Shown here in pieces: positions 1 to 36,797 of a stretch of DNA of 36,797 nt; the stretch's first letter is position 1, and the number at the start of each line of letters is the position of its first letter. Origin of the DNA: Actinomycetota bacterium. Lineage in GTDB: Bacteria > Actinomycetota > Acidimicrobiia > Acidimicrobiales > Ilumatobacteraceae. The position numbers and the translations under genes were made by a program. The DNA lies in NCBI GenBank assembly GCA_027731085.1, contig JAQCDG010000001.1, positions 69,179-105,975 of the forward strand, in the 5' to 3' direction. The notes beneath the pieces are model-generated. The model made no database searches and had not been told where the DNA came from. It saw only the letters and a list, made by a program, of their open reading frames with translations.

Positions 1-46
1 TCAATGGATCAAACTGCACAGCGTGTTTGACTCGTCGAAGTTTCAT
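1..46 (-). CDS. possible 5' end of an unidentified gene, cut by the window edge
   Basis: An ATG at 46 opens a frame that stays open for 15 codons to the window edge and begins M-K-L-R-R-V-K-H-A-V. It lies two bases after the TAA stop of mshC on the same strand, which fits the tight packing seen elsewhere in the window. There is no clear ribosome binding site. Too little protein is visible to name a family, so this is only a candidate for the next gene of the mshC operon. Confidence 0.3.
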   Translation of the reverse strand, partial: MKLRRVKHAVQFDPL

Positions 47-48
47 TT

Positions 49-1173
49 TTATACCTGCACTCCCAGTAACGCGGCCGCCATCGAAACATTGTGGCCCGAC
101 TTCGCGGCGTCGTCAAGCGTTGCAATCGCCTGAGGAACATTTAAGTCGTCATCGAGTGCATTGCGAACTTCTTCAAGTCCTGCGCTTCCATCGCCAGACT
201 TTGCTTGCGACCATGCCTGCAAGCGCTCGTGTGCTTTGGGCATCGCCGATGGTGTCCACTCCCACTCGTAGCGATAGTGATTCGCAATCAAGGCCAAACG
301 AATTGCGCGCGGGTCGTGTTGCTTGCGCAAGCGATCAACAAACTCGAGATTGCCGAGACTCTTCGACATTTTGCTGCCATTCATGAAAACCATCGCGACG
401 TGCATCCAATGTTTAACGAACAATTCACCAGTTGCGGCTTCAGACTGAGCACGCTCGCATTCGTGATGCGGAAAAATCAAATCGCTGCCACCGCCATGCA
501 GATCTACTGTCGAGCCGAGTTCGCGCAACGCAAGTGCCGAACATTCGATGTGCCAACCCGGACGGCCAGGACCCCAGATCGTGTCCCAACTCGGTTCGTC
601 GGCAGCCGAAGGTTGCCACAGCACAAAGTCAAGCTTGTGACGCTTGTGCGGGTCGTCTATGTGACCGCCGCGTTCGGCTGCAAGCCGCATCATTGTTGCA
701 TTGTCATAATTAGAAACACTGCCAAAAGAACCGAACTTAGTCACGTCGAAATAGACGCTCTGGCCTGCCTGATAGGCAAAACCTTTTTCTATGACCATGC
801 CGATGAACCCACGAATATCGGCAATTGCCGACGACGCTCGTGGCGTGCTGTAAACATCCAGAACATTTAGTGCAGTCATGTCGGCATTGAACCTCGCCTC
901 TTCGCCTGCAGCAAGGTCAAGATAGTGAACGCCGAGTTCGCGCGCTTTAGCAAACAACGGGTCATCGACATCGGTGACATTGCGAACACACTTCACCGTG
1001 TGTCCGAGATCGATCAACCGGCGCTGCAGAACGTCGTAAGTTACAAATGTGAAAGCATGACCAATGTGTGTGGCGTCATATGGCGTGATGCCACATGTGT
1101 ACATCAAGATTTGCTGATCGGCGACAAAATCTACGACACGCTTTTTTGCCGTGTCATAAAGTTTTAATGTCAA
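49..1173 (-). CDS. mshC: L-cysteine:1D-myo-inositol 2-amino-2-deoxy-alpha-D-glucopyranoside ligase (mycothiol ligase)
   Basis: The product joins cysteine to glucosaminyl-inositol with ATP, the penultimate step of mycothiol synthesis in the cytoplasm. It is a class I cysteinyl-tRNA synthetase relative. The HIGH motif is at residues 36-39, following CGITPYDAT as in known MshC proteins. Likely zinc ligands are C27, C211 and H236, and KMSKS is at 268-272. At 374 residues and ending in ALLGVQV it lacks the C-terminal tRNA-binding region of CysS (about 460 residues), which favours MshC over CysS. The start is TTG at 1173, overlapping the TGA stop of the F420 reductase gene as TTGA, so the two are probably cotranscribed. 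A short CysS is the alternative, but the N-terminal motif and the C-terminus argue against it. Confidence 0.88.
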   Translation of the reverse strand: MTLKLYDTAKKRVVDFVADQQILMYTCGITPYDATHIGHAFTFVTYDVLQRRLIDLGHTVKCVRNVTDVDDPLFAKARELGVHYLDLAAGEEARFNADMTALNVLDVYSTPRASSAIADIRGFIGMVIEKGFAYQAGQSVYFDVTKFGSFGSVSNYDNATMMRLAAERGGHIDDPHKRHKLDFVLWQPSAADEPSWDTIWGPGRPGWHIECSALALRELGSTVDLHGGGSDLIFPHHECERAQSEAATGELFVKHWMHVAMVFMNGSKMSKSLGNLEFVDRLRKQHDPRAIRLALIANHYRYEWEWTPSAMPKAHERLQAWSQAKSGDGSAGLEEVRNALDDDLNVPQAIATLDDAAKSGHNVSMAAALLGVQV

Positions 1174-1841
1174 ACTGCGCCACCACGATCAGGTATGCCG
1201 GTCAATCGCGGCGCCACTCTGGTCTTATAACGCACGTTCAGTTGCAGCAGCACGGCGGTGAACGCCTCGATTGCCAAGGCGTTCGACAAAGTTCCGGCAT
1301 TCAGTGGCCGACATCCCGGAATTTTCGAGACAATATCGCTAATTGTTGCCGTCGCAACCGGATCATCAGAACAAATCAAAACATCACTGTCAACTTCATG
1401 TCCGAGGCGACCGAGTTCTGTCGCCGGTAGGTGCTGAAACGCAGCGACCACTCGTGACAACGGAATCTCGGCTTGCACATGTGCCGCGATGCTTCCACGC
1501 GGTGGCACAAGTGGCTGAAACTCTTTACCTACTCTGACCAGCGCATTGGCCATCGTCACGACAATCTTGCCGGCGAGGTCTTGTGTATGTTCATTAACGA
1601 CGGTCGCCGCCGAATCCCAAGGTGTTGCGATGATGACAAGTTCGCAACTTGCTGCTTTGTCATTGTCGCCGCCAGAAATATTCAATTTATATTCGGGCCA
1701 CTTTTTGATGAGTTCGTCGCAAAGAACTTTGGCCTTGCTCGCATCTCGAGACCCGAGCACGACCTCATAACCAATCGATGCCAATCGCAGACCCAATGCA
1801 CTGCCCGCTGGTCCCGTGCCGCCGAGCAAGCCAATGCGCAT
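1170..1841 (-). CDS. npdG: F420-dependent NADP oxidoreductase (NpdG/Fno family)
   Basis: This 223-residue cytoplasmic enzyme is predicted to exchange hydride between NADP(H) and the deazaflavin cofactor F420. The N-terminus MRIGLLGGTGPAGSALGLRL is the dinucleotide-binding glycine loop of the family, followed by a strand ending GSRD, where the NADP phosphate is usually bound. The middle contains ATPWDSA and the conserved AHVQAEIP and AAFQHLPA segments. The length matches the family. The start is ATG at 1841. A GAGG lies only one base before it, too close to work as a normal ribosome binding site, so the mRNA may be nearly leaderless. It is divergent from fabI and overlaps mshC by 4 bp. The presence of F420 biochemistry in the organism is inferred from this gene alone. 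Confidence 0.82.
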   Translation of the reverse strand: MRIGLLGGTGPAGSALGLRLASIGYEVVLGSRDASKAKVLCDELIKKWPEYKLNISGGDNDKAASCELVIIATPWDSAATVVNEHTQDLAGKIVVTMANALVRVGKEFQPLVPPRGSIAAHVQAEIPLSRVVAAFQHLPATELGRLGHEVDSDVLICSDDPVATATISDIVSKIPGCRPLNAGTLSNALAIEAFTAVLLQLNVRYKTRVAPRLTGIPDRGGAV

Positions 1842-1901
1842 ACCTCAAAACGCTACCTATCATCACGTCCAGAAAACGAGTTAAACCGACGCAAGACCAA
1901 C

Positions 1902-1907
1902 TACCGT
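1902..1907 (+). promoter_or_regulatory. weak candidate -10 element of a leaderless fabI transcript
   Basis: TACCGT fits the TANNNT pattern of actinobacterial -10 elements and ends 7 bases before the fabI GTG, so transcription could begin at or next to the start codon. No convincing -35 element or ribosome binding site is visible in the 73-bp divergent gap. This is inference from spacing only. Confidence 0.25.
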
Positions 1908-1914
1908 TGAACCC

Positions 1915-2682
1915 GTGGCAATCTTAGATGGCAAAAATATCGTGATAACTGGCGTGTTGACCGATGCTTCTTTGGCTTTTGGAATCGCTCAACTCGCACA
2001 GCAAGAAGGTGCGAAAATTGTGCTCACTGGCGCTGGTCGCGGGCTGTCAATCACACAACGTACGGCCAAGAAACTCTCGTCGCCTGTTGAAGTAGTTGAA
2101 TTTGATGTGACGGTCGACGAACACACGATTAGCGCTCGAAACGAAGTGCAAAAAATACTTGGACGCGTTGACGGTGTTCTGCATTCAATTGGTTTCGCCC
2201 CGGCGGCTTGTCTCGGCGATGACTTCATGGCTGCAACTTGGCAGGATGTCTCAACTGCAATGCAGATCTCGGCATATTCTCTGAAAACTTTGGCCGATGC
2301 GTTCGTGCCGCTTATGTCAGCAGGAGGCACAATTGTCGGTCTTGACTTTGACAATACAGTTGCGTGGCCCGCATACAACTGGATGGGCGTTGCAAAATCT
2401 GCCCTCGAGAGCACGAACCGATACTTAGCCAAAGCACTCGGACCAAAAAACATCCGTTGCAACTTGATCGCAGCGGGACCGATTCGCACAATGGCGGCGA
2501 AATCAATTCCGTCGTTCGGTGCGTTCGAAAACATCTGGAGTGACCGTGCGCCGCTCGGCTGGGATGTAAACAATTCGGCACCCGTCGCCCGCAGTGCGGT
2601 CGCGCTTCTGGGTGATTGGTTTCCGTCAACGACTGGCGAGATTATTCATGTTGACGGTGGTTTTCACTCAACAGGTGCATAA
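1915..2682 (+). CDS. fabI: enoyl-[acyl-carrier-protein] reductase (NADH), InhA/FabI type
   Basis: FabI reduces the trans-2-enoyl-ACP double bond in the last step of each fatty-acid elongation cycle. The 255-residue protein is a short-chain dehydrogenase of the InhA kind. It has the nucleotide-binding start GKNIVITGVLTDASLAFGIA (residues 6-25), the catalytic pair Tyr154 and Lys161 in PAYNWMGVAKSALES, the AAGPIRT segment after the substrate loop, and the C-terminal HVDGG. The start is GTG at 1915, chosen because MAILDGKNIVITG is the natural family N-terminus. It is followed with no spacer by the S8 protease gene, whose TTG comes directly after the fabI stop, so the two are probably cotranscribed although functionally unrelated. 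Confidence 0.93.
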   Translation: MAILDGKNIVITGVLTDASLAFGIAQLAQQEGAKIVLTGAGRGLSITQRTAKKLSSPVEVVEFDVTVDEHTISARNEVQKILGRVDGVLHSIGFAPAACLGDDFMAATWQDVSTAMQISAYSLKTLADAFVPLMSAGGTIVGLDFDNTVAWPAYNWMGVAKSALESTNRYLAKALGPKNIRCNLIAAGPIRTMAAKSIPSFGAFENIWSDRAPLGWDVNNSAPVARSAVALLGDWFPSTTGEIIHVDGGFHSTGA

Positions 2683-4236
2683 TTGCGAAACTCAATTTCA
2701 GTCAAAAAGATCGTTGCTGGTTGTGCGGCGACTGCAGTCTGGCTTTTCAGCGGTTTATTTCTCAACGGTTCGACCGCATTTGCGACGAACGATATTGGTT
2801 TTGATGCTCAATGGAACTTGCAAGTCATTAATGTCACTGAAGTCTGGGCGATATCTACCGGCGTTGGTGTCACGGTTGCTGTAATCGACTCTGGTTCTGG
2901 CCCGAATCCTGACTTAACGCAAAATTTAAAAGCTGGCCGCTCGCTCATCCGTGGTCGACTCGGAGACTCGTCTACAGATGTTGACGCAGTCGGCCACGGC
3001 ACACATGTCGCCGGCATTATCGCTGCGCAAAATAGCAACACAATCGGCGTTAGTGGAATCGCACCAAACTCGAAGATATTGCCAATTCGCATTCTCGACT
3101 CTCGCGGTGACGGATCAGAAAGTGATTTAGCCCAGGCGATTCGCTACGCCGTTGACCAAGGTGTGCAAGTCATCAATCTGTCTTTAGGAGGCGCAACGCG
3201 AACAGGTGGTTTACAACTTGCGCTTGAATATGCCGCAGAAAATGAGGTGCTGGTCGTCGCCGCCGCAGGCAATGGTGGCCAAAAAGCTGGCACCACCTAC
3301 CCTGCCGGCAACGATCTAACCCTCGCGGTAACGGCGGTAGATCAAACAATGAATGCACCTTCGTTTAATCAAAGCGGAAGTTACATTGACATTTCGGCAC
3401 CAGGCATCAACATCTGTTCAACAGTTCGCGTTGACGCGGTTGTTGACATTTCTCGCAGGTGTGCAGGCGCAAATGAACCATTTGTAACGATGAGCGGAAC
3501 ATCAATGGCCACCGCACATGTCAGCGGGGTCGCCGCACTGATCTATGCTGCGCGACCAAATTTCAGCGCGCTACAGGTTCGAGAAGTAATAATCGCGACA
3601 GCCAAAGACATCGGCATTGCGGGGCGTGACGAAATTTTTGGCGTCGGTTTAATCGATGCCTATGCAATTTTTAAAGCACTCGGGTACTTTCCTGACAAGA
3701 TCGTATTTCCGACGGTTTCGTCTCTAGGTCAGGTCGGCCAAGAGTCTGTCGGCGGAACGGTGCAAATTCCTGAAAGCGAAAGACTGCAGTGGTATCGCTG
3801 CCTTTCACCTGGCGAAGCAACGCTCGCAATACCGATGGACTGCGTGGCAATTTCACGAGCACAGAGAAACGTCTTCATCCCCACGCGCAAAGACGTCGGT
3901 TCGTTCTTACGATTCGGCACGCTGATCACTGTTGGTGGCACGCCGCAAATGCGATTCTCAGCCACAACACCTAAAGTTACGGCGATATGGACCACGATTT
4001 CAACACTCGAAGTAGAAACAAAAATACCAATCAGCAAACTTTTGGATACTGCATCGACTGGCAAAACAAGTGCCCGCATTCTTTCTGGACCCTGCAAAAT
4101 CGTGAGAAATATTTTGATTGCAAGTGACAGCGGCACATGCAAGATGCGAATTATCGCCAAAGCGAAAGCACCATATCCAAGATTGGCTAAGACCGTCGTG
4201 GTCGAGATCGTGACTAAATCTGAGGTCACCAGCTAA
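2683..4236 (+). CDS. secreted subtilisin-like serine protease (peptidase S8) with Ig-like C-terminal domain
   Basis: A 517-residue exported protease. Residues 1-34 look like a Sec signal peptide: basic start, hydrophobic core, then ST-AFA. The catalytic domain follows with Asp69 in VAVIDSGSG, His105 in GHGTHVAG, oxyanion Asn197 in AAAGNGG and nucleophile Ser274 in GTSMATAHVSG. Residues about 345-433 resemble the small Ig-like repeats of actinobacterial surface proteins (WYRC, then DVG-LR). The last 75 residues hold C471 and C486 in a GPCK/GTCK pattern that could form a disulfide. There is no LPXTG motif and no C-terminal membrane segment, so the protein is probably released; the missing tail helix argues against a mycosin. 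The TTG start directly follows the fabI stop. The substrate is unknown. Confidence 0.87.
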   Translation: MRNSISVKKIVAGCAATAVWLFSGLFLNGSTAFATNDIGFDAQWNLQVINVTEVWAISTGVGVTVAVIDSGSGPNPDLTQNLKAGRSLIRGRLGDSSTDVDAVGHGTHVAGIIAAQNSNTIGVSGIAPNSKILPIRILDSRGDGSESDLAQAIRYAVDQGVQVINLSLGGATRTGGLQLALEYAAENEVLVVAAAGNGGQKAGTTYPAGNDLTLAVTAVDQTMNAPSFNQSGSYIDISAPGINICSTVRVDAVVDISRRCAGANEPFVTMSGTSMATAHVSGVAALIYAARPNFSALQVREVIIATAKDIGIAGRDEIFGVGLIDAYAIFKALGYFPDKIVFPTVSSLGQVGQESVGGTVQIPESERLQWYRCLSPGEATLAIPMDCVAISRAQRNVFIPTRKDVGSFLRFGTLITVGGTPQMRFSATTPKVTAIWTTISTLEVETKIPISKLLDTASTGKTSARILSGPCKIVRNILIASDSGTCKMRIIAKAKAPYPRLAKTVVVEIVTKSEVTS

Positions 4237-6243
4237 ATGACAAATCGTTTGGCGCAAGAAACAAGTCCGTATCTTCGGCAACACCAAGACAATCCTGTCG
4301 ACTGGTTCAGTTGGTCGCCTGAGGCCTTCGCCGAAGCCAAACTGCGCGGCGTACCGATCTTGTTATCAGTCGGTTACTCGGCTTGCCACTGGTGTCATGT
4401 TATGGCTCACGAATGTTTCGAAGATGTCGAGACCGCACAAATGATGAACAAACTATTTGTGAACATCAAAGTCGATCGCGAAGAGAGGCCAGACATCGAC
4501 GCCCTATATATGGATGCCGTTCAAGCAATGTCAGGTCGTGGCGGCTGGCCGATGACAGTATTCATGAGCCCCGACGGTCAACCCTTTTACGGCGGCACAT
4601 ACTTTCCGAAGCCGTCATTCATAAAACTTATGAGCGCTGTGCACGATGCATGGCAGAACCGTCGTGCCGACATCGAAAACAATATTTCCGCCCTAGGAGA
4701 ATCGCTTTCTCGTACTGCAGCCGTGACACCTGATCATTCGCTGCCAAGCATCGATTTGATCGCCCAAGCCTGCGAACAGTTAGAAAACTCTTTTGACTCT
4801 CAATGGGGTGGCTTTGGTGGCGCGCCGAAGTTTCCGAGCACTATGAATCTCGACTTGCTTTTACGCAACTACCTTGACCACCCGAGCGAAAATGCGAAGA
4901 CAATAATCACGACGACCCTCGACGCGATGGCTTCGGGTGGCATGTACGACCACATTGGCGGTGGATTCTCTCGCTACAGCGTGGACGAAAGATGGCTGGT
5001 GCCTCACTTTGAAAAAATGCTTTACGACCAGGCACTGCTGCTTCGGGTTTACACGCACGCCGCAGTCGTTTTTGGCTCAGACAGTTATCGCCAGGTTTGT
5101 GAAGAAATTGTTGAATATGTGTTGCGCGATTTACGTGACCGAGATGGTGGCTTTTTCAGCGCCGAAGATGCCGACTCGCTAGATGAACACGGACACTCAC
5201 ATGAAGGTCACTTCTATGTTTTCTCACCTAAAGAACTCCGTGATATTTTGCCAGCGAATCTTGTCACGACTGCCTTTGAACATTACGAGATCTCCGAAGT
5301 CGGAAACTTCGAAGGAAGAAATATTCCGACGCGGCTAAACCACCGTGGTGACTTCAAGCGATCACCAGATGTCGAAAAGATTCGAAAAATTATTTTTGAA
5401 GCGCGCAACATACGACGGCGGCCGTTGCTGGACGACAAGATTCTCACCGAATGGAACGCGATGATGACAGTCTCACTGATTGAGGCATCTAATTTGTTGA
5501 ATCGACCAAAGTGGCTCGCAGTTGCCGAACAAAATTGCGAATTTTTATATCGCGAACTTCGAGTCAAAGATGATTTATCGGGTTTGTTTCGCTGGAGGCG
5601 CAGTTGGCAACGAAGTGGTGAGCCGATGGCCCGCCATCGTGCGCTGGCTGCAGATCTCGCACACTTAGTCGATGCATTTACTCGGTTGGGCGAAGCGACC
5701 GGCAAAGCAATTTGGATTTCACGCAGCATCGAGGTTGCTGACGAGATAATTGCAAACTACTGGGATCAAATCAACGGCGGCTTGTTCACCGTTGCAGCTG
5801 ACGCCGAACAACTGATCGTGCGCCAAAAAGATTTGCTCGATAATGCAACACCGTCGGCTAACTCAACTTGCGCCAATGCTCTGCTAAGACTCGGGGCGTT
5901 AACTGGCGATGAAAGACTTACTCAAAGCGCACTACAAATTTTGCGGCTATTCACCAGAATCGCCACGGCGGCGCCGAGCGCGTTCGGCAATTTGTTGCAC
6001 GCTGTTTATTTGCAAAATAGAGGCATCACAGAAATCGCTATAACTGGAAACCGCCCAGACTTGGTCGAGTCGCTCGCCAATCGTTGGATGCCCACTGCAG
6101 TCGTTACTTTCGGAGAACCGTTCGACTCACCGCTTTGGCACGATCGGCGACCAGGTTTTGCATATGTGTGTCAAAACTATGTCTGCAGTGCCCCAGCCTC
6201 AACGGTCGAACAACTGCAAAACGCCCTCGAACTAATCAGCTAA
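4237..6243 (+). CDS. DUF255 thioredoxin-domain protein (YyaL/SSP411 family)
   Basis: A 668-residue protein of the family that includes bacterial YyaL and mammalian spermatogenesis-associated protein 20; the length is typical. The N-terminal thioredoxin-like domain carries the family signature NPVDWFSW and a CHWCHVM site with Cys50 and Cys53, then VDREERPDID and GGWPMTVF. The remainder is an (alpha/alpha)6-barrel-like region seen in N-acylglucosamine-epimerase relatives, including GGIYDH-like and VPHFEKMLYDQA segments. The cellular role of the family is not established. The ATG directly follows the stop of the S8 protease gene, and the 3' end overlaps the convergent nitroreductase gene by 8 bp. 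Confidence 0.9.
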   Translation: MTNRLAQETSPYLRQHQDNPVDWFSWSPEAFAEAKLRGVPILLSVGYSACHWCHVMAHECFEDVETAQMMNKLFVNIKVDREERPDIDALYMDAVQAMSGRGGWPMTVFMSPDGQPFYGGTYFPKPSFIKLMSAVHDAWQNRRADIENNISALGESLSRTAAVTPDHSLPSIDLIAQACEQLENSFDSQWGGFGGAPKFPSTMNLDLLLRNYLDHPSENAKTIITTTLDAMASGGMYDHIGGGFSRYSVDERWLVPHFEKMLYDQALLLRVYTHAAVVFGSDSYRQVCEEIVEYVLRDLRDRDGGFFSAEDADSLDEHGHSHEGHFYVFSPKELRDILPANLVTTAFEHYEISEVGNFEGRNIPTRLNHRGDFKRSPDVEKIRKIIFEARNIRRRPLLDDKILTEWNAMMTVSLIEASNLLNRPKWLAVAEQNCEFLYRELRVKDDLSGLFRWRRSWQRSGEPMARHRALAADLAHLVDAFTRLGEATGKAIWISRSIEVADEIIANYWDQINGGLFTVAADAEQLIVRQKDLLDNATPSANSTCANALLRLGALTGDERLTQSALQILRLFTRIATAAPSAFGNLLHAVYLQNRGITEIAITGNRPDLVESLANRWMPTAVVTFGEPFDSPLWHDRRPGFAYVCQNYVCSAPASTVEQLQNALELIS

Positions 6244-6844
6244 AACTCTGTTCGTGAATAATCTCGTTTGGCTTGCGCCGAGCACGCTTGGCACTCGCAC
6301 CTCGATCGGTGGCTTGTTCTGAAAGTGGCCATCCAATCGCCACTGCACCAATCAGCTGCATCTGCTCGGGCACTTTGAATTCAACGCGCAACTGTTGCTC
6401 ACCATTAAACACACCGAAGAACAGAGCGCCAAGACCGACATCGTGAGCGGCCAGCAAAAGTTGCATCGTCGCGAATGATGCATCGACCGTCCAAAATGGT
6501 GTCGGCCAAGATGAGAGATTCTCACCTAGTTTTGTTTTTACTTTGTCTGACTCGCTGTAGCGCTCTAGATATGCGTTTGGGTCGGCGAATACCAAACCGA
6601 TAATTGGCGCATCAAGCAAGTGACGCCAGCGAAAACTAGTGCGCTTTTCTTGAGGCAAGCTGATTTCCCAAAATTTTGCCGTTTGCTCATCGCGCAAGAC
6701 CAAAAGATGCCAGCCTTGGGTTTTGCCGGCGGACGGCGCCCGTGACGCAAGATCGACGATGCGATCTAAAAGTTTTGCATCTACTGGTGCCTTGCGAAAT
6801 GCCCGCACCATTTTGCGTGAGCGAACGCAGTCCGCGAACTGCAT
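6236..6844 (-). CDS. nitroreductase-family FMN oxidoreductase
   Basis: A 202-residue protein of the FMN-dependent nitroreductase fold. The N-terminal RSRKMVRAFRKAPVD contains the conserved RxSxR-type phosphate-contact region, and APSAGKTQGW is the flavin-binding loop after the first helices. TMQLLLAAHDVGLGALFF near residues 145-162 is the conserved second flavin/dimer segment, and the chain ends with an AIGWPL strand. Members reduce nitro compounds, quinones or dehalogenation substrates with NAD(P)H; the true substrate cannot be told here. It lies 9 bases after the unrecognised 218-residue gene on the same strand and converges with the DUF255 gene, overlapping it by 8 bp. Confidence 0.85.
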   Translation of the reverse strand: MQFADCVRSRKMVRAFRKAPVDAKLLDRIVDLASRAPSAGKTQGWHLLVLRDEQTAKFWEISLPQEKRTSFRWRHLLDAPIIGLVFADPNAYLERYSESDKVKTKLGENLSSWPTPFWTVDASFATMQLLLAAHDVGLGALFFGVFNGEQQLRVEFKVPEQMQLIGAVAIGWPLSEQATDRGASAKRARRKPNEIIHEQSFS

Positions 6845-6853
6845 GACAATTAT

Positions 6854-7510
6854 TTAGTGCTTGCCGAGCTTCAGCAAGTTTTCGGTCATCGTCCAACCAT
6901 GCACGACGAGCGCGCCCGACTTTTTGGTCGAGACGCCTTTGAATAATGCCGCAACATCAGCAGGGGCCTTACCTGGTTTCAACGACTCGAAGTCGATGAA
7001 GCCGCTTTGCCCGTTGCTCTTGATCGTAAATGACTGTTCGTCGTACGCTGCCTCGCAACCAAAGCGCCTTGCCAATCGTCGGCCCCATGCACGTTCTTCG
7101 CCAACCGCCCGATGATCAGGTCGTGGAATCAATTCAGTGAGTGATTTAAAAGCCTCAAAGGCATCAACAGAAATGAACCGCGAACCGACAACCACATCTT
7201 CATCGGGAAACGCCATTAGTGCGCGATGATATGCCTCGCTCATCAAGCCTTTGAGAATTTGGTCTCGCTTTGAAGTTCGCTTGACGCTAATCATGCCCAA
7301 CAAGACGCATGGCGTGCCGCCGATGCGCTCGAGCGTTGAAAACATAAAACCATGCAATTTGCCATCAAGTTTTGCGCTGGCGAATAGAACCCAATCTTCT
7401 TTGGCTTTTGAAATTGCGCCGATACCGAATGCCCCACCCATTGCAGCAAGGTCGTCGAGGTCTGAGTCAACTAAAGCAGAGGCATCAATCGTCTTAACAA
7501 CAAGCGGCAT
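6854..7510 (-). CDS. protein of unknown function, possibly GNAT-like fold
   Basis: I do not recognise this 218-residue protein with certainty. It has no signal peptide and no membrane segment. The first half has strand-strand-helix spacing (GFMFSTLERIGGTPCVLLGM, then SKRDQILKGLMSEAYHRAL) that recalls an acetyltransferase core, but the usual acetyl-CoA loop is not clear. The C-terminal 50 residues (PADVAALFKG, then VVHGWTMTENLLKLG) look like a separate element. The ATG at 7510 has a good ribosome binding site (AGAGG, about 4 bases away). It sits between dnaE (103 bp upstream) and the nitroreductase gene, so it may begin its own transcript. The function is open. Confidence 0.6.
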   Translation of the reverse strand: MPLVVKTIDASALVDSDLDDLAAMGGAFGIGAISKAKEDWVLFASAKLDGKLHGFMFSTLERIGGTPCVLLGMISVKRTSKRDQILKGLMSEAYHRALMAFPDEDVVVGSRFISVDAFEAFKSLTELIPRPDHRAVGEERAWGRRLARRFGCEAAYDEQSFTIKSNGQSGFIDFESLKPGKAPADVAALFKGVSTKKSGALVVHGWTMTENLLKLGKH

Positions 7511-7613
7511 GGCACCTCTATTCTGCCACCAAAATTCTCAATTTCCGATGGGTCGGTGAATAACTTTCGCCAACACGCTATTTGGCCGACTAATTATCGA
7601 AGCATCGCTCGTC

Positions 7614-10600
7614 TCAACCAATGTAGACGCTATTGCCATACGAAGCGCGTAGAGCACCAATTGCACGGTCAATATCAACATTGAACTCAGGTGCCAACCG
7701 CAGACTCTTGCCACCTGGCATATGCAATTGCACTGGCGTTTGCCCGCCATGATCTTTCAATAATTCTTGCAAATTAGTGATGTCTTCTTGCGACAGCGAA
7801 CGACCCGCTAGTTCGATGTGCAGACTCATATCTGTTGCTCGCATCGGCTCGACAATCTTGATTTCTTGTGCGTTAAATGAAATGCGTGAGTCATCTCGCC
7901 TGTCGAGTCGACCGCGAACGGTAATGATCGTGTCTTCTTCAATAAGGTGGCCAAAGCTTGCAAATGTCTTTGGAAAGATGTTGACTTCGACCGTGCCCTG
8001 TAAGTCTTCAATAGTCAGAACGGCCATTTGGTCACCTTTGCGAGTGAACTTTCGATTGACAACAGTGATTACGCCACCAAGAGTCAAATAGGAACCATCA
8101 TTTTTCTCTTCGAGGTCGGCTAACGAACACTCAACTTTACGGCGCAACTGACCTTCGACACCACGCAACGGATGATCAGACACATATAGACCGAGCATCT
8201 CGCGCTCGATCTTGAGTTGCTCAGATTTCTCGTAGTTGATATTCGGAATCTCGATTTGTTCTGAAAAGCCCGAGTTCGAGTCGGCGCCTTGATCGAACAA
8301 ACTCATCACACCTTGGTCTCGCTCACGACGACGATTAAGGGTGTTTTCGATGATCGATTCGAAAACAAGAAGCAGACCTTTACGCGGATGACCGAGTGAG
8401 TCGAATGCCCCGGCTTTGATCAACGACTCAACAGTGCGTTTGTTTAGGGTTGCAATTGGTGCGCGATCAACGAAATCATAAAACGAAGTAAACGAACCAT
8501 TCGCTTGTCGATATTCGACGATTTGACTGACGACCACCTCACCCACATTGCGAATTGCCGACAAGCCAAAACTAATAACACGAGTTTCGCCTTCGACAAC
8601 GGGCACGAAATCAACCCCGGAAGAATTAATGTCCGGAGTTTTAACCGTGATATTGCTGGCACGGGCATCAGCCAAAAATATTGCCGCGCGGTCATAACTA
8701 GCTTTGACGCTGGTCAACAGACACGAGAGATATTCGAACGGATAATTGGCTTTTAGGAACGCAGTTTGATATGCGATGAACGCATACCCGTAGGCGTGGC
8801 TCTTACCGAACGCGTAGTCGGCAAAGTTTTCAATCGAGTCGAATAGTGTCTCACCAAGTTCTTGGCCGTAGCCACGATCTACACAGCCCGTTTCAAAAGA
8901 GGCTCGCTGTTTCTTCATGTCGGCACGATTTTTTTTGCCGCACGCTTTGCGCAAGTCATCTGCTTTTTCGAGGCTGTAGCCGGCGAATTTTTGGGCAACA
9001 CGCATCATGCTTTCTTGATAAATCATCAGACCTTGCGTATCGCCGAGCAGATCTTGGGCGTCAGGGTGAAAAATCTTTGGCGTCTTACGGCCATTTTTAA
9101 AGTCGGCGTAATCATTGTGCATATTCGCGCCCATTGGCCCCGGGCGATAAAGCGCAACGATCGCAGCAATATCGTCGATAATCGTCGGCACCATACTGCG
9201 CACCAATGCGCGGATGTTCGTCGATTCGAGTTGAAACACTCCGATCGTGTCACCACGACGCAACAATTCGAATGTCTTGCTGTCGTCAAACGGGGCTTTA
9301 TCGATATCAAAATCTGGATTGCTTAATTCTTGAATCATTTTGTTCGTATCTGTGATCACGTCTAAGTTGCGCAAACCCAGAATGTCCATCTTCAAAAGAC
9401 CAAGTTCTTCAACTGCGTGCATTTCGTATTGGGTGACGATTGGAGCGAGATCTGCATCTTGACCCGATTCGGCTTTGCGCTGAATCGGCAAATATTCGGT
9501 CAGTTTTTCTTTTGTAATCACGACCGCCGCAGCATGAATACCGACGCTGCGCTTCAAGCCCTCAAGCCCTCGCGCAGTATCGACGACCGTTTTTACATCG
9601 GGGTCGCTTTCGTATAGCGCCCGCAATTCGGCTGCTGCCCGATAGCCATCTACGTGCTGTTCGTTTTCTTCGAAGCAATATTTCAGCGGAGTGTCTCGAC
9701 CCATCACAACTGGCGGCATCGACTTGGCGATCTTGTCGCCCAACCCATACGAAAAGCCCAATACTCGAGCTGCATCACGCACGGCGTTGCGCGCTTTGAT
9801 CGTGCCAAAAGTGATGATTTGAGCGACATGGTCGCGGCCATATTTTTCGGAGGCATAGCGAATCATTTCGTCGCGATATCGCGAGTCGAAGTCCATGTCG
9901 ATGTCTGGCATCGACCGACGACCGGGGTTCAAGAATCGCTCAAACAACAAGTCGTATTTGATTGGATCGAGGTCGGTGATTTTCAGTGAATATGCGACTG
10001 CACAACCCGCCGCCGAACCGCGACCAGGACCAACACGAATTGATTTTTCATGCGCATATCGAACCAAGTCCCAGACGATCAAGAAATATGAACTAAAGCC
10101 CATCGTTTTGATAGTCAGCAATTCGTATGCAACTCGCTCAACAACTTCTGGCGCAAGTTTCTCGCCCCAGCGTTGCTGCGCGCCGATCCAAGTTAAGTGC
10201 TCGAGGTATGCGTGATCATCGACGAAACCCTCTGGAATTGGAAAGTTCGGCAGAACAGGAACATTGAATTGAATCTCGACCTTTGCGCGCTCAGCAATCC
10301 ATAAGGTGTTGTCGCACGAAGTCGGCTGCTCGCGAAACAGCCAACGCATCTCTTCTGCCGTCTTCAAATAGTGTTCGTGTCCTTCGAATTTGAGCCGATT
10401 CGGATCGGCAATCGTGCACCCTGTCTGCACGCACAGCAGTGCATCATGCGCGGCGCTGTCTTCGCGGTGCGTGTAGTGGCAATCGTTTGTCGCCAACAAC
10501 GGGGCCCCGAGCTTTTTGCTGATCTCAATCAACTTTGGATTCGTCTCAATCTGCAACGGAATGCCGTGATCTTGTAACTCGATGAAAAAATTGTCTTTGC

Positions 10601-11141
10601 CGAAAATATCCTGCAATCGGGCGGCGGTTTTAAGAGCTTCTGCATCTTTGCCGTTTTTGAGTGCCTGCAAAACATGACCACCCAAACATCCAGAAGTCGC
10701 AATTAGCCCTGAGCTGTATTTCGTCAGCAACTCCCAGTCCATGCGTGGCTGGTAGTAGTAGCCCTCAAGAAATGCCAAACTCGCCAACTGAATCAAATTT
10801 TTGTAGCCGACATTGTTTTCAGCAAGCAGTGTCAAGTGATAATAAAGTTTCTTGCCCGCGTCGGTGTCGCCTCCACTGTCATCAACTCGACCTCGACGGG
10901 TCGGTCGCTCAAAGCGGGTTTCATACGCCATGTATGCCTCGGTGCCAATTACGGGTTTGATGCCACGCTTCGTGCACTCTTTATAAAAATCGATGACGCC
11001 ATACATGTTGCCGTGATCGGTGATGCCGAGAGCCGACTGGCCATCTGTGACGGCTCGATCAACAAGTTCGTCTAACCGCGACGCCCCGTCAAGCATCGAA
11101 AACTCGGTATGAACGTGAAGGTGCGTGAACGACTTACCCAT
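7614..11141 (-). CDS. dnaE: DNA polymerase III alpha subunit
   Basis: The replicative polymerase subunit, 1175 residues, the usual size for bacterial DnaE1. The N-terminal PHP domain is intact (THLHVHTEFSMLDGASRLDE and GITDHGNMYG), suggesting a metal-dependent proofreading PHP as in other actinobacteria. The polymerase active-site acids are D413 and D415 in MPDIDMDFD, preceded by the GPGRGSAAG finger loop near 371-379. The helix-hairpin-helix and OB-fold regions follow (LTLGGVITVVNRKFTRKGDQ). The ATG overlaps the stop of the upstream bpa gene as TAATG, so translational coupling is likely. This is the DnaE1 type rather than DnaE2, judged by the complete PHP motifs and C-terminal OB region. Confidence 0.96.
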   Translation of the reverse strand: MGKSFTHLHVHTEFSMLDGASRLDELVDRAVTDGQSALGITDHGNMYGVIDFYKECTKRGIKPVIGTEAYMAYETRFERPTRRGRVDDSGGDTDAGKKLYYHLTLLAENNVGYKNLIQLASLAFLEGYYYQPRMDWELLTKYSSGLIATSGCLGGHVLQALKNGKDAEALKTAARLQDIFGKDNFFIELQDHGIPLQIETNPKLIEISKKLGAPLLATNDCHYTHREDSAAHDALLCVQTGCTIADPNRLKFEGHEHYLKTAEEMRWLFREQPTSCDNTLWIAERAKVEIQFNVPVLPNFPIPEGFVDDHAYLEHLTWIGAQQRWGEKLAPEVVERVAYELLTIKTMGFSSYFLIVWDLVRYAHEKSIRVGPGRGSAAGCAVAYSLKITDLDPIKYDLLFERFLNPGRRSMPDIDMDFDSRYRDEMIRYASEKYGRDHVAQIITFGTIKARNAVRDAARVLGFSYGLGDKIAKSMPPVVMGRDTPLKYCFEENEQHVDGYRAAAELRALYESDPDVKTVVDTARGLEGLKRSVGIHAAAVVITKEKLTEYLPIQRKAESGQDADLAPIVTQYEMHAVEELGLLKMDILGLRNLDVITDTNKMIQELSNPDFDIDKAPFDDSKTFELLRRGDTIGVFQLESTNIRALVRSMVPTIIDDIAAIVALYRPGPMGANMHNDYADFKNGRKTPKIFHPDAQDLLGDTQGLMIYQESMMRVAQKFAGYSLEKADDLRKACGKKNRADMKKQRASFETGCVDRGYGQELGETLFDSIENFADYAFGKSHAYGYAFIAYQTAFLKANYPFEYLSCLLTSVKASYDRAAIFLADARASNITVKTPDINSSGVDFVPVVEGETRVISFGLSAIRNVGEVVVSQIVEYRQANGSFTSFYDFVDRAPIATLNKRTVESLIKAGAFDSLGHPRKGLLLVFESIIENTLNRRRERDQGVMSLFDQGADSNSGFSEQIEIPNINYEKSEQLKIEREMLGLYVSDHPLRGVEGQLRRKVECSLADLEEKNDGSYLTLGGVITVVNRKFTRKGDQMAVLTIEDLQGTVEVNIFPKTFASFGHLIEEDTIITVRGRLDRRDDSRISFNAQEIKIVEPMRATDMSLHIELAGRSLSQEDITNLQELLKDHGGQTPVQLHMPGGKSLRLAPEFNVDIDRAIGALRASYGNSVYIG

Positions 11142-11620
11142 TAAAGGTAAGTTCCCGGACGGTCCCCCGGCTGTGCATTTGGCACCTGACCTGACTGAAT
11201 TTGTCGTTGCTCTGATTGCTGGCGCATTGAAAGTTGTTGGGCAAACATGGTGGCTTGAATGCCGTGAAACAATCCTTCAAGCCAGCCAACCAACTGCGCC
11301 TTAGCCACACGCAATTCGGCATCGCTTGGCACCTCACCATCGTTAAATGGCAACGCCAGCATTCGCAATTCTTCTTGCAAATCGGGAGACAACGCCTCGG
11401 CGAGCTCGACGATTGAGCGCTCGTAAATTTCTGCTAACCGTTCGCGGGATGGCAGATCAAGGGTCATCGAATGCACTTCGTCGAGCAGTTGTTTGATCAT
11501 CGAACCGATGCGCATAACTTTTGCCGGCGCAGTCACGGTCTCAAGTGCATTTTCGACTTGTTCTTCGACGATCTCGGCAGATTGATCGACTTCGGTTGGT
11601 TTTTCTTCAGGAGTTTTCAT
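11141..11620 (-). CDS. bpa: bacterial proteasome activator (Bpa/PafE, DUF2587)
   Basis: Bpa forms a dodecameric ring that docks on the 20S proteasome and opens its gate without ATP, allowing breakdown of unfolded proteins. The 159-residue protein is mostly helical (VMRIGSMIKQLLDEVHSM, then LVGWLEGLFHGIQATMFAQQ) with a disordered Gln-rich tail ending GTYL. This is close to the GQYL docking motif of mycobacterial Bpa, where the Tyr engages the alpha ring. I start at ATG 11620. The frame is open to 11671, but that would overlap the upstream gene by 32 bp and add unrelated residues. The last base of its stop region overlaps the dnaE ATG. Proteasome genes themselves are outside the window. Confidence 0.88.
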   Translation of the reverse strand: MKTPEEKPTEVDQSAEIVEEQVENALETVTAPAKVMRIGSMIKQLLDEVHSMTLDLPSRERLAEIYERSIVELAEALSPDLQEELRMLALPFNDGEVPSDAELRVAKAQLVGWLEGLFHGIQATMFAQQLSMRQQSEQRQIQSGQVPNAQPGDRPGTYL

Positions 11621-11639
11621 GGTGGGGTCGCCAAACTTA

Positions 11640-12761
11640 TCACTTAAGGGTCGTTGCGAGCAACGGTACATCTAGTTCATCGTCGGTCAAAGCACCGTGC
11701 CGACACTGCAATAAATAGGGCCCGGTATCGGCGGCGGCGTCAAAACTCATTGGATCTCTCGGCACGAGCACAACATCGCCGAGACGCTTTCGAGTCGCCG
11801 AGCCAAGTCGTGGTCCGAGCCAATTTTCGTCGATCACCTGTTCTTTACTGGCGACCCAAGCAACACCTGAATGGTGCGCAGTCGCCCGCGCCAACAATTC
11901 GACCTGCACGCCATTGAGTGCATGCAACCATCTGAAACGACCCTCACCGGATTGGTAAGCAGTCATTGCCATTACTTCAGTGTGTGGCGGCATCGTGTTC
12001 GTACCGACCATAACTTGGCCGTGGTCAGCAGTCACAATCAAAACCGAACCTGGTGTGAGGGCTTCTTGAATGCTTTTCACAATTGCATCGGCGCTGCGCA
12101 ACTCGGCCTCGTAATAAATGCCGAAGCCACGCTCATGGGCGATTTTGTCAACGCCGTCGTAATAGGCATAAATAAACTTTTCACCGCTGCGCAGAAGTTG
12201 ACCAACTTCAACGGCGATGCTTGATGCTGCACGCCACCCTCGAGCGCGAACGCCACGTAAATGTGCCTCAGTGAACGCCGAACCTTCAAGTTCTGCTTTG
12301 CTAAGCACGGGCACACTCGCACCCATAAATGGCGGACACGGTTGAATCAGATCAGGAGGATACAAATTTCGCAGATCACCTTTTTCATCGCCCCACTTGA
12401 GCATTTGCATTACACGAGCACCCATATCGATGCGATAGCCAACCAAACCATGTTCAGCCGGAGCGAGACCTGTCGTGATTGATGTGAGCGCACTAACTGT
12501 TGTCGTGGGCGCAACTGTTGTGATCGACGAACCTTGCATCGATGCGAGCGTTGGGCAATGCACGAGATTTTTCTGCAACTGATGCCATCCCAGACCGTCG
12601 ATCACGAGCAACACGACTTGTCGCGCATCTTTAACACAACTTGGCATCCAACTTGGAATTTCTTTTGTGCCCTGTGGGCCAAGCAACGCCGGGATGATGC
12701 CCGTTATGCAGGCATTCTTATAGTCAGGAAGTCGCGGACTGGTTGGTGCTGAAGTAGTCAT
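11640..12761 (-). CDS. type I phosphodiesterase/nucleotide pyrophosphatase family (alkaline phosphatase superfamily)
   Basis: A 373-residue member of the alkaline phosphatase superfamily. Metal-binding and catalytic motifs are visible in order: VVLLVIDGLGW with Asp55, the nucleophile Thr in APTTTVSALTSITTGL (about 85-99), PAEHGLVGY at 101-109, YYDGVDKIAHERG (about 207-219) and VTADHGQ (about 245). No signal peptide or transmembrane segment is obvious, so it is probably cytoplasmic. The substrate could be a nucleotide, a phosphodiester or a phosphonate; the sequence does not decide. The ATG at 12761 has a strong ribosome binding site (AGGGGG, 7 bases away). It is divergent from the Rrf2 gene and is followed closely by bpa and dnaE, probably as one transcript. 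Confidence 0.85.
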   Translation of the reverse strand: MTTSAPTSPRLPDYKNACITGIIPALLGPQGTKEIPSWMPSCVKDARQVVLLVIDGLGWHQLQKNLVHCPTLASMQGSSITTVAPTTTVSALTSITTGLAPAEHGLVGYRIDMGARVMQMLKWGDEKGDLRNLYPPDLIQPCPPFMGASVPVLSKAELEGSAFTEAHLRGVRARGWRAASSIAVEVGQLLRSGEKFIYAYYDGVDKIAHERGFGIYYEAELRSADAIVKSIQEALTPGSVLIVTADHGQVMVGTNTMPPHTEVMAMTAYQSGEGRFRWLHALNGVQVELLARATAHHSGVAWVASKEQVIDENWLGPRLGSATRKRLGDVVLVPRDPMSFDAAADTGPYLLQCRHGALTDDELDVPLLATTLK

Positions 12762-12844
12762 GTTGTGCCCCCTGAGAGTAGTTCAGAGGTATTCGCTAGA
12801 GCACGCAATTCATCGGCGAAAACCATCACATAAAAGCCCCATAA

Positions 12845-12861
12845 ATACGACTCATTAGTAT
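12845..12861 (+). promoter_or_regulatory. imperfect 17-bp palindrome over the likely -10 element of the Rrf2 gene
   Basis: ATACGACTCATTAGTAT has perfect ATAC/GTAT ends and partial inner symmetry about 12853. Its right end TAGTAT (12856-12861) fits a TANNNT -10 element and ends 6 bases before the GTG of the Rrf2 gene, so transcription would start at the GTG itself (leaderless). A dyad over the -10 is the position expected for autorepression by a dimeric Rrf2 protein. No -35 consensus is visible. This is inference, not a known operator. Confidence 0.35.
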
Positions 12862-12867
12862 GCGAGT

Positions 12868-13314
12868 GTGAGAATTTCTACCCGGGGCGACTATGCGTGT
12901 CGTGCGCTGCTTTCTTTGAGTTTGCACGCCGACGAGAACGGCCCCACTTCGGTGCGTGACATTGCCGAACGCACCGCTCTTCCGCAGCCGTATTTGGAGC
13001 AAATTCTTTTGGCGCTCAAAGGCGCTGGTTTGGTCAAATCAAAACGTGGCGTCGGCGGCGGATACATCTTGGCGAAATCTGCCGTTGACATTCGACTCTC
13101 CGAAATAATTTCTGCAGTAGACGGACCAATCTCAGTCGGTGATTTTGGTGAACCACATAAAGACGGTGCATGTGATCATGACGGCCAATGCGTGTTGCTC
13201 GCCGTCTGGAACTTAGCGAGCGAACATATGCGTGAACACTTGGCGAAATACACGCTTGAAGATATTGCTGCAATCTCAAAAGGCGAAGCGGCCTGGCCAA
13301 AACCTAGAAAATAA
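12868..13314 (+). CDS. Rrf2-family transcriptional regulator
   Basis: A 148-residue DNA-binding protein. The N-terminal MRISTRGDYACRALLSL and a winged helix-turn-helix with a recognition helix around PQPYLEQILLALKGAGLV and wing SKRGVGGGYILA are diagnostic of the family, which includes IscR, NsrR and RsrR. Many members sense through an Fe-S cluster held by three cysteines in the loop. Here only C102 and C108 (ACDHDGQC) lie there, plus C11 at the N-terminus, so the ligand set is reduced or different. The GTG start has no ribosome binding site. No sulfur, nitric-oxide or Fe-S gene lies beside it, so its target may be only itself or distant genes. Confidence 0.87.
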   Translation: MRISTRGDYACRALLSLSLHADENGPTSVRDIAERTALPQPYLEQILLALKGAGLVKSKRGVGGGYILAKSAVDIRLSEIISAVDGPISVGDFGEPHKDGACDHDGQCVLLAVWNLASEHMREHLAKYTLEDIAAISKGEAAWPKPRK

Positions 13315-14283
13315 CTAGTCGGTTCTCTGCGAGCACTTCGCCAAAACAGCAGAGAAATCTTGCGGTAACTCAACTGTAAAATCCATTTCTTTACCCGACA
13401 CAGGATGCCTGAACTGCAAACTCGTGGCGTGCAGCATTGGTCGCGGTGACGAAAGCACACTACGAGCGCCACCATAGACAACATCGCCGACAACACTGTG
13501 GCCGAGTGTGGCTAGGTGTACGCGGATTTGATGCGTGCGCCCGGTTTCTAATCCGCATTCGATCAACGAGCAATCAACTGGAACATTGAAAGCCTTTCGC
13601 ACTTCATATGTCGTGCGCGCGACTTTGCCGTCTCTAAGCACTGCCATTTTTGTTGGGTCGCGTTGATCTCTGCCGAGCGGGGCATCAATCACGCCTGAAA
13701 CTGCACTCATATGACCCCACACCAGAGCCAGATACCGACGCGTCACTACGCGTCGCGAAAGTGCATCAACGAGCGAATCATAAGCACGAGAAGTTCTGGC
13801 CATCATCATCAAACCCGTAGTGCCGGCGTCTAGGCGATGCACGACACCAGGTCGAAATGGATCGCCTACATTTGCAACTTCGGGATACTTTGCCAATACT
13901 GCATTGACCAGAGTGCCTGTTGGGTTTCCGGCACCTGGGTGCACGACAATGCCAGCGTGTTTGTTGATCACGAAAACATCGGCGTCTTCATAGACGATCT
14001 CAACAGCAAGGTTCGGCTCGGGCAATGGCAATTGTTTCTTGGGTAACAATGCGAGCTCAACTTTTAGATGTTGTCCTTCTGTGGCTTTGAGTTTTCCGGC
14101 TTTGACGGCGACTCCATCTAAAATGACGGCGCCAGCTTCGATAAGCGCCGCGGCGGCGGCTCGCGGAATATCAGCAACCAGTGAAACAATTCGGTCGACT
14201 CTTTGACCAGCGAGTGCCGCTGGCACGTGCTCGTCGATTATTCGTGAATCAGATTCATCACCCAAAAACTTGTCTTGACTCAT
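13315..14283 (-). CDS. rluD: RluA/RluD-family 23S rRNA pseudouridine synthase
   Basis: This 322-residue enzyme isomerises uridines of large-subunit rRNA to pseudouridine. An N-terminal S4 RNA-binding domain (residues about 27-75, QRVDRIVSL through KVELALL) precedes the catalytic domain. The RluA-type active site is VVHRLDAGTTGLMMMA with catalytic Asp152, followed by the conserved RRYLALVWG and TGRTHQIRVHLA. RluD is the closest named relative by domain layout, but specificity within the family cannot be read from sequence alone. The ATG overlaps the lspA stop as ATGA, and this order (lspA then rluD) is common in actinobacteria and firmicutes. Its stop abuts the stop of the convergent Rrf2 gene with no room for a terminator. 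Confidence 0.9.
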   Translation of the reverse strand: MSQDKFLGDESDSRIIDEHVPAALAGQRVDRIVSLVADIPRAAAAALIEAGAVILDGVAVKAGKLKATEGQHLKVELALLPKKQLPLPEPNLAVEIVYEDADVFVINKHAGIVVHPGAGNPTGTLVNAVLAKYPEVANVGDPFRPGVVHRLDAGTTGLMMMARTSRAYDSLVDALSRRVVTRRYLALVWGHMSAVSGVIDAPLGRDQRDPTKMAVLRDGKVARTTYEVRKAFNVPVDCSLIECGLETGRTHQIRVHLATLGHSVVGDVVYGGARSVLSSPRPMLHATSLQFRHPVSGKEMDFTVELPQDFSAVLAKCSQRTD

Positions 14284-14774
14284 AATTGTGCTTTCGATCG
14301 AGATGCTTTAACGGCAGACATGATTAACATCGCAGCACCAATTGTGACCGCCGAATCAGCGATGTTAAACACCGGAAACCACTGCAAGTCGATGAAGTCA
14401 ACCACCGCGCCGGCCAACCATTTATCGCCACGAAACAAGCGATCGGCCACATTTCCGAGTGCGCCGCCAATCAACATTGAAGTACCAACCAGAGACAGTT
14501 GCGAAGTCGCTTTGCGCAAACTAAACCACAGCCACAGTGCGACACCAACCGCAAGCAGTCCGATCAGGCGTCCTGCACCTTGCCCTTGAGAAAAGGCCAT
14601 GCCCGAGTTGAAAACTAAATTGAATCGCAATGTCCAGAACAGATCGATCGTGCGACCATCGTCCAGCGAATTGAGCACCCAGTTTTTAGTCGCCTGATCG
14701 GCAACCAAAACTGCAGCAATAATAATTTTGGGTGTTGAGCCAATCGCCCTAGTAAGAACCAATGCCACCTGCAC
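14280..14774 (-). CDS. lspA: lipoprotein signal peptidase (signal peptidase II)
   Basis: LspA cleaves the signal peptide of prolipoproteins in the cytoplasmic membrane after lipid attachment. The 164-residue protein has about four membrane helices (around 17-27, 66-86, 92-107 and 138-157). The two catalytic aspartates are Asp111 in GNVADRLFRG and Asp140 in FNIADSAVTIG, and DQATK and FNSGMAFS are the other conserved segments. The start is uncertain: GTG at 14774, GTG at 14768 and TTG at 14762 are all in frame, and all overlap the 3' end of the dksA-like gene. It is coupled to the rluD-like gene by an ATGA overlap. Confidence 0.93.
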   Translation of the reverse strand: MQVALVLTRAIGSTPKIIIAAVLVADQATKNWVLNSLDDGRTIDLFWTLRFNLVFNSGMAFSQGQGAGRLIGLLAVGVALWLWFSLRKATSQLSLVGTSMLIGGALGNVADRLFRGDKWLAGAVVDFIDLQWFPVFNIADSAVTIGAAMLIMSAVKASRSKAQL

Positions 14775-15783
14775 GCTCGACTACTAATTCAGTTGTCCAT
14801 GGAATCGCCTTTAATCGCTCACGCGGAATCGGCAACCCAGAACGCGCTGAGTAGCCATAATCGCCGGTCTCAAGTCGCTTGAGAGCTTCATCAATTTCTT
14901 CGACTGTCTGGCGTGCTGAAGCTGAAAGAGTCAGGTCGCGCTCACGCTCGACAACCATGGTGTCACCCTCGCCACCTTCGTCATCAAACTGCACATCACC
15001 CATCTCTGAGTTTTCGACGATCGCATTTGCTGCGCTCTCAAGTTGGTCGGCTTGACCGAGGAGATTGCGTCGTTCAACAGTCAACAATTCACGTTGTGAG
15101 GTCAAGAACTCGATATTGAACTCTTTGGTCGGCGTTATGCCATCTTGCATCACACCTTTAATAATTGGTGGCTTTGGTGGCGCAACTGGTTTACGGTTGG
15201 CTTCGATTTCTGCCAGACGAGCCGCTTCGCGCGCGGCGATCTTGGCCGCTTTCACGGCTTCGCGCGCCTGCTTTTCTTCTAAACGCTGCTTTTCTTTAGC
15301 GACCTTCAGCGCCAATCGCTCGGCGATTTGTTGGGCTTTGAGCTTTGCGCGTTCTTTGGCTAAACGCTGTGCTTCTTTTTGCTTTTCTTTTTGCAAACGC
15401 TTGCGTTCGGCTAGCGCCCGACGTTTGTCGAGTTCTTTTTGCTTCTTGAGCGCTTTGATCTGGGCGAGCTTTTTTTTCAGTTCGAGATTCTTCTTGAAAG
15501 CCAGTTTTTTCTTGAGTTCAAGCTTCTTCTTGAATTCGAGCTTCTTTTTGAGTTCAAGCTTCTTTTTGAGTTCGAGTTTCTTTTTGAGCTCAAGCTTCTT
15601 TTTGAGCTCAAGCTTCTTTTTCAGTTCGAGCTTCTTCTTAAGTTCGAGCTTCTTCTTGAAAGCCAGTTTTTTCTTGAGATCGAGCTTCTTTTTGAGAGCG
15701 AGCCTCTTTTTGAGCTCAACTTTTTTACGCACTGCAAGTTTCTTTTTAGCCATTGCCTGCTTTTTCTTCTTAGCAGATGCCAT
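14749..15783 (-). CDS. DksA/TraR-like protein with lysine-rich repeat domain and no zinc-finger cysteines
   Basis: A 344-residue protein in two parts. Residues 13-108 are 16 tandem hexapeptides of the KKKLEL type, followed by a Lys/Arg/Glu/Ala-rich helical stretch to about 200. The C-terminal 120 residues resemble DksA/TraR: a coiled-coil-like region, then DEALKRLETGDYGYSARSGL, PIPRERLKAIPW and ELVVE. All four zinc-finger cysteines are replaced (YGYS, ARSG, TEL-V), so no C4 zinc site can form. The acidic pair at a DksA coiled-coil tip is not clearly identifiable. The basic domain could bind DNA or RNA, as in histone-H1-like bacterial proteins (inference). I choose ATG 15783, two codons inside the longest frame, because the ribosome binding site GAGAGGTG precedes it and would overlap the alternative GTG at 15789. 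Its place between ileS and lspA is typical of actinobacteria. Confidence 0.8.
   Translation of the reverse strand: MASAKKKKQAMAKKKLAVRKKVELKKRLALKKKLDLKKKLAFKKKLELKKKLELKKKLELKKKLELKKKLELKKKLELKKKLEFKKKLELKKKLAFKKNLELKKKLAQIKALKKQKELDKRRALAERKRLQKEKQKEAQRLAKERAKLKAQQIAERLALKVAKEKQRLEEKQAREAVKAAKIAAREAARLAEIEANRKPVAPPKPPIIKGVMQDGITPTKEFNIEFLTSQRELLTVERRNLLGQADQLESAANAIVENSEMGDVQFDDEGGEGDTMVVERERDLTLSASARQTVEEIDEALKRLETGDYGYSARSGLPIPRERLKAIPWTTELVVERAGGIGSY
15460..15747 (-). repeat. tandem 18-bp repeats encoding 16 lysine-rich hexapeptides
   Basis: Sixteen consecutive 18-bp units encode K-K-K-L-E-L-type hexapeptides inside the dksA-like gene. The central six units are identical at protein level (KKKLEL), while the flanking ones vary (KKKLAV, RKKVEL, KKRLAL, KKKLDL, KKKLAF, KKNLEL, KKKLAQ). 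At DNA level units differ mainly at third positions (for example GAG/GAA, AAG/AAA). This indicates expansion by slippage or unequal recombination followed by drift. The tract could vary in copy number between strains and could be misassembled. Confidence 0.95.
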
Positions 15784-15831
15784 TTTCACCTCTCAAGTGG
15801 TTCAATTTTAGAACGCACCAATTTGACCGCG

Positions 15832-18800
15832 TTACGATATCCGATTTACCGCAACAAACACCGCTACTCCATCTAAATCGGCATTCGGTGACTGTTTATC
15901 TGATAGGACCGTGACTTCTAAATCGACAGCCAGAGTCTCGGCCTTGATCGTTTCGTGGTGAGCAGATACCTGGATGCAAAGTTCTTCGGGTAGACCAAGA
16001 CGCAATTGAATGCGATCAGAAACATCTAGGCCAGCGTCGCGACGCTGTTGTTGCACCAAGCGAATCACGTCGCGTGCCGCACCTTCGGCCTCAAGTTCGG
16101 GTGTCAACTCAATGTCTAGAACTACGACGCCAGTCGCGCTACCCAATGCTGCACTTGCGCCTGAAGCCTTCGGAACGAGTTTTAGTTGATATTCGCCCGG
16201 GTGCAAGTCGATCGAACCTGCCGTGACGACATCGCCGTTACGAACCCAGTCACCGGTCTTCACGGCTTTGATAACTGCTTGCGTATTTGCCCCAAGTCTT
16301 GGCCCGACAACACTCGGCACTACTTGCAACTCGAATTCTGCAACCGACGATACATCATCAGAAAACTTCAACGATCGCACATTTACTTCGTCTTTAATGA
16401 TGTCTTCAAACGCCGCAAGTGCCGTCGAATTTTCGGTGGCGATAATTAATGTCGCAAGCGGCTGTCGCACTCGTCGACCGTGGCTCTTGCGCAAAGACAA
16501 AGTTGTTGAGCAGACATCACGAACCCGATCCATCGATGCGACAAGTTTCGCATCGTGACGCAAGTTTTTAGTTGTTGGCCAAGACTGCAAATGAACACTT
16601 CGCTCGCCTGTCAGCCCGCGAAAGATTTGCTCGGATACGAGTGGTAAAACTGGCGCGGCAATGCGGGTCAAATAATGCAGAACCGTATGCAACGTGTTGA
16701 TCGCCGCGACATCACCCTTCCAGAATCGATCGCGACTGCGACGGATGTACCAATTGGTTAAAACATCAAGAAAGGTTCGAATCTCGGCGCAAGCAGCGAA
16801 CAAGTCGTATGCGTCAAAACTCTTGGTGGTTGCTTCGACTAACCCGTGCAATTTAGAAATGATGTAGCGGTCTAGAACATTGTCGCTTAGAACATCAAGA
16901 GTGCCAGAAACCGATTCGGCGTTGGCATACAACGACAAGAAATACCAACTGTTCCAAAGCGGAAGAATCACCTGACGCACGGTGTCGCGCATGCCCTCTT
17001 CAGTTACCGCAAAGTCAGAGCCACGCAAAATTGACGACGACAGCAAATACCATCGCATAGCGTCCGCCCCATGGCTATCGAATACCTTCATCGGGTCCGG
17101 ATAATTGCGCAAACTCTTGGACATCTTGGCGCCATCTTCGCCGAGCACGATGCCGTGACTGACACAATTCGAAAATGCCGGGCGATCGAACAACGCGGTT
17201 GCTAAAACATGCAGCGTGTAAAACCAACCGCGCGTTTGACCTATATATTCGACGATGAAGTCGCCGGGATAGTGATTTTCGAACCATTGCTGATTTTCAA
17301 ACGGATAATGCACTTGAGCAAACGGCATAGACCCGCTCTCGAACCAGCAGTCCAGCACTTCGGGCACTCGACGCATCATCGACTTTCCACTTGGGTCGTC
17401 TGGGTTCGGGCGAACCAAATTATCAATTGTTGGTCGATGCAATTCTTGAATATCGACACCAAAATCACTACGCAATTCTTCAAGGCTTCCGTAGACATCG
17501 ATGCGCGGAAAATTCGGGTCGTCACTTCGCCATACCGGTATTGGCGAACCCCAGAATCGATTGCGACTAATTGTCCAGTCGCGCGCGTTCTCGAGCCACT
17601 TGCCGAAACTTCCGTGCTGCAGGTGGTCTGGCACCCAGCGCACTTGCTCGTTGAGTTCGACCATGCGATCACGGATTGCCGTGACCTTGACGAACCACGA
17701 CCCGACTGCTTTATAAATCAGTGGTTTTCCGGTGCGCCAACAATGAGGGTATGCGTGATCGTAGGTCTCATGACGAAAGACGACACCGCGTTCTTTGAGC
17801 ACCCGAATAATCGCCGGATTGGCGTCAAAAACTAATTGTCCTGCAAAATCAGGCACTTCATTGGTGAAACGTCCGCGTGAGTCGACGGGCACAACTAATT
17901 CGATGCCCGCATCTTGACAAACTCGCTGGTCGTCTTCACCAAATCCAGGCGCCAAGTGCACGACGCCCGTGCCATCTTCCGTCGTGACGAAATCTCCGGC
18001 GATTACCCGAAACGCCCCTGGTTGATCGGCAAAATAATTAAACAACGGCTTATAAGTACGACCAACTAATTGCGCACCAGAAATTGTTTCAAGAATTTTT
18101 GGTTCGGCGAATTCTCGCTCGTAAGCCGACAGTCTCTCGGCAGCGATAATCAGTTTGCGGCCGGCGTGCTCGATCGCGACATAATCGACATTGGGCGCGA
18201 CCGCCAATGCCAAGTTCGACGGCAGAGTCCAAGGGGTGGTTGTCCATGCCAACAAAAGTTCACCGGACGAGAGTTCAAAACCAACTGTCAGTGCCGGGTC
18301 TTGCACCTGCTTGTAGGCATCATCCATTCGTGTTTCGGTGTTTGAAAGCGGCGTTTCGAGTGCCCATGAATACGGCAAGACTCTGAAGCCTTCGTAAATC
18401 AGTCCCTTGTCCCAGAGAGTTTTGAACGCCCACATCACGCTCTCCATGTATGGCGTATCGAGGGTCTTGTAATCATTTTCGAAATCAACCCACCGCGCTT
18501 GACGAGTCACATATCGTTCCCAGTCGCTGGTGTATTGCAACACCGAAGTGCGGCAATAGTCGTTGAATTTGTCGATGCCAAAATCGGTGATTGCTTGACG
18601 ACCAGAGATGCCGAGTTGGCGCTCGGCTTCGGCTTCGGCAGGTAGTCCATGACAGTCCCAACCGAAACGACGCTCGACTCGTTGACCGCGCATCGTGCGA
18701 TAACGGGGCACCGCATCTTTGACGAAACCAGTGAGCAAGTGACCATAGTGGGGCAAGCCATTAGCAAATGGTGGACCGTCGTAAAAAACGTACTCATTTT

Positions 18801-18927
18801 CGCCGTTCTTTCCGGCGTCGCGCATTTCTATCGAAGCAGCGAAAGTCTCGTCGGTCTTCCAATATTCGAGAACTTGATTCTCAAGCGATGGAAAGTTTGG
18901 CTGTGGTTCTACCTGCGGGTAAGACAC
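15832..18927 (-). CDS. ileS: isoleucyl-tRNA synthetase
   Basis: This 1031-residue class I synthetase charges tRNA-Ile. The HIGH motif is HYGH at residues 60-63 in [17 protein letters not shown], and KMSKS is in [14 protein letters not shown] near residue 605. The editing domain ([14 protein letters not shown] and the [16 protein letters not shown] region) is present. The sequence around NYPDP and the long C-terminal part without a zinc-knuckle Cys cluster fit the eukaryote-like (type 2) IleS found in many actinobacteria, a class in which mupirocin insensitivity has been reported; sensitivity here is unknown. The GTG start at 18927 lies 7 bases after the yggT stop, with no clear ribosome binding site. 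Confidence 0.96.
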
Positions 18928-18934
18928 GAGTTAT

Positions 18935-19186
18935 TTAACACTTCAGAATCATGCGCTGCACAACGATCTGTAAAAACAACAGGACGATTAGTGGCGATAA
19001 ATCGAGAGCGCCTGTGCGCGGCATGATTCGGCGAACCCATTCAAGAACGGGTTCGGTGAATCTGCCAACGAAGTACGAAACTTGCGCGACTACCCCACCG
19101 CTAGTGGATGGAAACCATGACAAGACCACACGAACAATGATCATGTATATAAATATCTGAACGAGACTGCACAGAATGCTGGTCAT
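18935..19186 (-). CDS. YggT-family membrane protein
   Basis: An 83-residue integral membrane protein with two hydrophobic helices (about residues 5-24 and 62-79) joined by a loop containing the family motif VRRIMPRTGALDLSPLIVLL. Homologues sit next to sepF in dcw clusters of actinobacteria, firmicutes and cyanobacteria, and have been linked to division, chloroplast nucleoid organisation or osmotic stress. The exact role here is unknown. The gene lies 19 bases after sepF and 7 bases before ileS. Confidence 0.88.
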   Translation of the reverse strand: MTSILCSLVQIFIYMIIVRVVLSWFPSTSGGVVAQVSYFVGRFTEPVLEWVRRIMPRTGALDLSPLIVLLFLQIVVQRMILKC

Positions 19187-19205
19187 TTGTGAAACCCAAT
19201 CTGCG

Positions 19206-19736
19206 CTAACCGCGCGTTATGCGTGCGCCAAAAGGCTTCATCATAAAAACACCATTGCTCATTTTCTCCATGGTGCCGTTATTGGCGTAGCAAACACCAC
19301 TTGCAAAATCGATGATTCGACGCATTGTCTTCGGGTCGGTTGATTGCACATTGATGATCACTGGGTTGCCTTCTTTGAAGCGATCGGCAATTTCTTTTGC
19401 ATCTTCGTAACTTGTCGGACGAATCGTCACGGGGTCACTGGCCGGCAACACCGGACGAGCCACAGCTTCTGTGCGACGCCCCGCAACTGGTCGAACAGTC
19501 ACACCTGAATCATGTTGTGCCTGTTGCGTACGCATGCCCCTTGAATGCGGCTCAACATTCGCTCGATCGTCGTAATCGTCGTAACCTTCATCTGAATCAT
19601 CATAAGTTTCTGCTCGCTGACGACCGCGACTCGGCATGCGACGATCGCGCTCAACTGCGACTGATTCGTCGTAATCGTCATAGGCCTCGTCTGGCCCCAA
19701 ACCCAAGTAATCCATTGCTCGGCGAAACATTGACAT
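19206..19736 (-). CDS. sepF: cell division protein SepF
   Basis: SepF polymerises into rings, binds the FtsZ C-terminal peptide and anchors FtsZ to the membrane. The 176-residue protein starts with a short amphipathic membrane-targeting segment (MFRRAMDYLGLG), then an acidic Tyr/Asp-rich disordered linker (about 17-85), then the globular domain from PVTIRPTSYEDAKEIADRFK to the C-terminus. That domain includes NPVIINVQSTDPKTMRRIID and the FASGVCYANNG turn. FtsA is absent from the cluster, as usual in actinobacteria, so SepF is the expected FtsZ anchor. ATG at 19736 or 19730 could be used; neither has a strong ribosome binding site. A 44-bp gap separates it from yggS. Confidence 0.93.
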   Translation of the reverse strand: MSMFRRAMDYLGLGPDEAYDDYDESVAVERDRRMPSRGRQRAETYDDSDEGYDDYDDRANVEPHSRGMRTQQAQHDSGVTVRPVAGRRTEAVARPVLPASDPVTIRPTSYEDAKEIADRFKEGNPVIINVQSTDPKTMRRIIDFASGVCYANNGTMEKMSNGVFMMKPFGARITRG

Positions 19737-19780
19737 ATTTAAAGGATAGTTCAGAATTCTGCTACAAATACGGACTCTGA

Positions 19781-20452
19781 CTAGTCGCGAGGCCCAAAAA
19801 GTGCCGAGCCGACTCGAATCATCGTCGCGCCTTCGGCGACGGCAATTTCAAGATCGCCAGTCATACCCATGCTGCACTGCTTTAGACCAAGATCATCGGC
19901 AAGTTTGCGCGTAGTTCGAAACGCCAGGCGCGCTTGTTGTGGCTCGTTATTCGTTGGCCCGATTGTCATTAGGCCTAATACATCGAGACCCTTTGTTGTG
20001 GCGAGATCGAGAAGTTTGTCCACTTCGGCTGGTAAACAACCCCCCTTTTCAGACTCACCAGTGGCGTTGACTTGTAACAGAATTTGTGGCTTGACGCCCG
20101 TGTTTTGTTTGACGCAACGCTTGGCGATTTCATTGATCAACTCGGGGCGATCAACAGTTTGCCAAACATCAACCATCTCGGCGATCAACTTAACTTTGTT
20201 GGTTTGTAGTCGACCGATGAAGTGCACCGGCAACCGCTTCGTGATTGGCAGTTCGCGTACCTTGGCAATCAGCTCTTGGGCATAATTCTCACCGACACCA
20301 TCGCAACCTGCATCAAACGCCGCAACTATCGCTGCAACATCAAAAGTCTTTGTGACGGCGATGAGTTTTACTTCGTTGCCGCCTGCCGCGACTATGCGCT
20401 GACGAATTTGCGCGACGCGCAACCCAACTTGCGATGCATCAACTGCCGTCAT
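19781..20452 (-). CDS. YggS-type pyridoxal 5'-phosphate homeostasis protein
   Basis: A PLP-binding alanine-racemase-fold protein without known catalysis that balances cellular PLP and keto-/amino-acid pools. In the 223-residue form the PLP lysine is Lys35 in KLIAVTKTFD. Other conserved parts are GENYAQELIAK, HFIGRLQTNK, LLQVNATGESEKGG, GLMTIGP and the phosphate-binding SMGMTGDLEIAVAEGATMIRVGSALFG (described in two parts here). I prefer ATG 20452, which has a GGTGG ribosome binding site, to the TTG at 20470. It lies 21 bases after the ftsZ stop, the usual place for yggS between ftsZ and sepF. Confidence 0.92.
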   Translation of the reverse strand: MTAVDASQVGLRVAQIRQRIVAAGGNEVKLIAVTKTFDVAAIVAAFDAGCDGVGENYAQELIAKVRELPITKRLPVHFIGRLQTNKVKLIAEMVDVWQTVDRPELINEIAKRCVKQNTGVKPQILLQVNATGESEKGGCLPAEVDKLLDLATTKGLDVLGLMTIGPTNNEPQQARLAFRTTRKLADDLGLKQCSMGMTGDLEIAVAEGATMIRVGSALFGPRD

Positions 20453-20473
20453 GTCGCCACCGACATGCAAACT

Positions 20474-21592
20474 TTATTTCAGAAATGAAGGAAGATCGTC
20501 GTCATCATCGGCACCACTTAGTGGATCAGATGTGCCGCCGAACAAATCTTTCAATCGTCCGCCCTTCGAGTCGGGGCGAACCGTGCCAGATGTTGCCGTG
20601 CTTCGACCGTCACCGCGGGTGGCGGTGCGTTGCGCCGCACTGTCCCAGCGTTCGAAACCTGCTGCTACGACCGTCACGCGAACTTCATCGTTGACATCGT
20701 CGTCAATAACCAAGCCATGAATGATGTTTGCATCTTGATGTGCCACACCTCGCACGATCTCCATCGCGTTGGTCACTTCGAACAAGCCCACGTCTGATGG
20801 TCCGGTGATGTTCACAACTATGCCTCGGGCACCTTCGAGTGAAGCCTCGAGCAACGGCGAATTGATCGCCGCGTTTGCAGCCAAGACTGCTCGATTGTCA
20901 CCGCTTGCAGCACCAGTGCCCATCAATGCAGTGCCGGCATTTGCCAAAACGGTTTTGACGTCAGCAAAGTCTGTATTGATCAAACCTGGTGTGGTGATCA
21001 ACCCTGTGATGCCAGAAACGCCCTGGACCAAAACTTCGTCAGCTTTTTTGAACGCATCCAGCATGCTCGTCTTGTCGGTCGAAATTGCCAGCAATCGCTC
21101 GTTCGGAATAACGACAAGCGTGTCTACTTTTTCTTTAAGTGCAGCGATGCCGGCATCTGCCTGCACCGAACGACGACGACCCTCAAATGCAAACGGTCGC
21201 GTAACAATCGCAACTGTCAAAGCACCTTCGGCCTTGGCGATCTCAGCAATCACTGGTGCGGCACCTGTGCCAGTGCCACCACCCTCACCTGCAGTAATGA
21301 ACACCATGTCTGCGCCTGCAACAACTTCTTGAATCTCATCGCGATGCTGTTCAGCGGCTGCGCGGCCAACTTCTGGGTCGGCACCAGCACCGAGACCACG
21401 AGTTAATTCACGACCGATGTCGATCTTGACACTCGCATCACTCAACAACAGTGCTTGTGCGTCGGTATTGATCGCCACAAATTCGACGCCACGCATGCCT
21501 GACTCCATCATGCGATTGATGGCGTTCACACCGCCACCACCAACACCGATGACTTTGATAACTGCCAAATAATTTTGTGGTTGACCGACCAT
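20474..21592 (-). CDS. ftsZ: cell division GTPase FtsZ
   Basis: FtsZ forms the cytokinetic ring at midcell. The 372-residue protein has the N-terminal [13 protein letters not shown], the tubulin signature GGGTGTG at residues 104-110, the synergy-loop region and a short linker. It ends with the conserved C-terminal peptide [10 protein letters not shown], which binds SepF and possibly FtsW in actinobacteria. The linker is short and Arg/Gly/Thr-rich. The ATG at 21592 is preceded by GGGGG about 11 bases away, a somewhat long spacing. A 123-bp gap separates it from murB-ftsQ, the longest gap in the cluster after those around mraZ, so an extra ftsZ promoter is plausible. Confidence 0.97.
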
Positions 21593-21626
21593 TTAGAATT
21601 AACCCCCGCTGCTTGCGCTTGTTGTG

Positions 21627-21641
21627 CTCACTTGTTGTGAG
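21627..21641 (-). repeat. small inverted repeat (hairpin) upstream of ftsZ
   Basis: CTCAC and GTGAG are separated by a 5-base loop in the ftsZ leader region, 35 bases before the ATG. It has no U-tract, so it is not a terminator. It may be a minor leader structure or chance. Confidence 0.4.
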
Positions 21642-21646
21642 TTCAG

Positions 21647-21677
21647 ATATTCTGCCACACCAACACCTCAGCACCAA
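21647..21677 (-). promoter_or_regulatory. weak candidate ftsZ promoter
   Basis: In the gap upstream of ftsZ the minus strand reads TTGGTG (21677-21672), 19 bases, then GAATAT (21652-21647). The match and the spacing are both poor. It is listed because ftsZ often has its own promoters and this is the best candidate in the gap. Confidence 0.25.
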
Positions 21678-21715
21678 ACATCATCTCGACGTTCAGGCAA
21701 GTTGAGAGAAAGTCT

Positions 21716-23821
21716 CTACTTCGACTTTACAGTTGGTGTTCGTGGGTCGGTTAAGTCGATCGAGATTATTTGCTTCGCGTCTTGTCGCCGCAACAACACG
21801 AGCAACGAAATCAACTTATTCTGCAGATCAACCGGCGGCCCAAAATTGATCAGGGTCCCCGTGCGCAAGGTCATGACTAATTGATTTGGGCCACCCACAC
21901 CGACATTCAAGACTCGCTCATTCAATTCATCTGGCAACCCCGCTGCGAGTTGAGCCGCGGCTTTATATACGGTGCCGGCGCTTGCGCCCGGCGCAAGGTT
22001 TGGCCCAACCCCTGTGATCTGCAAATACTGAGTTGGTTGACCAGTTTCAACAGCCAAAACACGACCTTGCGGATCAACGACTCGCGACCGGTTATCTACT
22101 CCGATATAGAAAGCCACAGGTTTGCGCTCGACAATCTCGATGACAAGTCTTGACGGAAAGAATGACTTGATCCGCACAGACTCAACCCACGGATCTCCTT
22201 CAAGTCGCCGCTCGGCGGCTCGCGTATTAACAGTCAAAATTGATTTACCGTCTAAAGACTTTTCTACGGCGATCAACAAGTCAGCACTGACATACTTAGC
22301 ACCTTCGATTTCGATCTTGCGTACGCCGATTATCGGTGATGCTAAAACGATCAGTACCAGGGCCACCGCGCCAATCACTGAACCAGCGGCGACCAACAAC
22401 CTACGGCGGTTTGACGCAAGACTTCTGATGACATCCTTGCGTCGATCCTCGAGGCGTGAATCGCGAATGATGTTGCTCGGGTCAGAAGTTGGAGCAACAT
22501 TGACAGAACTTGTCAACTCATCAATCGGGTGATCAGAGTCGACAGGTAATCGAAGATCTTCATCGACGATTACAATTCGGCCGTTATTTGTTTTAAGTGC
22601 TAGCGAAGTGTTCGTCGTTGTGGAAGATTCATCATTTATTTTGTCAGGCGATTTTGTAAAGTCATTCGGCTGCACGACTCGCAAATTGCCGATGGGTGTT
22701 GCGTCACCTTCAAAGGCATCTTTAAGTTCTGCCAAGACTTCATCTGAAAGTTGTTCGGCAAGAGATGGCACCGGAATCGACAAGTCGGTGTTGTTTGCCG
22801 AGCCAAATGCAGATTCAAGTTGCGTGTTGCGCGAGGTCTCAGTTTGATGAAGCGCACCTGCTTCGTGAGAAACAGCCGACGAAAAACCAACCAAGCGAAT
22901 TTCGCTACGAAGATCTATGCCGTGCGACTCAGTCACGCGTTGGCGAATGAATGTCATCAACTCGACGACATCGTCGGCATCACCGTCTTCGTCGGCTTGA
23001 ATAAAATTCGCGTGCTTTTCAGAAACCACAGCAGTGCCGATGCGATAACCGCGCAAACCGAGACCATCAATTAAGGCACCGGCCGACGCGGCACCCGAAA
23101 CTGGGTTGACGAAAACCGAACCGGCATTTTGACCACCTGGCTGATTTTCGCGCCGCCATTTAACAATTTCGGCTAATCGCGATTCACCTTCGACTTTGTC
23201 GCCCCATGAAAGTCGTAGAGTCGCCGCAACAACAATGTGTTGATCGTTCAAATCAGAACCACGAAATCGCAAACCCAAATTTGCGGCCGAAACATTGGCT
23301 TCAATACCTCTGTCAAGATGAAACAGTCGCACACTCAACAAAGACGCAATCATGTCTGAGCCGTGACCACCGGCGTTCATTCGAACGGCCCCGCCGATCG
23401 AACCTGGTACGCCAACTGCCCATTCGAAACCGCGCAGACTGGCAGCGACACTTTGACGGGCTACAACTGGTAACGACGCCATTGCGCCCACCAAAAGAAT
23501 TGGATCTTGAGAAGTGCTCGGAAGACTTATTTGTTCGGCGAATGGTCCTAATGCGATCGCCAAACCGCGAAAGCCGCTCTTGCTGATCAACATGTTGCTG
23601 CCACGACCGAGCATTAAGACTGGGATTTTTACTTTTGCCAACGCTCGCGATGCGGCGTGCAAATCGTCGACACTCATTGCGCGCATGAACAGCGATGCAG
23701 ACCCGCCAACCCGATATGTCGTATATGGGCCTATTGGTTCGTCTCTAGTGATGCGATCGCCCAGCAAAGATGCGAACCGGTTCAAATCTTTTTCGCTTGG
23801 ATGTGCAAATTCTGAAATCAA
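21716..23821 (-). CDS. murB-ftsQ: MurB-FtsQ fusion: UDP-N-acetylenolpyruvoylglucosamine reductase joined to the division protein FtsQ
   Basis: One uninterrupted 701-residue frame. Residues 1-315 are a full MurB: FAD-binding RVGGSASLF and GRGSNMLIS (72-80), PGSIGGAVRMNAGGHG (139-154), the catalytic Ser235 in AGSVFVNP and Glu308 near SEIRLVG. Residues about 316-472 are a low-complexity, mostly acidic linker. A transmembrane helix at about 475-498 leads into a POTRA domain (IGVRKIEIEGAKYVSADLL) and the FtsQ beta domain to the C-terminus. The topology works: MurB stays in the cytoplasm and FtsQ outside. MurB makes UDP-MurNAc, and FtsQ scaffolds FtsL and FtsB in the divisome. The TTG start overlaps the murG-murC stop as TTGA. 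The genes are adjacent but separate in many actinobacteria. Confidence 0.9.
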   Translation of the reverse strand: MISEFAHPSEKDLNRFASLLGDRITRDEPIGPYTTYRVGGSASLFMRAMSVDDLHAASRALAKVKIPVLMLGRGSNMLISKSGFRGLAIALGPFAEQISLPSTSQDPILLVGAMASLPVVARQSVAASLRGFEWAVGVPGSIGGAVRMNAGGHGSDMIASLLSVRLFHLDRGIEANVSAANLGLRFRGSDLNDQHIVVAATLRLSWGDKVEGESRLAEIVKWRRENQPGGQNAGSVFVNPVSGAASAGALIDGLGLRGYRIGTAVVSEKHANFIQADEDGDADDVVELMTFIRQRVTESHGIDLRSEIRLVGFSSAVSHEAGALHQTETSRNTQLESAFGSANNTDLSIPVPSLAEQLSDEVLAELKDAFEGDATPIGNLRVVQPNDFTKSPDKINDESSTTTNTSLALKTNNGRIVIVDEDLRLPVDSDHPIDELTSSVNVAPTSDPSNIIRDSRLEDRRKDVIRSLASNRRRLLVAAGSVIGAVALVLIVLASPIIGVRKIEIEGAKYVSADLLIAVEKSLDGKSILTVNTRAAERRLEGDPWVESVRIKSFFPSRLVIEIVERKPVAFYIGVDNRSRVVDPQGRVLAVETGQPTQYLQITGVGPNLAPGASAGTVYKAAAQLAAGLPDELNERVLNVGVGGPNQLVMTLRTGTLINFGPPVDLQNKLISLLVLLRRQDAKQIISIDLTDPRTPTVKSK

Positions 23822-26355
23822 CTTGATTTACCTTGTCGAAGCGAAATCACTTCACGGGGCAATGTGGCGATGTCGCCACAGCCCATCGAGATGCATAGGT
23901 CGCCAGATTTAATTTCATCTGCCAAGAACTCTACGAGATATGCGCGGTTTGGTTGATACACGACATGACATTCGGGGTGCGATTTAAGAATCGCGTCAAC
24001 AACGAGTTGACCTGTCACGCCAGCGATTGGTTGCGTGCCAGAAGAATAGATGTCAGTCACTATGACTAGATCGGCGGCGACAAACGCGTCGGCATATAAA
24101 TGTGAAATCTCAGACATGCGATTAAACCTGTTGGGCTGAAACACCGCTACGACACGAGACCATTTGTCTGACTCGTCTCGCACACCCGAAAGCACCGCGG
24201 CAATCTCATTGGGCAGGTGGGCATAGTCATCGACGAATGTTGCGCCGCTATCGACACCTTGGACATCGAAACGCCGAGCTACCCCACCGAATCTGCTTAG
24301 TGCTTCAGCGGCTTGATCAAACTGAACACCAAACTGCATCGACATAGCGATCGCGCCGAGCGCATTGCTGACATTGTGCATGCCGCGTTGTGGCAGGTTG
24401 ATGCGACCGAGTTCAATTTTTTGATTATCGAGATTTCGAAATACTTTAAATGATGCGGCCGCATCTTTGAAATGAACTTCGGTAGCGACAAAATCGGCCG
24501 ATAAACGATCATTGACCGTATAAGTGATCGACTTGTGTGCTTGGGCGATTGATGCGCAGACAGGGTCGTCTAGACACAGAACACGTGGCCCGGAGATATT
24601 GCCGACGTAGTCAAAGAAACTTTGCTCTATTGCTGCCTGAGTCTTGAAGTGATCCAGGTGGTCGATATCGACATTCGTCAAGATAGTTGCAGCGAGTGCC
24701 AACTGTGAATGTGTGCCGTCACTTTCGTCGGCTTCGACAATGAATAAGTCGCCGTTAGTCCATGCTGCACCACGCTTGAACGAAACAACATCTCCGCCAA
24801 TCAGATAACTCGGTTTCTTGTCCGCGCCAAATAAAATAGTTGCCAACATTGACGAAGTTGTTGTCTTGCCGTGCGTGCCGGCGACACCAATACTTGTGGC
24901 ACATTGACAAATGCCGGCCAGTGTCTCGGCCCGCGACAAAACTTGAATGCCTAGTTTTCTTGCGTGCTGATATTCAATGTTTGACGCTGCGATCGCCGGC
25001 GAACCAGTAACAAAGTCGCAACCTCGCACGGCTTCTGGGTCGTGCCCGATATTGATCTTGATGCCAATAGCTGTGAGTCGTGCAATCAAATCTGACTGCC
25101 TAATGTCACTGCCTGAAACTTGATGTCCCATCTCGGCCAGCACCGTTGCAACTGCCGACATACCAGGACCGCCAACGCCCACGATATGTATTCGTTGCGG
25201 TTTTCGAAGATCCAGAACTGCATTTTTCTGAGATACAACACTCAAGATCAAACCAGCGAGTGTCGTTTCGCGATGTTGTGTGCCTGCCTTGCGCGCGGCT
25301 GATGCGAGAAGTTCAAGTTTGGCTTGATCATCAACCAAAGCAATAACTTTGTTCGCCATTTGTGCGTTAGTAATTGTCTTTTCGTCGACAACAATTGCTC
25401 CACCACAGTCACCGAGCCAATTTGCATTTGCGGTTTGATGATCTTCTGCCGCGCCACGCCATGGTACGAGAACGCTAGCGACGCCAATTGTCGATACTTC
25501 GGCTACCGTACTCGCACCCGCACGAGCAACGACCAGATCAGAAGCGCTATAGACATCTTGCATCGCCACGGTTGACTCAAGTCGTTTGTAAATGATTTTT
25601 GCATCGTCATTGATGACCGGCAGGTCATCATTTAAATATCGCTGGCCGGTCAAATGAATTATGCAAAGGTCACTGCGTTGTTGATTACTTTCGACGATCG
25701 TTCGTGCGATGACATTAAGTTTTGCCGAACCAAGTGACCCACCCGTGATGCAAACGACTTTTCGATCGCTCGGCACCGACAACCGCTCTCGTGCCTGGGC
25801 TCGCGTAGAAGTCACATCCAGATTTCGTAACACTCGGCGTACCGGCGCACCTGTGAGTGTCGCATTTTTCAATTGCGACGGCAGATACGCCACTGCGCTC
25901 GCCGCAGCACTTCGCGCTTGAAGTCTTGTCGCTAAACCTGGTTGTCGGTCATAAGAAACAGTCACCACGGGTATGTTCAATTTCTTTGCCGCGCGAGTTG
26001 CCGGCACGCTCACATAACCGCCGACCGAAACGACGACCGCTGGTTGCAAAGCCGCCAATAATTTCTGGGCGTGTTGCGTGGCGTTTTGCAAGACTTTGAG
26101 AGTTCGAATGTTATGTTGCATGGCGCTAGCCGACAAGCCACGGCGAAAACCTTGTACGGTCAGCAACGAGAGCGAAATGCCCGCGCTTGGCACGAGAGTT
26201 GTTTCGATGCCGTTGGTTGATCCGACGAAATGAAGTTGATCTTTATTGACGCCCGAATCTTGCATCAACTCTGCGATTGCGAGTGCTGGAATTACATGGC
26301 CACTGGTTCCCCCGCCGGTGATGACGGCAAAGACAGGGTGGCTGGTGACGGTCAA
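23818..26355 (-). CDS. murG-murC: MurG-MurC fusion: lipid II synthase joined to UDP-N-acetylmuramate-alanine ligase
   Basis: One 845-residue frame. Residues 1-370 are MurG, which transfers GlcNAc to lipid I at the inner membrane face: GGGTSGH at 14-20, VSVGGYVSVP, TGGSLGS at 204-210, and RAGASTVAEV with AAEDHQTANA for UDP-GlcNAc. Residues about 387-845 are MurC, which adds L-Ala to UDP-MurNAc: HIVGVGGPGMSAVA, the P-loop GTHGKTTT (493-500), NVDIDHLDHF and FQPNRFNR. The linker is only about 15 residues. Two family deviations are visible: the usual MurG EQN loop reads SYDRQPG, and the MurC YAHHP reads YAHLP. The start is TTG at 26355 without a good ribosome binding site, 23 bases after ftsW. The two domains act at different steps, so the fusion may aid coexpression or channelling (inference). 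Confidence 0.9.
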   Translation of the reverse strand: MTVTSHPVFAVITGGGTSGHVIPALAIAELMQDSGVNKDQLHFVGSTNGIETTLVPSAGISLSLLTVQGFRRGLSASAMQHNIRTLKVLQNATQHAQKLLAALQPAVVVSVGGYVSVPATRAAKKLNIPVVTVSYDRQPGLATRLQARSAAASAVAYLPSQLKNATLTGAPVRRVLRNLDVTSTRAQARERLSVPSDRKVVCITGGSLGSAKLNVIARTIVESNQQRSDLCIIHLTGQRYLNDDLPVINDDAKIIYKRLESTVAMQDVYSASDLVVARAGASTVAEVSTIGVASVLVPWRGAAEDHQTANANWLGDCGGAIVVDEKTITNAQMANKVIALVDDQAKLELLASAARKAGTQHRETTLAGLILSVVSQKNAVLDLRKPQRIHIVGVGGPGMSAVATVLAEMGHQVSGSDIRQSDLIARLTAIGIKINIGHDPEAVRGCDFVTGSPAIAASNIEYQHARKLGIQVLSRAETLAGICQCATSIGVAGTHGKTTTSSMLATILFGADKKPSYLIGGDVVSFKRGAAWTNGDLFIVEADESDGTHSQLALAATILTNVDIDHLDHFKTQAAIEQSFFDYVGNISGPRVLCLDDPVCASIAQAHKSITYTVNDRLSADFVATEVHFKDAAASFKVFRNLDNQKIELGRINLPQRGMHNVSNALGAIAMSMQFGVQFDQAAEALSRFGGVARRFDVQGVDSGATFVDDYAHLPNEIAAVLSGVRDESDKWSRVVAVFQPNRFNRMSEISHLYADAFVAADLVIVTDIYSSGTQPIAGVTGQLVVDAILKSHPECHVVYQPNRAYLVEFLADEIKSGDLCISMGCGDIATLPREVISLRQGKSS

Positions 26356-26378
26356 GAGGTTCTACTTGTGAAGATTGC

Positions 26379-27587
26379 TCACTTCATATTACGCGCGACG
26401 TTCATCAACAGCCCTGCTGCCGACATGCACACCAATAGCGAGCTTCCGCCGTATGAAATAAGCGGCAGTGTTAAACCAGTCACGGGCATCGAACCAGTGA
26501 CTCCACCGATGTTGATGATTGCTTGGATTGCGAACCACATCGTGACGCCGCCTGCGAGAAGTGCGCCGAATCTTTCTTCGGCGCCCAAGGCTGCGCGCAG
26601 ACCGAATAATACGAGCGTCAAGAAACCCCCAATCACAACTGTTACACCAATTAATCCCATCTCTTCGGCGATCGTCGAAAAAATAAAGTCGCTGTGCGCT
26701 AGTGGTACATAGCCCCACTTGCCTGTACCTGCGCCGACACCGACACCAGAAATGCCGCCGTTCGAAATTGAAAGTATCGATTGCCAAACTTGATAACCAA
26801 ACGAACCTTTGGTCTCATCCAAGTTCAAGAATGCTGTCCAACGATTTCGACGCGATGATGTGATCAGCGTAAAAAATAATGCTGCCGCAACGCTCGAACC
26901 TGCAATGGCGTTAACAATTCGCATCGGAATACCCGCCATGCACATCACTGCCAAAACGATGCATGTCATAACAATGGCGCCGCCGAGGTCGCGCTGTATC
27001 AGGCACAGAAATACAGATGCCAACCAAGCAACAACAACTGGTCGTGTTGTGCGATTGACATCAGTGACTTCTTTTTGACGTCGCCCCAGCAAGTTTGCGC
27101 AATAGACCAAGAGTGCCATCTTCAAAAATTCAGATGGCTGAAAACCGACAGGCCCGATTGCCACCCATGCTCTGGCGCCGTTGGTACTGACGCCAATGTT
27201 CGGTGCGAATGGCAAGAACATCAAACCGAAAGCAAAAATCAAAACAGGAAACACAAACCGACGCATCAACGAATATGGAAAGCGAAAGAAAAATGCCATC
27301 CCTAATCCGCCCACTGATGCCCACATCAACTGCTTGAAGAACATCGTCCAGGGTGACATGCCGCGATTCAACGCGACGATCGAAGACGACGACATCACCA
27401 TTACGAGACCAAATGTCACCAGTGTGAGTACGGTGAAAAAAATCATGAAGAACGTCGTGTTGGCAGGTTTCTGCGCAATACGACGCGACGACAACAAGCC
27501 ACCGCGATCAAGAACAGCGCGACGACGCTGAGCCAGAGTCATCGTGCGATTTGAGATTGCAGTCGAAGTTGTAGTTGTCGTGCTCAT
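26379..27587 (-). CDS. ftsW: FtsW, lipid II polymerase (SEDS glycosyltransferase)
   Basis: FtsW polymerises septal glycan strands together with FtsI. The 402-residue protein has a 50-residue cytoplasmic N-terminus followed by about ten membrane helices starting near residue 50. Conserved SEDS segments are visible: GVSTNGARAWVAIGPVGFQP (the large extracytoplasmic loop), YQVWQSILSISNGGISGVGVG, FIFSTIAEEMG, and near the end TGLTLPLISYGGSSLL. The ATG has an AGGGG ribosome binding site and lies 7 bases after murD. No RodA gene is in the window; the neighbours identify this copy as FtsW. Confidence 0.95.
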   Translation of the reverse strand: MSTTTTTSTAISNRTMTLAQRRRAVLDRGGLLSSRRIAQKPANTTFFMIFFTVLTLVTFGLVMVMSSSSIVALNRGMSPWTMFFKQLMWASVGGLGMAFFFRFPYSLMRRFVFPVLIFAFGLMFLPFAPNIGVSTNGARAWVAIGPVGFQPSEFLKMALLVYCANLLGRRQKEVTDVNRTTRPVVVAWLASVFLCLIQRDLGGAIVMTCIVLAVMCMAGIPMRIVNAIAGSSVAAALFFTLITSSRRNRWTAFLNLDETKGSFGYQVWQSILSISNGGISGVGVGAGTGKWGYVPLAHSDFIFSTIAEEMGLIGVTVVIGGFLTLVLFGLRAALGAEERFGALLAGGVTMWFAIQAIINIGGVTGSMPVTGLTLPLISYGGSSLLVCMSAAGLLMNVARNMK

Positions 27588-27594
27588 GATTCCC

Positions 27595-28944
27595 CTATTT
27601 TCTGTTTTTTTCTTGTTTGGTGTTGATCAGTGCATTGACTTCATTCTTGAAATCAATGCCCCGCTCGCCGTAGTTCTTGTACCAGTCGTAACTCGTGCAA
27701 CCTGGTGAAAGCAGCACGACATCGCCTGCTGCGGCGAGTTGATCGGCACATCTGACCGCATCGTGCATTGAATCTGCCAGACGAACTTCGCACACGCCAG
27801 AAAATGCTGCCGCGATTTCTTGGGCAGCATTGCCGATCGCAACGACAGCCTTGATGCTTTCTGAATGGCTTGCCATCTCGGTGAGATCTAAACCTTTGTT
27901 CTTGCCACCAGCGATCAGAACAATCGCGTTAAACGACTTCAACGCGACGCTCGTTGCATGCGGACTAGTTGCCTTTGAGTCGTTGAACCACTGCACTCCT
28001 GCACTTTCGGCGACGAACTCAATTCGATGCGGCGCGTTGACGAAGCTTCGCAAAGCTTGTGCCACTTGATCACAGTTGGCAAGACCAGATTCGATAGTGA
28101 TTGCCGCAGCAGCCAAAGCATTGGTCACATCGTGCGGCAAACTTCGGGCCATTTCGCTGCGATGCAAAATCTCACCATCTGGGCAAGTCAACACGCCGTT
28201 GGCTGCGTGATAGTCGCCTGAGTCTTGACCGAAGCTGACGACGCGGGCACCAGACTTCGTGGCAAATTTAGTGATCGACTCATCGCGCACGGGCACGACT
28301 GCAACATCTGAAGGCAACAACTGGGCCCAAATTTTTGCTTTTGCCGACGTATATGTTTCAAGCGAAGAATGCCAATCTAAATGATCAGGCGCGAGATTTA
28401 ACCACACTGATGCTTTGGTGCGAAAAGTTTGTGTCAGTGCCAAACGAAAACTTGAACACTCGACGGCGAACGCTTGGGCGTCGCTTCGCAAGGCAGCGAT
28501 CAACGGCGTTTCGGTGTTGCCAACAGCCAATGACTTAATACCTGCAGAATTCAACATCTCGGCAGCCATCAAAGTCGTCGTGGTTTTGCCGTCGGTGCCG
28601 GTTACTGCGACCATCGGTCGCGATGACGACGACTGCTGTTCAAATTGATAAGCGAGTTCGATTTCTGACATCACTGGCTTTTGCAGTCTTCGTGAAGATT
28701 CAAACAACTGATGACCCTCAGCGATACCTGGTGATGGCACCACGCGGTCAGATTGTTGCAGTAGATCTCTCAGTTCAGAAACAGTCGGTTTGAACGAAAT
28801 CTTGCTCTTAAAGCTGAGCGCAAATTCTGAGTTGCTATCAGTTTGCAGATCGTCGACCAGAATGACTTTTTCACCGCGCGAAATAAGTTCAGTAGCCACT
28901 GCTTGCCCTGCGACAGCCAGACCATAAACAAGAGTAGTAGTCAT
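27595..28944 (-). CDS. murD: UDP-N-acetylmuramoyl-L-alanine-D-glutamate ligase
   Basis: MurD adds D-glutamate to UDP-MurNAc-L-Ala in the cytoplasm with ATP. The 449-residue protein has the three Mur-ligase domains: a Rossmann N-domain (YGLAVAGQAVATEL), the ATPase domain with P-loop GTDGKTTT at residues 116-123 and the LNLAPDHLDWHSSLE segment, and the C-domain with WFNDSKATSPHATSVAL, IAGGKNKG and LLSPGCTSYDWYKNYGERG. All catalytic signatures look intact. It starts 2 bases after the mraY stop, so coupled translation is likely. Confidence 0.96.
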   Translation of the reverse strand: MTTTLVYGLAVAGQAVATELISRGEKVILVDDLQTDSNSEFALSFKSKISFKPTVSELRDLLQQSDRVVPSPGIAEGHQLFESSRRLQKPVMSEIELAYQFEQQSSSSRPMVAVTGTDGKTTTTLMAAEMLNSAGIKSLAVGNTETPLIAALRSDAQAFAVECSSFRLALTQTFRTKASVWLNLAPDHLDWHSSLETYTSAKAKIWAQLLPSDVAVVPVRDESITKFATKSGARVVSFGQDSGDYHAANGVLTCPDGEILHRSEMARSLPHDVTNALAAAAITIESGLANCDQVAQALRSFVNAPHRIEFVAESAGVQWFNDSKATSPHATSVALKSFNAIVLIAGGKNKGLDLTEMASHSESIKAVVAIGNAAQEIAAAFSGVCEVRLADSMHDAVRCADQLAAAGDVVLLSPGCTSYDWYKNYGERGIDFKNEVNALINTKQEKNRK

Positions 28945-28946
28945 TG

Positions 28947-30011
28947 TCAGCGCCGCATTTCGGAGAGACTTTGCAAATTAGTGAAGTCGGCAATGAACAT
29001 GGCCACGGCAGTTGAGACACAGATCGCAGAGATAATCCAAAAACGAATGATCACAGTTGTCTCTGGCCAGCCACTTTGTTCGAAGTGATGATGAATCGGT
29101 GAGTTTTTAAACAAACGCTTTTTTCGCCCTGACGCTTTGAACACGCCCATCTGCACCGCGACCGACCCTGCTTCAATCACATTGATGCCACAGATAATTG
29201 GCAGTAATAAGTGAGTGTTGGTTGTGACTGCGAGCAGACCGAGTGCGGTGCCAAGCCCGAGAGCGCCGACATCGCCCATGAAGATTCGCGCCGGCGCGGC
29301 ATTCCACCAGAGAAAACCACCACAAGCGCCAGCCAACGATGCAGCGAGCACCGCAAGATCGAGTGGGTTGACCACGTCGCCGTAAAACTGCGGATTTCTA
29401 AACGCCCAGTATGCGATAACGGTGAACGCTATGAAACCAAACGATGCAGAACCCGCAGCCAAACCGTCGAGACCGTCTGTGACATTGACTGCGTTTGAAG
29501 TGCCCCAAACCATTAACGCCGTCCAGATAACAAATAGTGGCCAAGTAAAAGTGATACCAGGCAAATCGGCGCGGGTGAACGAAAGGGTTTCGCTGACGCC
29601 AGTCGCCGCCGTCAACCACCAGGTCAAGGCGATGCAAATTGCAAAAGTAATGTAGCCCTTTTTCTTCCAGAAAAGTCCACGATTGTGTTGGCGCTGAACT
29701 TTGAGAAAGTCATCCAGAAAGCCGACAAAGCCCAATACAAAAACTGCCGCCCAAATGATCATCGACTGATCAGAAAATGGCAACCCGTCTCTGAAGTGGG
29801 CGATAAACCAACCAAACGCCGCCGAAAACAAAATTGCAATTCCACCCATTGTCGGCGTGCCTTGCTTTTTTATGTGTTGCACCGGGCCACGGTCTTCAGC
29901 ACCAAGAATTGGTTGACCTTTGCCCAGGCGCTTGAACACCGAAATTAAAACGCGAGTGCCAATGAGTGACGCGATCATCGCCACTGCGGCGGCTGTCAAA
30001 ATTGCAATCAC
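28947..30011 (-). CDS. mraY: phospho-N-acetylmuramoyl-pentapeptide transferase
   Basis: MraY transfers the UDP-MurNAc-pentapeptide precursor to undecaprenyl phosphate, making lipid I in the membrane. The 354-residue protein has about ten helices. Conserved motifs are GTPTMGG at 51-57, the catalytic Asp pair 100-101 in FLDDFLKV, NVTDGLDGLAAG near 176-187, FMGDVGALGLG near 244 and the IHHHFE loop near the C-terminus. The GTG start overlaps the murE stop as GTGA. In most dcw clusters murF lies between murE and mraY; here nothing does. Confidence 0.96.
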   Translation of the reverse strand: MIAILTAAAVAMIASLIGTRVLISVFKRLGKGQPILGAEDRGPVQHIKKQGTPTMGGIAILFSAAFGWFIAHFRDGLPFSDQSMIIWAAVFVLGFVGFLDDFLKVQRQHNRGLFWKKKGYITFAICIALTWWLTAATGVSETLSFTRADLPGITFTWPLFVIWTALMVWGTSNAVNVTDGLDGLAAGSASFGFIAFTVIAYWAFRNPQFYGDVVNPLDLAVLAASLAGACGGFLWWNAAPARIFMGDVGALGLGTALGLLAVTTNTHLLLPIICGINVIEAGSVAVQMGVFKASGRKKRLFKNSPIHHHFEQSGWPETTVIIRFWIISAICVSTAVAMFIADFTNLQSLSEMRR

Positions 30012-31456
30012 GACGCGACCCTCAACAATTCGCGAGAAACTTCGACGTCACTGAAGGGCAGTTCGTTGGCGCCGATCGTTTGGGTTGCCTCATGGCCTTT
30101 GCCCGCGATGATCACGATGTCCCCAGATTTCGCCGATGCAAAGGCAGCAGCGATCGCGTGGCGACGATCTAAGTCAACAATCACTTTGCTTGAATCATTC
30201 AAGTCTTTTGAAGCCCCTTGTAAAATTTCGTTGGCGATTGTTAGGGCATCTTCATGGCGGGGATTATCTGAGGTGATGTAAACCGAATCTGCAAACTTCA
30301 CCGCAACCGCCCCCATCTTAGGTCGTTTCAAGTGATCGCGACCGCCACCACAGCCAAACACGAGAATCACTCTGTCGTTGTTGCTGACAATTTGTCGCGC
30401 AGCGATCAATACATTTTGCAATGCCTCAGGCGTGTGCGCATAGTCGACTACGACTGAAAAACTTTGACCGACGCTCACAGATTCAAATCTTCCCGGAACT
30501 GCGCTTGCAGCAGCCAAACCTTTAGCGATGTCACCAAGAGTGACACCAAGTTTGGCTGCTGCAGTCGCGGCAGCTAGCGCGTTCATTAAATTGAATTGTC
30601 CGCCCATTTGTATTTTGAATTTTTGGTCTTGCCAAACGAACGAGACTTTTGAGGCGTCTGCGCGAATTTCTCGTACATCTTCGACGCCAAAAGATTCGCA
30701 CTGCATGTCTTTGTCCTTCGCAACTGAATCAATCAAAAGAGAGCCGTGAACATCGTCTCGGTTGATGATGCACACATTTGTGAACTGTTTCGTGAATAGC
30801 CTGGCTTTGGCGCCAAAATATTCTTCGGTTGATTTGTGAAAATCTAAATGATCTTGACCAAGATTTGTGAATAGGGCGACTTTGAACGATGTGCCTTCAA
30901 CGCGTCGCAAAGTAAGCGCATGCGATGAAACTTCCATTACGACTGCTTGACAACCGCGATCCAGTTCTTCAGCCAAGAGTCGTTGCAAGTCTGTCGATTC
31001 TGGTGTTGTGCGTACGCCTGTAAGTGTGCCGATCACTGAGGTCGACCAGCCGTGTTGATGCAAGATTGCTGCCAGCATATGGGCTGTCGTCGTTTTGCCG
31101 TTTGTGCCAGTTATGCCGATGACATTTAGTTTTTGGCTTGGTCGATCAAACAATTCGGCAGCAAGAAACCCCATCGCTGAGCGCACATCAGCGACGACAA
31201 CCTGTGAAATATCAATTTCAAGTCGCCGCTCAACAAGCAATGCAACCGCACCATTGGACACGGCAACTTTGGCAAAATCATGGCCGTCGACATTTTCGCC
31301 GACGACACAACAAAAGATTGCGCCACTAGAAACTTTTGACGAGTCGTGAGTGATGTTCGAGACTTTTACTGTTGTGCTGCCAATTATTTGAGTGACAATA
31401 ACCTCAGATGTACTTGCTAACAATTCATCTAACTGGCGTTCTAATCTGACCGACAT
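30008..31456 (-). CDS. murE: UDP-N-acetylmuramoyl-tripeptide synthetase, probably meso-diaminopimelate-adding
   Basis: MurE adds the third amino acid to the peptidoglycan stem. In the 482-residue form the P-loop GTNGKTTT is at 117-124, followed by MEVSSHAL, TNLGQDHLDFH and VVDYAHTPEAL. The specificity motif DNPR (397-400, in SDNPRHEDAL) is the signature of enzymes that add meso-diaminopimelate, so the wall is probably of the meso-DAP type. I choose ATG 31456, one base after the ftsI stop. The alternative GTG at 31498 would overlap ftsI by 41 bp. The 3' end overlaps mraY by 4 bp. I see no sign of a fused MurF domain. Confidence 0.95.
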   Translation of the reverse strand: MSVRLERQLDELLASTSEVIVTQIIGSTTVKVSNITHDSSKVSSGAIFCCVVGENVDGHDFAKVAVSNGAVALLVERRLEIDISQVVVADVRSAMGFLAAELFDRPSQKLNVIGITGTNGKTTTAHMLAAILHQHGWSTSVIGTLTGVRTTPESTDLQRLLAEELDRGCQAVVMEVSSHALTLRRVEGTSFKVALFTNLGQDHLDFHKSTEEYFGAKARLFTKQFTNVCIINRDDVHGSLLIDSVAKDKDMQCESFGVEDVREIRADASKVSFVWQDQKFKIQMGGQFNLMNALAAATAAAKLGVTLGDIAKGLAAASAVPGRFESVSVGQSFSVVVDYAHTPEALQNVLIAARQIVSNNDRVILVFGCGGGRDHLKRPKMGAVAVKFADSVYITSDNPRHEDALTIANEILQGASKDLNDSSKVIVDLDRRHAIAAAFASAKSGDIVIIAGKGHEATQTIGANELPFSDVEVSRELLRVAS

Positions 31457-31457
31457 C

Positions 31458-33380
31458 TCAGTGGCTCGGTCCAAATTCTGCTGGGCGCGAACCGACACAA
31501 CCCATGTCGTCGCCCTCGGGGCGAATGTTCAACTCGTTAATCAGCACCTGGCCAATGCGTGCAAAAACAGGCGCAGCCGCGGTGCCACCAAATCGGTCTC
31601 GAGAATACGGATCAGGCTCGTCGATTGAAACAAGCACGGTCATGCGTGGATTATTCGCCGGCAGAAAACCGACGAATGATGCAAAGTAAGTTCTCGCGCC
31701 CTCGTCGTTCATATATGTGCCGTTTTCTTGCAACTTATAGGCCGTACCGGTCTTGCCGGCGACACTTAATCCCGGCAATTTTGCAAGAGTGCCGGTGCCG
31801 TGGCAAACAACATCGGTCATTAGCGAAGCCATGGTCTGTGCGGTTGACTCTGAAATCACCTGGTGGGATGGCGATTCAGGAGACGCGGTCACCACGCCGT
31901 TTTTGTCGGTTGTCTTGAACACCAACTTGGGCGCAACATACACACCCTTGTTGGCAACTGTATTCACCGCTGCGGCGAGTTGCAGCGCCGTTGATGTGTA
32001 TCCATAACCGTAGGCAAATGTAATTTTCTCGGTGCCTTGCCATTTAGACGCGGGTCGTAACGCCCCACGAGATTCACCCGGATATTCAACAGCAGTCTTG
32101 ACACCAAAACCAAAAAGCTTTAGATATTCGTGGTTCTTTTTTGTATCGAGCGTTCGCGAGACAAGCACCGTACCAAGGTTTGAAGAGTCGACGAAAATTT
32201 TTCGAACCGACATTTCTTCAAGACCGTGCGGGTATGCGTCAGTAACTTTGTATTCCCATTGGGTTCCTTTGTCGAACATTTGATAGCCGGGAACGCTAAA
32301 TGTTGAACCAATGTTGACCGAACCTTCGTTGATTGCCGCAGCGATGCTAAAAACTTTGGCAACTGAACCTGGCTCGTTTGCTTCGACCGAGGAGAAGTTG
32401 CCAGATTGGCTCGAGTAACTTCTGTCTTTGTTGCGACGTATATTTGATATCGCATAAATCTCACCTGTTTTCGTGTCCATCACGATCGCAGTGCCGCCAC
32501 GGGCGCCAAGTCGCTCGACTTGTTGTTTGACGATGCCGTCAACTTGAAACTGAATCGTGCGATCAATGGTCGTCGTCAATTGACCACCAGACTGCGGTTC
32601 GAGCACTTCACCTGATCCTGCAGCGATTGATTTACCACTGCTATTTACTTCTCTAACGATTCGGCCATCTACCCCAGTAAGCAAATCGTGATACTTCAAC
32701 TCAAGGCCTGAGATACCGACGCCATCAACATCGGTGCGACCGACAACAGCCAGCAAACTCTCACTCGAAAGAGCACGGCCCGATTCACGATATGAAGAAA
32801 CACCCTTCAACCCGAGCGCCAAAATTGCATCGGCTACTTCTTTGTCGACCTGGCGGGCGATATAAACAAAACTCGAAGTTTTATTCTGCAACTTGGTCGC
32901 AAGTTCAACTTCGGCTTGCGGGTCAAGCTGCAACACTCCGGCCACTACATGAGCCACACCAACCGGGTCAACCACAGAACGAGGATCAGCAAAAACAGTT
33001 TGAGTCGGCACAGGAAGCGCCAACTCTCTACCGTTACGATCTAAAATTGAGCCGCGCTCGGCGCGAATTACTCGCACGCGGGTTCGTTGTGAAACACTCG
33101 CCTCGCGATAGTCGCTGGCCCAAATTGTTTGCAAAAGTGCGACTCGCACGCCAAGTAGCGAGAGCAAAATTGCGACAACCATGAACATCGAGACAATGCG
33201 CTTGTGCATGTTGCCACCGCGCAGGTCTTTTGTAAAAAAATCCCTGCTATTCGCAGTTACTGACCACGCTCGATACGAGATCTCGGAGTTGCGCACACGG
33301 TTTGTATCAATGTGTCGCCCACCACGTGACTGACCCCGCGTGCGAGAGCCAGTGTTATTGCGGTCAGCAATAGTGCTCAT
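31458..33380 (-). CDS. ftsI: FtsI / penicillin-binding protein 3-like septal transpeptidase
   Basis: A class B penicillin-binding protein that crosslinks septal peptidoglycan with FtsW. The 640-residue protein has a basic cytoplasmic N-terminal extension (1-58) and a membrane helix at about 63-85, with MHKRIVSMFM before it. The pedestal domain (RAERGSILDRNGRELA, 106-121) is followed by the transpeptidase domain with nucleophile Ser339 in EPGSVAKVF, S399-S-N401 and KTG at 543-545. The long N-terminal extension is somewhat more basic and extended than in E. coli. The ATG overlaps the ftsL-like stop as ATGA. There are no PASTA domains. Confidence 0.95.
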   Translation of the reverse strand: MSTIADRNNTGSRTRGQSRGGRHIDTNRVRNSEISYRAWSVTANSRDFFTKDLRGGNMHKRIVSMFMVVAILLSLLGVRVALLQTIWASDYREASVSQRTRVRVIRAERGSILDRNGRELALPVPTQTVFADPRSVVDPVGVAHVVAGVLQLDPQAEVELATKLQNKTSSFVYIARQVDKEVADAILALGLKGVSSYRESGRALSSESLLAVVGRTDVDGVGISGLELKYHDLLTGVDGRIVREVNSSGKSIAAGSGEVLEPQSGGQLTTTIDRTIQFQVDGIVKQQVERLGARGGTAIVMDTKTGEIYAISNIRRNKDRSYSSQSGNFSSVEANEPGSVAKVFSIAAAINEGSVNIGSTFSVPGYQMFDKGTQWEYKVTDAYPHGLEEMSVRKIFVDSSNLGTVLVSRTLDTKKNHEYLKLFGFGVKTAVEYPGESRGALRPASKWQGTEKITFAYGYGYTSTALQLAAAVNTVANKGVYVAPKLVFKTTDKNGVVTASPESPSHQVISESTAQTMASLMTDVVCHGTGTLAKLPGLSVAGKTGTAYKLQENGTYMNDEGARTYFASFVGFLPANNPRMTVLVSIDEPDPYSRDRFGGTAAAPVFARIGQVLINELNIRPEGDDMGCVGSRPAEFGPSH

Positions 33381-33907
33381 GGCGTCACGCTTTTCGTTGT
33401 TTTGGAAACCAAATTTTCCAGCATCGGTGGATTCAAAATTTCTTTATCCATAGCGCCGGTGGCAGCAATAACACTCGCCACTACATCAGCCGGAATTTCT
33501 TCAAATTGTGCCGATAGTCCCTGCGACATTCCGAGCATCATCGCCTGCTCGCGCAAATAATCAGGCGCCCGAAGTTCGGCGCGCCGCTGGCGAAGTTCGT
33601 CATAGTGCAAACGAGCGAGTCGCACATCGGTGGTGACTTTGTCTAGACGCAATTGTTGCTCGGCGATGACGGTTTGAAAGACAACGATCAAAGTCAACAC
33701 GGCGGCGATGCCGATAAGCACTGAGGTCACTTTTGAGAACTTTTGGACTCGAATAGTTTCGACAACCCGCAAATCAGGGCGCTCACCTAGTTCAAATTGT
33801 TCTTGCGAATTTGCTCGACCCTGAGAATTGCGAACTGGTCGAACTACCGAACCGGCTGGTCGACGAAGTCGAACTGGGGCTGGTCGAGTTGCAAGTGCAG
33901 TTGCCAT
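33377..33907 (-). CDS. ftsL: FtsL-like bitopic cell division protein
   Basis: A 176-residue protein with a disordered basic N-terminus (1-55), one membrane helix at about 61-80 (VTSVLIGIAAVLTLIVVFQT), and then a coiled-coil region (AEQQLRLDKVTTDVRLARL, then YDELRQRRAELRAPDYLREQ). The topology, coiled coil and place between rsmH and ftsI match FtsL, which forms a complex with FtsQ and FtsB and activates FtsW/FtsI. Sequence similarity in this family is always low, so the name rests on position and architecture. The ATG overlaps the rsmH stop region (TAAATG). Confidence 0.8.
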   Translation of the reverse strand: MATALATRPAPVRLRRPAGSVVRPVRNSQGRANSQEQFELGERPDLRVVETIRVQKFSKVTSVLIGIAAVLTLIVVFQTVIAEQQLRLDKVTTDVRLARLHYDELRQRRAELRAPDYLREQAMMLGMSQGLSAQFEEIPADVVASVIAATGAMDKEILNPPMLENLVSKTTKSVTP

Positions 33908-34882
33908 TTAATTACCAACTTCAACAAGTGTTTTTTCAATTACACGCATTCGCGCTGATTTAGCGCGACGATTAAGTGTCTGCTCTTTGCTTGACGGATA
34001 CTTTGGTGCTCGAACACGGCGAGTGCGGCGCACGCCCGATTGTGATTCGTGAACATACGGCGATGCGTGGGTCGATTCGTTGGCGTCGCGCTCAGAATCA
34101 GAGAACACGCGCTTGACGATGCGATTTTCACCCGAGTGATATGTCAGCACGGCGACTCGACCGCCAGATTTGGTCGCGTCGATTGCGATCTGTAACGCAC
34201 GCTCAAGAATCTCTAGTTCTTTGTTGACTTCAATTCGAATTGCTTGAAAAGTTCGCTTAGCTGGATGCCCACCAGTTCGACGCGCCGGAGCAGGAATTGC
34301 CGCGACTATCACTTCGGCAAGTTGTGTAGTCGTAGTAATCGGTCGAGCAGCCACGATTGCCTTGGCGATTCGACGGGCAAACTTCTCATCGGCGTTGTCG
34401 GCAATCAGTCTCGACAGTTCTGACTCGTCATAATTATTGACGACTTCAGCGGCACTCAGTTGACTGCGCTGATCCATACGCATGTCGAGAGGACCTTCGT
34501 GACGATACGAAAAGCCGCGTTCAGCAACATCTAACTGCGGCGAAGAAACACCTAAGTCAAACAATGCACCTGAAATCTCATTAATCGATAGTTCTTCGAG
34601 AACTTCATCAAGCGAATCGAATCGCACACGACGAACCGTGAGACGACCCTGCAGACTTGAGTCTTCGGCGATCAGTCTTTCGGCGTTGGCGATCGCATCG
34701 GCGTCTTGATCAAGTCCGAGGATTTGCAAGTTCGGATATGCATTGAGTATCGCCACGGCATGACCGCCAAGGCCAAATGTTGCATCAACGACGACGCCTT
34801 CTGGCACCGAAGCGAAGCACTCAACGATTTCATCGATCATTACTGGCAGATGCGAACTGACGTGTGAATTTTGATTTGTCAT
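33908..34882 (-). CDS. rsmH: 16S rRNA m4C1402 methyltransferase RsmH (MraW)
   Basis: RsmH methylates N4 of C1402 in 16S rRNA using S-adenosylmethionine. The 324-residue protein has HLPVMIDEIVE at the N-terminus, the SAM-binding VVDATFGLGGHA at 31-42, ALFDLGVSSPQLDVAERGFS and the C-terminal TYHSGENRIVKRVF, all family-diagnostic. The ATG at 34882 is required because the next in-frame Met would remove HLPV. No Shine-Dalgarno sequence precedes it: the leader reads GCGCAAUAUAU before AUG, and the upstream 215 bp form strong RNA structure (see findings). Confidence 0.96.
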   Translation of the reverse strand: MTNQNSHVSSHLPVMIDEIVECFASVPEGVVVDATFGLGGHAVAILNAYPNLQILGLDQDADAIANAERLIAEDSSLQGRLTVRRVRFDSLDEVLEELSINEISGALFDLGVSSPQLDVAERGFSYRHEGPLDMRMDQRSQLSAAEVVNNYDESELSRLIADNADEKFARRIAKAIVAARPITTTTQLAEVIVAAIPAPARRTGGHPAKRTFQAIRIEVNKELEILERALQIAIDATKSGGRVAVLTYHSGENRIVKRVFSDSERDANESTHASPYVHESQSGVRRTRRVRAPKYPSSKEQTLNRRAKSARMRVIEKTLVEVGN

Positions 34883-34898
34883 ATATATTGCGCAACTT

Positions 34899-35067
34899 GC
34901 AAACTGTCACTATTCGATGCCTCGCTTATCAGCAGCCCCCCGGCCAACGGTGCCTCCGGGATTTCTCCCCGGATAGCGAGATGGAAAGCGGGCGGAGTTG
35001 GGGGCTATCCATCTTGTTAACCGGGAGACTGCTGATAAGCGAAACTTGTGCAACTTGTGACAGTTGC
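34899..35067 (-). ncRNA. candidate structured leader RNA between mraZ and rsmH
   Basis: Nested inverted repeats show a large fold in the mraZ-rsmH mRNA. The outer helix pairs 34902-34910 with 35057-35065 (9 bp perfect, plus GC beyond a bulge). The second helix pairs 34922-34935 with 35029-35042 (14 bp perfect). Inside, 35021-35028 pairs with 34964-34972 (8 bp, one bulge) and 34979-34985 pairs with 35008-35014 (7 bp). GGGGG at 34936-34940 could pair with the CCCCC in the RNA loop at 35000-35004, giving a pseudoknot. A cis-regulatory 'mraW RNA' motif has been described upstream of rsmH in actinobacteria; whether this is that family cannot be judged without a covariance search. A mobile palindromic element is the alternative. 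Confidence 0.6.
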
Positions 35068-35097
35068 GAAAAGTTTGTTGCTTGGCCCCCTTTCGCT

Positions 35098-35511
35098 TTA
35101 CTCGGTGCCAGCTAGTTCCTGCGTGCCAGAGTCGCTGATGCGCTGGTGGCGCTCTGGATCCCAAATTTCAACCCGATCAAATGAACCGCTGACAATCACG
35201 CGCGAATTAAGTTCGAGGCCCGCGTATTGACGCAATTTTTCGTCGACATTGATACGACCTTGAGCATCAACAGATACTTCAACCATGTTCGACGACAACG
35301 CTCGCTGTTCTTTGCGATCCATTTCGCCGCGACGAACTTTTTCCATTACATCGTTGGCAACTGCCAAGAAAGTCTCAGTCGTCAAAACATCGACGCACTT
35401 GTCTCGACCCAGAGCCAAATAACATTTCGGCTCGAACTTCGGCCGAAAGGATGCAGGCAAGGCGATACGACCCTTTGGGTCCAACTGCCGCTCATGCGCA
35501 CCTACAAACAC
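35098..35511 (-). CDS. mraZ: MraZ, transcriptional regulator of the dcw cluster
   Basis: MraZ is an AbrB-like (SpoVT/AbrB fold) ring-forming DNA-binding protein that usually represses its own dcw operon. The 137-residue form begins VFVGAHERQLDPKGRIALPA, matching the family's MFxG...LDxKGR start, and carries the second repeat VDAQGRINVDEKLRQYAGL. I choose GTG 35511, because GCGGAGGA, an almost ideal ribosome binding site, lies 3-10 bases before it. The longer frame from TTG 35532 would put that site inside the coding region. Its probable operator and promoter lie just upstream (35582-35637). It is the first gene of the dcw run. Confidence 0.94.
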   Translation of the reverse strand: MFVGAHERQLDPKGRIALPASFRPKFEPKCYLALGRDKCVDVLTTETFLAVANDVMEKVRRGEMDRKEQRALSSNMVEVSVDAQGRINVDEKLRQYAGLELNSRVIVSGSFDRVEIWDPERHQRISDSGTQELAGTE

Positions 35512-35530
35512 TGTTCCTCCGCTTTGTCCC

Positions 35531-35555
35531 AAAACCCCGTTATTTACTGGGTTTT
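35531..35555 (-). repeat. hairpin in the mraZ leader
   Basis: AAAACCC (35531-35537) and GGGTTTT (35549-35555) form a 7-bp stem with an 11-base loop, in the 5' untranslated region just before the mraZ ribosome binding site (about 35514-35522). It may affect mraZ translation. It is not followed by a U-tract on the minus strand, so it is not a terminator for the cluster. Confidence 0.5.
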
Positions 35556-35581
35556 AGAGCTCTCCCTAAATCCCAACAATG

Positions 35582-35610
35582 ACTATATCCCCACTACCCC
35601 CCACTGTCAA
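35582..35610 (-). promoter_or_regulatory. sigma70-type promoter of mraZ and the dcw cluster
   Basis: On the minus strand a perfect -35 TTGACA (35610-35605) is followed by a 17-base spacer and TATAGT (35587-35582), 5 of 6 matches to TATAAT. The predicted start of transcription is near 35574, giving a leader of about 62 bases before the mraZ GTG. This is the best promoter match in the window, and the MraZ-type boxes run through it. Confidence 0.85.
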
Positions 35611-35637
35611 ACACCTTTCACCACTTTTCCCCACTTT
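35591..35637 (-). promoter_or_regulatory. array of five MraZ-type boxes at exact 10-bp period
   Basis: Reading the minus strand, AAAGTGG, AAAGTGG, AAGGTGT, ACAGTGG and GTAGTGG follow one another, each 7-mer separated by 3 bases. Their plus-strand starts are 35631, 35621, 35611, 35601 and 35591. Published MraZ sites are direct repeats with one-helical-turn spacing (AAAGTG[T/G] with 3-base spacers in mollicutes; TGGG-type repeats in E. coli). Boxes 4 and 5 overlap the -35 element and spacer, so MraZ binding should block RNA polymerase. The operator role is inferred; the repeats are directly visible. Confidence 0.85.
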
Positions 35638-35645
35638 TTGGGATA

Positions 35646-35663
35646 TTTTTGGGCAGCCAAAAA
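35646..35663. repeat. AT-tailed inverted repeat between the lipoate-ligase-like gene and mraZ
   Basis: TTTTTGG and CCAAAAA are separated by GCAG. It lies 39 bases after the stop of the lipoate-ligase-like gene and just upstream of the MraZ boxes. The stem is AU-rich and its 3' side on the minus strand is A-rich rather than U-rich, so it is at best a weak terminator. It may mark the upstream border of the operator. Confidence 0.4.
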
Positions 35664-35701
35664 TCACTGCTTATTAGCGGGTTAGGCGCCGGGTTCAGCG
35701 A

Positions 35702-36394
35702 CTAAATAATTGAAGCGAGTTCGACTACCGCTTCGGCAATCTGGTTCAACCCAGAAGCCTCGGCGACGGCAATATTCGAAATCTCGGCGTCAAGCGAGAT
35801 TGATCGGCTACTTACGTGCTGTTCAATTTTGTCAAACAGCAAATATTTTCGATACAGATCTGGCGACCAGCGCTGGTGCACGACACATTGAAAACGGGCC
35901 ATCTCGCGCGTGCGACGCTGCGAGATGCCGACAATTTTCTGTCCGTGCAAAGTGACCTCGCCTGGGCCGAGCCCGCCAAAACAAATCAAATCTGAAAGTG
36001 CTGATCGCTCGAGACCGCCCCGATGCACACGCAGTTGATCACGGTCTGCGATTTCGCATTTCGCCAAAGCATCTGCCCAAAGTTCACCCACCCACCACAT
36101 TGATTCGCCAACATCATCTCGCCAAAGCTCGTCGTCACGCGGCACAACAAAATCGATCCATAAATGCGCATCGGCGTTCAACACGACGACCCCGCCGCCA
36201 CTTCGTCGTCGCACGGCTGAAATGCCGTCTCGTTCGCAAGCGGCTTGATTAACGATGTCTAAGTTTTGTTTTGAGCCCAACACAACGGCTGACTCGATAA
36301 TTGAGGCTCGCCAGATTGCGCGCTCTGCCGGCAGTTCACGACCGTGAATTGATTCTGCAGAATCGCGCAGATGATTAAACCGCCATTCACTCAT
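35702..36394 (-). CDS. lipoate/biotin protein ligase-family protein (LplA-like)
   Basis: The 230-residue protein carries the ligase-fold landmarks: RRRSGGGVVVLNADAHLW (62-79) and GQKIVGISQRR with the catalytic-type Lys153. It therefore probably attaches lipoate, octanoate or biotin to a carrier-domain lysine, or amidotransfers it. It is shorter than E. coli LplA (about 340 residues), so the C-terminal accessory domain is missing, as in many small LplA/LipM-type proteins. I start at ATG 36394, five bases after the stop of the HNH gene; the frame is open to 36466, but those residues overlap the HNH gene. Substrate choice is unresolved. It reads towards mraZ but ends before the dcw promoter. Confidence 0.75.
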   Translation of the reverse strand: MSEWRFNHLRDSAESIHGRELPAERAIWRASIIESAVVLGSKQNLDIVNQAACERDGISAVRRRSGGGVVVLNADAHLWIDFVVPRDDELWRDDVGESMWWVGELWADALAKCEIADRDQLRVHRGGLERSALSDLICFGGLGPGEVTLHGQKIVGISQRRTREMARFQCVVHQRWSPDLYRKYLLFDKIEQHVSSRSISLDAEISNIAVAEASGLNQIAEAVVELASII

Positions 36395-36399
36395 CCAAA

Positions 36400-36797
36400 T
36401 TATGAGGCAAAAGCCAAATATTGCTTCCACTCTTCGGGCACTCTGCCTACAGAAACCGTCACCCATGCGAGTTCACGAGGCGTATGTGGTTGATTAGCAA
36501 GAGCCATGCCTGCTTCTTGCGGGGTTCGATCGCGCTTTTTCAGATTGCAACCTCGACATGCAGCAGTGACGTTCTCCCAGACGTGCATGCCGCCACGAGA
36601 ACGCGGCATCACATGATCGATGCTGTCGGCGTGCGCACCACAATATTGACAACGGTGATTATCACGAGCAAAAATTGCCCGTCTCGACATTGCTGTGCGT
36701 CGGTGATACGGCACCTTGACGACATAGCGCAGCCTGATGACCAGAGGCCCGGGCATGACAAAAGTTTCTGCTCGAATCTGTGTGCCGTCTTCTTCGA
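36400..36797 (-). CDS. HNH endonuclease, 5' end beyond the window
   Basis: The frame stays open from 36756 to the window edge (residues E-E-D-G-T-Q-I-R-A-E-T-F-V before the first in-window Met), so the gene starts outside. The visible part has RLRYVVKVPYHRR, a Cys pair in CQYCG, the HNH-like core SIDHVMPRSRGGMHVWENV and a second Cys pair in CRGCN, which together form a zinc-stabilised beta-beta-alpha metal nuclease site. This stand-alone type of about 165 residues is widespread in actinobacterial chromosomes and has no settled function. Nothing nearby suggests an intron, a phage or a restriction system. Confidence 0.85.
   Translation of the reverse strand, partial: EEDGTQIRAETFVMPGPLVIRLRYVVKVPYHRRTAMSRRAIFARDNHRCQYCGAHADSIDHVMPRSRGGMHVWENVTAACRGCNLKKRDRTPQEAGMALANQPHTPRELAWVTVSVGRVPEEWKQYLAFAS

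Follow-up and report, generated by a model that had tools for sequence, protein, structure and literature searches.

Analysis of a 36,797-nucleotide stretch of DNA (the window) revealed that the gap between mraZ and rsmH encodes a leader RNA which, judged by strong covariation among relatives, is real, occurs across the class Acidimicrobiia (hereafter the class) and is apparently uncatalogued. It consists of a long helix, P1, with two apical hairpins, and comparative evidence shows that the 3′ strand of P1 forms the rsmH ribosome-binding site in many lineages. We consider it likely that this leader acts in cis to control, independently of mraZ, the translation of rsmH and with it probably also, by a polar effect, the expression of the division genes that come next; translational control via P1 is the best-supported mechanism, and a control by RsmH feedback appears possible. 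The element represents a well-supported family of structured RNAs that has no entry in Rfam 15 and heads a highly conserved division and cell-wall operon across a class of environmental bacteria and would provide a concrete way to set rsmH and the dcw genes apart from the probably co-transcribed mraZ.

According to the ORFs of the window, mraZ (35098-35532) and rsmH (33908-34882) lie on the minus strand and are followed in this orientation by an ftsL-like ORF, ftsI, murE, mraY and murD. Further downstream, adjoining dcw ORFs abut or overlap to within about 3 nt, which makes the 215-nt gap between mraZ and rsmH exceptional, in agreement with a preliminary description of this DNA, which had also reported two perfect inverted repeats. 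Both were found at the positions given there: one of 14 bp (34922-34935/35029-35042), which G-U pairs lengthen into the approximately 30-bp stem P1, and one of 9 bp (34902-34910/35057-35065), which forms an outer helix, P0. Folding of the minus strand of the gap, in which position k corresponds to window position 35098-k, yielded −103.7 kcal/mol (z = −8.57), a stability reached by none of 200 shuffles, while the plus strand folded more weakly (−82.7, z = −5.24). Since the minus strand encodes mraZ, rsmH and the dcw genes, its transcript is the RNA to be considered, and a plus-strand reading was dropped on account of its lower stability and the orientation of the operon. The following features, all on the minus strand, were assigned.

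34883-35097 (−): the whole mraZ-rsmH leader or intercistronic region, 215 nt, delimited by the ORFs and marked by its fold
34919-35045 (−): conserved core, a P1-P2-P3 three-way junction, matched by covariance model R1 with 140.4 bits (E = 4.9e-31)
35016-35045 (−): 5′ strand of P1, 30 nt, pyrimidine-rich, pairing with the strand that holds the Shine-Dalgarno sequence and start
34919-34948 (−): 3′ strand of P1, holding the ancestral rsmH ribosome-binding site, as indicated by covariation and by start codons in relatives
34979-35014 (−): hairpin P2, bearing the conserved loop; 3 pairs double-changed, 94.8% of cells paired
34988-34997 (−): near-invariant, mostly unpaired loop CUCCGCCCGC on P2 (conservation across 100 loci); base 34992 is the equivalent of 16S C1402
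34952-34977 (−): hairpin P3 (GGGGAGAAAUCCC), lost in several families (alignment A2; absent in L083, L110, L124, L126 and L130)
35057-35065 (−): 5′ strand of P0, the outer helix in the window's genus; 11 double-changed cells vs 2.8 in shuffles, 88% paired
34902-34910 (−): 3′ strand of P0, with the same covariation, 20-28 nt ahead of where rsmH now starts
34936-34941 (−): GGGGGG, the rsmH Shine-Dalgarno sequence in relatives that start inside P1
34927-34929 (−): AUA, a vestigial start where relatives have the rsmH AUG (e.g. CUGCUG|AUGAGCGAG in L053 vs CUGCUG AUAAGCGAG in the window)
34880-34882 (−): present rsmH start codon, judged from ORFs and sequence, with no evident Shine-Dalgarno sequence

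The core thus comprises P1 topped by the hairpins P2 and P3, and support for P0 as a genus-level outer helix is moderate. A 5′ hairpin, GCAAC/GUUGC (35063-35067/35050-35054, minus strand), overlaps P0 and is mutually exclusive with it; it is kept in the genus, where no covariation of this hairpin was found, and a switch between the two structures is only a possibility. The GGGGG/CCCCC pseudoknot proposed in the preliminary description was abandoned, as GGGGG belongs to the constant strand of P1 and sister species have CACCC, CUCCC or CACUC in place of CCCCC with no compensatory change.

Using R1, built from 17 relatives, the element was detected in 181 of 296 Acidimicrobiia genomes (114 of 149 genera), and in 199 genomes sampled evenly over the phylum nine matches were obtained, all within the class and none outside. 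Each of the 114 loci fetched had mraZ upstream and rsmH downstream. All 25 relatives examined within the genus and three members of the same family (L027, L029, L030) have both the gap and its structure, but a fourth (L028) does not. Twenty class genomes that gave no R1 match mostly had short gaps (11-160 nt) devoid of the element, although three of the twenty (L182, L183, L186) proved to be divergent members detectable with filters off. Several genera of the same family and order (L167-L179, L184) have lost the element, with mraZ and rsmH just 11-160 nt apart. A scan of viral contigs gave no relative of the element. Seven public MAG records (L230, L231, L235, L237, L238, L240, L242) titled Bifidobacterium breve or Ferrithrix thermotolerans carry an rsmH 76-86% identical to that of the window's genus, and their titles appear to be wrong.

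Compensatory changes in relatives, the check suggested in the preliminary description, turned out to be abundant. In the structure-blind MAFFT alignment A2, 97.8% of cells were paired and 18 pairs were double-changed, compared with 4.4 in shuffles. The second structure-blind MAFFT alignment, A5, which spans the class with 39 diverse members, gave 263 double-changed cells for P1 vs 84.6 in shuffles, distributed over 27 of 29 pairs, and 92% of P1 cells were paired vs 32-47% with slid partners. An absence of covariation, which had been named as evidence against the RNA, is thus clearly not what the relatives display. Furthermore, G-U pairs exceeded A-C mismatches in P1 (219:78), P2 (107:13) and P3 (91:36) among the non-training rows, a ratio somewhat favoured by an alignment fitted to the model, and the sense fold was more stable than the antisense fold in 79 of 100 loci, both of which indicate that the element acts as an RNA of the rsmH strand.

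These observations also bear on the idea that the perfect inverted repeats represent a mobile palindrome or the conserved DNA site of a protein rather than an RNA, which we regard as extremely improbable in view of the covariation, the large excess of sense-strand G-U pairs over A-C mismatches and the invariable location at the mraZ-rsmH locus. In the window genome, a 1.53-Mb metagenome-assembled genome of 160 contigs, a search located the element sequence only once, so that the scattering of the palindrome over unrelated loci, earlier considered as a sign of a mobile repeat, does not apply. In L044 (622-672), both strands of a perfect 25-bp hairpin whose loop is 1 nt long obtain good scores with hairpin models. 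Although the element is crossed by open frames (e.g. 34910-35164), a leader peptide or other coding function was rejected, because the RNA motif persists in spite of frame-shifting 1-nt loop indels (L001 vs L012 and L030) and because wobble positions are invariant as well.

The position of the rsmH start relative to P1 points to function. Of 100 aligned loci, 22 have their sole in-frame rsmH start within the 3′ strand of P1, where it is preceded by a GGGG or GAGGGG Shine-Dalgarno sequence at a constant distance of 6 nt from the AUG or GUG (e.g. CCGGGGGACUGCUG|AUGAGCGAGAUCCACGAACC and CGAGGGGCUGCGG|AUGAGCCAGGUG), so that the helix buries the entire ribosome-binding site. The P1 pairs 24-120 and 25-119 of A5 are less variable on the Shine-Dalgarno strand than on the partner strand (entropy 0.39 vs 0.94 and 0.78). 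Another 69 loci, that of the window among them, start rsmH downstream of P1, and 9 are ambiguous; direct hiding of the start is thus not universal. Sequestration of the ribosome-binding site, by which autogenous leaders are recognized, is accordingly seen in 22 loci; the genus of the window does not show it, the old AUG having become AUA there and rsmH now starting 36 nt downstream of the element. Where the start lies inside P1, the folded helix would hide both the Shine-Dalgarno sequence and the rsmH start codon and, as P1 is very stable, the default state would be OFF and something must open P1. In the window's genus, with the start 36 nt further downstream, P0 would pair the region just upstream of it. 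A purine-rich GGGGG/GGGAGG run just past the mraZ stop (about 35083-35094, minus strand), which is kept in the genus, resembles a Shine-Dalgarno sequence without a start codon and is possibly a ribosome standby site or a remnant.

A near-perfect helix of about 30 bp in an intercistronic gap is a typical substrate of RNase III. P1 has precisely this form, its pairing is kept while its sequence varies freely, and loci with the rsmH start downstream of P1 would be well accommodated if the helix were mainly a processing site separating an mraZ part from an rsmH-ftsLI-mur part of unequal stability. However, this main rival leaves unexplained both the near-invariant unpaired loop and the 22 loci in which P1 holds the Shine-Dalgarno sequence and the start codon, and we consider it possible, though on balance unlikely, as the principal role of the helix; processing and translational control could also act jointly.

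Translational control through P1 calls for a factor that opens the helix, and the loop CUCCGCCCGC would be a plausible docking site for a trans-acting protein by which the equilibrium of closed and open states would be shifted. Its positions 1-4 and 6 are identical in 100 of 100 loci and the remaining ones in 95-99, figures that lean high because R1 prefers loci having the motif, and the flanks vary freely. Positions 1-8 are mostly predicted to be unpaired. The loop is retained in families without P3, for which reason a pairing between loop and P3 was rejected. The window genome has a single copy of the motif, as have nearly all genomes of its genus, so that no regulon is marked by it in these genomes.

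The loop contains CCGCCCG, which is identical to positions 1399-1405 of the 16S rRNA of this class around C1402 (9 of 11 bases overall), and the C1402-equivalent residue is among the invariant loop bases, whereas loop positions 5, 7 and 8 vary and 16S does not. This likeness is only borderline, with composition-preserving shuffles giving p = 0.04-0.07 near C1402 and p = 0.14-0.42 for the whole 16S rRNA. A second 16S-like match, UAACAAG (1498-1504), was dropped since it is limited to the window's genus, and pairing of the loop to 16S rRNA was rejected as well, the longest antisense run of 8-9 being no better than in shuffles. C1402 is the residue whose N4 is methylated by RsmH, which reportedly requires the assembled 30S subunit and not naked 16S rRNA (PMC5053481), while its human homologue METTL15 bound short RNAs at micromolar affinity with no sequence specificity (PMC10828496).

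With less certainty, the docking protein may be RsmH itself, recognizing the copy of its 16S target, in which case binding would exert a negative feedback as in ribosomal-protein leaders. In its full form, this proposal states that RsmH represses its own translation throughout the class by binding, and perhaps methylating, a C1402 decoy on its mRNA leader, thereby linking late 30S maturation to the division cluster. We put it forward tentatively, as a rather doubtful scenario and the most interesting live hypothesis, not as something shown. Were RsmH the regulator, rRNA mimicry would couple the maturation of ribosomes to the expression of division genes; such a feedback for any rRNA methyltransferase is not described in the literature searched, nor did we find an account there of an Acidimicrobiia rsmH leader or of RsmH autoregulation. 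Ribosomal-protein leaders with rRNA mimicry, as portrayed for autogenous translational control in the Meyer 2018 review cited in PMC11109978, share a hidden ribosome-binding site with this element and perhaps also an unpaired conserved motif resembling the rRNA site of the encoded protein; here, in contrast, the encoded protein is an rRNA methyltransferase, the mimicry extends over just 7 contiguous bases and binding is putative. Another structured dcw-operon RNA, UpsM of Rhodobacter sphaeroides, differs in position and organism, being described in PMC5089854 as part of an extended 5′ leader with an sRNA ahead of the whole dcw cluster.

The closest known relative in terms of location is mraW RNA (RF01746; Weinberg et al. 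2010, PMC2864571), which shares the position between mraZ and mraW/rsmH, the occurrence in Actinomycetota, a long stem and a C-rich apical loop. It is a single long hairpin with the apical loop ACUUCCCC found in Actinomycetales, whereas the Acidimicrobiia element is a three-way junction with loop ACUCCGCCCGC and the conserved motif CUCCGCCCGC. An alignment of the loops ACUCCGCCC and ACUUCCCC requires one gap and one transition, and the two RNAs, each located before rsmH and each with a C-rich loop, may share an origin or a function. The preliminary description had left the choice between a divergent mraW RNA and a new leader. The Rfam search it recommended gave no match in the window, where RF01746 (gathering threshold 50 bits) had none even at E≤10, nor did RF01746 match any of 13 relatives at E≤1 to 10 or any class genome in a 101-genome sample of the phylum, where its matches fell in other families. 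Conversely, RF01746 members reached only 12-19 bits with R1, which gave 33 bits to a perfect hairpin of no relation. To our knowledge, mraW RNA has had no functional test. Membership in the mraW family is thus improbable despite the shared place, phylum and general shape, and the option of a new cis-acting leader, after mraZ, before rsmH and with compensatory changes, has held. For Corynebacterium glutamicum and C. diphtheriae, the start of rsmH transcription has been placed inside the mraW motif or downstream of it (PMC3890552, PMC5784534), which leaves the mechanism of the mraW family itself unsettled.

In the gap studied here, no terminator-like site (hairpin plus U tract) and no internal promoter-like site were detected on the sense strand, while a promoter, TTGACA-17-TATAGT (11/12), lies upstream of mraZ (35582-35610, minus strand). 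The leader is therefore probably transcribed together with mraZ and would act at the level of translation or RNA processing; the earlier suggestion that it sets the dcw genes apart from mraZ is borne out as far as position is concerned. Sensing of a wall precursor, likewise suggested earlier, found no support. A conserved unpaired junction loop before a division and cell-wall operon could be expected of a metabolite riboswitch with the P2/P3 domain as aptamer, but the conserved part amounts to a single simple hairpin loop, several families do without P3 and the junction, and a terminator is missing, all of which renders such a riboswitch very unlikely. The spacer of the mraZ promoter is GTGGGGGGTAGTGGGGA, and more TGGG repeats occur nearby (about 35555-35660); together, these look like MraZ boxes overlapping the mraZ promoter, as would suit autorepression.
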